Source: Solirubrobacterales bacterium (lineage in GTDB: Bacteria > Actinomycetota > Thermoleophilia > Solirubrobacterales > Solirubrobacteraceae). Taken from it: DNA of 64,000 bases. How positions within the stretch are numbered: position 1 is the first letter of the stretch; each line of letters begins with the position of its first letter. A model generated the notes under the pieces. It worked only from the letters and a program-made list of their open reading frames with translations. It was not told where the DNA came from and searched no databases. Positions 1 through 64,000 of this stretch are shown one piece after another. Position numbers and translations under genes: made by a program. The DNA is taken from contig DAHUYQ010000014.1 in the NCBI GenBank assembly GCA_027315115.1, forward strand, positions 1 to 64,000, in the 5' to 3' direction.

Positions 1-116
1 CACTGGCCATGGCTGGACCGGCCGGAGCTCAGCGAGCGGCTTGCCCGGTTCGCAAGTGGAGCGACGGTTCGATGACCGACCGTCGTCGCGAGCGCCGCAG
101 GACGCCCCGGAGCCTC

Positions 117-122
117 TACCCT
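117..122 (+). promoter_or_regulatory. -10 box of a leaderless promoter for the CDP-alcohol transferase gene
   Basis: TACCCT matches TANNNT and lies 6 nt before the ATG at 129, so the predicted transcript would begin at or next to the start codon. The same geometry recurs before several genes in the window. No convincing -35 was seen. Confidence 0.45.
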
Positions 123-128
123 GACCGG

Positions 129-773
129 ATGGCCGGACCGCGATCCACGCCGCTCTCGACCCCTCCCCGCCCGCGGCGCCAGCGCCCCCGGCGAGAGGGG
201 CCGACGACGCAGGATCTGATGCGCGAGCGACTGATCGAGAGCCGCCTGACCCCGAACGCGATCTCGCTGACCGGCCTGGTGCTCAACGTGATCGCGGCGG
301 TCCTGGTGTGGGAGCGCCTGTTCTTCCTGGGCGGGATCTCCTTCATCGTCGGCTCGATCATGGACACCCTCGACGGGCGCTACTCGCGCATGTCGGGCAA
401 GGGCACGCCCTTCGGCGCGTTCCTGGACTCGACGCTCGACCGTATCGAGGAGGGGATCGTGCTGACGGCGGTGGCGGCGGTGTTCGCCGCCGAAGGCCGC
501 TCGGGCGCGGCGGCGGCTGTGGTGATCGCGGTGCTGGCCTCGCTGATGGTCTCCTACACCCGCGCTCGGGCGGAGGCGCTGGGCGTGGAATGCAAGGTGG
601 GCCTTGCGACCCGACCGGTGCGCGTCGTGATCCTCTCGATCGGCCTGGTCTTCGCGCGCGGGGCTTCGATCGGCCACTTCAGCCTGCTCGCGGATGCCGT
701 CTACGTGCTCGCGACGCTGAGCGTGATCACCGTGCTGCAGCGGATCTGGCACGTGCGCAAGGCGCTGACCTGA
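129..773 (+). CDS. CDP-alcohol phosphatidyltransferase, probably phosphatidylinositol-phosphate synthase
   Basis: This is an integral membrane enzyme that transfers a phosphatidyl group from CDP-diacylglycerol to an alcohol. The family signature is visible: D79, D82-G83, R87, then G96, D100 and D104 in the 214-residue product, with Ser at position 86 where Ala is usual. About five or six hydrophobic segments follow an Arg/Pro-rich N-terminus. The acceptor is inferred to be inositol-1-phosphate because the next gene makes inositol phosphate; actinobacteria use such a PIP synthase. Phosphatidylglycerol-phosphate synthase is the alternative. The ATG at 129 is chosen because a TANNNT box sits 6 nt upstream; in-frame ATGs at 9 and 72 would add a low-complexity extension. 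Confidence 0.8.
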
Positions 774-891
774 GCCGACTCGCGGGCGGCGCGCAGCGCC
801 TCTGCGGACGATCACGCGTCACCCGGCGCGAGTGGCGGGGTACTCTGCGGGGCAGGCGGGCTCCCAATTATCGACCAAGGGAAATCTTCAA

Positions 892-2148
892 GTGAGCGCA
901 CAGCAGAGCAATGGCAGGGCGTCGGCGAACGGCGCCTCCACCAACGGCGCGGCACGGTACGCCGAGGACAAGGTCAGGGTCGCGATCATCGGCGTGGGCA
1001 ACTGCGCCTGCTCCTTCGTGCAGGGGGTCCACTACTACGCGGACGCCGACCCGACGCAGCGCGTGCCGGGCCTGATGCACGTCGATCTCGGCGGCTATCA
1101 CGTCAAAGACATCGAATTCACGGCCGCCTTCGACATCGACCGCGCGAAGGTCGGCAAGGACCTCGGCCAGGCGATCTGGGCCGGGCAGAACAACACGATC
1201 AAGTTCGCGAAGGTGCCGAAGAGCCTCGGCGTGCCCGTGCATCGCGGCATGACGCATGATGGCCTTGGAAAGTATTTGAAGGAGAAGATCGTCAAGGCGC
1301 CGGGCGAGACCGCGGACATCGTCAAAATCCTGCGCGACACGCACACCGACGTGGTCGTCTCCTACTTGCCCGTCGGCTCCGAGCAGGCCACCAAGTGGTA
1401 CGTGGAGCAGGTGCTGGAGGCCGGCTGCGGCTTCGTCAACTGCATCCCGGTCTTCATCGCGCGCGAGGACTACTGGGACCGCCGCTTCAAGAAGGCGAAA
1501 CTGCCGATCGTCGGCGACGACATCAAGTCGCAGGTCGGCGCGACGATCGTGCACCGCACGCTGGCGCGCCTCTTCGACGACCGCGGCGTGGCGATCCAGC
1601 GCACCTCGCAGCTCAACGTCGGCGGCAACATGGACTTCTACAACATGCTCGAGCGCGAGCGGCTGGAGTCCAAGAAGATCTCCAAGACCAACGCCGTGAC
1701 CTCGATCATGGACGAGAAGCTGCCGGCCACCGACGTCTACATCGGCCCATCCGACTACGTGCCGTGGCTGACCGACCGCAAGTGGGCGCACATCCGCGTC
1801 GAGGGCCAAGCCTTCGGGGACGTGCCGCTGAACGTGGAGCTGAAGCTGGAGGTCTGGGACTCCCCCAACTCGGCCGGGATCGTGATCGACGCCGTGCGCT
1901 GCTGCAAGCTCGCGCTCAACGACGGCATCGGCGGCCAGCTCGATGGCCCGAGCTCCTACCTGATGAAGTCCCCGCACAACCAGCGCGAAGACCACCTCGC
2001 CAAGGCCGAGACGGAGAAGTTCATCGCCAAGCATGCCCGGCGCGCGACGGCGCCACGCACGGCGGCCGAGCCGGCGAAGGCCCCCGCCAAGCGTGCGCCG
2101 TCGAAGCGCAGGACGCCGGCCAAGCGGACAGCGGCGGAGCGCGGCTGA
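892..2148 (+). CDS. ino1: Inositol-3-phosphate synthase (Ino1) with a basic C-terminal tail
   Basis: The enzyme converts glucose-6-phosphate to inositol-3-phosphate with bound NAD, supplying inositol for phosphatidylinositol. The Rossmann segment [15 protein letters not shown] lies near residue 30, and the conserved blocks [15 protein letters not shown] and [16 protein letters not shown] are typical of the short prokaryotic Ino1. The product is 418 aa, longer than the roughly 365 aa of mycobacterial Ino1. The extra length is an N-terminal Ser/Asn/Ala stretch and a tail of about 35 residues rich in Ala, Pro, Lys and Arg. The GTG at 892 is chosen for the AAGGGAAA ribosome site about 6 nt upstream. 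It follows the CDP-alcohol transferase on the same strand, making an inositol-lipid pair. Confidence 0.92.
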
Positions 2149-2156
2149 CAGGACCC

Positions 2157-2940
2157 TCAGGGTTCGAGCATGAGCGCGAGAATCGGCGCGGGAACAGCCC
2201 GTGCGCGTCCCTCGTTGTCCAGCACAGAGCGCGTAGCGAGCACCGCGACACCGTCATAGGCGTTCGTCGCGGTGCGCGCATCCCTCCTCCAGGCGCCATC
2301 GACGTACTTGCTCTCGAATGGCACTCCGTCCATCCAACCGCCGCCAACGAAGTCGATCTCCTTTCGAGACGGCGTCGTCTGATACATGACGCTGTCAAAG
2401 CGAGGGTATGAGCCGGGGTCGGTACGCTCGCGCGCACGGAGGAGAGTGATCCCGATCTGCTGCTCGCTCAACATCGAGAGGTCGGGCTCAGGGGTCACGT
2501 CGGGGTTTCTCAGATGGGCGATTCGCGCCAGCAGTGGGTCCGCGAAGTAGACCTTGAGGAAAGCCCCCGACCCGGAGATAGATCTCCCATGCGTCGACCA
2601 GGTCGTTGCACCAGGGATGCAGTTGATCGGCAACCGCGTCGACGACGTCCCGCTGGAAGTCCATCGGGCGTAGACGAGGAGTGGACGGAAGCGCGATCCC
2701 CAACGCGCGGCAGAGATCTCCAAAGCTCATGGGCAGCAACACGCGGTCGGAGCTATCGACCTCCCCGCGGCGCCCGGCGAGCGCCCTGATCGCATCGTCG
2801 AGCCCGCGCATGGACGACCCCGTGAGAACCACGCAGTCCTCGCCTAACGGATCGTTGTCCCGCAGCCACTTGATGCGACTCGGCCAATCGCCCTTCACCG
2901 CCGTGATCTCCTCGAGGAACCAGTAGCGCGATTCGATCAC
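2157..2940 (-). pseudogene. Decayed DUF4143-type AAA ATPase gene
   Basis: Two reading frames carry complementary pieces of one protein. The upstream piece (about 2940 to 2560) has the Walker-B-like FLEEIT, the sensor LTGSS, an AGRRGE segment and LPMSFGDL, as in the AAA ATPases that precede a DUF4143 domain. The downstream piece (about 2570 to 2157) has KVYFADPLLARI followed by a RKEIDFVGG-type nuclease-fold segment and ends with TGA. The frame changes between GGFPQGLL and AFLKVYF, and the region that normally joins these blocks, roughly 150 residues, is missing. The P-loop N-terminus is also absent. I read it as a frameshifted, internally deleted and 5'-truncated remnant. Intact members sit in defence or mobile contexts; no partner gene is nearby. 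Confidence 0.7.
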
Positions 2941-3033
2941 GCCGCGCGTCGCGACTCGTCGACCGCGGTCGACGAGTACATTTTCTGCCGCAGACGGTCA
3001 AAAAAGTATACTTAGACGCGCGCCGGAACGCGC

Positions 3034-3039
3034 GATAAT
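3034..3039 (+). promoter_or_regulatory. -10 box of a leaderless promoter for the GT4-PHP fusion gene
   Basis: GATAAT lies 6 nt before the GTG at 3046. The preceding 60 bp is AT-richer than its surroundings. The spacing predicts transcription starting at the start codon. Confidence 0.45.
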
Positions 3040-3045
3040 CAGCGG

Positions 3046-4479
3046 GTGGCCCGACCGTCCTTCGCCATCGCCCATGTCGTCCCGCTTCCCTGGGAGGCAG
3101 AGAGCGAGGTCAATGCCTACGTCCGCGAGCTCTGCGGCGAGCTCTCCGGGCGCGGCCACCGCGTCCTGATCCTCGCGCCCTCGCGCTCGGGCGAGCGCGT
3201 GCGCGCGAGCCGGCAACTGCTCAGAGAGGCCCGCGAGAGCCCGGAGCGGCTGCTGGAGGGCACCGACACGGGCACGCCGCTGGTGCTCGCGGTGGGAGAG
3301 ACGCTCGACGTGCCCGGCGGGGGCCACACGCGGCTGCGGCCCCCGGCGGCGGTGCCGGTCGACGTGTCCCGCACGATCGAGGAGGTCCTCTCCACCGTTC
3401 CGCTCGACTTCGTGCACGTGCACGAGCCCTTCGCGCCGAGCGCGTCCAACGCGGCGCTGCGCCACTCCCGCTCGCTGAACCTCGCCACCTTCCACGCGCC
3501 CACCGAGCGGCTGCTCTCGACGCTGATCGCGCGCCGGTTCGTGGAGACCTTCCTCAGCCGCCTCGACGCGCGGATCGCGACCAGCGAGCGGACGGCGGCG
3601 CTGATGGCCCGCTTCTTCCCGGGGCAGTACCGCCTGCCGGGCGGCGATGCCGCGAGCGCCACGGAGGAGATCTACCGGGAAGTGGCCGCCCGCCGGCACA
3701 CCGCCAAGGGCGATCCCGCGCTTGCCAAGCGGCTGGCCGGGCGCTCGCTGATCGACGTCGACCTGCACATGCACACCGACCATTCGCACGACTGCGCCAC
3801 GCCGGTGGAGGTGCTGCTGGCCACGGCCGCCGAACAGGGTCTCGGGGCGATCGCGGTCACCGACCACAACGAGATATCAGGCGCGCTGGAGGCCCGCGAG
3901 AAGGCCGCCCGACTGGGCACCCACCCACCCCTGAAGGTGATCGTGGGCGAGGAGGTCAAGACCGCCTCCCAGGGCGAGGTGATCGGCCTGTTCATCGAGG
4001 AGCGCATCCCGCGCGGCCTGAGCATGGAGGAGACCGTCGCGGAGATCAAGCGGCAGGGCGGCTTGGTCTACGTCCCCCACCCGTTCGACCGGCTGCACTC
4101 GGTGCCCGACTACGAGCACATGCTCACGGTCCTGCCCGACATCGACGCGATCGAGGTCTTCAACCCGCGCGTGGCGATCGGTGCCTTCAACGAGGAGGCC
4201 GTTCGCTTCGCCGCGAAGTACAGGCTGATCGCCGGCGCGGGCTCCGACTCCCACGTGGCGCAGGGCCTCGGGTCGGTGCGGATCAGGATGCGGGACTTCG
4301 AGGGGCCGCAGGAGTTCCTGCAGTCGCTGCAGGACGCGGACATCCTCACCAAGCCCAAGAGCCTGCTCTACGTGCAGGCGCTGAAGTTCCTGCAGACGCG
4401 CGCCACCCCGCCCGCCGCCCGCCGCGCGAGCCGCGCGCGACGGGTGCGAAGGGCCACCCAGACACGCAGGCGGACGTGA
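3046..4479 (+). CDS. Fusion of a GT4-like glycosyltransferase N-domain and a PHP phosphoesterase domain
   Basis: Residues 1-200 resemble the N-terminal Rossmann half of family-4 glycosyltransferases: an opening AIAHVVPLPWEAE, a GHRVLILAP strand, then FVHVHEP and FHAPTE. The C-terminal catalytic half of a GT4 enzyme is absent. From about residue 235 a PHP domain takes over, with metal-ligand motifs HMHTDHSHD, TDHNEI, GEEVKT, HPFDR and GSDSH. The last 30 residues are Arg/Ala-rich. The PHP metal site looks complete, so hydrolysis of a phosphoester is likely; whether the GT half binds a sugar nucleotide or phospholipid is unknown. The inositol-lipid genes lie upstream beyond a pseudogene, so a role in phosphatidylinositol metabolism is possible but only inferred. 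Confidence 0.75.
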   Translation: MARPSFAIAHVVPLPWEAESEVNAYVRELCGELSGRGHRVLILAPSRSGERVRASRQLLREARESPERLLEGTDTGTPLVLAVGETLDVPGGGHTRLRPPAAVPVDVSRTIEEVLSTVPLDFVHVHEPFAPSASNAALRHSRSLNLATFHAPTERLLSTLIARRFVETFLSRLDARIATSERTAALMARFFPGQYRLPGGDAASATEEIYREVAARRHTAKGDPALAKRLAGRSLIDVDLHMHTDHSHDCATPVEVLLATAAEQGLGAIAVTDHNEISGALEAREKAARLGTHPPLKVIVGEEVKTASQGEVIGLFIEERIPRGLSMEETVAEIKRQGGLVYVPHPFDRLHSVPDYEHMLTVLPDIDAIEVFNPRVAIGAFNEEAVRFAAKYRLIAGAGSDSHVAQGLGSVRIRMRDFEGPQEFLQSLQDADILTKPKSLLYVQALKFLQTRATPPAARRASRARRVRRATQTRRRT

Positions 4480-4645
4480 GGGGCGCGGGCGTTGCCCCTT
4501 CCAGGCCGCCCGCCGACGCGCGGAGCAGTCGAGAGGCGCGCCGATATGCCTGCAAGCGCGATGCGCGTGGGCGAGATCGTTCAGCACGCAACTGACGATG
4601 CAGAGGCAAGGAGACGCCGCGGTACCGTCAAAACCCTCCGCGTCC

Positions 4646-5251
4646 ATGCCTCTGACCGATGACGAGATCCGCGAGAAGTATCTGGAGCGGGCGATCCGCG
4701 AGCTCAACTCGCTCACGCGCGACCTGCAGAGCTGCGATCTGTGCCCGCGCGGCAACGTGATGCCGGTGCTCGGCTCCGGCCACCCGCAGGCCGACGTGAT
4801 GCTGCTCAAGTACGCGCCGGTCCCCTCCGAGATCGAGGAGGGCGTCGCCTTCTACGGCCGCGCCGGCGGCGCGCTGATGAAGGCGTTCAAGCGCCTGAGC
4901 ATCGACCCGCTGAGCGTCTACGGGACGCTGTGCGCGAAGTGCCCGCTGGCCGACCCCTCGCTGGCGGACTTCGGCTGCCTCTCGCGCGTGCTGGAGGAGA
5001 TCGCGATCGTGCAGCCGAAGATCGTGGTGGTGATGGGCGCCGACGCGCTGGAGACCCTCAACGATCTCGAAGTCCCGCTCGCGAGCCCGTTGGAGCCGCG
5101 CCTCGGCGAGGTCCAGCGCCTGACGCCCAGCATCGAGGCGCTGTATGTCCCCAACATCGACGACTCGCTGGACGAGCAGGGCGCCAAGCGCGAGTTCTGG
5201 GACGCCTTCCGCAAGCTCGGCGACTGGTACGCGGCGCAGCCGCCCTACTGA
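4646..5251 (+). CDS. Uracil-DNA-glycosylase-like protein with degenerate catalytic motifs
   Basis: The fold and cysteine pattern match family-4 (Fe-S) uracil-DNA glycosylases: C30-x2-C33 near the N-terminus, C99 and C111 in the middle, and a VYGTLCAKCPL strand. The segment EGVAFYGRAGGALMKAF aligns with the family's G-x-P-F-x-G-x-A-G block. However, the first active-site motif, normally GEAPG, reads LKYAPVP, and the C-terminal HPS motif is replaced by VPNIDDS. Uracil excision in the usual way is therefore doubtful; binding damaged DNA or another base is possible. The ATG at 4646 gives the compact 201-aa product; an in-frame ATG at 4598 would add 16 residues. The gene lies alone after the PHP gene. 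Confidence 0.65.
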   Translation: MPLTDDEIREKYLERAIRELNSLTRDLQSCDLCPRGNVMPVLGSGHPQADVMLLKYAPVPSEIEEGVAFYGRAGGALMKAFKRLSIDPLSVYGTLCAKCPLADPSLADFGCLSRVLEEIAIVQPKIVVVMGADALETLNDLEVPLASPLEPRLGEVQRLTPSIEALYVPNIDDSLDEQGAKREFWDAFRKLGDWYAAQPPY

Positions 5252-5319
5252 CCCACGGCACGATCCTCTCGGAGCGCTGACCCGCCACGCGGGTCGCGTT
5301 GCACCGCACCAGCGCGCCG

Positions 5320-6258
5320 CTACATCATCAGCACGATCTTGCCCAGCTTGCCGCCCGCCGCGAAGCGGTCGTAGGCGGCGGGCGCCTGATCCAGCGGGAA
5401 CGTCGCGGCGACCGGGACGCTTACCTTGCCGCAGGACAGCAGCGGCAGCACCTCGCGCTCGACGCGCCGGGCCGCGATCGCCTTGTCCTCCAGCGGGCGG
5501 GCGCGCAGCGTCGAGCCGTGGATGCTGGCGCGCTTGCCCATCAGCGCGAGCAGGTTGAGCTCGGCCTTTGCGCCCGCGCCCACGCCGATCACCACGATCC
5601 GACCGCGCTGCGCGAGCGCCGCGAGGTTGCCGGCGAGGTTGGGGGCGCCGACCAGCTCGAGGATCACGTCGTAGGGGCCGGCCTGCTGGAAGCCCTCCGG
5701 CGCGAGCGCCTCCGCGCCGAGCGCCTGCACCTGCTCGCGCAGCGCCTCGTTTCGGACGGTGGCGCTCACGCGGGCGCCGGCCGCGGCCGCGATCTGGATC
5801 GCCGCGGTGCCCACGCCGCCCGCGCCGCCATGGACCAGCAGCCGCTCGCCCAAGCGCAGCCGCGCCTGGGAGAACAGCGCGTCGTGGGCGGTGGTGAAGG
5901 TCTCCGGCACGCCGCCCGCCTGCGGCCAGGAGAGGCCCTCCGGGACCGGCATGAGCTGGCGCTCGTGCACCACGGCAAGCTCCGCCTGCCCGCCGCCGCC
6001 GACGATCGCCATCACGCGCTCGCCGGGCGAGAAGCGTTCCGTGCCGCTGCCCAGCGCGGCCACCTCGCCGGCCAGCTCGAGGCCGGGGATGTCCTGCGGC
6101 GAGCCCGCCGGCGCGGGGTAGAGGCCACGCCGCTGCATCATGTCGGCGCCGTTGAGCCCCGCGGCCCGGACCCGCACGAGCACCTCGCCGGCGCCCGGCG
6201 TCGGATCGGGGTGCTCCTCGATGACTATCTCGCCGTCGCGGACGGTCGCAGCGCGCAT
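5320..6258 (-). CDS. Zinc-independent quinone oxidoreductase (medium-chain dehydrogenase family)
   Basis: This 312-aa protein is a typical NADPH:quinone reductase. Its GroES-like N-domain contains GEVLVRVRAAGLNGADMMQR and GLELAGEVAALG. The nucleotide-binding segment LLVHGGAGGVGTAAIQIA follows at about residue 135, and the end reads KLGKIVLMM. Zinc-binding residues of alcohol dehydrogenases are absent, as expected for the quinone reductase branch. Substrate cannot be inferred. It lies 15 bp downstream of thiE on the same strand, and a TAGCCT box 12 nt before its ATG suggests it may also have its own promoter. Confidence 0.85.
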   Translation of the reverse strand: MRAATVRDGEIVIEEHPDPTPGAGEVLVRVRAAGLNGADMMQRRGLYPAPAGSPQDIPGLELAGEVAALGSGTERFSPGERVMAIVGGGGQAELAVVHERQLMPVPEGLSWPQAGGVPETFTTAHDALFSQARLRLGERLLVHGGAGGVGTAAIQIAAAAGARVSATVRNEALREQVQALGAEALAPEGFQQAGPYDVILELVGAPNLAGNLAALAQRGRIVVIGVGAGAKAELNLLALMGKRASIHGSTLRARPLEDKAIAARRVEREVLPLLSCGKVSVPVAATFPLDQAPAAYDRFAAGGKLGKIVLMM

Positions 6259-6273
6259 CAGCAGGCAGGGAGG

Positions 6274-6954
6274 CTAGCGGAGCGGGTGCGCGTCGATCTG
6301 CCTGCGCAGCTCGCGCGCGGCGGCCTCGGGGTCGGCGGCGTCCGCGATCGCGCGCAGCACGCAGACGCGCCGCGCGCCGGCCGCCAGCACCGCGTCGAGG
6401 TTGCCTGCGTCGATGCCGCCGATCGCGAAGAACGGCCGCTGGGCGTGCGCGGCGGCGTAGTCGACCAGCTCGGCGCCGACCGCGGGGCGCCCGAGCTTGG
6501 TCGGGGTCTCGTGGACAGGCCCGACCCCGATGTAGTCGACCGGCGCACGGGACGCCGCATCGATCTCGGCGGGCGCGTGCGTGGAGAGCCCGATCAGCAT
6601 GTCCGGCCCGACGATCCTCGCGACCTCGGCGGGCGCCATGTCCTCCTGGCCGACGTGGATGCCGTCCGCCCGGCTCTCCAGGGCGACCTGCGGCCAGTCG
6701 TTGACGATGCAGAGCGCCCCGAGCTGGCGGCAGATCTCGACCGCCTCCATGGCCTTCGGCAGCAGCTCCTGCGGCGAGAGGCCCTTCTCGCGGAGCTGGA
6801 AGACCTCGACGCCGCCCGCGATCGCGGCGGCCAGCACCTGGCGCAGGGGGCGGCCGCCGGGGCGCGCGCCGCAGACCAGGTAGAGGCGGGCGCCCGCCAG
6901 GCGCCGGCGGCGCTCCTGGCCGCTGCTGTGGTCCTCTGGCGCCTGCACGTTCAC
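6274..6954 (-). CDS. thiE: Thiamine-phosphate synthase ThiE
   Basis: ThiE joins hydroxymethylpyrimidine pyrophosphate with thiazole phosphate to form thiamine monophosphate. The TIM-barrel landmarks are present: GGVEVFQLREKGL (phosphate and Mg binding), CIVNDWPQVALESRADGIHVGQ, IGLSTHAPAEI, DYIGVGPVHETPTK and FFAIGGIDAGN. At 226 aa it has normal length. It is divergent from thiO-thiS-thiG with only 65 bp between the starts, so pyrimidine-thiazole coupling and thiazole formation are coded back to back. The start is GTG at 6954, or GTG at 6948. Confidence 0.92.
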   Translation of the reverse strand: MNVQAPEDHSSGQERRRRLAGARLYLVCGARPGGRPLRQVLAAAIAGGVEVFQLREKGLSPQELLPKAMEAVEICRQLGALCIVNDWPQVALESRADGIHVGQEDMAPAEVARIVGPDMLIGLSTHAPAEIDAASRAPVDYIGVGPVHETPTKLGRPAVGAELVDYAAAHAQRPFFAIGGIDAGNLDAVLAAGARRVCVLRAIADAADPEAAARELRRQIDAHPLR

Positions 6955-7006
6955 GCCTGCAGTCTTCCACGCGCGCCCGTGGGCGCGGGCGGCGGGCGAC
7001 CGGGGC

Positions 7007-7012
7007 TAGCAT
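7007..7012 (+). promoter_or_regulatory. -10 box of a leaderless promoter for thiO
   Basis: TAGCAT lies 7 nt before the ATG at 7020. With 65 bp between thiE and thiO there is no room for a thiamine pyrophosphate riboswitch in front of thiO. Confidence 0.5.
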
Positions 7013-7019
7013 CAGGGCC

Positions 7020-9150
<2,131 letters not shown>

Positions 9151-9187
9151 CGGGCCGCGCGTCGGGCGGGCACGGCGCGAACCCGCT

Positions 9188-9209
9188 GGCCGGCCCTCAA
9201 AGGCCGGCC
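9188..9209. terminator. Hairpin between convergent thiG and the cupredoxin gene
   Basis: GGCCGGCC at 9188-9195 pairs with GGCCGGCC at 9202-9209 around a 6-nt loop. A mixed C/T run follows on the plus strand. It could serve both convergent genes, although a true U-tract is lacking. Confidence 0.5.
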
Positions 9210-9214
9210 CTCTC

Positions 9215-9703
9215 CTATTCGACCACTTCGATCGTCCCGTTCATCGTGGTCGGCTCCAGCGTGCACTCGTAGTGGATGACGCCGGTCTTGGTCACCTTGA
9301 GCTCATAGGACTGGCCTTCGCCGAAGTTGCCGGAGGCGAAGTGCATCGGCCCGCCCTCGCTCACCACGTTGTGGGGCACCGAGTCGTAGTTGGTCCACTT
9401 GATCGTGCTGCCGACCTTCACCTTCACGGCGTCGGGTTCGATCGCGATGTTGCGATAGGCGATCTGGACGGTGCCGCTCTGCGCTTTCGCCGAGGAGGGC
9501 ACCTTGACGTACTGGATCGATTTCTGCGAATCCACTTCGAGGCCGGTCTCACGCTTGGGACGCGAGGAGGTGCTCGTGGTGGTGGCGCCCGACTTCGAGG
9601 TCTTGCCCGCGGAGGAGCTCCCCGATTCGCTGGAGCCGCACCCCGCGACCACGAGTGCCAGCGCGACGCATGTCAGTGGCGCCGCGAGCTTGCTTGCCTT
9701 CAT
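9215..9703 (-). CDS. Cupredoxin-domain lipoprotein with an altered copper site
   Basis: A 162-aa exported lipoprotein. The signal peptide ends in a lipobox around ALVVAGC with C22 as the lipidated residue, then a Ser/Thr-rich linker leads to a plastocyanin/azurin-like domain from about residue 75. The metal-site segments are SVPHNVV (H111) and HYECTLEPTTM (C147, M154). The position normally taken by the second copper-ligand histidine, two residues after the first residue following Cys, is E150. A type-1 copper centre would need another ligand. The start is the ATG at 9703, preceded by AGGAGAGAGG. It probably sits on the outer face of the membrane as a redox or metal-binding protein. Confidence 0.8.
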   Translation of the reverse strand: MKASKLAAPLTCVALALVVAGCGSSESGSSSAGKTSKSGATTTSTSSRPKRETGLEVDSQKSIQYVKVPSSAKAQSGTVQIAYRNIAIEPDAVKVKVGSTIKWTNYDSVPHNVVSEGGPMHFASGNFGEGQSYELKVTKTGVIHYECTLEPTTMNGTIEVVE

Positions 9704-9923
9704 CGACCGTCCTCTCTCCTCGCTTGGACCCTTGAGAGCCGTCCGAAAACTCGGGTCCGAGGACCGCACGTGCCTGGCGGCGCGGTGCGCGTCGGGCGAC
9801 GCGCGAGCTTTCGGACAGACTCTGAGCAGGCTTTTAAACCAAATCGGCATTCAGTTTGAAAGACCTACCGCACCGAGCATATCCCGAGTCTCTCCATCGG
9901 ACGGCAGAAGCGCGCGCGGCGCG

Positions 9924-9929
9924 TAGACT
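9924..9929 (+). promoter_or_regulatory. -10 box of a leaderless promoter for argF
   Basis: TAGACT lies exactly 7 nt before the GTG at 9937, the standard spacing for a leaderless actinobacterial mRNA. Confidence 0.55.
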
Positions 9930-9936
9930 GGCGAAC

Positions 9937-10881
9937 GTGCCACGTCATTTCCTCACCGGCGCCGAGCTGTCGGCCGCGGAGCTGCTCGCCCTGCTCGACA
10001 GGGCGGCGGAGCTCAAGGCCGCGCCGCTGCGCTCGCGCGCGCTTGCCGGCCGCAGCGTCGCGCTGATCTTCGAGAAGCACTCGACCCGCACGCGCATCTC
10101 CTTCGAGGTGGGCATCCAGGAGCTCGGCGGGCATGCGGTGGTCCTGCGCTCGGGGGAGATGCAGATCGCGCGCGGCGAGGCGATCCGCGACACCGCGCTG
10201 GTGCTCTCCCGCCAGGTCGCCGCGGTCGGCTGGCGGACAGGGCCCGACGAGGGCCTGCGGGAGCTTGCGCGCTACGCCTCGATCCCCGTCTTCAACATGC
10301 TCAGCGAGCTGCACCACCCCTGCCAGGCGCTCGCGGACCTGCTCACCGTCCGCGAGGTCTGCGGCTCGCTGGATGGCCTGCGCATCGCCTATGTCGGCGA
10401 CGGGAACAACGTCGCGCGCTCGCTGGCGGTGCTCGGGACGCTCGCGGGCATGCACGTCGCGGTGGCCTCGCCGCCGGGCTACTCCCTGGAGCAGGATCTC
10501 GCGCTCCCGCCGGAGGCGAGCGGCACGCTGACGCTCTGCGAGGACGCCCGTGAGGCGGTCGCGGGCGCACAGGCGGTCTGCACCGACGTGTGGGTGAGCA
10601 TGGGCCAGGAGGGCGACGCGGACCGCGTCGGCGCGCTCTCGCCGTACCGGCTCGACGATGCCCTGCTGGACGCAGCGGCGCCCGACGCATTCGCGCTGCA
10701 CTGCCTGCCCGCCCACCCGGGCCAGGAGATCACCGCGGAGGTGCTCTACGGGCAGCGTCAGCGGATCTGGGAGCAGGCCGAGAACCGCCGCCACGCCCAG
10801 AAGGCGCTGCTGGAGCTGCTGCTGTCCGGCGGCGAGCCGTACGCCGCGCCGGTGGACAGCGCCGCCGGAGCGAGCGCGTGA
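9937..10881 (+). CDS. argF: Ornithine carbamoyltransferase
   Basis: The cytosolic enzyme makes citrulline from ornithine and carbamoyl phosphate in arginine synthesis. The carbamoyl-phosphate loop is EKHSTRTRISFE (S49-T-R-T-R), the second phosphate motif is HHPCQALADL, and the ornithine-side HCLPA motif contains C256. The 314-aa length is normal. GTG at 9937 is chosen because of the -10 box 7 nt upstream. The gene is isolated from other arg genes; its stop overlaps the start of the next gene, an RNA methyltransferase, so the two are probably co-transcribed. Confidence 0.92.
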   Translation: MPRHFLTGAELSAAELLALLDRAAELKAAPLRSRALAGRSVALIFEKHSTRTRISFEVGIQELGGHAVVLRSGEMQIARGEAIRDTALVLSRQVAAVGWRTGPDEGLRELARYASIPVFNMLSELHHPCQALADLLTVREVCGSLDGLRIAYVGDGNNVARSLAVLGTLAGMHVAVASPPGYSLEQDLALPPEASGTLTLCEDAREAVAGAQAVCTDVWVSMGQEGDADRVGALSPYRLDDALLDAAAPDAFALHCLPAHPGQEITAEVLYGQRQRIWEQAENRRHAQKALLELLLSGGEPYAAPVDSAAGASA

Positions 10882-12434
10882 GCGCCCCGGCGGCGCCGGC
10901 GCGCAGACCGGAGCGGGGCGAGGAGATCGAGCTGAGGGTCGAGTCGCTGGCCCACGGCGGCGAGGGCGTCGCGCGGTTCGGCGAGGAGGGCTACGTCGTC
11001 TTCGTCGCCGGCGCGATCCCGGGCGACCGCGTGCGCGCCTTCGTGCACAAGCGCAAGCGCGCCTACGCGCACGCCCGCGCCGTGGAGATCCTGGAGCCCG
11101 GACCGGAGCGGATCGAGCCGCGGGCCGACCATCCGGGCGTGCCCTGGCAGGTGCTGCCCTACGAGCGGCAGCTTCAGGTCAAGCAGGAGCAGGTGCGGGA
11201 CGCGCTGTCGCGGATTGGTCGCCTGGAGGGCTACGAGATGCAGGAGATCGTGCCCGCCCTGCAGCAGTGGCGCTACCGCAACAAGCTCGAGTACTCCTTC
11301 GGCAGTGGCCCGGACGGGCAGCTTGTCTGTGGCTTTCACGCGCCCGCCGGCTGGAACAGGGTCGTCGCGATCGAGGACTGCCTGCTGGCTTCCGAGTTCG
11401 GCAACCGGGCGCGCGACGTGGCGCTGCGCTGGGCGATCGAGCAGGGCCTGCTCGCCTGGGAGCGTGCGGTCGGGCCCGCGCCCGAGGGCGACGCCGAGGA
11501 GGAGGGCGACGCGGCGGACGCGGCCAGCCCCGGCGCGGCGGCGCAGGGCAGACAGGCGCGGGGCGCGGCGGCACGCGGCGCAGGACGGCGACGGACGCCC
11601 GACGACGCTCGGACCGGCCCGGCGCCGGACGGACGCGCGCGGCTGCGCAACCTCGTGGTGCGCGAGGGCAGGCGCACCGGCAAGCTGCAGATCAGGCTGG
11701 TCTCCACGCCGGGCGAGCTGGAGATCGACGCGTTGGCGGGCGCGCTCGTGGACGCGCTCGGGCAGGAGGCCGTCTCAGGCGTGCTGTGGACGCGCACCAC
11801 GAGCCTCGCCGAGAGCACCGGCGGCGGCGAGACCGAACTGGTCTGGGGCGAGCGCCAGCTCCCGGAGCAGCTCGGCGATCTCGATCTGCGCATTTCCCCA
11901 CAGGCCTTCTTCCAGACGAACACCGAGATGGCGGAGGCGCTCTACGCGATCGCCACCGAGTACGCGGGCCTGACGGGCTACGAGCGCGTCTTCGACCTCT
12001 ACTGCGGCACCGGCACGATCGCGCTCACGCTCGCTCCGCGCGCCGGCGAGCTGTGGGGAATCGAGGTCGTGGAGGAGGCTGTCGCCGACGCGGCGGAGGC
12101 GGCGATCCGCAACGGAGTCCACGGCGCACGGTTCCTCACCGGCGACGCGCGCCTGGCGCTGCCCCGGCTGCTGGAGCAGGCGGGCCGGCCGGACGTGGTC
12201 ATGATCGACCCGCCGCGGGCGGGCCTCTCCCAGAAAGTCGTGCGCCGGATCATCGACTGCCAGCCCAAGCGGATCGTCTATGTCTCCTGCAACCCCACGA
12301 CGCTCGCGCCGAACGCGGCGCAGCTTGCGGAGGCCGGCTGGCGGCTGCGACGGGTGTGCCCGGTGGACATGTTCCCGCAGACCCACCACGTCGAGTGCGT
12401 GGCGCTGCTCGACCGTGAGCGCCCCGATGCCTGA
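10878..12434 (+). CDS. TrmA/RlmD-family RNA uracil-C5 methyltransferase lacking the Fe-S cysteines
   Basis: The protein methylates uracil C5 in rRNA or tRNA using S-adenosylmethionine. A TRAM domain (residues about 15-70) precedes the catalytic part: FFQTNTEMAE near 342, DLYCGTGTIALTL, MIDPPRAGL, and VSCNPTTLA with C471 as the nucleophile. Most relatives bind a [4Fe-4S] cluster through a C-x5-C-G-G-C block just after the TRAM domain; here that place reads ADHPGVPWQVLPYERQ, with no cysteine. A low-complexity Ala/Gly/Arg insert lies around residues 200-250. Start GTG 10878 overlaps the argF stop. Which uridine is modified cannot be told from sequence. Confidence 0.85.
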   Translation: MSAPAAPARRPERGEEIELRVESLAHGGEGVARFGEEGYVVFVAGAIPGDRVRAFVHKRKRAYAHARAVEILEPGPERIEPRADHPGVPWQVLPYERQLQVKQEQVRDALSRIGRLEGYEMQEIVPALQQWRYRNKLEYSFGSGPDGQLVCGFHAPAGWNRVVAIEDCLLASEFGNRARDVALRWAIEQGLLAWERAVGPAPEGDAEEEGDAADAASPGAAAQGRQARGAAARGAGRRRTPDDARTGPAPDGRARLRNLVVREGRRTGKLQIRLVSTPGELEIDALAGALVDALGQEAVSGVLWTRTTSLAESTGGGETELVWGERQLPEQLGDLDLRISPQAFFQTNTEMAEALYAIATEYAGLTGYERVFDLYCGTGTIALTLAPRAGELWGIEVVEEAVADAAEAAIRNGVHGARFLTGDARLALPRLLEQAGRPDVVMIDPPRAGLSQKVVRRIIDCQPKRIVYVSCNPTTLAPNAAQLAEAGWRLRRVCPVDMFPQTHHVECVALLDRERPDA

Positions 12435-12882
12435 GTCGGGCCTCAGCCGCGACGATCTGGCCCGCGCGGAGCTGATGCCGCTGGCGCCCGGAGAGCGGCC
12501 CCCCGCGCTGCTGGTCTGCATCGCGGTCGCTGTGCTGCTGGCGATCGCGGTGATCGCCGGCGTCCTGACCAGCCACGACCTCTCCAAACAGGGCGGCTCG
12601 GTCCCCGGCGGCGCGTTCCTCGCGGCGGTCCTGCTGGTGCTGGCGCTGAACATGTTCCGGCTCCGCTACTGGGCCGTGCTGGGCTTCGAGGGACTGCTCG
12701 CGTTCCAGGTCATGATCGCCTGCCTTGCGCTGGTGCTGGCGCGCACCCTGCTGGCCGCCGGCGGATGCGTGGCCGTGATCGCGATCGGCGGCGTCCTGTT
12801 CTGGAAGCTGATCCGGGTGATGGGCAGGATCCAGGCCGGCGAGCGCGGATCGACGCAGCGCGGATCGACACTTGACACTTGA
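12427..12882 (+). CDS. Small membrane protein of unknown function
   Basis: A 151-aa protein with four hydrophobic stretches: about residues 28-48, 63-78, 85-105 and 110-128. The N-terminus (MPESGLSRDDLARAELMPL) is hydrophilic and the C-terminus is short and basic. I do not recognise the family. It overlaps the end of the methyltransferase gene by 8 bp, so it is likely the third gene of the argF unit. An in-frame GTG at 12415 is an alternative start. Confidence 0.65.
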   Translation: MPESGLSRDDLARAELMPLAPGERPPALLVCIAVAVLLAIAVIAGVLTSHDLSKQGGSVPGGAFLAAVLLVLALNMFRLRYWAVLGFEGLLAFQVMIACLALVLARTLLAAGGCVAVIAIGGVLFWKLIRVMGRIQAGERGSTQRGSTLDT

Positions 12883-12903
12883 CGACCCGCTTGACACTTG
12901 ACG
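12871..12903 (+). repeat. Two 14-bp direct repeats containing TTGACA, period 19 bp
   Basis: CTTGACACTTGACG occurs at 12871-12884 and again at 12890-12903, in the gap before lpdA. Each copy carries a consensus -35 hexamer. A TAGTCT box follows at about 12909, 10 nt before the lpdA ATG. The repeats may be -35 elements or a regulator site; they overlap the 3' end of the upstream gene. Confidence 0.55.
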
Positions 12904-12924
12904 GCTGATAGTCTCGCGCCTGCC

Positions 12925-14334
12925 ATGACTGAGCAGACATTCGACTGTGTAGTGATCGGTTCCGGGCCGGGAGGCTACGTGGCCGCGATCCGCGCCGCGC
13001 AGCTTGGCATGAAGACGGCGGTCATCGAGAAGGACCGTGTGGGAGGTCGCTGTCTCAACTACGCGTGCATCCCCGCCAAGGCGGTGCTGCGCTGCGCTGA
13101 CCTGCTCACCGAGATCCGCGAGGCCGGCGACTTCGGACTGAAGGTCAGCGGCGTCGAGGTCGACTACGCCGCGGTCCAGGCCAGGCGCGAGAAGGTGATC
13201 TCAACCCTGACCGGCGGCGTCGCCGGGCTGTTCAAGAAGAACGGCATCGAGCTGATCGAGGGCGAGGCGTCGCTCGCGCCGCAGGGCGCCGACTCGGCCG
13301 CGACCAACGGCGCCGGCGACGGCGTCGGAGTGATCGTGAACGGGCGCACGATCGGCGCGCGGACCGTGATCCTCGCAGCGGGCTCCGTGAAGCGCACGAT
13401 CCCGGGCGTGGAGCTCGGTGGCGCGGTGATCGGCACCGAGGAGGCGTGGGCGCTGGCCGATCTCCCCAGCCGGCTCGCGGTCGTAGGCGCAGGCGCCTCG
13501 GGCGCCGAGATCGCCTCCGGCTTCGCACGACTGGGCAGCGAGGTGATCCTGCTCGAGGCGCTCGACAGGGTGCTGCCGACCGAGGACGCCGACATCTCGC
13601 GCGTGGTTGAGCGCGGGCTCAAGCGGCAGGGCATGACGATCGCGACCGGCACGCGGATCGAAGACGTCAAGGCGGGCGAGAGCTCGGTGAGCTTCACCTA
13701 CGGCTCACAGAGCGCCGAGGTCGACCGGCTCGTGATCGCCGCCGGTCGCGGCCCCGACGTGCAGGCGCTGAACCTTGCCGAGGCCGGCATCGAGCTCGAC
13801 GAGCTCGGCCTGGTGAAGGTGGACGGCGCGCAGAGAACCAGCCGCGCGGGCGTCTACGCGATCGGCGACATCGTCCCCGGCCCGGCTCTTGCCCACAAGG
13901 CATCCGACGAGGGGATCATCGCCGTCGAGGACGCGGCCGGCCGGCCGACCCACCCGCTCTCCTACGCCGACATACCGCGCGCGACGTTCTGCACCCCCAA
14001 CGTCGGCTCCTTCGGGCTCACCGAGCAGCAGGCCAAGGAGCAGGGCTACGACGTGGTGGTCGGGAAGGTGCAGTACGGCGCCGTCGGCGGCGGCACCGTC
14101 TACGGCGACCGGACGGGCCTGGTGAAGGTCGTCGGCGAGACCAGGTACGGCGAGCTGCTGGGCGGTCACATCGTCGGCAGCAGGGCGACCGAGCTGATCC
14201 AGGAGCTCGTCAACATCCGCGCGCTCGAGGGCGGCTACCCCGAGCTCGCACGGATCGTCCACGGCCATCCGACGCTCTCGGAGGCCGTGATGGAAGCCGG
14301 CCGCGCCGCGGACGGCTGGCTCATTCACGGCTGA
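12925..14334 (+). CDS. lpdA: Dihydrolipoyl dehydrogenase
   Basis: This FAD-dependent E3 subunit reoxidises dihydrolipoamide in 2-oxoacid dehydrogenase or glycine-cleavage complexes. The FAD motif is VVIGSGPGGYVAAIRAAQLG, the redox disulfide is C43-LNYA-C48, the NAD motif is LAVVGAGASGAEIASGFARLG, and the catalytic His-Glu pair lies in HGHPTLSEAV near the end. The product is 469 aa, normal for the family. No E1 or E2 genes are adjacent, but lipB and lipA follow within 2.4 kb, which supports a lipoate context. The ATG at 12925 has a TAGTCT box 10 nt upstream, predicting a very short leader. Confidence 0.94.
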   Translation: MTEQTFDCVVIGSGPGGYVAAIRAAQLGMKTAVIEKDRVGGRCLNYACIPAKAVLRCADLLTEIREAGDFGLKVSGVEVDYAAVQARREKVISTLTGGVAGLFKKNGIELIEGEASLAPQGADSAATNGAGDGVGVIVNGRTIGARTVILAAGSVKRTIPGVELGGAVIGTEEAWALADLPSRLAVVGAGASGAEIASGFARLGSEVILLEALDRVLPTEDADISRVVERGLKRQGMTIATGTRIEDVKAGESSVSFTYGSQSAEVDRLVIAAGRGPDVQALNLAEAGIELDELGLVKVDGAQRTSRAGVYAIGDIVPGPALAHKASDEGIIAVEDAAGRPTHPLSYADIPRATFCTPNVGSFGLTEQQAKEQGYDVVVGKVQYGAVGGGTVYGDRTGLVKVVGETRYGELLGGHIVGSRATELIQELVNIRALEGGYPELARIVHGHPTLSEAVMEAGRAADGWLIHG

Positions 14335-14427
14335 GAGGCACCGCGCGGGCGGCGGCGCCCGGCCATGCGGCGCCCGGAAAGCCCCGTGAGAGCGAGAAGA
14401 CCGGATACCGGCCGCTTGCCGGCCGGA

Positions 14428-14433
14428 TACGCT
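14428..14433 (+). promoter_or_regulatory. -10 box of a leaderless promoter for the DsbA-like gene
   Basis: TACGCT lies 6 nt before the ATG at 14440, predicting transcription from the start codon. Confidence 0.45.
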
Positions 14434-14439
14434 CAGAGC

Positions 14440-15039
14440 ATGAGCGTGGAGCCACGTCTCTTCTGCTTCGATCTCGCCGACCCGCTCTGCTACCTGGCCG
14501 CCGAGCACGCGCTGCGCGCGGCGGGCGAGCACCCGCTGGAATGGCTGCCGGTGAGCGGCGGCGGCCTGCCGCGGACCTCGCGGCTGGAGTCCTTCAGATG
14601 CCACGCCGAGATCGAGGCCTTCCAGGAGGATCTCGCGCGCCAGGCCCGGCGACTGGACCTGCAGCCGCTGCGCTGGCCGGCGCGCTTCCCGTTCGACAGC
14701 GGGCCGGCGATGCTCGCCGCCACCTACGCGAAGGAGATCGGCCGCACGGTGCCCTTCGCGCAGGCGGCCTTCCGGCAGGCGTTCGCCGGCGGGCGCCCGC
14801 TCGACGAGGAGGACTTCGTGCTGGTCGCCGCGGCCGCCTGCGAGATGCACCCGCGCGCGGTGCTGGCCGCGATCGCGTCGGCCTCGACGGCGCAGCGGCT
14901 TGCGAGCGCGACCGAGCTTGCGATCGCCCGCGGCGTCAGCGAGCTGCCGGCGGTGGTCGTCGACCGCCAGGCGCTCTGCGGCATTCAGGCACTCGACTGG
15001 ATCCTGCAGCGGGCGGCAGCCGAGGCGCGAGTCGGATGA
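14440..15039 (+). CDS. DsbA-family thioredoxin-fold protein (HCCA-isomerase-like)
   Basis: A 199-aa protein with the layout of DsbA/2-hydroxychromene-2-carboxylate isomerase relatives. It has an N-terminal beta strand LFCFDLADPLCYLAAEHAL, a helical insertion (residues about 60-140), and the late cis-Pro-type strand VSELPAVVVDRQALCGIQALDW. There is no signal peptide and no CxxC motif at the usual helix start (ADPLCYL has a single Cys), so it is not a standard disulfide oxidase. Its substrate is unknown. The stop overlaps the next start (ATGA). Confidence 0.65.
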   Translation: MSVEPRLFCFDLADPLCYLAAEHALRAAGEHPLEWLPVSGGGLPRTSRLESFRCHAEIEAFQEDLARQARRLDLQPLRWPARFPFDSGPAMLAATYAKEIGRTVPFAQAAFRQAFAGGRPLDEEDFVLVAAAACEMHPRAVLAAIASASTAQRLASATELAIARGVSELPAVVVDRQALCGIQALDWILQRAAAEARVG

Positions 15040-15275
15040 GGGCACGCGAGGCATACCGGCTGATCGTGCGACGCGGCGGAATGATGCCCGCGCTGCTGGC
15101 CCACCACGAGCGCGTCGACCACGTCGAGATCGTCGAGGTCGACAGCGGCGAGGTCGTCCTCTACTGGGACTGCCCGGCCCAGCGGGCAAGGCAGCTCGTG
15201 CGAATGCTCCGCGAAGAGCTCTCCCAGATGGATGCCGCCGACTTCCTGGACCGCTGGATCGCGGTGAGCGATTGA
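15036..15275 (+). CDS. Unknown 79-aa protein between the DsbA-like gene and lipB
   Basis: I do not recognise a family. The product begins MRAREAYRLIVRRGG and contains VDHVEIVEVDSGEVVLYWDC, then an acidic C-terminal helix ending DFLDRWIAVSD. It looks like a small soluble alpha/beta protein with one cysteine. The 4-bp overlap with the upstream gene and the position just before lipB argue that it is real and co-transcribed. Confidence 0.6.
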   Translation: MRAREAYRLIVRRGGMMPALLAHHERVDHVEIVEVDSGEVVLYWDCPAQRARQLVRMLREELSQMDAADFLDRWIAVSD

Positions 15276-15301
15276 GGCGGCACGCTAGTCTGGTCGCAGG
15301 C

Positions 15302-16051
15302 ATGCACGAATCTGGACGCAAAGCTCCCGAGCTGTGGATCTGCTCGCTTGGTACGGTCCCCTACGTGGAAGGGGTTGAGATCCAGGAACACGTCGCTGCG
15401 CGGCGCCGCGCCGGCGAGGCTGCCGACACGCTGCTGCTGCTGGAGCATCCGCCGGTCTACACCCGCGGACGGCGCGCCAAGGACGAGGAGCTCGCGCTGG
15501 GGGAGCACTTCTACCGCAGCCGGGGGATCGAGATCGTGCCCACCGATCGCGGCGGGCGCGTCACCTACCACGGCCCCGGGCAGCTCGTCGGCTACCCGAT
15601 CATGGGGGTCGGCGACGTGCTCGCCCACCTGCGGGCCATCGAGGCCGCGATCGTGCAGGCGCTCGCGCGGGTGGGCATCGAGGCGCGCTCGCGATGCCAG
15701 GAGGGCCCGGACTGGACCGGTGTGTGGGTCGGCGAGCGCAAGATCGCCTCGCTCGGGGTTCACGTCTCGCGCGGCGTCAGCACCCACGGGTTCGCGATCA
15801 ACGTGGTCAATGACCTCACCCCCTTCTCCTGGATCGTCCCCTGCGGGCTCTCCGGCGTGAGCATGACCTCGGTCGCGCAGGAGATCGGCGACGCGGCCGA
15901 CCTCGCGCGCGTCCGCGAGCGCGTGGTGGAGAGCTTCTGCGCCCTGCACGGCAGGCAGCCGCGGCTCGTCGGCCCGGCGGACCTGGGCATCGGCCCGGCG
16001 GACCTGGGCGCCGGCGCCGGCACGAGCGAGCGGTCGGCGGTGGCGGCATGA
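15302..16051 (+). CDS. lipB: Octanoyl-ACP:protein N-octanoyltransferase LipB
   Basis: LipB moves octanoate from acyl carrier protein to lipoyl domains, the first step of lipoate synthesis. Visible motifs are EHPPVYTRGRR, DRGGRVTYHGPGQLVGYPI, GVWVGERKIASLGV (K147) and WIVPCGLSGVSMTS (C181), the last two giving the catalytic Lys and acyl-Cys. The last 35 residues are Gly/Ala/Pro-rich and include a duplicated GPADLG unit. The stop overlaps the lipA start, so the pair is translationally coupled. A TAGTCT box 10 nt before the ATG suggests a promoter inside the cluster. Confidence 0.95.
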   Translation: MHESGRKAPELWICSLGTVPYVEGVEIQEHVAARRRAGEAADTLLLLEHPPVYTRGRRAKDEELALGEHFYRSRGIEIVPTDRGGRVTYHGPGQLVGYPIMGVGDVLAHLRAIEAAIVQALARVGIEARSRCQEGPDWTGVWVGERKIASLGVHVSRGVSTHGFAINVVNDLTPFSWIVPCGLSGVSMTSVAQEIGDAADLARVRERVVESFCALHGRQPRLVGPADLGIGPADLGAGAGTSERSAVAA

Positions 16052-17019
16052 GCCCGACCCGCTCGCGCGCGAACCCCGGCGGCATGGACGTGCTGAAGGT
16101 GCTCGGACCGGAGGTGCGGCCTCTGCGCGAGCGCAAGCCGCCGTGGTTCAAGGTGCCCGCTCCGGGCGGTCAGCGCTACCGCGCCCTGACGGACATGATC
16201 AAAGCCGAGAACCTGCACACCGTCTGCCAGGAGGCCGCCTGTCCCAACGTCGGCGAGTGCTGGGAGCGCGGCACCGCGACGTTCATGATCCTCGGCGACA
16301 CGTGCACGCGCCGCTGCGGCTTCTGCAACGTCAAGACCGGCAAGCCGACCTGGAACGACCCGCTGGAGCCCGCGCGCGTCGCGCGCACGATCGCGCGAAT
16401 GGGGCTACGTCACGCGGTGATCACCTCCGTGGACCGAGACGACCTCCCCGACAAGGGCGCCTCCGCGTTCGTGGGCGTGATCCGGCAGGTGCGCCTGCAG
16501 GCGCCCGGCTGCCGCGTCGAGGTGCTCACGCCCGACTTCCAAGGGCAGGAGATGCCTCTGGCGAAGGTGATCGCGGAGCGGCCCGACGTCTTCAACCACA
16601 ACGTCGAGGTGGTGCCGCGGCTCTACCCCGTGGCGCGCCGGGGCTCGGAATTCCTGCGCTCCTGCCGGGTGCTGCGCCTGGCCAAGGAGATGGGTGGGGA
16701 TGAGGTGGTCACGAAGTCGGGCCTGATGGTCGGCCTCGGCGAGACCCACGAGGAGATGGTGGAGACCTTCGGTGTGCTGCGCGAGCACGGCGTGCAGGTG
16801 ATCACGGTCGGCCAGTACCTGCGCCCCTCCGAGCGCCATCTGCCGATCGTGCGCTACTGGCACCCGGACGAGTTCGCGGCGCTGGAGGCAGCTGCCTACG
16901 AGCTCGGCTTCGACCACGTCGCGGCCGGCCCGCTGGTGCGGTCCTCCTACCACGCCGATCGCCATGCCGACGGCGCCGGCGTGCAGATGCTGCCCGGGCA
17001 CGGCCCGCTGCGCCGGTAA
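16048..17019 (+). CDS. lipA: Lipoyl synthase LipA
   Basis: This radical-SAM enzyme inserts two sulfurs into octanoyl groups to make lipoate. The auxiliary cluster is bound by C-x4-C-x5-C (CQEAACPNVGEC), the radical-SAM cluster by C86-TRR-C90-GF-C93, and the C-terminal RSSYHA serine motif is present. The length of 323 aa is usual. It follows lipB with a 4-bp overlap, giving the complete de novo lipoylation pair. Confidence 0.96.
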   Translation: MSPTRSRANPGGMDVLKVLGPEVRPLRERKPPWFKVPAPGGQRYRALTDMIKAENLHTVCQEAACPNVGECWERGTATFMILGDTCTRRCGFCNVKTGKPTWNDPLEPARVARTIARMGLRHAVITSVDRDDLPDKGASAFVGVIRQVRLQAPGCRVEVLTPDFQGQEMPLAKVIAERPDVFNHNVEVVPRLYPVARRGSEFLRSCRVLRLAKEMGGDEVVTKSGLMVGLGETHEEMVETFGVLREHGVQVITVGQYLRPSERHLPIVRYWHPDEFAALEAAAYELGFDHVAAGPLVRSSYHADRHADGAGVQMLPGHGPLRR

Positions 17020-17052
17020 GCTCGCCTGATCCTCGTTCCTTTGAAGGACAAC

Positions 17053-17619
17053 GTGTCGCGCCGGCGCTTCCCGCTGATCACCCTGGTGAGCATCGCCCTG
17101 GGGGCGGGCGTCTGGCTCGGCGGACTGCTGCACGGCGGCCTGCTGGCGCTCCTACTGAGCCTCGCTGCGCTGCTGATCTTCGGGCAGAGCGTGGAGGATG
17201 CGCTCGGCAGGGCCCGCTACGTGCTGTTGATGGCCGCCGGCGCGCTGGTGGCGCTGGTGGCGCAGATGGCCACCGGGCAGCCCCACGGAGCCGCGACGCT
17301 CGCCTGCGCCGGCGTCGCGGCAGTGGTGGTCGGGGCCTACATCGCCCTACATCGGCGCGCGCGCGTCTACGCGGTGCTGTTCGCGCCGCTGTTCTCATCG
17401 GTGCTGGCGATCCCCGCGCTGCTCGTGCTCGCCGCGTGGATCGGCGCCCAGGTCGCGATCGGCCTCGGCGTCGACGAACCGCTTGCGAGCATCGGCGCCG
17501 CCTGGTTTGCGCATCTGGCGGCGATCGTGGCTGGACTGCTGGCGGCGCGCCCGCTTGCGCGAGCCGGTCGTGACCGCGGAGGACGAGCCGGCAGCGCGGC
17601 GGCAGGGCCGGCGGTCTAG
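17053..17619 (+). CDS. Rhomboid-like membrane protein without the catalytic serine
   Basis: Six hydrophobic segments and two rhomboid landmarks are present. FGQSVEDALGRARYVLLMAAG matches the loop and third helix of bacterial rhomboids, and AAWFAHLAAIVAGLLAARPL matches the final helix with its histidine. The segment that should hold the active-site G-x-S-G reads LACAGVAAVVVGAYIAL, so the serine position is Ala. It is most likely an inactive rhomboid relative. GTG at 17053 is chosen because GAAGGA precedes it by 4-5 nt; TTG at 17041 is an alternative. It sits between lipA and a small membrane protein gene. Confidence 0.6.
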   Translation: MSRRRFPLITLVSIALGAGVWLGGLLHGGLLALLLSLAALLIFGQSVEDALGRARYVLLMAAGALVALVAQMATGQPHGAATLACAGVAAVVVGAYIALHRRARVYAVLFAPLFSSVLAIPALLVLAAWIGAQVAIGLGVDEPLASIGAAWFAHLAAIVAGLLAARPLARAGRDRGGRAGSAAAGPAV

Positions 17620-17632
17620 CGGGCCGATAGCG

Positions 17633-17815
17633 ATGCGCCGCCTGCTGATCCTGATCGTCGGTGTGGGCTTCGTCGCCGGTTTCGGGTTCCTCACGCTGAC
17701 CGTGATCGAACGCGCGGGGCTCACGGTAGGGGGAGTGGCGGCGGCGGCGATCTCGCTGCTGGTCCTGGCGCTGATCGTCGTCGGCATCGTCGGAGCGCTG
17801 CGGGACCCTGACTGA
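17633..17815 (+). CDS. Small two-helix membrane protein
   Basis: A 60-aa product, almost wholly two transmembrane helices: MRRLLILIVGVGFVAGFGFL and a second helix near residues 33-55, ending ALRDPD. I do not recognise the family. It lies 13 bp after the rhomboid-like gene and 3 bp before the carboxypeptidase gene, which supports it as part of an envelope operon. Confidence 0.6.
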   Translation: MRRLLILIVGVGFVAGFGFLTLTVIERAGLTVGGVAAAAISLLVLALIVVGIVGALRDPD

Positions 17816-17818
17816 GCG

Positions 17819-18940
17819 ATGCACAGGTCACCGTTCATCGAGCCCGGCCGATCCCCGCGCAGGCGCCGCCGTCGCGGCACGCCGGCACGGTCGGCGCCGC
17901 GGCCGCGATCCCCGCGCGGGCCCGGTCGCGGCATCCTGGCTGCCGGCGCCGCGCTGCTGGTGCTGGTGCTGGCGGCGCTGGTGCTGCTCGACCCGTTCTC
18001 CGGCGGCTCCGCTCACGAATCCTCGGCCGCAAGCCATCGCCACCGGCGCCGCACGATGGGAGCCGCCGGCACGGCGATCCTCGCCCCCTCGGGCTATCCG
18101 CTGCGAAAGCCGCAGCTACCGCTGCGCCTGACCGCCGCCTCCGCCGACCCGATGCACCTCGGCTTCGCTCATCCTCCGCGCGCCGGCATCGTGGTCGACC
18201 TGAACAGCGGCGCGGTGCTCTGGCAGCGCCACCCGCAACAGCGACTGCGGATCGCGAGCCTCACCAAGATGATGACCGCGCTGATCGCGGTGAAGAACAC
18301 CACGCCGGCGTCCCGGATCCTGATCACCAAGCAGGCCGAGGACATGCCGGGCTCGAAAGTGGGCCTGCTGCCGCTGAACAAGCGCGTCGATGTGGAACCG
18401 GTGCTCTACGGGCTGCTGCTGCCGTCTGGAAACGACGCCGCCGTGGCGCTGGCCCAGCATGTCGCCGGCACCGTGCCGCGCTTCGTGCGGGCGATGAACG
18501 AAGAAGCTGCGCGGCTCGGGCTCGGCTGCACCCGCTACTCCTCTCCCTCCGGCTACTACGACGCGGACAACTTCTCCTGTGCCGCCGACCTGGCGGAGCT
18601 CGCCCACGACGATCTGGCGCAGCCGCGGATCGCGAAGGTCGCCGCCACCGCCGAAGCGGTGCTGCGCTTCCCGATCAAGGGCGGAAAGCTCTTCCTGACC
18701 AACAACAATCCGCTGATGCTCTACGGCTATCCGGGCACGACGGGGCTGAAGACCGGCTGGACCGAAGCGGCGGGGCCCTGCCTGGTGGCCACCGCGCAGC
18801 GAGACGGCGTGCGCCTGGCCGTGGTGCTGCTGGGCTCGCAGGCGCCGGGCACGCAGGCCGCCGAACTGCTGGACGCCGCCTTCGACCACGTCTACCACCT
18901 GCGTCCGGTCCCCCACCCCCCGATCGCGGCCGGCGTGTAG
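17819..18940 (+). CDS. D-alanyl-D-alanine carboxypeptidase (peptidase S11, PBP5-type)
   Basis: The enzyme trims terminal D-Ala from peptidoglycan stem peptides outside the membrane. An Arg-rich cytoplasmic N-terminus (about 40 residues) precedes one transmembrane helix (GILAAGAALLVLVLAALVLL). The three penicillin-binding motifs follow: SLTK (S147, K150), SGNDAAVALAQH, and KTGWTEAAG. There is no C-terminal amphipathic anchor, so the N-terminal helix holds it. In the exported part glutamate is mostly GAA (7 of 9 by hand count), unlike neighbouring cytosolic genes. Confidence 0.9.
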   Translation: MHRSPFIEPGRSPRRRRRRGTPARSAPRPRSPRGPGRGILAAGAALLVLVLAALVLLDPFSGGSAHESSAASHRHRRRTMGAAGTAILAPSGYPLRKPQLPLRLTAASADPMHLGFAHPPRAGIVVDLNSGAVLWQRHPQQRLRIASLTKMMTALIAVKNTTPASRILITKQAEDMPGSKVGLLPLNKRVDVEPVLYGLLLPSGNDAAVALAQHVAGTVPRFVRAMNEEAARLGLGCTRYSSPSGYYDADNFSCAADLAELAHDDLAQPRIAKVAATAEAVLRFPIKGGKLFLTNNNPLMLYGYPGTTGLKTGWTEAAGPCLVATAQRDGVRLAVVLLGSQAPGTQAAELLDAAFDHVYHLRPVPHPPIAAGV

Positions 18941-18985
18941 GCTTCGGTGTCCGAGAGACTGGCCGGCCAGCCAAAGGAGACTGAG

Positions 18986-20203
18986 GTGGATCTCGACGAC
19001 ACACCGGAGCAGGCGGCATACAGGGGCAGGGTTCGCGATTGGCTGCGGGAGCACCGCGGCGAGGCGCCCGTTCTGCGCGGCCCTGATGCGCTGACAGACG
19101 AGCAGGAGATAATCGCCGCGCGCAGAGCGTGGCAGGGCAAGCTGGCGGAGGCCGGCCTGGCGGGGGTGACCTGGCCCAAGGAGTTCGGCGGCCAGGGCCT
19201 TGGCCCGATCGAGCAGGTGATCTGCAACCAGGAGATCGCGGCCGCGGGCGTCCCCGGGATCCTCGACGCGATCGGGGTGGGCATGCTCGGCCCCACGATC
19301 ATCGCGCACGGCTCCGAGGCGCAGAAGTCGCGCTATCTCGGCCCGATGCTGCACGGCGACGAGGTCTGGTGCCAGCTCTTCTCCGAGCCGGCGGCCGGAT
19401 CGGACCTGGCGGCGGTGCAGACGCGCGCCCAGCAGACCGACGACGGCCGCTGGCGCCTGAACGGCCAGAAGGTGTGGACGACCAACGCCCAGTTCTCCTC
19501 CTACGGCCTGCTGCTGGCAAGGACCGACGCGGATGTCGCCAAGCACAATGGACTGACGATGTTCGTCGTGCCGATGGACGCTGAGGGCGTGACGGTGCGA
19601 GGCCTGCGCCAGATCTCCGGCGAGGCCGAGTTCAACGAGGTGTTCTTCGACGACGTGCTGCTCGACAGCGACGCGGTGGTGGGTGGAGTCGGGGCCGGCT
19701 GGGGCACCGCGCTGACCACGCTGATGTTCGAGCGCGTCACGATCGGGCTGGGCGGCGAGGGGCTCGGGTTCAACTCCGCCCGCTTCGCGGGGGCGATCGC
19801 CTCCGACCCGCATGCAAGCCGGGACCCCGAGGTGCGCGCGCGGCTCGGCGAGCTGGCCAGCGAGCTGATGGCGGTGCGCTTCACCGGCTACCGGACGCTG
19901 ACGGCGCTGCAGCGCGGCCAGATCCCCGGCCCGGAGGCCGGCCTGGCGAAGGTCACGATCGTCAACGGGGCGATCAAAGCCGGCGAGCTGATCGCCGACG
20001 TGCTGGGACCGGACGCCCTGGAGGACGGCGGCGAGTGGGCCTACATGATCTCCTTCCTGCCGGGCCTGAAGTCGGCCGGCGGCACGGAGGAGATCCTCCG
20101 CAACACGATCGGAGAGCGCGTGCTCGGGCTGCCGCCGGAGCCGCGCCTGGACAAGGGCATCCCATTCTCGGAGCTGCGCGCGAAGGAGGCAAGCAGGGCA
20201 TGA
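18986..20203 (+). CDS. Acyl-CoA dehydrogenase (subunit or paralogue 1)
   Basis: A 405-aa flavoprotein of the acyl-CoA dehydrogenase family. Blocks include WPKEFGGQGLGPIEQV, CQLFSEPAAGSDLAAVQTRA (FAD and substrate contact), WRLNGQKVWTTNAQ, and the C-terminal GGTEEILRNTIGERVLGLP. The catalytic Glu would lie in the GGTEE region or earlier helix, as in isovaleryl-type enzymes. GTG at 18986 is favoured by AAGGAG 7 nt upstream; GTG at 18947 is in frame. Its stop overlaps the next acyl-CoA dehydrogenase, so the two probably form a heteromeric enzyme, as seen for sterol-type FadE pairs. Substrate is unknown. Confidence 0.88.
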   Translation: MDLDDTPEQAAYRGRVRDWLREHRGEAPVLRGPDALTDEQEIIAARRAWQGKLAEAGLAGVTWPKEFGGQGLGPIEQVICNQEIAAAGVPGILDAIGVGMLGPTIIAHGSEAQKSRYLGPMLHGDEVWCQLFSEPAAGSDLAAVQTRAQQTDDGRWRLNGQKVWTTNAQFSSYGLLLARTDADVAKHNGLTMFVVPMDAEGVTVRGLRQISGEAEFNEVFFDDVLLDSDAVVGGVGAGWGTALTTLMFERVTIGLGGEGLGFNSARFAGAIASDPHASRDPEVRARLGELASELMAVRFTGYRTLTALQRGQIPGPEAGLAKVTIVNGAIKAGELIADVLGPDALEDGGEWAYMISFLPGLKSAGGTEEILRNTIGERVLGLPPEPRLDKGIPFSELRAKEASRA

Positions 20204-21336
20204 ACCTCGCACTCTCAGACGAGCAGGTGCTGCTGCGGGAGGCCGCCCGCGGGACCCTCTCGCGCTACAAGACCCTCGAAGCGGCGCGTGAGGCGCTCGA
20301 CGGCAAGGACGCTCTCCCGGACCTGTGGGAGGCCGCCAAGGAGGCCGGCTGGCCCGGTCTTCTGATCTCCGAGTCGGCCGGCGGCGCGGGGCTCGACGTG
20401 TTCGACGCGATGCTTGTGATGAGCGAGTGCGGTCGTGTGCTGGCGGGCGTGCCGCTGCTCGGCCACCTCCCCGCCACCGCGCTGCTGGACGAGGCCGGCG
20501 CTGCGACCGATCTGCTGGCCCCGCTGGCCGCCGGAGAGCGCCGCGCCGCCTATCTGCCGGCCAAGCCGCCGAGCGACCTGGACAGCGAGTGGACCGCGGA
20601 CCCGGCGCACGGCGCCGCGCGGGCCGCGCTGCCGGTCGCGCAGCGGGCAGGCGCGGAGGGCGTGCGCGTCAGCGGCACGATCGCCTTCGTGCCCGACGCG
20701 CCCGGCGCCGACCTGCTCGTCGGGGCGGCGCTGCTGGACGGTGAGGTGGTCGCCGTCGCGATCGAGGCCTCGCAGGCCGGCGTGAGCGTGGAGGAGGTCA
20801 GGCGCTACGACGCCACGCGCGGCCTCGGCCACCTCAGCCTGAAGGACGCCGAGGCCGGCGTCCTCGCGAGCGGCGGCGCCGATGCGCTCGCCTCCGCCTG
20901 GCACCTTGCTCAGGCGCTGGTCGCGGCCGAGTCGCTGGGCGCCGTGGAGACCGCGCTGGAGGTCTCTGTCGCCTACGCCAAGGAGCGTCACACCTTCGGT
21001 CGCGCGATCGGCTCCTACCAGGCGGTCAAGCACTCGCTCACCGAGGTCCTGCGTCAGCAGGAGAACGGTCGCTCGCTGCTCTACTACGCCGGCTGGGCGC
21101 GGCGGGGAGCCCCCGCGGAGTTCCCGCTTGCCGCCAACGCCGCCCGCTCGGTCTGCGGCCGCGCGCTGGACTTCGCCTCGCGCGCGATGATCTCGGTGCA
21201 CGGCGGCATCGGCGCCACCTGGGAGCACGACGCGCCGCTGTACTTCCGCCGGGCGCAGCTCACGCGCAGGCTGCTCGGCGGCACCGGCAGCGCGACCGAC
21301 CGGGTGGCAGAAGAGCTTCTGGCGCAGGCCGCCTGA
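20200..21336 (+). CDS. Acyl-CoA dehydrogenase (subunit or paralogue 2)
   Basis: A 378-aa acyl-CoA dehydrogenase fold protein, more diverged than its upstream neighbour. Recognisable parts are WPGLLISESAGGAGLDVFDAM, YAKERHTFGRAIGSYQAVKH and a C-terminal SVHGGIGATWEHDAPLYFRR, the usual end of the fourth helical domain. The FAD-loop segment seen in the first paralogue is weak here. AGGAGG precedes the ATG at 20200, which overlaps the upstream stop by 4 bp. The pairing suggests an alpha-beta heterotetramer. Confidence 0.86.
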   Translation: MNLALSDEQVLLREAARGTLSRYKTLEAAREALDGKDALPDLWEAAKEAGWPGLLISESAGGAGLDVFDAMLVMSECGRVLAGVPLLGHLPATALLDEAGAATDLLAPLAAGERRAAYLPAKPPSDLDSEWTADPAHGAARAALPVAQRAGAEGVRVSGTIAFVPDAPGADLLVGAALLDGEVVAVAIEASQAGVSVEEVRRYDATRGLGHLSLKDAEAGVLASGGADALASAWHLAQALVAAESLGAVETALEVSVAYAKERHTFGRAIGSYQAVKHSLTEVLRQQENGRSLLYYAGWARRGAPAEFPLAANAARSVCGRALDFASRAMISVHGGIGATWEHDAPLYFRRAQLTRRLLGGTGSATDRVAEELLAQAA

Positions 21337-21385
21337 GGACGCGGGAGGGGGGACGCCGGCCGCGGCGCGCGGCCGGCAGGGCGCC

Positions 21386-21405
21386 CCGCGGCTGAAACGC
21401 CGCGG
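21386..21405. terminator. GC-rich hairpin between convergent genes
   Basis: CCGCGGC at 21386-21392 pairs with GCCGCGG at 21399-21405 around TGAAAC. It lies in the 124-bp gap between the acyl-CoA dehydrogenase pair and the transglycosylase gene, which also holds further GGCCG inverted motifs. No U-run follows. Confidence 0.4.
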
Positions 21406-21460
21406 CCGCGGCTCGGCAGCGAGCTCAGCGGCCGGCCTCGGCACCCGCGGCCGGCCCGGC

Positions 21461-22516
21461 TCAGCCCCGGCGGGCATGCGCGGCAGCCCGCGCGTGCTTG
21501 GCCGCCTGCGACCGCCTGGACTTGGCTGCCGCCGCGCGCTTGGCGGCGGCAGCTTCTTCGGCTTCGAGCTGCGCATCGACCGGCGCGCCGTAGGCCGCCT
21601 GGACGGCGCTCACAAGCGCGGCGCTGACTGCGCCGCTGGGCTGGAAGCCGTGCTGGGACCAGCCGATCGCGCGCGCCAGCACCTGGTCTGCGTAGGTCAC
21701 TCCGAAGGAGTCGTGGCCGTAGTAGTCGTATGCGGCCCACCAGGCCGAGTCGTCAAGCTTGTAGCCCGCGCCGTCGAGCGAGAGCAGGTGGGTGGCCGCC
21801 ATGATCGCGTCGAAGTCGTCGTAGATCGACGGATGATGCGCGGTGCGGTGGTCGTAGTGGGTCGGGCGCCGGGCGTAGCGGTAGGAGTCGGCGACCAGAT
21901 CCCAGGTGGACGGAGTGCCCGCGCCGCCGTCGGTGACGTTGAACTGCATCGGCCCGCCGCAACAGTGCGCGAAGTTGAGGCCGCGGTAGGTGCTCGGCGC
22001 GGTGGAGAACGCCGTCTCCTGCGCGTGGATCGAGGCGATCAGCAGCCAGTTGACGCCGAATGCCTTCTGCGCCGCTTCGTAGAGCGGGTAGAAGCCTTCA
22101 ATCCAGCTCGCGGGCACCGGAGTGGCCAGTTCGTCCAGCACCGGCGCGGCGGGATCTTCGGAGCTTCCGCCGGCGCCACCGCCGGCGCCCGCGGCCGCCC
22201 CGTCGCTGCCCGCGCCCCGCGCCCCGCCGCGCCGCGCCCGCGACGCCGAGGCCACGATCGCCGCATGCCGCCGGCCGCTGGTGGCATCCGCGGCATAGAC
22301 GCGCTTCCCGGTGGCCGGGTCCACGGTGCTGGCCGCCGGCGCGGGCACGACCGCCCGCACGCTGACCAGCGGCGGGCGCACGGTGCGAGACCCCACAAGG
22401 CCGGTGAGCACCGCCGCAAGCGCACCGGCGCCGAGCAGGGCGACCAGCGCCGCAAGCGCCCAGTTGGCCCGTTCGGACGGCGGCGCGGGGACCTTCCCGT
22501 CGATCTCCGCGCCCAT
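21461..22516 (-). CDS. Membrane-anchored lytic transglycosylase-like protein
   Basis: A 351-aa protein with one N-terminal transmembrane helix (about residues 19-42), an Ala/Gly-rich linker, then a lysozyme-fold domain from about residue 140. The segment NWLLIASIHAQETAFS carries the likely catalytic Glu, and GLNFAHCCGGPMQFNV is the following SLT-like block, with a GPMQ in place of the usual G-LMQ. The C-terminus is an Ala/Lys/Arg-rich helix. It would cut glycan strands outside the cell. Its ATG lies 7 bp after the transaldolase stop, so it is probably the last gene of a tkt-tal unit. Confidence 0.75.
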   Translation of the reverse strand: MGAEIDGKVPAPPSERANWALAALVALLGAGALAAVLTGLVGSRTVRPPLVSVRAVVPAPAASTVDPATGKRVYAADATSGRRHAAIVASASRARRGGARGAGSDGAAAGAGGGAGGSSEDPAAPVLDELATPVPASWIEGFYPLYEAAQKAFGVNWLLIASIHAQETAFSTAPSTYRGLNFAHCCGGPMQFNVTDGGAGTPSTWDLVADSYRYARRPTHYDHRTAHHPSIYDDFDAIMAATHLLSLDGAGYKLDDSAWWAAYDYYGHDSFGVTYADQVLARAIGWSQHGFQPSGAVSAALVSAVQAAYGAPVDAQLEAEEAAAAKRAAAAKSRRSQAAKHARAAAHARRG

Positions 22517-22523
22517 CGGGCCC

Positions 22524-23639
22524 TTACGCGGGCGCCAGCGCGCCGAGCTTCTCTCGCAGGCCGTCCAGGAGCTGATCGAAGGAATCGGAGAACTTCTGCA
22601 CTCCCTCGCGCTCGAGCGTCTGCGTGACGTCCTCGTAGTCCACGCCGGCCCGCGCGAGCTGCTCCAGCAGCGCCTGCGCGTCCGCGATGCCCGTGTGCAA
22701 CGTCGGCTTCGGCGTCCCGTGGTCCTGGTAGGCGTCGATCGTCTCCTGCGGCATCGTGTTGACCGTGTCGGGGCCGATCAGCTCGTCGACGTAGAGGGTG
22801 TCCGGGTAGGCGGGGTTCTTGGTCGAGGTCGATGCCCAGAGCAGCCGCTGCGGCCGGGCGCCCTTGGATGCGAGGTATTCCCAGCGGGGGCCGCTGAACT
22901 TCTCCTGCCAGTGCGCGTAGGCCAGCCGGGCGTTCTCGACCGCCAGCCGGCCGCGCAGCGCCTGATCGGCGCCGAGCTCTTCCAGCCGCCTGTCAGCCTC
23001 CGTGTCGATGCGGGAGACGAAGAAGCTCGCCACCGAGGCGACCGGCGCCGGGCTCCCGCCCTCGGCGATCAGGCGCTCGATGCCGCGCACGTATGACTCC
23101 GCCACCTCGGCGTAGCGCTGCAGCGAGAAGATCAGCGTCACGTTGACCGAGCGGCCCTTGGCGATCACGTCCTCCACGGCGGCCAGGCCCGGCCGGGTGG
23201 CGGGGATCTTGACCATCAGGTTGGGCCGGTCGATCTGCTCGTGCAGTCTGATCGCCTCCCGGTAGCTGGCAAGCGTGTCGTAGGCGAGCGTCGGATCGAC
23301 CTCCAGGGAGACGTAGCCGTCGCGGCCCTGGCCGGCCTCCCATATCGGGGCGAAGACGTCGCAGGCGTCTGCGATGTCGCGCTGCGCCATCTCCCAGAAG
23401 ATGGCTTTCGCGTCCAGCCCCTGCGTGGAGAGCTCGCGCATCTGTGCGTCGTATGCCTCGCCGGAGGTCATCGCCTTCTGCAGGATCGTGGGGTTGGATG
23501 TGGCCCCCACGACCGCGTCGCGGTCGATCATCCGCCGCATGCCGCCGTCGTGGATCAGCTCGCGCGAGAGGTAGTCGAGCCATACGCTCTGGCCCAGCGC
23601 GGAGAGCCTGTGCAGAGGTGAGAGCTGTGCCTGCGTCAT
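22524..23639 (-). CDS. tal: Transaldolase (actinobacterial long form)
   Basis: The enzyme exchanges dihydroxyacetone units in the pentose phosphate pathway. The 371-aa product begins MTQAQLSPLHRL and holds GQSVWLDYLSRELI, AVVGATSNPTIL, RPNLMVKIPATRPGL (Schiff-base Lys) and LWASTSTKNPAYPDTLYV, all typical of the mycobacterial-type transaldolase. The ATG at 23639 is preceded by AAGGAG. It is 69 bp downstream of transketolase on the same strand. Confidence 0.94.
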   Translation of the reverse strand: MTQAQLSPLHRLSALGQSVWLDYLSRELIHDGGMRRMIDRDAVVGATSNPTILQKAMTSGEAYDAQMRELSTQGLDAKAIFWEMAQRDIADACDVFAPIWEAGQGRDGYVSLEVDPTLAYDTLASYREAIRLHEQIDRPNLMVKIPATRPGLAAVEDVIAKGRSVNVTLIFSLQRYAEVAESYVRGIERLIAEGGSPAPVASVASFFVSRIDTEADRRLEELGADQALRGRLAVENARLAYAHWQEKFSGPRWEYLASKGARPQRLLWASTSTKNPAYPDTLYVDELIGPDTVNTMPQETIDAYQDHGTPKPTLHTGIADAQALLEQLARAGVDYEDVTQTLEREGVQKFSDSFDQLLDGLREKLGALAPA

Positions 23640-23708
23640 GGTTGCTCCTTGCTTGGGACTGGTTCCCGGGTCTGATTCCAAGGGTAGGGCGTCATGTGCG
23701 CCGGCGCC

Positions 23709-25799
23709 TCACACGTCGGCGTGAGCGCGGGCGCGCAGCCGGTCCCGCAGCGCTCGGGCCCGCTCCAGGATCGCGTCCTGGCCGAGCCCGAACTGCTCCA
23801 GGACCACGTCTCCCGGCGCCGAGGCTCCGAAGCGGTCGATGCCCACCACCTCGCCGTCGTCTCCGACCCACTTCCACCAGCTCATGGTGACGGCTGCCTC
23901 GACGGCCATCCGACCCGCGACCTGCGGCGGGATCACCTGCCGGCGGTACTCCTGCTCCTGCTCCTCGAAGAGGTCCATGCAGGGCATCGAGACGACCCGC
24001 ACGGCGGTGCCCTCGGAGGCGAGCGTCTGCGCCGCCTGCAGCGTCGGCGCGACCTCCGAGCCGGTCGCGATCATGACCATCTCCAGCTCGCCCTCACCGC
24101 CATCGGCGCCGGCGGCCGACGCCGCGCCTCCGCGCGAGTCCCACAGGACGTAGGCGCCGCGCGCCAGCCCATCGGCCGCGCCCAGATCGGCGGCGCGGTC
24201 CAGCACGGGGAGGCTCTGACGCGAGAGCAGTAGCGCGACCGGCCCGTCCTGGCGCTCCAGCGCCAGCTTCCACGCCTGCGAGGTCTCGTTGGCGTCGGCG
24301 GGCCTGACCACCCACAGCCCGGGTATCGCGCGCAGCGTGGCGACGTGCTCGACCGGCTGGTGGGTGGGGCCGTCCTCCCCGACGCCCACGGAGTCGTGCG
24401 TCCATACCCACACGACCGGCAGGCCCATAAGCGCCGAGAGCCGCACGCTCGGGCGCATGTAGTCGGAGAACATCAGGAAGGTCGAGCCGTAGGGCTTGAC
24501 GATCCCGCCGTGGGCGGCCGCCCCGTTGACGATCGCGCCCATCACGTGCTCGCGGATGCCGAACGGGACGTTGCGGCCGGAGTGCACGCGGCTGAAGACG
24601 CCCGCGCCCTCGTAGACCGTCTTGGTCGACTCGACGAGATCCGCGGCGCCGCCGATCGCGGTCGGCGCATGCTCGGAGAAGGCGGCCATCACCTTCTGGC
24701 CCGCGGCGCGGGTGGCGATCTGCTTGCCGGCCTCGAAGCTCGGCAGGCTCTGCTGCCAGCCCTCGCGCAGCCGCCCGGCCCACGCCAGATCCCAGTCGGC
24801 GGCCATATCCGGGAACTGCTGCCGCCATTGCGCGAAGCGCTCCTCCCACTGCCGCTGCGCCTGGTGGCCCTTCTCGCGCAGGCTCATGTGCTCGTAGACG
24901 GCGGGATCGACGTCGAAGTGCTTGTCGGGGTCCATGCCCATCGCCTGCTTTGCCAGGCGCACCTCCTGCTCGCCGAGCGGAGCGCCGTGCGCTTTGGCGG
25001 TGTCGGTCGCGTTGGGCGCCGGGTAGGCGATGTGCGAGCGGATCGCGATGAACGAGGGACGCTCGCGCTCCTGCCTGGCCGCCTGCAGCGCCGCGCGGAT
25101 CGCCTGCACGTCCTCGGAGTCGCGCACGTGCTGGACGTGCCAGCCGGAGGCCGCGAAGCGCTCGGTGTGCTCCTCCGCGTCGAAGGAGATCGTGGTCGAG
25201 CCGTCGATCGTGATGTGGTTTTCGTCGTAGCAGACGGTCAGCTTGCCCAGGCCGAAGTGGCCGGCGATCGAAGCCGCCTCCTGCGAGATGCCCTCCATCA
25301 GGTCGCCGTCGGAGCAGATCGCGTAGGTGCGATGGTCCACGACCTCCATCCCGGGACGGTTGAAGCGATCCGCCAAGAAGCGCTCGGCCATCGCCATCCC
25401 GACGGCGTTGCCGATCCCCTGCCCGAGCGGCCCGGTGGTCACCTCCACCCCCGCCGTGTGGCCGCGCTCGGGGTGACCCGGCGTGCGCGAGCCCCACTGG
25501 CGGAACCGCTTCAGGTCATCCATGGAGAGGTCGAAGCCGGTGAGGTGCAGCAGCGAGTACTGGAGCACGCAGGCGTGCCCGGCGCTCAGCACGAAGCGGT
25601 CGCGGTCGGGCCAGGCGGGGTCCTGCGGGTTGAGGCGCATCTCCTCGGTGAACAGGGTGTGAGCGAGCGGCGCGAGCGCCATCGCCGTGCCGGGATGCCC
25701 CGCGTTCGCCTTCTGCACGGCGTCCATCGCCAGCGCTCTGATCGTGTCGATGCAGAGGCGCCTCGGTTGCTGGCGGCCGTCGCGGTCTGACTCATGCAT
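23709..25799 (-). CDS. tkt: Transketolase
   Basis: A thiamine-diphosphate enzyme that moves two-carbon units in the pentose phosphate pathway. Motifs in order are [13 protein letters not shown], the [20 protein letters not shown] loop, the ThDP motif [16 protein letters not shown], the [15 protein letters not shown] strand, [13 protein letters not shown], and a late [18 protein letters not shown] with the catalytic His. Length 696 aa is normal. The ATG at 25799 with AGAGGA upstream is preferred. It heads the tkt-tal-transglycosylase series. Confidence 0.95.
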
Positions 25800-25944
25800 G
25801 ACTGGGTTCCTCTGCCCGAAAGCGTCGCGATTATGCCTCGGCGCTGCCACCGAGGACCTCGGGCTCGATCCTAGTCGTTCGGCCCACGAGGGACCACCTG
25901 CGTCGGGGACGCGATCCGCCAGATGCGAGCGGCAACGCGAGCGC

Positions 25945-28149
25945 TCAGCGGCGCAGCTTCGCCGCGGTCTGCAGCAACGTCTTCTTGGGCTGGCTGCGCG
26001 ACGCGTTCCTGACCTCGAGTCGCAGAGTGAGCGTGACGTGACGCAGGCGTGCCATTCGCGATCCGGTCTGCGGCGGGATCACGATGCTCATCGTGCCGTG
26101 CGCCTTCCTGGTGGTGATCAGCAGGGCGTAGGCGATCAGTGTCTGCCTGGGCTCGCCCCTGGGCAGTCCCGTAGCCGGTTTGCCCTTGATCTTTAGGCGC
26201 CTGGCCACCCGCGTCGGAATCAGCACTTCGAAGTGACCGGCAACCTGCTGGTTGACCGAGTAGCGAACCTTCAGACCGTCTTCGATCGCATTCCTCAACG
26301 AGGTGGTGGTGATGATCGCCGTGGCGACGGGCCTCGGCAGCGGGGCCTTGGCGGCCTTGCGAGCTCGGCGCTTGGTGGGTTTTGAGGCGCCGCTCGGGCT
26401 TGGCGAGCTGACAGGCGCGGCGGAGACACTGCCACCGCCGCTGGAGCTCGCGGGCGGCGGCGGACCGTCGACGGTGACCTTCTTGGTCACGGATGCGACG
26501 TTGCCGCCGGCGTCTGTGACGGTCAGCGTTACTTCGTAGGTGCCACCGTAGGCGTAGGTGTGAAACGCACTGCCGGCGCACGCGTCAAGAGGCGATTCTT
26601 CGCATGGTTCCGACGTAGGGTGGCTCGCGAAGGGAGCGCTTGGCGCAAGTCCCTTCACGGTCGTGCCGTCGCCAAAGCTCCATTCGAACGTGGGATATGT
26701 CGTGACCGGCTTGCCTTCGGCGTATGCGGTGCCGGCGTCCAGGACGATGTCCGACTCCATGCCGTCGAAGCCCACGACTTCGCCCGCGTTGACGCGTGCG
26801 GGTGAGGTGAATTCGGGAGCCAGCGAAACGCTTTTCAGGCACGGCACGCCCGGATAGCCGACCCTGACCGCCGCGAGGTCGAAGGCGTTGTTGAGGTAGT
26901 AACGACCGCCGTACAGTTCCTCGTTGTAGAGAGTCCCGGCTTCGGTGCCTTCCTGCTTCTTGGCTTCTCCGCCGAGCGTGGGCGTGAAGAAGTCGCGGCA
27001 GAGATCGGTCGCCTCGTTGCCGCCGCCTTCCCCGCCGCCGGGGGCATGCGTCTGCCACGCGTTGAGCAGCGGGTCGGTAACGATGTTCTGCTGCTCGCTT
27101 GCGATCTGACCGACGATCAGATCGGCCAGACCGGTGTCGTAACCGCCGTCGGGGCTCTTGGCGCTCTGGTTCGGCTCCTCCTGGATCATCGGTTCGGCCT
27201 TGGCCAAGCCGCCGTCCTGACATTCATGGGCAGGTGTCCTGTCGGCTTCCGCGAGGTCATAGTTGCCCAGCCCGCCGGCCGTCCAAGGGATAGCCGCATA
27301 GAGGATCGTTTCCGGCCCCCCGTTGGAAGGGCTGCCGGGGTTGATGTCGGAGTGGTAGCTGCAGAAGCTGTCCCTGTAGCTGACATTGCTCGCTTCCGGT
27401 TGCCCGGAATAGTCAGAGCAATCCTCTTTGCCGCCTTCTTCGATCAGGCAGTCTGTGACGCCCGGGGGTGTGAGCAGGTAGTAGATCGTCCCCAAGCCGG
27501 TCGGCAGCGAACGGCTCTTTATGAACCGCTGGAGCTCGGCTTCGATCTGCTTGCCCGATAGGCAGACGTCGGGATGCAGCGATTTGGGCTGGATGAAGCT
27601 CAGCGGATTCGGGTCCACGCAGGCCGCTTCGGCTTCTGGGTAAGGGTCGAAGTCTGTGTAGGCGCTCGCGAATGCCGGGCTGTCGGTCGCATGGGCCCCT
27701 TCGGCGTCGGTGTACTGAGTGTCCACCGCGAAGGCGTTGCCGAGCGATCCGCCTGCCTGCGACATGTCGTAGAAGAACCCGTTGATCAGGTGTTGCCAGT
27801 CGCCGTGGTAGATGTCTTCGGCCGGACTCCAGTAGATCGCGTAGACCTTCGCGGAGGAGACGACCGGCCTGCCTTCAGGGTTTGCGAATTCGACTCCGCC
27901 CACTTCGACGGGCTGCCGCGTCAGCTTTTTGGTCGTGGCTTCGTATTCGCCCGCGGCTTCGTCTTCGTACAGTTCGGTGCTGCGCGGCTGCAGCCCGACC
28001 CGGCTTGCGCCCACGGTCTGCACATGGGCGGCCGCGGGCGTGACGCCGAGCAGCGTCGCCAAGGCCGCGCTCAGCAGCGCGGCCAGCCAACGACGGGCAC
28101 CGCGTTCCCCGCGACGCGCGCGCCTGGAAGATCTGAAGCGGAGTGCCAC
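25945..28149 (-). CDS. Large secreted protein with a PKD domain
   Basis: A 734-aa exported protein. The basic N-terminus and hydrophobic core ([22 protein letters not shown]) form a signal peptide with cleavage after AAA or AHA. Residues about 90-430 contain [35 protein letters not shown], several Cys, and [18 protein letters not shown], a layout reminiscent of EXORDIUM/phosphate-induced proteins, although I would not assign that family firmly. A PKD fold follows: [13 protein letters not shown] to [15 protein letters not shown], near residues 500-560. After a Pro/Ser linker the C-terminal 120 residues form an unknown beta-rich, basic domain. Glutamate is largely GAA. The GTG start lacks a clear ribosome site. 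Confidence 0.65.
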
Positions 28150-28203
28150 CCTGCTCTCATCGGCACCACCTCTCCGTTGCCTTAGCTTCGCTGCGGGGTC
28201 GGC

Positions 28204-29415
28204 TCAACGGCCCCGCGGAGGGGCCAGATGCCGCACCTCGCTCCTCGGCGACGCCGGCGGGCGGGCCGGCGGGCTCTGGTCTGCCCCGTCGCGGTCGCCG
28301 GCCAGCGCGCTTGCGCGCAGCGCCCGCTGCACGTCGGTGATCGAGAGCAGCCCGACCGGCACGCGCTGCCCGTCCACGACCACCGCGCGTCCCACGCGGA
28401 CGAACGCGCTCACGCCGAGCAGCGCCGCCACGTCGTCGGATTCGTGGATCAGCAGCGTGGGGTCGGTCTCCGCGACCGCGCCCACTGTGATGCTCGTCTC
28501 GTGCCTGCCCGCCAGTCGCTCTGCGGTTGCGAGCGGCAGCAGGCCGATCGCCCGCCCCTGGCCGTCCACGACCGGGAACGCGGTGTAGCGGTAGGGCAGG
28601 AAGTACTGCGCCACGGCCTCGCCGATCGACATCGACGAGTCGATGCTCACAGCCGGCGCCGACATCAGTTGCGCGGCGGTGATGCCGGAGAGGGCGGCCT
28701 CGATCTTGGAGCTCATCGCCTGGGCGCCGGCCGCGACCACGACGAAGACCCCGATCACGGATAGCCACAGCCCCGCCGCCCCGCCGGCGGCGAACTCCAG
28801 GACTCCCAGGCCGATCAGCAGGTATCCGAATCCGCGGCCGATCCGCGCGGCGGCCGTGGTGGCACGGTCGTGGTCTCCCCACCTCTCCCAGAGCACGGAG
28901 CGCAGCACGCGCCCTCCGTCGAGGGGGAAGGCGGGGATCAGGTTGAACGCGAAGATCAGCACGTTGACGGCGAGCTGGTAGTCGACGAGGGCAACGATCA
29001 CGCGCGGGGTGCCGGCTGGCAGCAGCACGGCCACCACGGCGAAGCAGGCGGCGATCGCGGCGGTCACGAGCGGTCCCGCCAGCGCATAGCGAAGCTCGCT
29101 GCCGGGCTCCTGAGCCTCGCCCCGCATCTTGGAGACGCCTCCCAGCAGCCAGAGGTCGATCTCCTCGATCTCGATGCCGTGCCGCCGCGCGACGATCGCG
29201 TGCCCGAACTCGTGCGCGAGGATGCTCGCGAACAGCAGCAGCGCGCTGGTGAGACCGAGCAGGTAGCCGACCGCGGGGGTCAGGCCCGCGATCTCTTCAG
29301 GGAAGTAGGAGGTGCCCAGCGACCATGTGATCAGCGCCACGATCACGAGCCACCACGGGCTCACCCCCACGGGGATCCCGGCGATGCGCGCTATGCGGAT
29401 GCTGCGGCCTGGCAT
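28204..29415 (-). CDS. Site-2-type intramembrane metalloprotease (M50) with CBS domains
   Basis: A 403-aa polytopic zinc protease expected to cut membrane proteins within the bilayer. The zinc motif is H68-E-F-G-H72 in SILAHEFGHAIVARRHG, and the second motif NLIPAFPLDGGRVLRS supplies the Asp ligand. Two CBS modules follow the membrane part (about 240-385), a common sensor for adenine nucleotides in the SpoIVFB/Rip3 group. The ATG at 29415 gives the canonical MPGRSIRIARIAGIPV start and has a -10 box 7 nt upstream. It may be co-transcribed with the secreted PKD gene 55 bp downstream. Confidence 0.92.
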   Translation of the reverse strand: MPGRSIRIARIAGIPVGVSPWWLVIVALITWSLGTSYFPEEIAGLTPAVGYLLGLTSALLLFASILAHEFGHAIVARRHGIEIEEIDLWLLGGVSKMRGEAQEPGSELRYALAGPLVTAAIAACFAVVAVLLPAGTPRVIVALVDYQLAVNVLIFAFNLIPAFPLDGGRVLRSVLWERWGDHDRATTAAARIGRGFGYLLIGLGVLEFAAGGAAGLWLSVIGVFVVVAAGAQAMSSKIEAALSGITAAQLMSAPAVSIDSSMSIGEAVAQYFLPYRYTAFPVVDGQGRAIGLLPLATAERLAGRHETSITVGAVAETDPTLLIHESDDVAALLGVSAFVRVGRAVVVDGQRVPVGLLSITDVQRALRASALAGDRDGADQSPPARPPASPRSEVRHLAPPRGR

Positions 29416-29422
29416 CGGCTCC

Positions 29423-29428
29423 AGGCTA
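29423..29428 (-). promoter_or_regulatory. -10 box of a leaderless promoter for the M50-CBS protease
   Basis: Read on the minus strand, TAGCCT lies exactly 7 nt before the ATG at 29415. This supports that start over the longer in-frame ATGs. Confidence 0.5.
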
Positions 29429-29597
29429 CGGTCGCTCCCAGCCGGCTCCATCGGTGTCAAGCCCGCTGTCAGTCGGTGAGAACTACGGGCGGCGCGGGTC
29501 GTCTCGCGGCGCCGAGTGCTCTCATCATGCGTTGCGTTCAGCGCGGGTCTACATGGGCCAAACGTGCACCCTGAGCCCCACAGGCTGCCGTCTCAGT

Positions 29598-29934
29598 TCA
29601 CGGCTTGGGTTTGGCGAGTAGATCGTCAACCCACGCGCGCATCTTCATGACCGCGTCACGGGATGCCGTGCGATCGAGTCGTTCATCGAGTACATCGTCG
29701 TAGCGGAACTCCAGCGCCCACGGGCTCATGACGCGCGCCTCGTCCAGCGAAACGAGCGGAGCCAAGCCGGCGTCCGCAAGCTAGGAGAGCAGCTTGCGGA
29801 GGTGGTGTATGCGTGGCGGCGCGACACCGGCGTGCGCCAGGGCGGCCTTCATCAGCTTCCCCAACGCCTGCTGCGCGTTGAAACCGATGAGATAGTCATG
29901 CACGTCGGGATCGCCGCCGAGCTGTGGTAGGGCG
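29598..29934 (-). pseudogene. HEPN-domain protein remnant with an in-frame stop
   Basis: One minus-strand frame reads DVHDYLIGFNAQQALGKLMK, then HAGVAPPRIHHLRKLLS, a TAG at 29781-29783, and after it LADAGLAPLVSLDEARVM followed by a tail ending DDLLAKPKP and TGA. The aqQA-ekLmKA, P-R-I-H-x-L-xx-LL and closing helix pattern is that of small HEPN proteins, often RNase toxins paired with a nucleotidyltransferase. The N-terminus is missing and the frame is broken, so it is a decayed copy. No partner gene was found. It lies 85 bp from a tRNA gene, a common integration neighbourhood. Confidence 0.65.
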
Positions 29935-30019
29935 ATCTATGCAACCACCCCCTCTCCTCCGCAGGCGTCCCCGCCATCGCCTGTGGGCAGCGGTCAAGCT
30001 GACACCTGGGTGACGGGAG

Positions 30020-30093
<74 letters not shown>

Positions 30094-30293
30094 TCGACAG
30101 CGCCGCGCCGAGGCGCACGCGGTCGAAGCATCGTAGCGCGCGGCAGCGCGCGCTGGCTTCGCCGAGACCGGGCGGGGCAGGGGCCCCAGCGCGCCGCCGG
30201 GCCGAAGGGGCCGCGGGACCAGCGGGCCTGCGGTTGCCCGCCGCGGCCTAAAGACCCGCCGGGCGACCGGGAGACCGCGCGCGACCGGGCCCC

Positions 30294-31193
30294 CTACCCC
30301 CCGACGCCAAGCCGCCGCGCGAGATCGTGCGCCTCCTGCGCGGTCTCGAAGACCAGCTCGGCCCGGTAGCGGCCCCGCTCGTCCCCGCGGACCTTGACCT
30401 CGGCGCCGGTGGCGCGTTCCAGAAGATCGGCGATTTCCGAAGACGCGGCCACCTGGTCGGCGTCTGCATCCGCGTCGGGCTGCGGCTTGCTGCGCCGCGG
30501 CGCCTTCTCGCGCGCCTTCTCGCGGCCGGCGGCCTTGCGTGCCTGCGCTTCGAGCGTCCTCACCGACCATTCGCCGGCCACGCAGTCTCGGGCGAGGCGG
30601 CGGCGGGCGGCGTGGTCGTCGGCCAGCAGCAGCGCGCGGCCGTGGCCCTCGCTGAGCAGTCCCTCCTCGATCAGGACCAGGGCCTCGTCGGGGAGGTCGA
30701 GCAGGCGCATCAGGTTGGAGACCGCGACACGGCTGCGGCCGACCCTGCTGCCGACCTGCTCGCGCGTGAGGCCGAGCTCCTCGACCAGGGCGGCGCAGGC
30801 GCGGGCCTCCTCGACCGGGTTCAGATCCTCCCGCGCCATGTTCTCGATCAGGGCGATCTCCAGCGCCTCGGCGTCGCCGCGGGCGCGAACGATCGCGGGG
30901 ATCTCGCTCAACGCGGCGAGCTTGGCGGCGCGCCAGCGGCGCTCGCCGGCGATCAGCTCGTACCTGCCGTCGGCGAGCGGGCGCACGAGCACCGGCTGCA
31001 GCACGCCCTTCTCTCCCAGCGATGCGGCCAGCGCGCCGAGCGTCTCCTCGTCGAAGCGGCGGCGCGGCTGGGAGGCGCTTGGGACCACGAGGTCGACCGG
31101 CAGGCTGCGGAGCTCCTGGTCGGCCTCCTGGTCGCCGGTGACGGAGAGGATCGCATCCAGGCCGCGGCCCATGCCTCTACGCGCCGGGGTCAT
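30294..31193 (-). CDS. parB: Chromosome-partitioning protein ParB
   Basis: ParB binds parS near the origin and acts as a CTP-dependent clamp. The start RRGMGRGLDAIL, the CTP-binding GERRWRAAKLAAL, the ENMAREDLNPVEEARAC block and the helix-turn-helix EQVGSRVGRSRVAVSNLMRLLDLP are all present, with a C-terminal dimerisation segment. The 299-aa length is usual. Its ATG overlaps the parA stop by 4 bp. It closes the rpmH-to-parB gene series. Confidence 0.96.
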   Translation of the reverse strand: MTPARRGMGRGLDAILSVTGDQEADQELRSLPVDLVVPSASQPRRRFDEETLGALAASLGEKGVLQPVLVRPLADGRYELIAGERRWRAAKLAALSEIPAIVRARGDAEALEIALIENMAREDLNPVEEARACAALVEELGLTREQVGSRVGRSRVAVSNLMRLLDLPDEALVLIEEGLLSEGHGRALLLADDHAARRRLARDCVAGEWSVRTLEAQARKAAGREKAREKAPRRSKPQPDADADADQVAASSEIADLLERATGAEVKVRGDERGRYRAELVFETAQEAHDLARRLGVGG

Positions 31194-31954
31194 GCCGCAC
31201 CTCCCACCAGCACCTCCTTGGCGAGCTCGAAGTAGGCCTCCGCGCCGGCGCTGTGGGGATCGTGGTGGGTGACCGGCAGCCCGAAGCTCGGGGCCTCGCC
31301 GACCCGCACGTTGCGGGGGATGACGGTCTCGTAGACGAGGTCGGGGAAGTGCTTGCGGACCTCCTGCTCGACGTCCTGGCCAAGGCGCGTGCGGGCGTCG
31401 TACATCGTCAGCAGCATCCCGGCGATCGTGAGCTGGGGGTTGATCTCGCGCCGCACGCGCGCGAGCGTGTCGAGCAGGCCGGCGAGCCCCTCCAGGGCGA
31501 AGTACTCGGTCTGGACCGGGACGATCACCTCGTCCGCGGCCGCGAGCGCGCCGACGGTGAGCGGGCCGAGCGAGGGCGGGCAGTCGATCAGGATGTACTC
31601 GAAGCCGGCCCGCAGCGGCGCGATCGCCTCCCGCAGCCGCAGCTCGAAGCCCGGCAGGCGCGGAAGCTCGACGTTGGCGCCGGCAAGACCGGGGCCGGCG
31701 GGCAGCACGCGCAGCCCGGGAACCGCCGCGTCCACGAGCGCCTCGGAGGGCTGCGCCTCGCCGGAGAGCACGTCGTAGAGCCCAGGCTGCGTGGAGCGAG
31801 GCACACCCAGCCCCACCGTCGCGTTGGCCTGCGGGTCGGCGTCGACGATCAGCGTGGAGCAGCCAGCCTCGGCGATGCAGGCGCTGAGGTTGACGGCTGT
31901 GGTGGTCTTTCCGACCCCACCCTTCTGGTTGGCTATCGCGTAGACACGTCCCAT
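31190..31954 (-). CDS. parA: Chromosome-partitioning ATPase ParA (Soj)
   Basis: A deviant-Walker ATPase that moves ParB-origin complexes. The P-loop is AIANQKGGVGKTTTAVNLSA, with the signature lysine, followed by LIVDADPQANAT and ILIDCPPSLGPLT. The ATG at 31954 is chosen since a TAGCTT box lies 9 nt upstream, implying a very short leader; GTG at 31960 is in frame. It follows rsmG with a 12-bp gap and overlaps parB. Confidence 0.95.
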   Translation of the reverse strand: MGRVYAIANQKGGVGKTTTAVNLSACIAEAGCSTLIVDADPQANATVGLGVPRSTQPGLYDVLSGEAQPSEALVDAAVPGLRVLPAGPGLAGANVELPRLPGFELRLREAIAPLRAGFEYILIDCPPSLGPLTVGALAAADEVIVPVQTEYFALEGLAGLLDTLARVRREINPQLTIAGMLLTMYDARTRLGQDVEQEVRKHFPDLVYETVIPRNVRVGEAPSFGLPVTHHDPHSAGAEAYFELAKEVLVGGAA

Positions 31955-31966
31955 GAGCACTGCAAG

Positions 31967-32728
31967 CTAGCGCTGATCGCCCTCGGGGAGGGCGGCGGTC
32001 GCGCGAAGGCCGCCAAGTGGGCGCTTTCGTGCGATCCCGGGACGCCGTGGAAAGCGATCCGGCGTGGGGGAAACCTTCAGGTAGACGTGGAGGTGATGGT
32101 CCGTGGCGGCCGGAAACGGCCGCACGCGGCGGATCTCCCGCAGGACCAGCCCGAGTTCCGCGGCCGCGCCCTCCGCCCGGCGCTCTTCCTCGCGGTCGCG
32201 CCGGCCTCGCCACTCCACGAGCGTGCCGCCGACTTCCAGCAGCGGCGCCGCGTACTCGAGCACGACCGGCGCGGCCGCCACCGCGCGGGCGATGGCGAGA
32301 TCGTGTGCGGCGATCCCCGCGGGCCACTGCTCGACCCGCTCGCAGACGACCTCCACGTTGGCCAGGCCCGCGTGCGCCTTGGCGCGCTCGATGAAGGCAC
32401 ACTTGCGCGACTGGCTCTCCACCAGCGCGAAGGCGGCGCCCGGAATGGCCGTTGCCAGGGGCAGCCCGGGGATTCCGGCGCCGGCGCCGAGATCCACCAC
32501 TCGCCGGGCGGTGCGCACCACGTCCACTTCGAGAGCCACCAGCGCGTCCGCGATGTGCACGTCGACGGCCCTGGCGCTCTCGCGCACGCTGGTGGGAGCC
32601 TGCTCGTCCGTCTCGATGATGTTCAGGATCCTGCCGAGCGTCTCCGCGGCCGCGGCCGGCAGGTCGTGCCGGCCGCGCAACGCGTCCAGGCGTACCTGCA
32701 CGGCAACGGGGAGGACCTCAGCGCTCAT
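31967..32728 (-). CDS. rsmG: 16S rRNA (guanine-527-N7) methyltransferase RsmG
   Basis: This S-adenosylmethionine enzyme methylates G527 of 16S rRNA; loss gives low-level streptomycin resistance in other bacteria. Motifs are ESARAVDVHIADAL, VVDLGAGAGIPGLPLA (SAM binding) and ALVESQSRKCAFIE. The 253-aa product carries a C-terminal extension of about 35 residues after the usual end. Its ATG overlaps the upstream gene by 11 bp. Position between jag and parA is the classic origin arrangement. Confidence 0.93.
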   Translation of the reverse strand: MSAEVLPVAVQVRLDALRGRHDLPAAAAETLGRILNIIETDEQAPTSVRESARAVDVHIADALVALEVDVVRTARRVVDLGAGAGIPGLPLATAIPGAAFALVESQSRKCAFIERAKAHAGLANVEVVCERVEQWPAGIAAHDLAIARAVAAAPVVLEYAAPLLEVGGTLVEWRGRRDREEERRAEGAAAELGLVLREIRRVRPFPAATDHHLHVYLKVSPTPDRFPRRPGIARKRPLGGLRATAALPEGDQR

Positions 32729-33086
32729 AGCGGGCGAAGAAGCCGGCGTACCGCTCCTTCATCTCGCGGACGCGGCCGCTGACGTGGGCGTCGATCTCGT
32801 CGGTGAGCACGCTCTCGACAAGTGGCAGGACGTCTTCGGCCAGGGCCGGCCCGCGAGCCATCCACTGGTAGTAGTGGCGTCCGCCGTGGTGATAGGGCCC
32901 GTATAGCCGCGCTCGAGGGAAGAGCCGCTCGAGCATGCGGAAGACAGCCTCGTGACGAACGTGCATGCGCAGCGTCACCTGCGGATTCTTGCCGTCGCCG
33001 CCGAAATGCCCCTCTCCGATCAGCAGGCCGACGACGAGTCCGCGCTCCACGTCGGTGATCTCGGGGCCTGTGGCCTGGTCTGCCAT
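32718..33086 (-). CDS. Small LAGLIDADG-like protein in the origin operon
   Basis: A 122-aa protein whose core VERGLVVGLLIGEGHFGG resembles the GLIDGEG-x-F helix of LAGLIDADG homing endonucleases. It is followed by TLRMHVRHEAVFRMLERLFP and a YYQWMARGPAL strand as in single-motif members. The acidic residue of the motif, the likely metal ligand, is Glu. There is no intron or intein nearby: it is a free-standing gene placed between jag and rsmG, overlapping rsmG by 11 bp. It may be a domesticated nuclease or a DNA-binding protein; function is unknown. ATG at 33086 is chosen; GTG at 33092 or 33104 are possible. Confidence 0.6.
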   Translation of the reverse strand: MADQATGPEITDVERGLVVGLLIGEGHFGGDGKNPQVTLRMHVRHEAVFRMLERLFPRARLYGPYHHGGRHYYQWMARGPALAEDVLPLVESVLTDEIDAHVSGRVREMKERYAGFFARYER

Positions 33087-33096
33087 CGCCACGGAT

Positions 33097-33124
33097 TGTT
33101 TCACCGTAGAGAAAAACGTGAAAC
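33097..33124. other. Separated parS-like half-sites
   Basis: TGTTTCAC at 33097-33104 and CGTGAAAC at 33117-33124 are the two halves of the parS palindrome TGTTTCACGTGAAACA, but 12 bp stand between them. No intact parS was seen elsewhere in the window. The site lies 1.9 kb from parB, between jag and the LAGLIDADG-like gene. It may be a diverged ParB site or coincidence. Confidence 0.35.
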
Positions 33125-33143
33125 GTCGGTGGCGCCCAGGCCG

Positions 33144-33626
33144 CTAATCGCCCGGCGGCGAGATCACGAGGAACCGCTCCGGCTCCTCGCCCTCGCTGTG
33201 CGTACGCACATCCCCGCGCAGGCGCAGGTGCTCGTGCACGACGCGCCGCTCTGATGCCGGCATCGGGTCCAGCTCGATCGCTTCGCCATGCTCGATCGCT
33301 TCGTCCGCCGCCTCGTCCGCCTCTTCGCAAAGGGAGCGTTCCCGCCGCTCGCGGTATCCGTCGGCGTCCACGATCACGCGTGCCGCGCTCTCGCCGGTCT
33401 TGAAGACGATCCGGCGTGCCAGGTGCTGGATTGCATCGATCGTCTGTCCACGGCGGCCGATCAGGGGACCGACCTCCTCGCCGTCGAAGCTTCCGACGAT
33501 CTCGCCGTCTCGCTCCCGCACCTGCACCTGCACATCGAGACCGCTGCTCTGCGCGATCACCTCGAGCAGCTCGGCCAGCGCGGCCTTGGGCTCCGCCGCC
33601 GCCGTGTTGGCGTCCTCGTCGCTCAT
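33144..33626 (-). CDS. jag: Jag/KhpB RNA-binding protein (KH and R3H domains)
   Basis: A 160-aa protein with a KH domain (SFDGEEVGPLIGRRGQTIDA, bearing the GxxG loop) and an R3H domain near the C-terminus (ELDPMPASERRVVHEHL, with an R-x3-H match). It acts as an RNA chaperone linked to cell-wall and membrane-protein genes and is almost always next to yidC, as here. Its ATG overlaps the yidC stop by 4 bp. Confidence 0.93.
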   Translation of the reverse strand: MSDEDANTAAAEPKAALAELLEVIAQSSGLDVQVQVRERDGEIVGSFDGEEVGPLIGRRGQTIDAIQHLARRIVFKTGESAARVIVDADGYRERRERSLCEEADEAADEAIEHGEAIELDPMPASERRVVHEHLRLRGDVRTHSEGEEPERFLVISPPGD

Positions 33627-34552
33627 CGTCTACGCCCTGAGCGCTTCTTGCGCTTGCGGGGGGGAGGGGGAGGAGGGGGAGCGGACCCCGTCGCTGCCAT
33701 CACCGGCTCCAGGCTCGTGCCCTTCGCGCCGGTCGGCGCGATCTTGCCCCCCGCCACCGGCGGCGGCCCGATCCTGCGGCGGATCAGGAACTGCTGGGCA
33801 ACGGTCCACAGGTTCGTGGTGATCCAGTACACCAGAAGGCCGGCCGGAAATTTGAAGATGAAGACCACGAAGACGAGCGGCAGGAGCATCATCATCCGCC
33901 GCTGGTTCTTGTCCACGGTCGCGCTCATCAGCATCGTCGAGCCAAGCTGGGAGCCGACGTAGAGGACGAGCAGCACGACCAGCACTGCCCCGGACGCGTG
34001 GTTGGTGATGTCCGGGATGAACAGGAATTTCGCCGAGTGGGGCGCGACCTGTTCGCAGGTCGTGTTTTCGAGGTACTTGGCCGGCAGATGCGCGGCGTTG
34101 GCCACCGTGGCAGTCGGGTGGATGCTGTTGTAGTGCGAGACCAGGCTATCCCCGCAGATGTGCTTCTTGAGGTCCGTGCGCAGCATGTAGAAGAGCGAGA
34201 TGAATACCGGAAGCTGTAGGACCAGTGGCAGGCAGGAGGCAAACGGGTTGATTTTGTTCTCCTGGTAGAACTTCATCAGCTCCTGCTGCTGGCGCTGCTT
34301 GTCGTCTTTGTACTTCTCCTGGATTTCCTTCATCCGCGGCATGTGCTGCTGCAGGCGCTGCATCGAGTGCATCTGCTTGAAGGTCAGCGGCACCATCACC
34401 GCTCGCACGACGACCGTCAGGCCGACGATCGCCAGGCCCCAGCTCCCGCTCCCGCCCAGGATGCTGTTGTGGATGAAGACCAGGATTTCCTGGAATACGG
34501 AGATCAGCGGCGAGAAGGCGCTTTCGATTATGTTCGTCGAGAGAACTGGCAT
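33623..34552 (-). CDS. yidC: Membrane protein insertase YidC
   Basis: YidC inserts and folds membrane proteins alone or with SecYEG. The first helix after a short periplasmic start is followed by GLAIVGLTVVVRAVMVPLTF, which holds the conserved hydrophilic-groove Arg, then the cytoplasmic hairpin HMPRMKEIQEKYKDDKQRQQ and NPFASCLPLVLQLPVFISLF. A loop of about 60 residues with two Cys precedes the last helices, and the C-terminus is Pro/Lys/Arg-rich, likely ribosome-contacting. ATG at 34552 is used; the GTG codon just before it is possible. Confidence 0.95.
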   Translation of the reverse strand: MPVLSTNIIESAFSPLISVFQEILVFIHNSILGGSGSWGLAIVGLTVVVRAVMVPLTFKQMHSMQRLQQHMPRMKEIQEKYKDDKQRQQQELMKFYQENKINPFASCLPLVLQLPVFISLFYMLRTDLKKHICGDSLVSHYNSIHPTATVANAAHLPAKYLENTTCEQVAPHSAKFLFIPDITNHASGAVLVVLLVLYVGSQLGSTMLMSATVDKNQRRMMMLLPLVFVVFIFKFPAGLLVYWITTNLWTVAQQFLIRRRIGPPPVAGGKIAPTGAKGTSLEPVMAATGSAPPPPPPPRKRKKRSGRRR

Positions 34553-34579
34553 CACATCTAAGCGCCGGCGCCGAGCGGC

Positions 34580-34849
34580 TCAGGCATGCGCATGACGGTC
34601 GTGCTTGAACAGACGCTGAGCGTCGACTGGATCGTATCCGCCATCGCTGAACGGGTTGCACCTGAGCAGCCTCCATGTGGCGAGCACGACTCCGCGGGCC
34701 ACGCCGAACGTCTTGACCGCTTCGATCGCGTACGCCGAGCAGGTCGGCTCATACCGGCATCGCCTGGGCAGCGCCGGCGAGATCACACGCGAATAGAGGA
34801 GCAGTGGCGCCAAGACGACCGCCCGTGTCGCCTTCGCAACTCCATGCAT
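34580..34849 (-). CDS. yidD: Membrane protein insertion efficiency factor YidD
   Basis: A small membrane-associated protein that aids YidC-dependent insertion. The signature RCRYEPTCSAYAIEAVKTFG and the following RLLRCNPFSDGGYDPVD are complete. The ATG at 34849 gives 89 aa; a GTG at 34870 overlapping the rnpA stop would add seven residues and translational coupling. It is in standard order between rnpA and yidC. Confidence 0.94.
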   Translation of the reverse strand: MHGVAKATRAVVLAPLLLYSRVISPALPRRCRYEPTCSAYAIEAVKTFGVARGVVLATWRLLRCNPFSDGGYDPVDAQRLFKHDRHAHA

Positions 34850-34866
34850 CGTCCTGCCCCCAGGCT

Positions 34867-35256
34867 TCACGCCGCCCGCCGTCTCTGCTCGCCCCGCTCC
34901 TGCGGCTTGGCCTTGGCGATCAACTCTTCGAGCGCGGCGCACACGCCGGACAGGCCCTCCGCCTCAGCCAGCTTCAGAACTTCCGGTCGCGCGACGACGA
35001 CCACGTCGAAGCCCCCATCCAACTGCTCCCTCGTCGATGAGACGGCTTCCCGCAAGAGCCTCTTGACGCGGTTGCGCTGCACTGCGCCACCGACGCGCTT
35101 GGATACCGAGAGCCCCACGCGCGGATCCTCGACCGACGGGTTTGGGAACGTATAGAGCACCAGGTACCGGTTGGCGGATGACCTTCCCTGCCGGTAGACG
35201 CGCTCGAACTCCGCGCTGCGCGTGAGACGACCGCGGCCTGCGTGACGCGGCTTCAT
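34867..35256 (-). CDS. rnpA: Ribonuclease P protein component RnpA
   Basis: The protein subunit of RNase P, which matures tRNA 5' ends. The substrate-binding start RHAGRGRLTRSAEFERVYRQG and the RNA-binding signature KRVGGAVQRNRVKRLLREA are clear. The 129-aa product from ATG 35256 overlaps none of rpmH, which ends 11 bp upstream at 35267. A GTG at 35262 is also in frame. Confidence 0.95.
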   Translation of the reverse strand: MKPRHAGRGRLTRSAEFERVYRQGRSSANRYLVLYTFPNPSVEDPRVGLSVSKRVGGAVQRNRVKRLLREAVSSTREQLDGGFDVVVVARPEVLKLAEAEGLSGVCAALEELIAKAKPQERGEQRRRAA

Positions 35257-35266
35257 TCCCACGCGG

Positions 35267-35401
35267 TCACACTGACAGGCGCTTGCGTCCCTTGCTGCGA
35301 CGCCGCTTGAGCGTGAGCCGCCCGGCACGCGTCCGCATACGGGCTCGAAACCCGTGGGTCTTCGCGCGCTTTCTTTTCTTGGGCTGGTAGGTGCGCTTCA
35401 T
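35267..35401 (-). CDS. rpmH: Ribosomal protein L34
   Basis: A 44-aa protein of the large ribosomal subunit. It begins [20 protein letters not shown] and continues with the RMRT, AGR and KGRKRLS blocks of L34. AGGAAGAG precedes the ATG at 35401. It is the first gene of the leftward origin operon and is too short for many gene finders. Confidence 0.97.
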
Positions 35402-35820
35402 CGTCTCTTCCTGCTCGTCGTCGCATCCGGGCGCCGATCACTCCATCTCACAGCGCTCGAACAGCGGAGTATACCGTCGCACAGCGTCACTGTCGCATGC
35501 GGCCTCGCCTTCGCCTGAGAGCCCCCTCCGTACCGGCCTCCAGCCAAGCTCCGACCCCCGCTCGCATACACCCAGCGGGCCGCTCCGACTCGGAGCCATT
35601 CGACCCCTTCGTACCAGCTTTCGACACACACAGCCGTTTTTCTCGCCATTTGCGGACAGGGCCGCCGACATGGCGCATCCGGCCCGCGGACGTTGGCTAT
35701 ATTCGCCCGCACCGGGCTGCCGCAGCCCCATTCCGAGTCCACGACGGGGGCCTCTCCCAACACGGGAGCAGGCTCCTCGCCCGCGCCTGCCCTGATCTCA
35801 AGAGAAACCGCTCAGCCGAC
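35402..35820. other. Intergenic region between rpmH and dnaA
   Basis: This 419-bp divergent region holds promoter-like boxes for both sides: TATACT for rpmH and TATATT at 35698-35703 toward dnaA. I see no TTATCCACA-type DnaA box here. One plus-strand frame is open from an ATG at 35497 through to dnaA, but the encoded stretch is a Pro/Arg/Ser-rich sequence unlike any DnaA N-terminus. Confidence 0.5.
35468..35473 (-). promoter_or_regulatory. -10 box upstream of rpmH
   Basis: On the minus strand TATACT lies about 67 nt before the rpmH start codon. It is the best -10 match in the gap; a -35 at standard spacing is weak. Confidence 0.4.
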
Positions 35821-37152
35821 TTGCAACCAGACCTCGCTCACATCTGGTCTCTGATCCAAAGCCAGCTCGCGGCGGCAGTCGACGATGCGACGTTCCGCAT
35901 CTGGCTGTCCCCGCTGCAGGTCTCCGAGATCACCGACGACACCGTCTCCATCACAGCCCCTCCACAGACCTGTGGATGGGTGCGCGACCGCTTCGGCCGG
36001 CTGCTCCAGACCGCTGCGGCGGCGACGCTCGGGCCACACGTCACCGTCGAGCTGGTTCCCGCCTCGGCGCAGCGCACGCGCGAGGCGCCGCCGCCCACGA
36101 GCCGCCCTCCCGCCTCCGAGTCCGAGCTGCTGGCAAACCCAAAGCTCTCCTTCGAGCAGTTCGTGATCGGCGACTCCAACCGCCTCGCGCACGCGGCTGC
36201 GCTCTCCGTCGCCGAGATGCCTTCGCAGGCATACAACCCCCTCTTCCTCTGCGGCCCACCAGGAGTGGGCAAGACACACCTCCTACGCGCCATCGGCGCG
36301 CTGCTGCTCGCCCACGATCCCTCCATGATCGTCCGTGCCATCACCGGCGAGCAGTTCACCACGGAGTTCCTCGCCGCCCTCTCCAACCGCGACACGGAGG
36401 GCTTCAAGGCCAGGTTTCGCCACGTCGACGTGCTGCTGATCGACGACGTCCAGTTCCTGGAGCGCAAGACGCGCACCGAGGAGGAGTTCTTCCACACCTT
36501 CAACGCACTCTATGACGCCGGCAGCCAGATCGTCCTGACCTCCGATCGGCCGCCGCGCAACCTCGAGGACCTCGAGGACCGCCTCCGCGAGCGCTTCGCC
36601 TCCGGTCTGGTCGCCGACATCACCCCGCCCGACCGGGCCACCCGCCTGGCCATCCTCCGCAAGCGCGTCGCACAGGACCGCATCGACATCTCAGACCCCG
36701 CCGTCCTGCACGTGCTCGCCGACCGCATCACCGTCAACGTCCGTTCTTTGGAGGGCGCCCTGATCCGCATCGTGGCGTTCGGCTCCCTGACCGGCCGAGC
36801 GCTCACGTCCGAGCTGGCGACAGAGGTGCTCGACGGCCTCTACCCCGCCACTCGCCCCGAGCAGCAGCCGAGATCCGTCGAGCAGATCCAGGACGCCGCC
36901 TGCAAGCACTTCGGGCTCTCGCCCGACGAGCTTCTCTCCCCCACCCGCGCGACGCGCGTCGCCTGGCCACGCCAGCTCGCCATGTACCTCTCACGCGAGC
37001 TCACGTCCGAGTCCTTTCCCGCGATCGGACGCCAGTTCGGCGGCCGCGACCATACGACGGTCCTGCACGCCTGGCGTCGCACGGCTGATCGGCTCTCCAC
37101 AGACACGCGCACGCAGGCCGCGATCGCCTCGCTGCGCGACCTCCTGCAGTAG
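35821..37152 (+). CDS. dnaA: Chromosomal replication initiator DnaA
   Basis: DnaA binds DnaA boxes and opens oriC. With TTG 35821 as start the product is 443 aa: domain I (AHIWSLIQSQLAAAVDDATF...WLSPLQV), a Pro-rich linker, the AAA+ domain with P-loop GPPGVGKTH (K151) and Walker B VLLIDDVQFLE, and the domain IV helix-turn-helix ending FGGRDHTTVLHAWRR, the box-recognition signature. No ATG or GTG fits the conserved N-terminus. An ATG at 35497 would add 108 residues of low-complexity sequence and lies upstream of the likely promoter at 35698, so TTG is preferred, though no good ribosome site is visible. Confidence 0.9.
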   Translation: MQPDLAHIWSLIQSQLAAAVDDATFRIWLSPLQVSEITDDTVSITAPPQTCGWVRDRFGRLLQTAAAATLGPHVTVELVPASAQRTREAPPPTSRPPASESELLANPKLSFEQFVIGDSNRLAHAAALSVAEMPSQAYNPLFLCGPPGVGKTHLLRAIGALLLAHDPSMIVRAITGEQFTTEFLAALSNRDTEGFKARFRHVDVLLIDDVQFLERKTRTEEEFFHTFNALYDAGSQIVLTSDRPPRNLEDLEDRLRERFASGLVADITPPDRATRLAILRKRVAQDRIDISDPAVLHVLADRITVNVRSLEGALIRIVAFGSLTGRALTSELATEVLDGLYPATRPEQQPRSVEQIQDAACKHFGLSPDELLSPTRATRVAWPRQLAMYLSRELTSESFPAIGRQFGGRDHTTVLHAWRRTADRLSTDTRTQAAIASLRDLLQ

Positions 37153-37318
37153 TCCCGCTCTCGCGACCGTGGCTCCTGGCACACTTATCCACCTCTCTCC
37201 ACAGATCCTCGCACAGCTCCTCCGGGCGCAAACGTCCTCCACCGCTGCCTCCATCGATGCTCATCCACATATCCACACCCTCTTCTTCCTCAAAAGCTCA
37301 ACCAGTGGCAGGTGACCT
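37153..37318. other. oriC: Candidate oriC: DnaA-box cluster between dnaA and dnaN
   Basis: The 166-bp gap contains box-like nonamers in one orientation: TTATCCACC at 37185, CTCTCCACA at 37195, TCATCCACA at 37261 and ATATCCACA at 37269. Each differs from TTATCCACA by one or two bases. More CTCTCCACA copies lie just inside both flanking genes. The dnaA-dnaN gap is the usual actinobacterial origin. The region is not strikingly AT-rich, so the unwinding element is unclear. Confidence 0.65.
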
Positions 37319-38428
37319 GTGAAGCTGACCCTCTCCACATCCGATCTTCTCTCGCAGCTCCAGAACGTCACGCGCGTCGCCTCCACGCGCAGCGCGGTGC
37401 AGGCGCTCTCCGGCGTCCTCCTACGCGCCGCCGACGGCCGCTGCGAGCTGATGGCCACCGACGTCGAGGTCGCTCTGCAGGTCGCGGTGCCGGCCGAGGT
37501 CGCCTCCGAGGGATCGGCGGTGCTCCCCGCGCGGCTGCTCCTCGACGTCGTCCGCTCGCTGACCGGGGAACAGCTCACGATCTCCTTGAGGGCAGCCGAG
37601 AACGACGTCGAGCTCATGTGTGGGGGTGCCACCTTCCACTTCCGCACCCTTCGTCTCGAAGACTTCCCCTCGCTGCCGAGCCCCAGCAGCGAGAGTCGCA
37701 TCTCGCTTCCCACCGCCGCGTTCGTCGACACCGTGGCCAAGGTGTCCCGGTCCGCGTCCCATGACGAGACCAGGCCGGTGCTCACCGGGATCCTCGTCTC
37801 CGCCTCCGGGCAGGAGCTCGTGATGGTGGCGACCGACTCCTACCGCCTCAGCGTCAAGCGCACGCCGCTGGACTCCGCGGTCGCCGGAAGCTTCGAGGCC
37901 AACGTGCCGGCCCGCGCGCTTCAAGAGCTCGCACGCATCGCCGGCGCCGGCGGACAGGAGACACTCAGCGTCGGAGTCCAGGACGGCCAGGTCGTCTTCG
38001 AGGCGGCTGGAGCGGTGCTCTCATCGCGGCTGATAGACGGCCAGTTCCCGAACTACCGTCAGCTCCTCCCGGACGCCGTCGAGCACGAGCTGCGGCTCTC
38101 CACATCAGAGCTCTCCGGTGTCGTCAAGCGAATCAGCCTGCTCGCACAGAAGAACTCCCCGCTGCGACTGCGGTTCACCGATGGTCAACTGACCGTGACG
38201 GCACAGACGCCGGACGTCGGCGAGGCGACCGAGAGCATCCCCGTGCCATTCCAGGGAGAGCAGTTCGAGATCGGCTTCAACGCCGACTTCCTACGCGACG
38301 GCCTGGAGAGCGTCGAGACGGACGATGTCGTGCTGAAGCTGATCAGCCCTGTCCGTCCGGGTCTGCTCGAGTCGCCGGACACCAGCGACTTCATCTACCT
38401 GATCATGCCGATCAGGCTCACCTCCTGA
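37319..38428 (+). CDS. dnaN: DNA polymerase III sliding clamp (beta subunit)
   Basis: The ring-shaped processivity factor for DNA polymerase. The 369-aa product shows three clamp domains: it opens MKLTLSTSDLLSQLQNVTRV, has RPVLTGILVSASGQELVMVATDSYRLS at the start of domain II, SSRLIDGQFPNYRQLLP, and ends FIYLIMPIRLTS in place of the usual hydrophobic YLIMPMRL tail. GTG at 37319 is preceded by AGGTG. It follows the candidate origin. Confidence 0.96.
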   Translation: MKLTLSTSDLLSQLQNVTRVASTRSAVQALSGVLLRAADGRCELMATDVEVALQVAVPAEVASEGSAVLPARLLLDVVRSLTGEQLTISLRAAENDVELMCGGATFHFRTLRLEDFPSLPSPSSESRISLPTAAFVDTVAKVSRSASHDETRPVLTGILVSASGQELVMVATDSYRLSVKRTPLDSAVAGSFEANVPARALQELARIAGAGGQETLSVGVQDGQVVFEAAGAVLSSRLIDGQFPNYRQLLPDAVEHELRLSTSELSGVVKRISLLAQKNSPLRLRFTDGQLTVTAQTPDVGEATESIPVPFQGEQFEIGFNADFLRDGLESVETDDVVLKLISPVRPGLLESPDTSDFIYLIMPIRLTS

Positions 38429-38458
38429 GCGCCCGCGAGGGTCGCGGGCCACAAGCCG

Positions 38459-39567
38459 ATGCGACTGAGATCGGTAGAGCTTCGCGACTTCCGTAGCTAT
38501 GAGACCGCCACGGTGGATCTGGGACCGAGCCTGACTGTCGTCCACGGTCCCAACGGCGCCGGCAAGTCCAACCTCCTGGAAGCGATCTGCTTCGGCTGCA
38601 CGACGCGCTCGCCGCGCACTCGAAACGACCGCGAGCTGATTCGCTTCGGGGCCGACGCCGCCCGCGTGAGCCTCAGCCTCCTGGACGATCGCGACGGGGA
38701 GCACACCCTCACCGTCGGCTTTGGCGTCATGGACGGCGATGCCGGACTGCAGCGCCGGATCCGCTTCGACGGGGCGCCGGTGGAGCGTGCGAGCGCGATT
38801 CCCGACAGACCGCTCGTGGTCGTCTTCGTGCCCGACCGCCTGGAGCTGATCAACGGCGGCCCCGCGATCCGCCGCGACCACCTCGACCACCTCCTCGCCG
38901 CCCTCTGGCCGGCTCGCGCCGCTCATCGCTCCGAGTACTCCCGCGCGCTGGCGCAGCGCAACGCGCTGATAGCCCGCATCAGAGCCGGATCCTCCTCGGA
39001 CAGTGCCCTGGAGAGCTGGAACCTGGAGCTCGCTCGCCACGCGCTGAGACTCTGCGCCGACCGCGCGGCCGCCGTCGAGGCCGTCTCGGCCGGATTCACC
39101 GCGCGTTGCGGGGCGCTCGGCCTTGCGGGGGAGGCCGTCCTCGAGTACAGGCCGCGGACGCGGGCCGGCACCGTGCAGGAGCTCGCGGAGGAGCTGCGGC
39201 AGCGCCTCGCCGCCGACCTTCAGCGTGGCTACAGCACCCACGGGCCTCACCGCGACGAGATCGCGATCCTTCGCGACGGGCGGCCGCTGCGCGCCTACGG
39301 ATCTCAGGGGGAGCGCCGGCTGGCGCTGCTGGCGCTGCTGCTGTCCGAGCGTGCGGCTCTCGCCCAGGCGCGCGGATGCGCCCCTCTGGCGCTGCTCGAC
39401 GACGTCATGAGCGAGCTGGACGAGGAGCGCCGACGACTGCTGCTGAGCGACCTCGCCGCCGCCGACGGCCAGAGCGTGATCGCGACCACGGACCTGGCAC
39501 ACGTTCCAGGCGCCGACGCGGAGGATGTGAGGCGCCTGCGCGTTGCCGGCGGGGCGATAGAGGCTCG

Positions 39568-39571
<4 letters not shown>
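38459..39571 (+). CDS. recF: DNA replication and repair protein RecF
   Basis: An SMC-like ATPase that loads RecA at gaps. The opening RLRSVELRDFRSYETATVDL and P-loop GPNGAGKSNLLEAI are followed by STHGPHRDEI, the signature YGSQGERRLALLALLLSE and Walker B LALLDDVMSELDEERR. The 370-aa length is normal. Its stop overlaps the next start (ATGA). Confidence 0.96.
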
Positions 39572-42509
<2,938 letters not shown>

Positions 42510-42589
42510 AGTCATGGAAAAGCGCTTCGCTGGCCCTCAGCGCCACGCAGATCAAGGACGCAGAGACGCGCCGGCCATGAGGGGGCAGC

Positions 42590-45166
<2,577 letters not shown>

Positions 45167-45204
45167 GCGACGCCCCGCCGCCGACCGCGCCCGCCGGCTG
45201 GCCC

Positions 45205-45234
45205 TTGCGTCGCGTCCATATGGTCCGCTACGCT
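45205..45234 (+). promoter_or_regulatory. Promoter of the candidate structured RNA
   Basis: TTGCGT at 45205-45210 and TACGCT at 45229-45234 are separated by 18 bp. A start 5-7 nt after the -10 box would place the 5' end at the GGACC that opens the first hairpin. Confidence 0.5.
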
Positions 45235-45238
45235 GGAT

Positions 45239-45461
45239 GGACCAGAGAAAGGAGGTGGTCCTTACGTCTAGTGACAGTTCTTTCGGGACCCTGGAGGTGT
45301 CCGGCCGCTAGGTCGGATGGCTGGACCGCTTAGCGGAGTCCAACCCGGGACACCCCGAGACGGGCCGCCGGACTGGTCCCCCCGGCGCTGAGAAGGGCCC
45401 ATCTCGGCAATTCCAGTCCAAAGCAGAACGCGAAGGGCGCCTTGGTCGAAGGCGCCCTTCG
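45239..45461 (+). ncRNA. Candidate structured non-coding RNA with a hairpin-displayed anti-anti-Shine-Dalgarno loop
   Basis: The 420-bp gap between gyrA and the convergent HNH gene contains four strong helices. P1 pairs 45239-45243 with 45257-45261 around AGAGAAAGGAGGT. P2 pairs GGTGTCC 45296-45302 with GGACACC 45348-45354 and encloses CCGCTAGGTC 45305-45314 paired with GACC 45324-45327 and TAGCGG 45331-45336. P3 pairs CCGAGA-c-GGGCC 45355-45366 with GGCCC-a-TCTCGG 45396-45407. A terminator-like stem ends it. AGAAAGGAGGTGGTCC (45246-45261) can pair along its whole length with the usual actinobacterial 16S 3' tail, counting one G-U. It may be a ribosome-binding RNA or a leader for a 20-codon reading frame (45271-45333). 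I do not recognise it as a known class. Confidence 0.55.
45431..45461. terminator. Strong hairpin terminator after the candidate RNA
   Basis: CGAAGGGCGCC at 45431-45441 pairs perfectly with GGCGCCCTTCG at 45451-45461 around a 9-nt loop. The flanking U-tract is short (TCTT). It stands between the RNA element and the convergent HNH gene and could act on both strands. Confidence 0.65.
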
Positions 45462-45587
45462 TCTTGGGTCGAGTCGCGCGGAGGAGACCGGCATCCGGCC
45501 CCTCGGCCGCGTCGAGCGTCGCTCTCTGATCGAGGAGACCGCTCTGCTCGCCGGGGCAGTCAGCGCGCGGCCGGCCATCCAGGCCGG

Positions 45588-46181
45588 TCAGGCCGCCTGC
45601 GGCAGATACGCCTGCCAAGCCACCGGGATCGTCGGGCTGGCGACCTGGATGAAGATCTCGTGGTGCGGGGCGCGCGGCGTGCGGCGCGGATGCATGCCGG
45701 CCTGGCGCGGCAGACGATCGCCCTTGCGGCGGTTGCAGGGCGCGCAGGAGGCGACGATGTTCTCCCAGCTCGAGCTGCCGCCCTTGGAGCGCGGGATCAC
45801 GTGGTCGACGGTCAGGTTGGAGCGCGAGCCGCAGTACTGGCAGGTCCAGCCGTCGCGGGCGAAGACCGCGCGGCGGGTGATCTTGCGCCTGTGCATGTCG
45901 CGTGGCACGTGCACGTAGCTGACCAGGCGGATCACGATCGGGCGCGTGATCGAGGAGCGCTCGGAGTGCAGCTCCCACGCTCCCTCCTCCACGACCTCCG
46001 CCTTGTCCTTGAGCAGCAGAACGACGGCGCGGCGCACGGAGCAGACGTTGATCGGCTCATAGGTCGCGTTGAGGACGAGCACCCTGCCGCTCACCCCTGT
46101 GGGGAGCGATCCAGGTCCGCGCGGCTGGTGCTCTGCTGCCGGCACGGACCCAAGTGGTCCGGATGGCACGCTGGTATCCAT
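45588..46181 (-). CDS. HNH endonuclease-family protein
   Basis: A 197-aa protein with an HNH zinc-finger nuclease domain. The metal ligands are seen in DGWTCQYCGSRSNLTVDHVIP and CAPCNRRKGDRLP, the first carrying CxxC and the DH of the HNH core. The N-terminal part RVLVLNATYEPINVCSVRRAVVLLL is typical of a widespread actinobacterial HNH family of unknown role. It is the last gene of a minus-strand series and converges on the structured element. Confidence 0.88.
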   Translation of the reverse strand: MDTSVPSGPLGSVPAAEHQPRGPGSLPTGVSGRVLVLNATYEPINVCSVRRAVVLLLKDKAEVVEEGAWELHSERSSITRPIVIRLVSYVHVPRDMHRRKITRRAVFARDGWTCQYCGSRSNLTVDHVIPRSKGGSSSWENIVASCAPCNRRKGDRLPRQAGMHPRRTPRAPHHEIFIQVASPTIPVAWQAYLPQAA

Positions 46182-46269
46182 CAGCTTTCAGGCCGCAGTG
46201 TAGCGGCGAGCGCGTCCGCCACGCGACGCCGACCGCGCACGCAAGGCCAACCACCTGACGGGGCAGGTC

Positions 46270-47187
46270 CTAGAGAGCAGCCGCCGCGGGGTAGGAGCCC
46301 AGCACCCACACCTGCTCGCAGAGCTCACGCAGCCCGGCGATCGCATCGGCGACGTCGGGCTCCTCGGCGCCGCCTTCCAGATCCACGAAGAACATGTAGT
46401 GGCCCATGCGCTCGCGGCGGGGACGCGACTCGATCTTGGTGAGGTTGATCCCGCGGTGGGCGAACTGGTCGAGGCAGAGCACCAGCCAGCCGGAGCGGTC
46501 GGCGCCGGCCCCCCAGAACACAAGCGAGGTCTTCCTGCGGGCGCCCTCCGCCGGGACCACGGGCGGGGGGCGGCGACCGCCTGGCTCCTGCTCGCCCGCC
46601 CGCGGGCCGAGCCAGACGAAGCGGGTGAGGTTGTCGTCGCGGTCCTGCACGTCCTCGCGCAGCACCTGAGCCCCGTAGAGCTGCGCCGCCAGCCGCGGCC
46701 CGATCGCCGCAACGCCCTCCTGCGCGTCCGCGCCTGCCGCCAGCCGCACCGCCTCGGCGGTCGAGCTTGCAGCCAGCACGCGCGCCTGCGGGAGCTCGTC
46801 GCGCAGGAAGCGCCGGCACTGGCCGGGGACCTTCGGATGCGTCAGCACCGTCTTGATCTCCGTCAACGGCATCGCGGCGCGGGCGGCGAGGAAGTGGCGC
46901 ACGGCCAGCAGCTCCTCGCCGACGATCTCGATCTCGCCGGCGTGGTCGGCCAGCAGGTCCAGCGTGACGGTGACCGAGCCGTCGAGCGAGTTCTCGATCG
47001 GCAGCACCGCCCACGCCACCTCGCCGCGAATCAGCGCCATCGCGGTGTCGTAGATCGTCTCCAGCGCCACCGGCTCCACCGAGTCGGGCAGCGCGCTGCT
47101 CAGCAGAGCCTCCTCGCTGAAGGTGCCGGCGGGGCCGAGATGCCCCACGCGCGGACGGGGATCCTCAGCCTGCGGGCTGCCGGCCAT
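46270..47187 (-). CDS. pheA: Prephenate dehydratase
   Basis: The enzyme turns prephenate into phenylpyruvate for phenylalanine synthesis. The catalytic domain shows VGHLGPAGTFSEEALL, VLPIENSLDGSV and the RDDNLTRFVWLG Thr-Arg-Phe motif. An ACT domain follows from about residue 220 (SGWLVLCLDQFAHRGINLTK, with an IESRP phenylalanine-binding block). The 305-aa length is usual. It overlaps the upstream DUF4446-like gene by 23 bp. Confidence 0.95.
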   Translation of the reverse strand: MAGSPQAEDPRPRVGHLGPAGTFSEEALLSSALPDSVEPVALETIYDTAMALIRGEVAWAVLPIENSLDGSVTVTLDLLADHAGEIEIVGEELLAVRHFLAARAAMPLTEIKTVLTHPKVPGQCRRFLRDELPQARVLAASSTAEAVRLAAGADAQEGVAAIGPRLAAQLYGAQVLREDVQDRDDNLTRFVWLGPRAGEQEPGGRRPPPVVPAEGARRKTSLVFWGAGADRSGWLVLCLDQFAHRGINLTKIESRPRRERMGHYMFFVDLEGGAEEPDVADAIAGLRELCEQVWVLGSYPAAAAL

Positions 47188-47704
47188 CGTCTCCGACCGC
47201 GCTCACGCCGCAGGCCTGCTCCACCGCTTCGGCCTCCTCGGGGGAGAGGTCCACCTCGCCGACTCCCTGCAGCACGCGCTTGGCGTAGACGCGCGCCTGG
47301 TCGCGGTGGTGGATGCACGAGATCACGACGCCGGACCTGGTGCCGTCCAGCAACGCGATCGACATCGACTGGCGGCCGGAGAGCTCGTTGTAGGCGTCGT
47401 AGTGGACGAGCGACCAGTTGGAGATGCCGGCAAGCAGCGAGTCCTCGATCTCCGCAAGCCGCGCCTGCAGGGTCTCCGAGACCTGCTCGCTGTAGTCGCG
47501 CAGCGCTTCGAATGCCTCATCCAGCTCGGCGGCGTGAGCGATCAGGTCACGCTCGCCGCCGGGCCCGAGGACCACGCTCTGCGCGCGCCGCAGCCGCCGC
47601 ACCGAAGCAGCAAGCGCGCCGCAGCAGAGGATCGCCACCACGGCGGCCCCCGCGGCCGCGATCGCGACGATCCCCTGGGTGTCGGTGAGCGAAGAGGCCA
47701 GCAT
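47165..47704 (-). CDS. DUF4446-like membrane-anchored protein
   Basis: A 179-aa protein with one N-terminal transmembrane helix (GIVAIAAAGAAVVAILCCGA) and a coiled-coil segment. The C-terminal domain NWSLVHYDAYNELSGRQSMS, continuing SIALLDGTRSGVVISCI, is characteristic of DUF4446. Function is unknown. ATG at 47704 is used because a TATCGT box lies 13 nt upstream; GTG at 47719 is in frame. It overlaps pheA by 23 bp. Confidence 0.75.
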   Translation of the reverse strand: MLASSLTDTQGIVAIAAAGAAVVAILCCGALAASVRRLRRAQSVVLGPGGERDLIAHAAELDEAFEALRDYSEQVSETLQARLAEIEDSLLAGISNWSLVHYDAYNELSGRQSMSIALLDGTRSGVVISCIHHRDQARVYAKRVLQGVGEVDLSPEEAEAVEQACGVSAVGDDGRQPAG

Positions 47705-47809
47705 CAGGATTCTCGCCACGATATCTGGCGCGCTGGATGCACACGCCTGGATGGGCGGGCCGGTCTGCCGGCGGGCCGGCGTGCGCGACGACCGGGCCGC
47801 CCGGCGAGC

Positions 47810-48931
47810 CTATTCAAAGGTCGCCAGGTAGCTGGCCTTGTTGTTTTCCAGGTTGCTCTCGCCCGGCACCTTTTCGACCTTCGCTTCGACCTTCGCGGCC
47901 ACCCCCGTGGTGACGCCTTTGACGGTCACGTTGACGTTGTAGGTGCCGCCCGGTTCGGTCTTTTCGACGGTCTGGGAGCCGGATACGGTCTTGCCGGCGC
48001 TGGTCACCGAGACGACCACCTTCGTGTTCGTCTCGGAGTTTTCGCCGGTGTTCTGGAAGGTGACCGTGAACGTGGGGCTGGAGCCGCCGCTCACGGGGTT
48101 TTCGGCGGGTTCGGGCTGCAGCGTGACGCCGCCCGCCGACAGGCCCGTGAGCGCATCGCCGTGAGTGCCGGCACTGACCGGGCCGGATGATTCGCTGCTT
48201 TCTTTGCCGGTGACCCGCGCCAGCGCGGTTTCGGGGTCCAGCCAGCCGGTGTTCGGCAGCGTCGTGCTCTTCGCGGTGCTGAGGCCCTGCACCCCGCCCG
48301 CGGAGAGCGCTTCCTGGACCAGCGGCTGCACGCGCTGGGACCAGACCACATCCGAGGCCAGCAGGATCTCCATCGCGCCCGCCAGATGCTCGGAGGCTGT
48401 CTTGGGTTCGCTGCCCGTGACCCCGTGCATCGCGCCCGCGGTCTTTTCCACCGCTTCGGCGCGCAGCTCCAGCGCCAGCAGCACGTTGTGCTGCGCTTCG
48501 GACATTTCGCCGGGCACGCTCAGTCCGCGCGCCTGGTCAAGGAGGTGTTGAGCGGTGGAGTGCAGTTCGTTGATCTGCTGGTCGACGTTGATCGTCGGCT
48601 TGCCGCCCGCGCCCACCAGCGCGGTGAACAGCGGCTTTGCGACTTCCTGTTCGGATTGGCTGGCAAGCTGGCTCACGTCGCGGTTGTAGGTTTCCAGCGC
48701 AGAGCTTTTCTGGCCTTTGAGGATCGCGCTCACGATCAGCACGATCGCGATCAGCAGCAGCACGCCGACGCCGGCCGCGATCCTGCGGCGCATCATCAGC
48801 GCATGCCTGTCAGCGCCGCGGTGGCCGCCGATCGGCTCCGGGCGTCGCGGTCGGGGCCGCGAGCCGCCGGGCTGTCGTCTCTCTCTGGTCGCCGATGGCG
48901 GCGTTGGACCTTCGTCGTCGAAGAACGACAC
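47810..48931 (-). CDS. Membrane-anchored extracytoplasmic protein with a CARDB-like domain
   Basis: A 373-aa protein. A basic, Pro-rich cytoplasmic N-terminus (about 45 residues) leads to one transmembrane helix (GVGVLLLIAIVLIVSAIL). The extracytoplasmic part has a helical region (residues about 75-230) and a C-terminal immunoglobulin-like fold with FTVTFQNTGENSETNTKVVV and ESNLENNKASYLATFE, as in CARDB adhesion-related domains. Glutamate is mostly GAA outside the membrane. The GTG at 48931 has AAGGAG upstream. It is divergent from the kinase gene, only 38 bp away. Confidence 0.65.
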   Translation of the reverse strand: MSFFDDEGPTPPSATRERRQPGGSRPRPRRPEPIGGHRGADRHALMMRRRIAAGVGVLLLIAIVLIVSAILKGQKSSALETYNRDVSQLASQSEQEVAKPLFTALVGAGGKPTINVDQQINELHSTAQHLLDQARGLSVPGEMSEAQHNVLLALELRAEAVEKTAGAMHGVTGSEPKTASEHLAGAMEILLASDVVWSQRVQPLVQEALSAGGVQGLSTAKSTTLPNTGWLDPETALARVTGKESSESSGPVSAGTHGDALTGLSAGGVTLQPEPAENPVSGGSSPTFTVTFQNTGENSETNTKVVVSVTSAGKTVSGSQTVEKTEPGGTYNVNVTVKGVTTGVAAKVEAKVEKVPGESNLENNKASYLATFE

Positions 48932-48969
48932 GCACTTGCTCCTTGCAGAACTTCTGGCCAGACTCCAGT

Positions 48970-50889
48970 ATGAAGGCTGCTGTGAATCGCCTCCCTGTGC
49001 GTTCTGCAACTTCTCGCTCAAACCACGATCTCCTGCCAGATCAGGGCAGGTTCGCCGGCCGCGACGCCGAAGCGTTCCCCACGGTGGACACGGCGATCGC
49101 TCCGACAGGCGGCCAGGAACACGGCGCGCCCCGGCGGGTGCTGGGCCGCTACCTGCTGCTGGAGCGGCTGGGATCGGGCGGCTTCGGCGAGGTCTTCAGG
49201 GCGCACGACGAGCTGCTGCGCCGCCAGGTCGCGGTCAAGCGCATCCCCTGCGAGCCCGACGGCCTGGGCGAGCGCGCGGCGCGCGAGGCGCACGCGGCGG
49301 CAAGGCTCTCCCACCCGGCGATCGTCGCGCTGTACGAGGCCACCGAGCAGGACGACTGGTTCTACCTGACCTCGGAGCTCGTGGAAGGGCAGACGCTCGC
49401 CAGGCTGATCGCCCAGGACGCGCTGCACGACGAGCAGATCATGCTGATCGGCAGGGCGCTCTGCGACGCGCTGGGACACGCCCACAGCCGCGGCGTGATC
49501 CACCGCGACGTCAAGCCTCAGAACATCCTCGTGCCCGATGAGCCCGCCGACCGCTCGGGGGTCGCCAAGCTCACCGACTTCGGTGGCGCGCGCCTGGCTG
49601 GCGAGGAGGCGCTGACCGCGACCGGCGACGTGCTCGGCACCCTCGCCTACATGGCTCCCGAGCAGAGCGAAGGCCAGGAGGCCGGGCCGGAGGCCGACCT
49701 CTACTCGCTGGCGCTGGTCCTCTACGAGGCGCTCAGCGGCGAGAACCCGGTGCGCGCGGCGACGCCCGCCGCCACGGTGCGCCGGATCGGCAGCGACCTG
49801 CCGTCCCTGCGCCGGCTGCGCAGAGACCTGCCGCGCGAGCTGACGCAGGCGGTCGACCAGGCGCTGCTGGCATGCCCCGAAGACCGCGGCAGCCTCGCGG
49901 AGCTCGCGCAGGCCCTGGACCTCGCGCTCGGCGGGCAGGCCGGCACGAGCCTCGACGCGCACGAGCAGCCGACCGCGCTGGAGCGCCACGAGGGGGAGGA
50001 GGAGGGGGAGGAGGAGAGCGACGATCCGATTGGCAGCGCGTGGACCTCCATCGGCCCGCGGCTGCGCGAGCGCGACGAGCTTCCCGCCGAATCGCTCCGG
50101 CGCGCCGCTCCCACCCCCCGCGGTCCCGCCGCGCCCCGCGGCCCCGCCGCGCGCCGCAAGGTCTGGCTGCCCGCCCTGCCGCGGCTGGTGTGGACGGCGG
50201 CCGCCGTCGCGCTGCTCGGCTGGCAGCTCAGCGCCGGGCGGTCGGGGCTGGCCCTGCTGCTGGCGGTCGGGGCGCTGCCGCTGCTGCTGGCGATGCCGCG
50301 GCGGGCAAGCCTGGCCTGGCTCGCCCCCGCGCTGACTCCGCTGCTGGGCCTGGCCGGCCTGGCCTCGGCGTTCCCCGCGCTTGCGAGCTTCCCCTCGAGC
50401 TCCAGGACGCGGGCCTGGCTGGGAGCACTCGGATACTGGTGGCTGTGCCTGGCGCAGGTCGGCCTGGGCCAGGGCTTTGCGCCCGCCCTCTCCTTCTCCA
50501 CAGGCTTCCCGTCCGCGAATGCCGGCGCGCTCTGGAGACGCCCCGGCTGGGAGACCTCGATCGCCTCGGCCGCGCACGCGATCGGCCCGCTGCTGAGCCC
50601 CGCGATGCTCGCCGGCGCGGCCGTCTGGGCGCTCGGGGCGGTGATCGCGCCGATGCTGGTGAGGGGTGCAGGGGTCGCCCTGGACGCGCCGCTGGCCGGT
50701 CTCTGGAGCGCCGCCATGCTGGCCGGACCGGGCTTGCTGGCAGGCATTCTGATGAGCGGCTCGACCGACCCGGCGCCCCCCGCTAGCGCGATCGTGGGCG
50801 CGCTCCTGGCGGCGCTGCTGCTGCTCGCGGGCGCATTGAGCGGCGATCCTCCCTATCGTGGGTATGCCGCGGAGCCGCCACACGCTTAA
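48970..50889 (+). CDS. Serine/threonine protein kinase with a polytopic membrane C-terminus
   Basis: A 639-aa kinase. The glycine loop GSGGFGEV is near residue 70, VAVKR holds the ATP Lys near 90, the catalytic loop HRDVKPQN is near 178, DFGGARL near 203 and APEQ near 228. An acidic, Pro-rich linker follows. Residues about 380-620 form some eight hydrophobic segments rather than the single helix and sensor domain of PknB types. The start is uncertain: ATG 48970 gives a long N-terminus, GTG 49084 would put the start 20 residues before the kinase fold and leave more room for a promoter. It precedes fhaA and likely belongs to the same regulatory cluster. Confidence 0.82.
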   Translation: MKAAVNRLPVRSATSRSNHDLLPDQGRFAGRDAEAFPTVDTAIAPTGGQEHGAPRRVLGRYLLLERLGSGGFGEVFRAHDELLRRQVAVKRIPCEPDGLGERAAREAHAAARLSHPAIVALYEATEQDDWFYLTSELVEGQTLARLIAQDALHDEQIMLIGRALCDALGHAHSRGVIHRDVKPQNILVPDEPADRSGVAKLTDFGGARLAGEEALTATGDVLGTLAYMAPEQSEGQEAGPEADLYSLALVLYEALSGENPVRAATPAATVRRIGSDLPSLRRLRRDLPRELTQAVDQALLACPEDRGSLAELAQALDLALGGQAGTSLDAHEQPTALERHEGEEEGEEESDDPIGSAWTSIGPRLRERDELPAESLRRAAPTPRGPAAPRGPAARRKVWLPALPRLVWTAAAVALLGWQLSAGRSGLALLLAVGALPLLLAMPRRASLAWLAPALTPLLGLAGLASAFPALASFPSSSRTRAWLGALGYWWLCLAQVGLGQGFAPALSFSTGFPSANAGALWRRPGWETSIASAAHAIGPLLSPAMLAGAAVWALGAVIAPMLVRGAGVALDAPLAGLWSAAMLAGPGLLAGILMSGSTDPAPPASAIVGALLAALLLLAGALSGDPPYRGYAAEPPHA

Positions 50890-50934
50890 AGTGGTGTAGG
50901 CAAGGCTGCTCTGTCCGTAGCCTTACGCGGTCAC

Positions 50935-51801
50935 ATGAGCCTGCTCAGAACCCTGGAGTCGAAGATAGAAGGCCTCGTCGAGGGGACGTTCGGTCGCGTC
51001 TTCCGCTCGGAGGTGCGACCGATCGAGCTCGCGCGCAAGCTGGTGCGGGAGATGGACGAGCACCGCACCCCGTCGGTCTCGCGCGTATACGCGCCGCACG
51101 AATACGACCTGTGGCTCTCGCCCGAGGACCGCGACCACTACGAGGGCATCGAGAGCGAGGTGATCGACGAGCTCTGCGCCTACCTGCTCGAGCACGCCCG
51201 CCGTGAGCAGCTTCTGCTCGCCGCCGCGCCCGTGATCCGCCTGCACACAGATCACGAGCTGGCGCTGGGCGAATTCGGGATCCAGACGCACCCGGTGCGT
51301 CTCGACGACCACGAGCAGCAGCGCCAGGAGCCCGCGTACGACGAGCAGGGCGACTGGTCGCCGGAGCCGTTCGCGCCCGCGCCCCCGCGCGCCCCGGCCC
51401 CCGCGCCTGCGCCTGCGCCCCCCCGCGGCCGCCCCCAGCCCGAAGGGGTCGGCAACACGATGATCCAGCGGGGGCCGGCTCGTCTCGGGGCGCCGCCGGG
51501 TGGGCGGGCACCGAACAGAGACGCGGGCGCGCTGCTGCTGGTCGCAGGCAGGCGGATGGTGGTGCCGGCGGCCGGCGCGGTGATCGGCCGCAGCCGCGAA
51601 TGCGACGTCGTGCTCGACGACAGCGGCATCTCACGGCGCCATGCGCAGGTCAAGCCGCGGGCCGGTGGCTGGGCGATCGAGGACCTCGGCTCCACCAACG
51701 GCCTGCGCGTCAATGGCGCTCGCGTCCAGGGCGCCACAGAGCTGCAACCCGGCGATCGCATCGAGATGGGCTCGACGGAGATCGTCTTCGAGCTCCGGTG
51801 A
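50935..51801 (+). CDS. fhaA: FHA-domain protein FhaA-like (DUF3662 plus FHA)
   Basis: A 288-aa phosphothreonine-binding scaffold. The N-terminal DUF3662 domain (LLRTLESKIEGLVEGTFGRV, continuing RPIELARKLVREM) is joined by a Pro/Ala-rich linker to a C-terminal FHA domain with GRSRECDVVL, SRRHAQV and EDLGSTNGLRVNG. In mycobacteria FhaA binds phosphorylated MurJ-type and kinase partners. It opens the fhaA-fhaB-PP2C-pbp-pkn run; the stop overlaps the fhaB start. Confidence 0.92.
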   Translation: MSLLRTLESKIEGLVEGTFGRVFRSEVRPIELARKLVREMDEHRTPSVSRVYAPHEYDLWLSPEDRDHYEGIESEVIDELCAYLLEHARREQLLLAAAPVIRLHTDHELALGEFGIQTHPVRLDDHEQQRQEPAYDEQGDWSPEPFAPAPPRAPAPAPAPAPPRGRPQPEGVGNTMIQRGPARLGAPPGGRAPNRDAGALLLVAGRRMVVPAAGAVIGRSRECDVVLDDSGISRRHAQVKPRAGGWAIEDLGSTNGLRVNGARVQGATELQPGDRIEMGSTEIVFELR

Positions 51802-52352
51802 GCCTGCTGGCCTCCATCGAGCCGGTCTCGGTCGCGCTCAAGTACGGCTTCGTGATCGTCCTCTACCTGTTCCTGATGTGGGTCGCCCGCAGCGCGCTAA
51901 AGGACATGCGCGTCCGCGAGCTGGCCGGCGGCGATCGCATCGGCGGCGCGCGGGCCGGCGAGCGGGTGCCTCCCGCGATGGAGGCGGCGGTCGCCTCCCC
52001 CGACGCGACGGGGATGTTCTCCGCGTCGACGCTCGGTCCGGTGGACGTGCTCTCCAGGGCGCCGCGCCTGGTCGTCGAGCGCGCCCCCGGTCACCAGCCG
52101 GGGATGATCTACGACCTGGACGGCTCGGTCGTGCTCGGTCGCGGCGGAGAGGCGGAGATCCGCCTGGAGGACCCCTTCGCCTCCTCTGGGCATGCGCGCA
52201 TCTTCGAGCAGGGAGGTATCCTCGTCCTGGAGGATCTCGGCTCCACGAACGGCACCTATCTCAACGAGGAGCTGTTGGAGAGCCCGCGGCCGCTGCACCC
52301 CGGCGATCGCGTTCGGATCGGGGACTCCGAATTCACATTCGAGGTCGACTGA
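51798..52352 (+). CDS. fhaB: FHA-domain membrane protein FhaB/FipA-like
   Basis: A 184-aa protein with one N-terminal transmembrane helix (YGFVIVLYLFLMWVARSAL) and a C-terminal FHA domain (VVLGRGGEAEIRLEDPFASS, then SGHARIF and EDLGSTNGTYLN). The DMRVRE motif after the helix is typical of FhaB. It recruits phosphorylated division or kinase partners. GTG 51798 overlaps fhaA, and its stop overlaps the phosphatase start by 1 bp. Confidence 0.92.
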   Translation: MSLLASIEPVSVALKYGFVIVLYLFLMWVARSALKDMRVRELAGGDRIGGARAGERVPPAMEAAVASPDATGMFSASTLGPVDVLSRAPRLVVERAPGHQPGMIYDLDGSVVLGRGGEAEIRLEDPFASSGHARIFEQGGILVLEDLGSTNGTYLNEELLESPRPLHPGDRVRIGDSEFTFEVD

Positions 52353-53575
52353 TGCTCCGGGTGGCAGAGCACTACGCGATCACCGACACGGGCCTGCAGC
52401 GGCGCGCCAACGAGGACTCGATGCTCGCTCGCTCACCGCTGTTCGTGGTGGCGGACGGGATGGGCGGCGCGCAGGCCGGCGAGGTCGCCTCGCGGATCGC
52501 GGTGGAGACCTTCGGCGAGGACGGCCAGGACTACTCGGACCCCGAGCGGGCGCTCGCCGCGCACGCTCACGCCGCCAACGCGCGCATCCACGAGCTCTCC
52601 CACCTCGACGCCTCGCACGCGGGCATGGGCACGACCCTCTCGGCCGTCTACGTCGGCGAGCAGGACGTGACGATCGCGCATGTCGGCGACAGCCGCGTCT
52701 ACTGCCTGCGCGACGGGGAGCTGCTGAGGCTCACCGACGACCACTCGCTCGTGGACGAGCTGATCCGCCAGGGGCGCCTGACGCCCGAGGAAGCCGAGGA
52801 GCATCCGCAGCGCTCGATCATCACCCGTGCGCTCGGCCCCGAGCCCAGCGTCGAGGTCGACACGCGCTGCTTCAAAGCGCGCGCCGGCGACGTCTACCTG
52901 CTTTGCAGCGACGGGCTCACCTCGATGGTGGGCGAGCAGAGGCTCGCGGAGGTGATGCTCCGGCACGATCGCCTGCCGGAGATGGGCAAGGCGCTGATCG
53001 CGGAGGCCAACCGCGAGGGCGGCAGGGACAACATCACCGTGGTGCTGCTGCGCCTGGAGGACGTCGACCTCTCGCACGTGCCCTACGAGGTGGAGCCCCA
53101 GACGGTCGTCGGCGAGCCGCCGCGCGACGGCGCGCCCGAGACCGCCGCCTCCGCCGCGGCGCTTGCGACGCAGGCGCCGCCCGCTCCGGTGCCCAGGCGC
53201 ATGCCGCGCGCAGCGCAGGAGCCAGCCGACGACGCACGGCAGCCGAAACGCCGCCGCCGCGGCCTGCGGCGCGCGATCTTCTCCCTCACAGCCCTCACGA
53301 TCCTCAGCATGCTGATCGCCGCCGCCTACCTGGCAAGCCAGACGGTCTTCTTCGTCGGCACGGACTCGGGCGGCCTGGTGACCGTCTACCGGGGCTTGCC
53401 CTACCAGCTACCGGGCGGCATCGACCTCTACACGGTTGACTACGTCTCCGGCGTGAGCGCCTCGACGGTCACTCCGCAGCGGCGGCGCACGCTGCTCGAC
53501 CATGCGCTGCGCACCGAAGCCAACGTGAGCGCGCTCATACGCCAGCTCGAACTCGGGCAGATCAGCGGTGGGTGA
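52352..53575 (+). CDS. pstP: PP2C-family serine/threonine phosphatase (PstP-like)
   Basis: A 407-aa membrane phosphatase that opposes the kinases of the cluster. PP2C metal motifs are present: RRANEDSML, VVADGMGGAQAGE, HVGDSRVYCL, CSDGLTS and GGRDNITVV. A Pro/Ala linker leads to a transmembrane helix (about residues 308-330) and a 75-residue outer domain. In that outer part both glutamates are GAA, while the cytoplasmic part is nearly all GAG. Confidence 0.94.
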   Translation: MLRVAEHYAITDTGLQRRANEDSMLARSPLFVVADGMGGAQAGEVASRIAVETFGEDGQDYSDPERALAAHAHAANARIHELSHLDASHAGMGTTLSAVYVGEQDVTIAHVGDSRVYCLRDGELLRLTDDHSLVDELIRQGRLTPEEAEEHPQRSIITRALGPEPSVEVDTRCFKARAGDVYLLCSDGLTSMVGEQRLAEVMLRHDRLPEMGKALIAEANREGGRDNITVVLLRLEDVDLSHVPYEVEPQTVVGEPPRDGAPETAASAAALATQAPPAPVPRRMPRAAQEPADDARQPKRRRRGLRRAIFSLTALTILSMLIAAAYLASQTVFFVGTDSGGLVTVYRGLPYQLPGGIDLYTVDYVSGVSASTVTPQRRRTLLDHALRTEANVSALIRQLELGQISGG

Positions 53576-53584
53576 TCGCGCGCT

Positions 53585-55015
53585 GTGAACAAGCCGATCG
53601 TTCGCCTCTACGCGCTGGTCGCGGTGCTCTTCGCTCTGCTGGTCGCCTTCACCTCGCGCTGGACGATCTTCGAAGCGGCGTCGCTGCGTGACAACCCCAA
53701 CAACGTGCGGCGCGTCTTTGCCGAACAGCGCCTGCCGCGCGGTGAGATCCTGGCCGCGAACGGCACGGTGCTGGCCAGGAGCGTGCGCACCTCCGAAGGC
53801 GCCTTCGAGCGCCGCTACCCGCTGGGGGGGCTGTTCGTGGCGCCGGTCGGCTACTCCTTCCCGACGCTCACGAGCACCGGCATCGAGAGCTCGCAGGACG
53901 AAGCGCTGCAGGGCCAGCTCGGCGGCGGCCTGCAGCGGCTGCTCAACCAGCTCCAGGGCGTGGAACCGCGTGGTGACACGGTCCAGACCACGCTCGTGCC
54001 AGCCGCCCAGCGCGCCGCGATGTCGGCCCTGGCCGGCCGCGAAGGCGCCGTCGTGGCGATCCAGCCGAGCACGGGGGCGGTGCAGGCGCTGGCCTCCTCT
54101 CCGAGCTTCGACCCGAACCTGATGGGCACCGCGCAGGGCCGGCGGAAGGTCGGCTCGCTCTCCGGCGGCCCACAGTTCAACCGGGCCACCGAGGGCGGCT
54201 ACGCGCCCGGCTCGACGTTCAAGATCGTGACCGCGACGGCCGCGCTGGACACCGGCCTTTTCACTCCCGAATCGACGCTGGACGGGCGAAACGACCTGCC
54301 GATCTCCGGCGTGCCGCTGAAAAACGACGAAGAAGCCAGCTACGGCCGGATCACGCTCACCAAGGCGCTTGCGCAATCGGTCAACACCGTCTACGCACAG
54401 GTGGCCGAGCATGTCGGCAAGCCGACGATGGAACGCTACATGCGGCGCTTCGGCTTCGACGCGCAGCCGCGGCTGGATCTCCCCCCAGGTGAAATGACGG
54501 CCAGCGGCGAGTACTTCAACTCTCGCCTGACGCCGCCGGTCAGCGAACTGGTCGACGTCGGCCGCATGGGCATCGGCCAGGACCACATGCGCGCGACCCC
54601 GCTGCAGATGGCGCAGGTCGCCGCGGCGGTGGCCAACCACGGCACGCTGATGGTCCCGCACCTGGTGAGACGGGTGATCAACTCCGAAGGCCAGACGGTG
54701 CAAGAAGTCTCACCGAAAGTGCAGTCGGTGGTGATGAAGCCCTCCACGGCGGCCGAGGTGACCAAGATGATGGAAGCCGTAGTCAATGAAGGAACAGGCA
54801 CAACTGCCCAGATCACCGGCATCCAGGTGGCGGGCAAGACGGGCACCGCGGAAATCGTGCAAGGACAGTCGAACAACAACGCCTGGTTCATCGCCTTCGC
54901 CCCGGCCTCCAAACCGACGGTGGCGGTCGCCGCGACCGTCGCCAACGTCCCGGGCTATGGCGCCACCTACGCCGCGCCCGTGGCCAAGCAGGTGATGGAA
55001 GCACTATTGCGATGA
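53585..55015 (+). CDS. pbpA: Penicillin-binding protein (PbpA-type transpeptidase)
   Basis: A 476-aa class-B transpeptidase that cross-links peptidoglycan. A short cytoplasmic start and one transmembrane helix precede the dimerisation region; the catalytic triad motifs are GSTFK (S210, K213), SVN and GKTGTAE. In mycobacteria rodA lies between pstP and pbpA; here the gap is 9 bp, so rodA is absent from this cluster. Glutamate codons are mainly GAA. The start is GTG 53585 and the stop overlaps the pknB start. Confidence 0.93.
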   Translation: MNKPIVRLYALVAVLFALLVAFTSRWTIFEAASLRDNPNNVRRVFAEQRLPRGEILAANGTVLARSVRTSEGAFERRYPLGGLFVAPVGYSFPTLTSTGIESSQDEALQGQLGGGLQRLLNQLQGVEPRGDTVQTTLVPAAQRAAMSALAGREGAVVAIQPSTGAVQALASSPSFDPNLMGTAQGRRKVGSLSGGPQFNRATEGGYAPGSTFKIVTATAALDTGLFTPESTLDGRNDLPISGVPLKNDEEASYGRITLTKALAQSVNTVYAQVAEHVGKPTMERYMRRFGFDAQPRLDLPPGEMTASGEYFNSRLTPPVSELVDVGRMGIGQDHMRATPLQMAQVAAAVANHGTLMVPHLVRRVINSEGQTVQEVSPKVQSVVMKPSTAAEVTKMMEAVVNEGTGTTAQITGIQVAGKTGTAEIVQGQSNNNAWFIAFAPASKPTVAVAATVANVPGYGATYAAPVAKQVMEALLR

Positions 55016-57078
55016 TCGAGCCCGGCACCCTCATCGACGGCCGCTACGAGGTGCTGCAGCGCGTGGGCTCGGGCGGGATGGCCGACGTCTACCTCGCCTC
55101 CGACCAGCTTCTCGGGCGCAAGGTCGCGGTCAAGGTCCTGCATCACCGCTTCGCCGAGGACCAGGAGTTCGTCGAGCGCTTCAGGCGCGAGGCCTCCAGC
55201 GCGGCCGGCCTCTCTCACCCGAATGTGGTCTCGATCTTCGATCGCGGCGAGTGGGACGGCACCTACTACATCGCGATGGAGTACCTGCCCGGCAGGACGC
55301 TGAAGGCGATCGTGCGGCAGCGCGGGGCGCTGGAGCCGGCGGTCGCGATCGACGTCGTGGTGCAGATCCTGCGTGCCGCTCGCTTCGCTCACCGCCGCGG
55401 CGTGATCCACCGGGACATCAAGCCCCACAACGTGATCCTCGACGAAGAGGGCCGGGCGAAGGTCACCGACTTCGGCATCGCGCGCGCCGGCGCGTCGGAC
55501 ATGACCCTCACCGGCTCGATCATGGGCACCGCCCAGTACCTCTCCCCCGAGCAGGCGCAGGGACACGCGGTCAGCGAGTCCTCCGACCTCTACGCGATCG
55601 GCGTGGTCCTCTACGAGCTGCTGGTCGGCAAAGTCCCCTTCGAGGGCGAGACGGCGGTCACGATCGCTCTGCAGCACATCTCTCAGGACCCGCCGCCGCC
55701 GAGCAGCATCAATCCCGCCGTTCCACCGGAGCTGGACGCGATCGTGCTGCGGGCGCTGCGCAAGGACCCGGCGCAGCGCTACCAGTCCGCCGACGAGCTG
55801 ATCGCGGCGCTGGAGAAGCTGCGCGCCACGCTGCCGGCGCCGCGGGACGAGCACGCGCTCTCCGGCGCCGGCGCGGCGGCCGGCCTCGCGGGCGCCGGGC
55901 TGGCGCGGGATCTGGCCCAGCCGGGGCTGAGCACCCTGCGCCACGCGCGGCCTGAGACCGGTGCGAGCGGCTCCTGGCGTCCGGCCACCGGGCGCCTCGC
56001 CGCCTACAGCCCCGCCGGCCACGGCGGCGCGGCCACCGCCGCCGACGGCGCGCCAAATGGCGATCGCCGAGCCCCGCAGCAGCAGCGCGACCGCCGCAGG
56101 TGGTGGTGGATCGGGGCCGCCGCGTTGATCGCCCTCGCGGCGGCGGCCGTGCTGATCGTGCTGCTCGTTCCCCGCACCGTCACGGTGCCCAAGCTCGAAG
56201 GGCTGACCAAGCAGGTGGCGATCGCCAAGCTGCACCACCTTGGCCTGAAGGCCGACCCGAGCTCCGCCTACAGCACCAGCGTCGCGAAGGGGCTTGTTGT
56301 CACGCAGTCGCCGGCGGCGGGCGCCGACGTCAAACCGCACGCCACGGTGGGCATCACGGTCTCGCTCGGAGCAGGCAGCACCACGGTGCCCGAACTGGCG
56401 GGCCGCTCGCTGGAAGCGGCCGAGGAAAGCCTGAACAGGCTCGGCCTGCATCCCGACCCGGTCCACCGGCACAGCGAAATTGTGAAGGCCGGATTCGTGA
56501 TCTCCACCCATCCCCCCGCCGGCCAGGTCGTGCAGAAGGGCAGCACCGTGGTGGTCTACGTGTCGATGGGGCCGTCAAAGGTGAAGGTGCCCAGGGTGAT
56601 CGGCGAAACCCAGGCCACCGCCGAAGAAATCCTCAGAGAACAGGGTCTCGCGGTCACCGTCACCGAAAGCCCGCACGCGGGCACGAGCGCCGGCACGGTG
56701 TTCGCGCAGGATCCGCACGCCGGCACGCTGGTCGACAAAGGAACAGGCGTCACGATCGAGGTCGCCAAGGCAAAGGGTCCCGCGAAGGTCGTGGTGCCGA
56801 GCGTGATCGAAGACGGCCGCGAATCGGCGCTCGCCACGCTGCGCGCCGCGGGCTTCAAGCCCGAAGTGATCGAAGAGCCGGTCAGCAACCCATCGCACGT
56901 GGGCTTCGTGGTCAAGCAGGAACCGCCCGCGGGCAGCAAAGTGAGCAAAGGCAGCACGGTGACGATCTACGTCGGCGTCGAATCGAGCACCACGACCTCC
57001 TCCACCACCTCGTCCACCACCTCGTCCACCACCTCCTCCTCCACCACGACCACGAAATCGACGCAGGCCGGGGGCTAG
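55012..57078 (+). CDS. pknB: PASTA-domain serine/threonine kinase PknB-like
   Basis: A 688-aa transmembrane kinase coupling wall fragments to phosphorylation. The kinase domain has GSGGMADVY, the ATP Lys at 41, HRDIKPHN (Asp 135) and DFG (153). A juxtamembrane linker precedes one transmembrane helix (about 364-386), then four PASTA repeats (about 390-655) and a Ser/Thr-only tail. Glutamate codons change sharply along the gene: by hand count 20 GAG to 1 GAA before the membrane helix and 3 GAG to 16 GAA after it. It overlaps pbpA by 4 bp. Confidence 0.95.
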   Translation: MIEPGTLIDGRYEVLQRVGSGGMADVYLASDQLLGRKVAVKVLHHRFAEDQEFVERFRREASSAAGLSHPNVVSIFDRGEWDGTYYIAMEYLPGRTLKAIVRQRGALEPAVAIDVVVQILRAARFAHRRGVIHRDIKPHNVILDEEGRAKVTDFGIARAGASDMTLTGSIMGTAQYLSPEQAQGHAVSESSDLYAIGVVLYELLVGKVPFEGETAVTIALQHISQDPPPPSSINPAVPPELDAIVLRALRKDPAQRYQSADELIAALEKLRATLPAPRDEHALSGAGAAAGLAGAGLARDLAQPGLSTLRHARPETGASGSWRPATGRLAAYSPAGHGGAATAADGAPNGDRRAPQQQRDRRRWWWIGAAALIALAAAAVLIVLLVPRTVTVPKLEGLTKQVAIAKLHHLGLKADPSSAYSTSVAKGLVVTQSPAAGADVKPHATVGITVSLGAGSTTVPELAGRSLEAAEESLNRLGLHPDPVHRHSEIVKAGFVISTHPPAGQVVQKGSTVVVYVSMGPSKVKVPRVIGETQATAEEILREQGLAVTVTESPHAGTSAGTVFAQDPHAGTLVDKGTGVTIEVAKAKGPAKVVVPSVIEDGRESALATLRAAGFKPEVIEEPVSNPSHVGFVVKQEPPAGSKVSKGSTVTIYVGVESSTTTSSTTSSTTSSTTSSSTTTTKSTQAGG
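57001..57036 (+). repeat. 12-bp tandem repeats coding the Ser/Thr tail of PknB
   Basis: Three copies of TCCACCACCTCG (the last ending CC) encode repeated Ser-Thr-Thr-Ser at the kinase C-terminus. Copy number could vary by slippage. Confidence 0.7.
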
Positions 57079-57126
57079 ATCGCCCCGCGCCGAGCGCCCC
57101 GCGCCGGCGCCCGCCCCCGGCATCCC

Positions 57127-58713
57127 TCAACGCAGCAGCGTCACCTCTGAGATTTCCGCCGAGGGGCGGCCTGCGGGCAGGCTCGTCATCCAGAAGAGGT
57201 AGTAGCGGTAGACCTTGCCGCTCGTGGCCAGCGCGATCTTGGTGCGGCTGGTGATCGGAACCGGCGCGGCCACGCGCACCCAGCCGCGCTTCGTCAGCGG
57301 GGTGGTGTTCCCGAAGGGCAGGTTTTCGTCGAATTCGTACGCGGCGTAGATCGCCATCTCCATGCCGGGCGTGGGCGTCTGCACCACGACCGCGCGTGCC
57401 GACACGCCGGGCGCCGCGTCGACGTAGAACCCGGTGCCGGGCTTGGGGCTCAGCGTGTCTTCGCGGTATTCCTGGGTGCTCCAACTCGTTCCTGGGTCGC
57501 CGTCGACGACGTTGCCGATCTGGGCCGGGTCTTCTTCTTCGGTGCCGAACGGGTTGTAGCCGTGCGCGGCGGACTGCGCGAGGTCGACTGCGACGAGGCC
57601 GGGGCTGGCCCGCACTTCGGGCGGCACGCCGGTGCCGCGTTTGGTGTGGCCGAGCGCGAAGATCAGCACCGCGGCGATCGCCAGGCCGACCAGCGCGATG
57701 CTCGTCAGCCAGCGCATCGGGTGGCGCATCCGCCAGGGCAGCCGCTGCCTGGCCGGCGCCGGCAGCGTCCGCAGCACGCTGGTGGCCTCGCCGCCCGCGT
57801 AGCCGGCGCGCGCCGCCTCGATCGCCAGCGCCTCCTCCAGGTCGGCGATCATCGACTCCATGTCCGGGTAGCGCCGCGAGAGGTCCTTGGCGGTTGCGCG
57901 GTCGACCACCGCCGCGGTGGCCGCCGAGAGCTCGGGCCTGCGAAGCTGCACGTCCGGCACCTCCTCGCGCACGTGCCGCATCGCCACCGCGACCGGCGTC
58001 TCGCCGCGGAAGGGCACCTCGCCGAGCAGCATCTCGTAGAGCACGACGCCCAGCGAGTAGATGTCCGACTGGACGGTGACGGCCTGGCCGAGCGCCTGCT
58101 CGGGGGAGACGTAGTCGGTGGTTCCCAGCACCCTTCCGTCCATCGTCAGGCCCTGCTCGGTGAGGCTCCTCGCGATCCCGAAGTCGGTGATCTTCGCGGT
58201 GCCTTCGTTTCCGATCAGCACGTTCTGAGGCTTGACGTCGCGGTGCACGATCATGTGCTCGTGCGCGGCGGCCAGCGCCCGCGCGATCTCCAGCGCGTAG
58301 GCGAGCGCTTCGGTGGTCTCCAGGCGACCTTCGCGCCGGATCAGGCTCTTGAGCGTCTCGCCTTCGACGTGCTCGAAGACGATATACGGAGGCCCGCCCT
58401 CCCTGGCCGACCCTCCATTTCCGGCGGCGCCGACCGCGGACCCCTGCCCGTCGTCGAAGTCGATCACGGTCACGATGTGTGGGTGAGAGAGCTGCGCGAC
58501 GGCTCGCGCCTCGCGCCGGAAGCGCTCGTGCTGATCGGCGTCGCTTGCCACGTCACGGTGCATCACCTTCACCGCGACCGGCCGTTCGAGCACGGTGTCG
58601 AACGCCTTGTAGACGGTCGACATGCCGCCGTGCCCGATTTCGGCATCGAGTCTGTAGCGTCCGCCAAGCGCGGCGCCGATGCTCGTCTCGTTGGCTGTCG
58701 GTGACCCGCTCAT
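57127..58713 (-). CDS. Serine/threonine protein kinase with a discoidin-like extracytoplasmic domain
   Basis: A 528-aa kinase convergent with pknB. The kinase part shows GHGGMSTVY, AVKV (K49), HRDVKPQN and DFGIARSL. One transmembrane helix is at about 345-362. The outer domain reads NVVDGDPGTSWSTQEY, then KPGTGFYVDAAPG and GWVRVA, a pattern like galactose-binding/F5-8C domains seen at the ends of some MurJ and kinase proteins. There are no PASTA repeats. Glutamate is 22 GAG to 6 GAA inside and 2 GAG to 9 GAA outside by hand count. Confidence 0.9.
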   Translation of the reverse strand: MSGSPTANETSIGAALGGRYRLDAEIGHGGMSTVYKAFDTVLERPVAVKVMHRDVASDADQHERFRREARAVAQLSHPHIVTVIDFDDGQGSAVGAAGNGGSAREGGPPYIVFEHVEGETLKSLIRREGRLETTEALAYALEIARALAAAHEHMIVHRDVKPQNVLIGNEGTAKITDFGIARSLTEQGLTMDGRVLGTTDYVSPEQALGQAVTVQSDIYSLGVVLYEMLLGEVPFRGETPVAVAMRHVREEVPDVQLRRPELSAATAAVVDRATAKDLSRRYPDMESMIADLEEALAIEAARAGYAGGEATSVLRTLPAPARQRLPWRMRHPMRWLTSIALVGLAIAAVLIFALGHTKRGTGVPPEVRASPGLVAVDLAQSAAHGYNPFGTEEEDPAQIGNVVDGDPGTSWSTQEYREDTLSPKPGTGFYVDAAPGVSARAVVVQTPTPGMEMAIYAAYEFDENLPFGNTTPLTKRGWVRVAAPVPITSRTKIALATSGKVYRYYLFWMTSLPAGRPSAEISEVTLLR

Positions 58714-58781
58714 CGACGTGAGAGAAGCTCAGTCCTCGGCTCTCAGCTTACGGCCGCCAAGGACGCGCTTCACCGTGGGTT

Positions 58782-59633
58782 CTACCCTTCTTTGCCCATG
58801 CCGCGTTCATCGGGCCAGGCGGCGAGCATCCACAGCGCCAGCAGCACCCGGTAGACGGAGAACGGAGCCAGCGGCATCTCCCCGAGACGCAGTCGCGCCT
58901 GCAGCCGGGCGCTGATCAGCGTGGAGGCGAAGGACGCGCCGGCCCCGGCCACCAGCGCGGCCCGCTGCTCGCCGGTGAGCCCGCGCTCGCGGGCGAGGCG
59001 CGCGCCCTTCAGGGCGCACGCGCCGAGGATCACCGGCGCGGCCGCAAGCCAGGAGAGCTCATCCGCCTCGGCCCGCGAGAATCCGCGCAGTCGCGCCGCG
59101 GTCAGCGTCGCGCCGCGTCGCGAGACGCCCGGCATCAGCGCGAGCGCCTGCGCCGCGCCGATCGCGAGCGCGTCCGCCGCGCCCGCCTGCTCGATGCCCC
59201 GCCGGCCGTCGCGGCGATCGGCGGCCCACATCGCCAGGGCGCCGCCCGCGAGGCCAAGCGCGATCGGCCGCGCCCCGCTGCCGCGCCGCTCGATCGGCCG
59301 CTGCAGCAGGTAGCCCGCCAGCGCCGGGGGCAGCGCGGTCAGGCCGAGCACCGCCAGGCGGCGCGCCGGCGCCGATACGAGCGCCCACCGGGGCGGGTGG
59401 GCGCTCGTATCAGCACAGGTGCGCCGGAAGCTGGCCCGCAGCCGAGCGCCCATCTGGAGGGCCAGCGCGGCCGCGGTGCCGGCGTGCAGAGCGACCTCGA
59501 AGCTCTTGGCGAACGAGGGGTCCGGCGCGCTGCCCCGAGACAGCCGCTGCAGCAGTGCGGTGTGGGCTGAAGAGGAAACCGGCGCCATCTCGGTCGGCCC
59601 CTGCAGCAGGCCGAGCAGGATCGCGCGGCGCAT
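58782..59633 (-). CDS. uppP: Undecaprenyl-diphosphatase UppP
   Basis: A polytopic membrane phosphatase that recycles the wall carrier lipid. The two active-site blocks are QGPTEMAPVSSSAHTALL near the N-terminus and MPGVSRRGATLTAARL in the middle; the usual SRSG is SRRG here and TEFLPVSS is TEMAPVSS, both mild variants. The 283-aa length is normal. ATG 59633 lies at the end of the dedA gene, so the two are co-transcribed. Confidence 0.88.
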   Translation of the reverse strand: MRRAILLGLLQGPTEMAPVSSSAHTALLQRLSRGSAPDPSFAKSFEVALHAGTAAALALQMGARLRASFRRTCADTSAHPPRWALVSAPARRLAVLGLTALPPALAGYLLQRPIERRGSGARPIALGLAGGALAMWAADRRDGRRGIEQAGAADALAIGAAQALALMPGVSRRGATLTAARLRGFSRAEADELSWLAAAPVILGACALKGARLARERGLTGEQRAALVAGAGASFASTLISARLQARLRLGEMPLAPFSVYRVLLALWMLAAWPDERGMGKEG

Positions 59634-59635
59634 GC

Positions 59636-60307
59636 TCAGCCGGCGGTATCGGTCACGGGATCGCTGCGGCGCTTGCGCACCCGCCGTATCAGAGCCCAAC
59701 CGATGCCGCCCACGATCAGCGCGACGATCACGTAGTCGACGTACTCGAATCCGGTTCGGATCTTGGTCCATTCGGACCCGACCGCTTCGCCGGCCAGCGC
59801 CAGCGCCAGCACCCACGGGGTGGTGCCGATCAGCGAGAGCACGCTGAAGCGCGGCACCGGCATCTTCGCCACGCCCGCCGGCAGCGAGACGAAGGCGCGC
59901 ACGAACGGCACCAGCCGACCGAAGAGCACCGTCCCGTCGCCGTAGCGCGAGAACCAGCGGTCGGCGCGCACGATCTGATCGGGCCCGATGTGGACCCATC
60001 TGCCGTGGCGTTCGAGCAGCTCCAGGCGGCCGCCGCGGCCCACGGCGTAGGCGATCCAGGAGCCGACCATCGATCCTGCGATGCCGGCGAGCACCACGCC
60101 CACCATCGTCAGGTGGTGGCTGGAGCCGCTGCTGACCGGGTCGGCGACCGCGAAGCCGGCGAACAGCATCACGACCTCGGAGGGGACCGGTATGCAGGCG
60201 GCCGAGATCGCCATCAGCACGAAGATCCCGGGCAGCCCCGCTTCGCGCACGAAGTGCGAGATTTCGTTGACCAGCGCCCCGGATATCGAGGCGATCACAA
60301 GATGCAT
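59636..60307 (-). CDS. DedA-family membrane protein
   Basis: A 223-aa protein of the DedA/VTT group, implicated in lipid-carrier flipping. Typical blocks are CIPVPSEVVMLFAGFAV, GSMVGSWIAYAVGRGGR and FGRLVPFVRAFVSLPAGVAKM, with the conserved Glu and Arg of the family. About five transmembrane helices are likely. It sits directly upstream of uppP, consistent with undecaprenyl-phosphate recycling. A -10 box lies 8 nt before its ATG. Confidence 0.9.
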   Translation of the reverse strand: MHLVIASISGALVNEISHFVREAGLPGIFVLMAISAACIPVPSEVVMLFAGFAVADPVSSGSSHHLTMVGVVLAGIAGSMVGSWIAYAVGRGGRLELLERHGRWVHIGPDQIVRADRWFSRYGDGTVLFGRLVPFVRAFVSLPAGVAKMPVPRFSVLSLIGTTPWVLALALAGEAVGSEWTKIRTGFEYVDYVIVALIVGGIGWALIRRVRKRRSDPVTDTAG

Positions 60308-60315
60308 CGAGGCAA

Positions 60316-60321
60316 ACGATA
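60316..60321 (-). promoter_or_regulatory. -10 box of a near-leaderless promoter for the dedA-uppP pair
   Basis: On the minus strand TATCGT lies 8 nt before the ATG at 60307. Confidence 0.4.
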
Positions 60322-60495
60322 CCTGCCGCGCTCTTGCCGCCGCTGCGCATGCAACGTGAGAGTTCGCTCACCGCGGTCGGCGCCCGCCGCGCGGTCGGGG
60401 GCGGCGCCCGCGGGGAACCCGGAGCGCGCTCGCGCCGCGCGGTCCTGGCGGCGCCGGCGCGGCCGTCCGGGCGATGGCGTTGTTTACTAGGCCCC

Positions 60496-61638
60496 GTGCG
60501 TGTATGGATCGACCTCACCAACAGCCCGCACGTGCTGGTCATGCGGCCCGTGATCGAGCGCCTGCGCGCGCAGGGGCACGACGTCGAGGTGACCGCGCGT
60601 GACTTCGCGCAGACGCTGGGCCTGCTGCGGCGCTTCCGGATCGACCACACCGCGATCGGACGTCACCGCGGCGGCAGCATGCTCGGCAAGGCGAGGGGCA
60701 TCGCCTCCCGCTCGGGCGCGCTGACGCGCTGGGCGCTGCACCGCCGGCGGCAGGCCGGCGCGGGATTCGACATCGCCTTGGGCCACGGCTCCAACGACGT
60801 GAGCGTCGCTGCCGCGCTGCTGCGCATCCCCAGCTCGACGATGTTCGACTACGAGTGGGCGAGCATCCAGCACAACGTCAACTGCCGCCTGGCGCGGGCC
60901 GTGGTGGTGCCGGATGCGATCCCCCCGGAGCGGCTGGCGCGCTACGGCGCGGGCGGAAAGCTGGGCCGCTACGCAGGCCTCAAGGAGGAGTACTACCTGG
61001 CGGACTTCGAGCCCGATCCCGCCGTGCTAGCCGAGCTTGGCCTCGACCGCGCCCGTCCGATCGTGACCGTCCGCACGCCGCCTGAGCTGGCGCTCTACCA
61101 CCGCTTCGAGAACGATGTCTTCGGCCGGGTGCTGGAGCGTCTGCGGGCCGCGGCCGCCGAGCGCGGCCTGCAGAGCGTGGTGCTGCCGCGCACGGAGGCG
61201 CAGCGTGAGCAGCTCCAGGGGGTCGGCGAGCTGATCGTGCCCCAGGCCGCGATCGACGCCCAGTCGTTGATCTGCCTCTCCAGCCTGGTGATATCCGCGG
61301 GCGGCACGATGAACAGGGAGGCGGTGGCGCTGGGCGTGCCGGTCTACTCGACCTTCGCGGGCCGTCTGGGCGCGGTGGACGAGCGGCTGATCGCCGAAAG
61401 TCGCCTGCGGCTACTGAGCGATGCCGACGCGATAGACCTGAGCCTCCTGCAGGCCGGCGCGGGGTCGGAGCCCGCCGTCCCCGCGGAGCCCGCCGTCCCC
61501 GCGGAGCGCGCCGAGCCCGTGGCGCCCGCGGCCGGCGGCGGTCGCGTGGCCGCCGTCCCCGCCGCCGATCGGCGCGTGCGGCGCGACCCGCAGGTGCTGA
61601 TCGACCTGCTGCTCAGCCCCCTGTCTGCCTCCCGCTGA
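60496..61638 (+). CDS. DUF354 glycosyltransferase-like protein
   Basis: A 380-aa protein of the DUF354 group, which has a GT-B-like fold. It starts MRVWIDLTNSPHVLVMRPVI and contains GHDVEVTARDF, DIALGHGSNDVSVAAALL, STMFDYEWASIQHN and VISAGGTMNREAVALGVPVY, the last resembling a sugar-nucleotide loop. A repeated Pro-Ala-Glu stretch lies near residue 330. It probably acts in surface-polysaccharide synthesis with the next gene. GTG 60496 is chosen for the exact family N-terminus; TTTACT lies 7 nt upstream. Confidence 0.8.
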   Translation: MRVWIDLTNSPHVLVMRPVIERLRAQGHDVEVTARDFAQTLGLLRRFRIDHTAIGRHRGGSMLGKARGIASRSGALTRWALHRRRQAGAGFDIALGHGSNDVSVAAALLRIPSSTMFDYEWASIQHNVNCRLARAVVVPDAIPPERLARYGAGGKLGRYAGLKEEYYLADFEPDPAVLAELGLDRARPIVTVRTPPELALYHRFENDVFGRVLERLRAAAAERGLQSVVLPRTEAQREQLQGVGELIVPQAAIDAQSLICLSSLVISAGGTMNREAVALGVPVYSTFAGRLGAVDERLIAESRLRLLSDADAIDLSLLQAGAGSEPAVPAEPAVPAERAEPVAPAAGGGRVAAVPAADRRVRRDPQVLIDLLLSPLSASR

Positions 61639-61762
61639 GCCCTCGCGGCGGCAGCCGCGGCCGGGGTTCGCCCGCCACCGCGCGCGGGCGCGGAATGTGC
61701 CGCATTTCGCTCGCGTCTATATACCGAGGCACACCGCGGACATCCCGTGCCCGGCCAACCCT

Positions 61763-61768
61763 TACAAT
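61763..61768 (+). promoter_or_regulatory. -10 box of a leaderless promoter for the epimerase/dehydratase gene
   Basis: TACAAT lies exactly 7 nt before the ATG at 61776, a near-ideal leaderless arrangement. Confidence 0.6.
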
Positions 61769-61775
61769 CGGACGG

Positions 61776-63884
61776 ATGCGCCGACGTATTCGCTCGGCGG
61801 CCATGCCGATCCACAGGCACTCGCTGCCCCAAATAGTCGTGGACGCGGCGCTGATCGCGCTGGCCTACTACCTGGCGTTCCAGCTCCGCTTCAACCACGG
61901 CCCGAGCGGGGGCTACGCCCGGCTGCTGGATCGGACGCTGCCCTGGGTCGTGCTGGGCGGCGCGATCGTGCTGATCCTGGGCCGCGTGTACGAGCGCCAG
62001 TGGCGCTACTCCTCCCAGCGCGACTACCTGGCGCTGGGCCGCGGCGTGCTCGTGATCACCGTGCTGGCGATGCTCGGGGTCGCGGTGCTGCACCCGGTCG
62101 TCGTCACCGAGAGCGGGGCGGTCGGCCCGGGCGGGCGGGTCTCTCAATACAAGCTCGTGGGATTGGGTCTCCCCGACGGCGTGAGCGTCCTGTTCCTGCT
62201 GCTGTGCCTGGCCTTCATGTCTGGTCTGCGCGTGATCGCCCGATCGCTGCACGAGCGGCGTCCGCTCGCGGCGCTGAAAGCGGCCTCGACGGCAGAGCGC
62301 AGCGTGCTGATCGTCGGCGCCGGCGACGGCGGCCGGCTGGTGCTGCGGGAGATCCTGCGCAACCGCGAGCTGGGGCTGGTCCCCGTCGGGTTCCTGGACG
62401 ACGACTCGCGCAAGCACGGCATGCGGATCGACGGCGTGAAGGTGCGCGGCGACACCTTCGGCGATCTCGGCCGGATCCTCGACGAGGCCGAGCCCGACGA
62501 AGTGATCATCGCGATCCCCTCGGCGCCCGGCTCGACCAGGGCGCGGATCGTGCGCGCCTGCCGGGAGCGCGGGGTGGCGGTGCGCACGCTGCCCACGGTC
62601 TTCGAGCTGCTGCGCGACCAGGACGCCTCCAGCGCGGGCGCAATCGCCCAGCAGGTGCGCGAGGTGCGAGTGGAGGACGTGCTCGGCCGCGACCCGGTCC
62701 ACGTCGAGCTGCGCACGGCCGGCGCCTATATCGCCGGCGAGACGGTGCTGGTCACCGGCGCCGGCGGCTCGATCGGCTCCGAGCTCTGCCGCCAGATCGC
62801 GCAGGTGCGTCCGAGGCGGCTGGTGCTCGTCGATCACGCCGAGGACAACCTGTTCGCGATCGCCAGGGAGCTGGAGCAGGAGCGCCATGTGCCGCCCGCC
62901 GTGCTCTGCGCCGTGCTGGCCGACTGCAAGGAGCCCGCGCGCATGAAGGAGGTCTTCGCCGAGCACTCTCCGGCGGTGGTCTTCCACGCCGCCGCCTACA
63001 AGCACGTCGGCCTGATGGAGGCCAACCCGATCGAGGCGGTCCGCAACAACGCGCTGGCCACGCGCCTGGTCGCGATGCTCGCCGGGCAGCATGGAGCCGA
63101 GCGCTTCGTGCTGGTCTCCACCGACAAGGCGGTGGCGCCGGCGACTGTGATGGGCGCCTCCAAGGCGCTGGCGGAGCTGGCGCTGGAGGCCGCGACCGCA
63201 AGCCACCCCGACACCCGCTACGCGGCCGTGCGCTTCGGCAACGTGCTCGGCTCCTCCGGCAGCGTCGTGCCGATCTTCAAGCGCCAGATCGAGCGCGGCG
63301 GCCCGGTGACGGTCACCGACGAGCGGATGGAGCGCTACTTCATGACGATCCCGGAGGCGGTGCAGCTCATCATCCGCTCCGGCTCGCTGATCTCGCCGCG
63401 CAGCGGGCGGGGCACGGAGCTGTTCGTGCTCGATATGGGAGAGCCGGTGAAGATCGTCGATCTGGCGCGCGCGATGATCGAGCTCTCCGGCCTCACCCCG
63501 CAGCGCGACGTGGTGATCGAGGTCGTCGGCGCCCGTCCCGGCGAGAAGCTCAGCGAGGAGCTCTTCGCCGATCACGAGCGCCCGATGGCCACCGACGCGG
63601 AGAAGATCATGCGGGTGGAGCGCAGGCGCGCCGCCCCAGAGATCGTCGAAGCGGCCTTCGGCGAGGTCGAGGCGCTGCTGGCCGAGGCCGACGCCGAGAC
63701 CCTCTCCGCGCGGATGGCGAGCATCGCGACCGCGCCCTGGCGCGCCGGGGCCTACGTGCCGGCGCAGACGCAGGACCGGGAGCCCGCTGGAGGCGTTCCC
63801 GGCGCCGAGCAGCCGATCTCCGGCTCGCCGGCGGACGCCGAGCAGGCCGGTCGATCCGCGACCGTGCGCCTGCCCTCCTCGTAG
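61776..63884 (+). CDS. Membrane-bound nucleotide-sugar epimerase/dehydratase (WbpM/CapD type)
   Basis: A 702-aa protein with four N-terminal transmembrane helices (to about residue 165), a first Rossmann-like region (VLIVGAGDGGRLVLREIL), and the catalytic SDR domain. The latter has VLVTGAGGSIGSELCRQIA, FHAAAYKHVGLMEANPIEA, FVLVSTDKAVAPATVMGASK and ARPGEKLSEELF. The catalytic site is the large-dehydratase type, with TDKA and a Met-Gly-x-x-K replacing the SDR Tyr-x3-Lys. It likely makes a 4-keto-6-deoxy UDP-HexNAc for surface glycans. ATG 61776 is set by the promoter 7 nt upstream. Confidence 0.92.
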   Translation: MRRRIRSAAMPIHRHSLPQIVVDAALIALAYYLAFQLRFNHGPSGGYARLLDRTLPWVVLGGAIVLILGRVYERQWRYSSQRDYLALGRGVLVITVLAMLGVAVLHPVVVTESGAVGPGGRVSQYKLVGLGLPDGVSVLFLLLCLAFMSGLRVIARSLHERRPLAALKAASTAERSVLIVGAGDGGRLVLREILRNRELGLVPVGFLDDDSRKHGMRIDGVKVRGDTFGDLGRILDEAEPDEVIIAIPSAPGSTRARIVRACRERGVAVRTLPTVFELLRDQDASSAGAIAQQVREVRVEDVLGRDPVHVELRTAGAYIAGETVLVTGAGGSIGSELCRQIAQVRPRRLVLVDHAEDNLFAIARELEQERHVPPAVLCAVLADCKEPARMKEVFAEHSPAVVFHAAAYKHVGLMEANPIEAVRNNALATRLVAMLAGQHGAERFVLVSTDKAVAPATVMGASKALAELALEAATASHPDTRYAAVRFGNVLGSSGSVVPIFKRQIERGGPVTVTDERMERYFMTIPEAVQLIIRSGSLISPRSGRGTELFVLDMGEPVKIVDLARAMIELSGLTPQRDVVIEVVGARPGEKLSEELFADHERPMATDAEKIMRVERRRAAPEIVEAAFGEVEALLAEADAETLSARMASIATAPWRAGAYVPAQTQDREPAGGVPGAEQPISGSPADAEQAGRSATVRLPSS

Positions 63885-63896
63885 ACTCCCGCACCA

Positions 63897-64000
63897 ATGG
63901 CCTTTGTGCTAGCCCTCTCACTTTCAGGGTCCGTCTCACAAGTCAGCGTGATCGTCGCCGCCGCGGCGCTGCTCGGCGTGATGGTGCTGACGCTGCTGTT
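63897..64000 (+). CDS. Start of a membrane protein gene, cut by the window end
   Basis: The frame from ATG 63897 reads MAFVLALSLSGSVSQVSVIV and continues into a hydrophobic helix up to the edge. TAGACT lies 9 nt upstream. Given the neighbours it may be a polysaccharide or envelope gene, but too little is present to name it. Confidence 0.5.
   Translation, partial: MAFVLALSLSGSVSQVSVIVAAAALLGVMVLTLL

What the first reader, a model, noticed from the sequence alone, without database searches (positions are those of the whole stretch)
45205..45461. Undescribed structured RNA candidate with a ribosome-complementary hairpin loop, next to gyrA
The gap after gyrA has a promoter (TTGCGT, 18 bp, TACGCT), then four nested or sequential perfect helices ending in an 11-bp terminator-like stem. 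The first hairpin displays AGAGAAAGGAGGT in its loop; AGAAAGGAGGTGGTCC can pair with the whole usual actinobacterial 16S 3' tail with one G-U. The long helix P3 (45355-45366 with 45396-45407) keeps 11 pairs around one C-A mismatch. Such density of pairing over 220 nt is unlikely by chance even at this GC. It could titrate anti-SD sequence, bind ribosomes, or be the leader of a 20-codon peptide starting at GTG 45271. Pairing was read by eye; the 16S tail is assumed, not in the window.
Basis: partly seen in the sequence, partly recalled or inferred. Interest (0 to 1): 0.85.

Follow-up and report, generated by a model that had tools for sequence, protein, structure and literature searches.

The report
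Ribosome-grabbing structured RNA hiding mini-gene
Next to a gyrase gene lies a small structured RNA, found in many Actinobacteria, that can pair with the whole free tail of the ribosome's small-subunit RNA and carries a tiny translated-looking gene inside its fold; a catalogue entry knows distant relatives of it but not what it does.

Summary
The structured RNA is real. BLASTN finds it in 53 of 61 genomes, own included. It is a divergent member of the uncharacterised Rfam family RF02471 (Ms_IGR-5): the window scores 24.2 bits against a cut-off of 45, but a same-family relative passes (45.5). My model R1 finds it in 155 of 396 Actinomycetota genomes, nearly always one copy. Covariation supports a fold that neither reader nor Rfam drew: a 5' helix closing a loop that holds the Shine-Dalgarno (SD), a pseudoknot to a 3' hairpin loop, and further helices. 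That frame, 10-15 codons, starts 5-13 nt after the SD and stops at a fixed place in the fold in 100 of 100 loci (shuffles 0.85%). The peptide drifts, and in four divergent families so does its frame over the AGGUG element. The SD can pair with 15-16 nt of the 16S tail in 173 of 173 loci. Published ribosome-protected reads cover the mycobacterial homologue (PMC4974804). Best reading: a stand-alone structured mini-mRNA acting through 30S capture and translation. The mechanism is inferred.

The parts
45229..45234 (+). -10 element TACGCT, 6 nt before the conserved first base
   Evidence: TANNNT within -18..-8 in 150 of 250 distinct upstream stretches vs 3 and 7 in control windows; the -35 (TTGCGT 45205-45210) is not clearly conserved
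45241..45461 (+). inferred transcript, about 221 nt, from conserved A45241 to the terminator-like stem
   Evidence: R1 match 45241-45387, 134.1 bits; BLASTN match in 53 of 61 genomes, own included; transcript ends are inferred
45242..45245 (+). P1 5' strand CCAG, pairs with 45291-45294
   Evidence: 171 of 173 loci form all four pairs, 12 distinct combinations; 97.4% of cells paired and 3 of 4 pairs with change on both sides on A2. Not in the nested minimum-energy fold of the window RNA alone
45246..45261 (+). extended Shine-Dalgarno AGAAAGGAGGUGGUCC
   Evidence: 16 contiguous pairs (G-U allowed) with the 16S tail possible in 171 of 173 loci, 15 in the other 2; own 16S tail read
45264..45311 (+). 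mini-ORF, 15 codons + TAG; the start-like codon here is ACG 45264 (weakest point for this genome); (M)SSDSSFGTLEVSGR
   Evidence: frame and stop conserved:
45285..45290 (+). pseudoknot 5' strand GGGACC, pairs with 45375-45380
   Evidence: 5 of 6 pairs with changes on both sides, 87.7% of cells paired, although R1 did not contain this helix; pair sets
45291..45294 (+). P1 3' strand CUGG
45295..45299 (+). AGGUG element; 45296-45299 is the P2 5' strand and pairs with CACC 45351-45354
   Evidence: 99.7% of cells paired but 0 of 4 pairs with change on both sides, mostly invariant (helix 3)
45301..45304 (+). P2 extension CCGG, pairs with 45345-45348
   Evidence: 4 of 4 pairs with change on both sides (helix 4)
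45305..45312 (+). P3 5' strand CCGCUAGG, holds the stop codon; pairs with 45329-45336
   Evidence: 8 of 8 pairs with change on both sides, 77.7% of cells paired (helix 5)
45337..45344 (+). unpaired joining strand AGUCCAAC (GAAUCCA-like in relatives)
   Evidence: sequence conservation seen in A1, not scored separately
45367..45386 (+). P4 hairpin GCCGG-loop-CCGGC; its loop GGUCCC 45375-45380 is the pseudoknot 3' strand
   Evidence: 5 of 5 stem pairs with change on both sides, 82.6% paired (helix 6)
   Evidence: present here; long and variable in sequence in Streptomyces- and Mycobacterium-like members, weak in many others; above the shuffle mean in 104 of 146
45431..45461 (+). 11-bp terminator-like stem without a T run
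   Evidence: a perfect inverted repeat of 8 bp or more lies at +150..+280 in 120 of 160 loci vs 5 after shuffling

Best explanation
It is a stand-alone structured RNA of Actinomycetota (the Ms_IGR-5 family, widened here) that is at the same time a mini-mRNA. Shown by comparison: its fold (P1, pseudoknot, P2, P3, P4), a Shine-Dalgarno able to pair with the whole free 16S tail, and a 10-15-codon open reading frame with a start-like codon 5-13 nt after GGAGG and a stop at a fixed point of the fold. Inferred: a 30S subunit docks by an unusually long SD duplex inside the P1 loop, and a ribosome then translates the short frame to the stop in P3, opening P1, the pseudoknot, P2 and P3 on the way. Because the peptide drifts while start, length and stop stay, I think the act of ribosome binding and translation, not the peptide, is what is selected: the RNA either holds or counts 30S subunits that can initiate by SD, or is switched between two folds by them.
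For: Covariation: 25 of 31 pairs with changes on both sides, 574 such cells vs mean 181 in shuffles and 65-136 in slid controls. The pseudoknot was not part of the model used to align A2. The ORF criterion is met by 100 of 100 loci in 34 families, shuffle rate 0.85%; in the set, 173 of 173 loci have an in-frame start-like codon vs 31 and 32 in the other frames. Stop 9 nt after AGGTG in 172 of 173 distinct loci, the 173rd carrying three extra bases in frame; over all 218 matches TAG 179, TGA 28, TAA 10, other 1. In families f5, f8, f52 and f73 (11 loci) the frame relative to AGGUG changes but the ORF persists. 15-16-nt 16S pairing in 173 of 173. Nearly always one copy per genome (two in 2 genomes and in 4). 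With the SD blocked, the window RNA's minimum-energy fold holds P2 4/4, P3 8/8, P4 5/5 and the outer stem 11/12 pairs; left free it holds none of them. Published: ribosome-protected reads on MS_IGR-5 in M. abscessus and M. smegmatis (PMC4974804, section 9 read), a transcription unit in S. avermitilis (PMC8780764, passage), RNA-seq validation in S. lividans (PMC8079986, passages).
Against: The start-like codon in the window is ACG, a poor start. PMC4974804 itself warns that footprints can lie on non-coding RNAs. The peptide's N-terminus (S-D-S-like) recurs in distant families, which would not be needed if the product were irrelevant. Part of the frame conservation could ride on RNA constraint (AGGUG, GGGACC). 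P1 is in neither minimum-energy fold of the window RNA, and the P2 core GGUG/CACC hardly varies, so it says little. No downstream output of the RNA was found. 241 of 396 phylum genomes gave no hit.
Confidence: 0.5

Rival explanations
1. A trans-acting base-pairing sRNA (or protein-binding RNA) whose mini-ORF is secondary, as in dual-function sRNAs: targets pair with loops freed by unfolding.
For: Catalogued as an sRNA; promoter position and terminator-like stem of its own; no common neighbour seen; conserved unpaired AGUCCAAC/GAAUCCA strand.
Against: Apart from the SD I saw no long conserved unpaired seed: the P3 tip and the stretch before P4 vary; no target prediction was run. The ORF is met in 100 of 100 loci, too regular for an accessory.
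Confidence: 0.22
2. The micropeptide is the functional product and the RNA fold only regulates its synthesis.
For: Recurrent S-D-S...GTLEVxGR in the Thermoleophilia/Acidimicrobiia-rich set; open frame in all 100 loci.
Against: C-termini differ widely between families (GTLEVTGR, WTCEVAAR, VTVEVMRR, CVGGGS). In four divergent families the frame over the conserved AGGUG has changed. The conserved residues E-V are encoded by the P2 nucleotides themselves.
Confidence: 0.12
3. A pure anti-SD decoy that titrates 30S subunits without being translated.
For: 15-16-nt complementarity in 173 of 173 loci; duplex about -29 kcal/mol vs -11.9 and -14.6 for two made-up short SDs.
Against: A decoy needs neither frame, start nor stop, all of which are conserved.
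Confidence: 0.1
4. A leader or attenuator controlling the downstream gene in cis.
For: Short ORF overlapping alternative pairings; the SD 3' half can also pair with GGACC (82.4% of cells).
Against: Here the next gene (HNH) is convergent beyond a terminator-like stem. Neighbours change by clade: gyrA/HNH, LigA, class IV and class III aminotransferases, GCV_T-like protein, G6PD, citrate synthase, PALP enzyme. The alternative pairing shows no change on both sides.
Confidence: 0.04
5. Chance folding of GC-rich spacer.
For: High GC.
Against: z -3.93; conservation; covariation.
Confidence: 0.01

Closest known systems
Rfam RF02471, Ms_IGR-5 (Actinobacteria sRNA)
   Same: Homologous. BLASTN from the window and RF02471 hit the same place in G031; RF02471 passes its cut-off in G274, same family, at the locus that the pattern found; all 25 over-cut-off RF02471 loci coincide with R1 hits, though R1 was trained partly on such loci.
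   Different: The window is below the cut-off (24.2 vs 45 bits) and gave no RF02471 match under the stricter filters. The Rfam consensus printed has no pseudoknot and leaves the P1 5' strand unpaired; its 5' helix (SD with bases after AGGUG) shows 0 of 6 pairs with change on both sides. It is labelled sRNA; no ORF is shown.
Dual-function sRNAs (SgrS/SgrT, SR1/SR1P; named in passages of PMC11133741)
   Same: Small RNA that also carries a short ORF.
   Different: Here the ORF lies inside the conserved fold, its peptide is not conserved across families, and its SD spans the whole 16S tail.
Pseudoknotted ribosomal-protein mRNA operators with 30S entrapment (E. coli rpsO and S4 operator; recalled)
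   Same: Pseudoknot next to an SD, with 30S bound on a structured mRNA.
   Different: No ribosomal-protein gene was seen beside it; neighbours vary; the RNA probably ends after about 221 nt.
infC-type weak starts monitored by IF3 (recalled)
   Same: Starts other than ATG, GTG and TTG (CTG, ATC, ACG, ATT, ATA) are common in the set (72 of 173).
   Different: The families f27, f33, f41 and f47 use mostly or only ATG, so a weak start is not universal.

Membership tests
Rfam RF02471 (Ms_IGR-5) | score at or above the gathering score of 45 bits | tested here: not met
   window 24.2 bits, E 6.8e-4, full length 1-184
Rfam RF02471 (Ms_IGR-5) | homology through intermediates | tested here: met
   G031: window BLASTN hit 3003747-3003892 and RF02471 hit 3003720-3003892; G274, same family, 45.5 bits over cut-off at the pattern locus; 25 of 25 over-cut-off loci are R1 loci
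Rfam RF02471 (Ms_IGR-5) | Rfam consensus 5' helix (SD GGUGGU with 6 nt after AGGUG) | tested here: not met
   0 of 6 pairs with change on both sides, no excess over shuffles on A2, an alignment that also holds over-cut-off members of RF02471
Dual-function sRNA | stand-alone transcript | not testable with these tools
   promoter position conserved, terminator-like stem, changing neighbours; transcripts reported for homologues
Dual-function sRNA | conserved short ORF | tested here: met
   100 of 100 loci, 173 of 173
Dual-function sRNA | conserved base-pairing region for mRNA targets | not tested
   no target prediction was run; the SD is the only long conserved unpaired segment that I saw
cis-acting leader/attenuator | same class of gene downstream on the same strand | tested here: not met
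   downstream gene convergent here; neighbours differ by clade (eight checked by Pfam)

The most novel reading that the evidence does not exclude
A new kind of regulator: a phylum-wide, single-copy structured mini-mRNA, acting in trans, whose function is to be bound and translated by ribosomes. It captures SD-competent 30S subunits through a duplex with the entire free 16S tail, and binding exchanges an SD-blocking pairing for the conserved pseudoknotted fold. It would set the balance between SD-led and leaderless translation, the latter unusually frequent in Actinobacteria (recalled).
Probability: 0.25. Interest if true: 0.92.

Novelty: new variant of a known kind. Interest (0 to 1): 0.78.

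Why it matters
An RNA kept nearly always as one copy across many actinobacterial families, with a pseudoknot, a maximal ribosome-binding site and a translated-looking ORF of unconserved product, would be one of few RNAs selected for being translated rather than for what is made. It turns an unexplained Rfam sRNA (Ms_IGR-5), already seen in Ribo-seq of mycobacteria and RNA-seq of Streptomyces, into a testable object with defined start, stop, pseudoknot and switch elements.

Tried and rejected
First-reader hairpin ACCA/UGGU: rejected. The GTG 45271 ORF: not the frame with the fixed stop (one search reads that frame); the GTG frame is interrupted before the fixed stop in 44 of 173 loci, so in 129 it is not. 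Pairing SD GGUCC with GGACC (RNAalifold's choice): compatible with 82.4% of cells but no covariation; kept only as a possible alternative state. Rfam's 5' helix: no covariation. A first automatic hairpin finder for P4 often chose the terminator stem; it was replaced by a 5'-most rule that used the trinucleotide GTC in the loop but not its pairing. The HNH neighbour: relatives in viral contigs, no bearing.

Rows dropped. The 173-locus set needs A[CT]N8GG[AG]GGTG[GA]TC[CT] followed by AGGTG, so it is selected for these motifs and is dominated by Thermoleophilia and Acidimicrobiia; loci not fitting (for example several Streptomyces-type L063, L066, L067, L069, L070, L074) were left out. For A1 I gave 65 of the 109 diverse rows kept (of 162 with a hairpin, of 173), leaving out redundant rows and about ten whose hairpin choice looked wrong. 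A2 holds 100 loci: 80 newly fetched from 79 of the 155 genomes hit, and 20 from earlier calls; L094 and L341 are the same locus. Family codes were typed from the tool tables. In A2 the P1, P2, P3 and P4 counts lean towards R1, which was trained with them; the pseudoknot was not in R1. The P4 and pseudoknot alignment of the most divergent families (f5, f8, f52, f73) is unsure. Weak R1 hits in family f8 with E above 1e-5 may include chance matches. The output was cut in the middle.

Full report
OBSERVATION. The window stretch 45205-45461 lies between gyrA (42590-45166 +, Pfam DNA_topoisoIV and DNA_gyraseA_C) and a convergent HNH gene (45588-46181 -). It folds better than all 200 shuffles (z -3.93). 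The 16S tail it assumed is real in this genome: the SSU rRNA match ends in GGATCACCTCCTTTCT. The 16-nt complement with up to two mismatches has two sites in 3.3 Mb, this RNA and the antisense of that tail; the reversed control pattern has one.

CONSERVATION. BLASTN with the 257 nt finds a match at E <= 0.001 in 53 of 61 genomes searched, own included, 28 of 31 genera. The window is therefore most likely a Solirubrobacteraceae genome (inference).

FAMILY. Against Rfam the window gives one notable match: RF02471 Ms_IGR-5, 24.2 bits, full length, below the 45-bit cut-off. RF02471 hits 56 of 296 genomes of the phylum at E <= 0.001 (the window's genome not among them under those stricter filters), 25 over its cut-off, and 0 of 14 control genomes. 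One over-cut-off genome (G274, 45.5 bits) is in the window's own family, at the locus found by my pattern; in G031 the BLASTN and RF02471 hits overlap. My covariance model R1, from 65 sequences, finds 155 of 396 phylum genomes, with two matches in two of them, and 133 of 200 class genomes, with two matches in four (some weak hits may be chance). All 25 over-cut-off RF02471 loci coincide with R1 loci; R1 was trained partly on such loci, so this is agreement, not an independent test. 241 of the 396 phylum genomes gave no hit: loss or divergence.

FOLD. P1, P2 with its extension, P3, P4 and a pseudoknot are supported. P1 joins the 5' CCAG (45242-45245) to CUGG (45291-45294): 171 of 173 loci form all four pairs, with 12 distinct combinations such as CCAG/CUGG, CACG/CGUG, CACA/UGUG, CCGG/CCGG, CAGG/CCUG and CGCG/CGCG; A2 adds CGAC/GUCG, CGAG/CUCG and CCAC/GUGG. 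The pseudoknot joins GGGACC (45285-45290) to the P4 loop GGUCCC (45375-45380) and covaries: GUGACC/GGUCAC, GCGACC/GGUCGC, AGGAC/GUCCU, UGGAC/GUCCA, CGGAC/GUCCG, CGACC/GGUCG, GGAUG/CAUCC. On A1 (MAFFT, no structure): 84.8% of cells paired, 20 of 31 pairs with changes on both sides, score 0.242 vs 0.046-0.105 when slid. On A2: 87.9%, 25 of 31 pairs, score 0.484 vs 0.044-0.069 when slid. A2 was fitted to R1's nested helices; the pseudoknot was not in R1 and still has 5 of 6 pairs with changes on both sides. The P2 core GGUG/CACC has none because it hardly varies.

MINI-ORF. In the motif-selected set (218 matches, 173 distinct), a stop codon stands 9 nt after AGGTG in 172 of 173; over all 218 matches it is TAG 179, TGA 28, TAA 10, other 1. 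The exception, L164, has three extra bases in frame and then TAG. In that frame 173 of 173 have ATG, GTG, TTG, CTG, ATT, ATC, ATA or ACG at 5-13 nt from GGAGG, against 31 and 32 in the other two frames; two (L061, L065) have a stop in the spacer shortly before their ATG, none after the start. Start use, counting the strongest candidate: TTG 74, CTG 39, ATG 23, ATC 19, ACG 8, GTG 4, ATT 4, ATA 2. In the phylum set 100 of 100 loci (34 families; L094 and L341 are one locus) have an ORF of 10-15 codons ending 8 or 9 nt after the element, against 0.85% in shuffles (loci are related, so this is not a probability). In families f5, f8, f52 and f73 (11 loci) the stop is 8 nt after it, so the frame over the element differs and the peptide becomes glycine-rich there; the ORF persists. 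This argues that start, length and stop are selected more than the peptide. In the window the start would be ACG 45264, the least certain instance.

RIBOSOME LINK. 171 of 173 loci can form 16 and 2 can form 15 contiguous pairs with the 16S tail (G-U allowed); the duplex is about -29 kcal/mol against -11.9 and -14.6 for two made-up SDs. Blocking the SD of the window RNA costs 4.7 kcal/mol. The blocked minimum-energy fold holds P2 4 of 4, P2 extension 2 of 4, P3 8 of 8, P4 5 of 5 and the outer stem 11 of 12 pairs; the free one, from A45241, holds none of these. P1 is in neither, and the pseudoknot cannot be drawn by this method. So occupation of the SD favours most of the conserved fold, as one computed energy comparison. 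In print: 'significant ribosomal reads' on MS_IGR-5 in M. abscessus and M. smegmatis, with the authors' own caution about non-coding footprints (PMC4974804, section 9 read); an S. avermitilis sRNA transcription unit (PMC8780764, passage); RNA-seq validation in S. lividans (PMC8079986, passages); M. smegmatis ncMSMEG15794c overlapping IGR-5 and longer than first reported (PMC10454040, passages). Searches for MS_IGR-5 (3 papers), RF02471 (1 paper), IGR-5 with M. smegmatis and small RNA (1 paper) and guessed M. tuberculosis sRNA names (0 papers) showed me no functional study, ORF or pseudoknot in the listings and passages I saw; I read none of these papers whole, and the discovery paper (recalled) did not appear.

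CONTEXT. Flanking genes differ by clade: gyrA and HNH here, LigA, class IV aminotransferase, GCV_T-like protein, G6PD, class III aminotransferase, citrate synthase, PALP enzyme (ORFs by a simple GC-frame score; the window's two neighbours and eight others checked by Pfam). No common downstream gene was seen, so a cis leader is unlikely. A TANNNT at -12 or -13 of the conserved A (146 of 250) supports an own promoter, and a perfect inverted repeat follows in 120 of 160 loci vs 5 after shuffling.

MECHANISM. Shown: fold, ORF frame, 16S complementarity. Inferred: a 30S docks in the P1 loop, initiates, and the ribosome's path to the stop in P3 opens P1, the pseudoknot, P2 and P3. GGGACC can pair either with the SD's GGUCC or with the P4 loop, so 30S docking could move it to the pseudoknot; the SD-side pairing has no covariation, so this switch is a hypothesis. 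The output (30S holding, a 30S sensor, or release of the 3' domain) is unknown.

VERDICT.

Noticed in passing
L030 and L021, tip of P3: Two close relatives carry extra hairpin-like insertions (roughly 20-45 nt) at the tip of P3, which is otherwise a very variable part of the RNA.
   Followed up: no
A1 columns around window 45337-45344: The joining strand between P3 and P2 (GAAUCCA-like) looks conserved although unpaired, a candidate protein or tertiary contact site.
   Followed up: no
L265, L274, L280, L339 (family f10): In these four members a gene that looks by eye like an SDR or acyl-CoA dehydrogenase points away upstream and a DNA-ligase-like gene converges downstream; only the ligase of L265 was checked by Pfam.
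   Followed up: partly
Streptomyces-type members, for example L065 and L072: The SD reads GGUGAUCC, an exact complement of the 16S tail, and its UCCGG can pair with CCGGA of the pseudoknot strand, so the alternative SD pairing may be kept by a shifted register.
   Followed up: no
window 45588-46181 (-): The convergent neighbour is an HNH endonuclease with 27-53% identical relatives in 37 viral-contig loci.
   Followed up: partly
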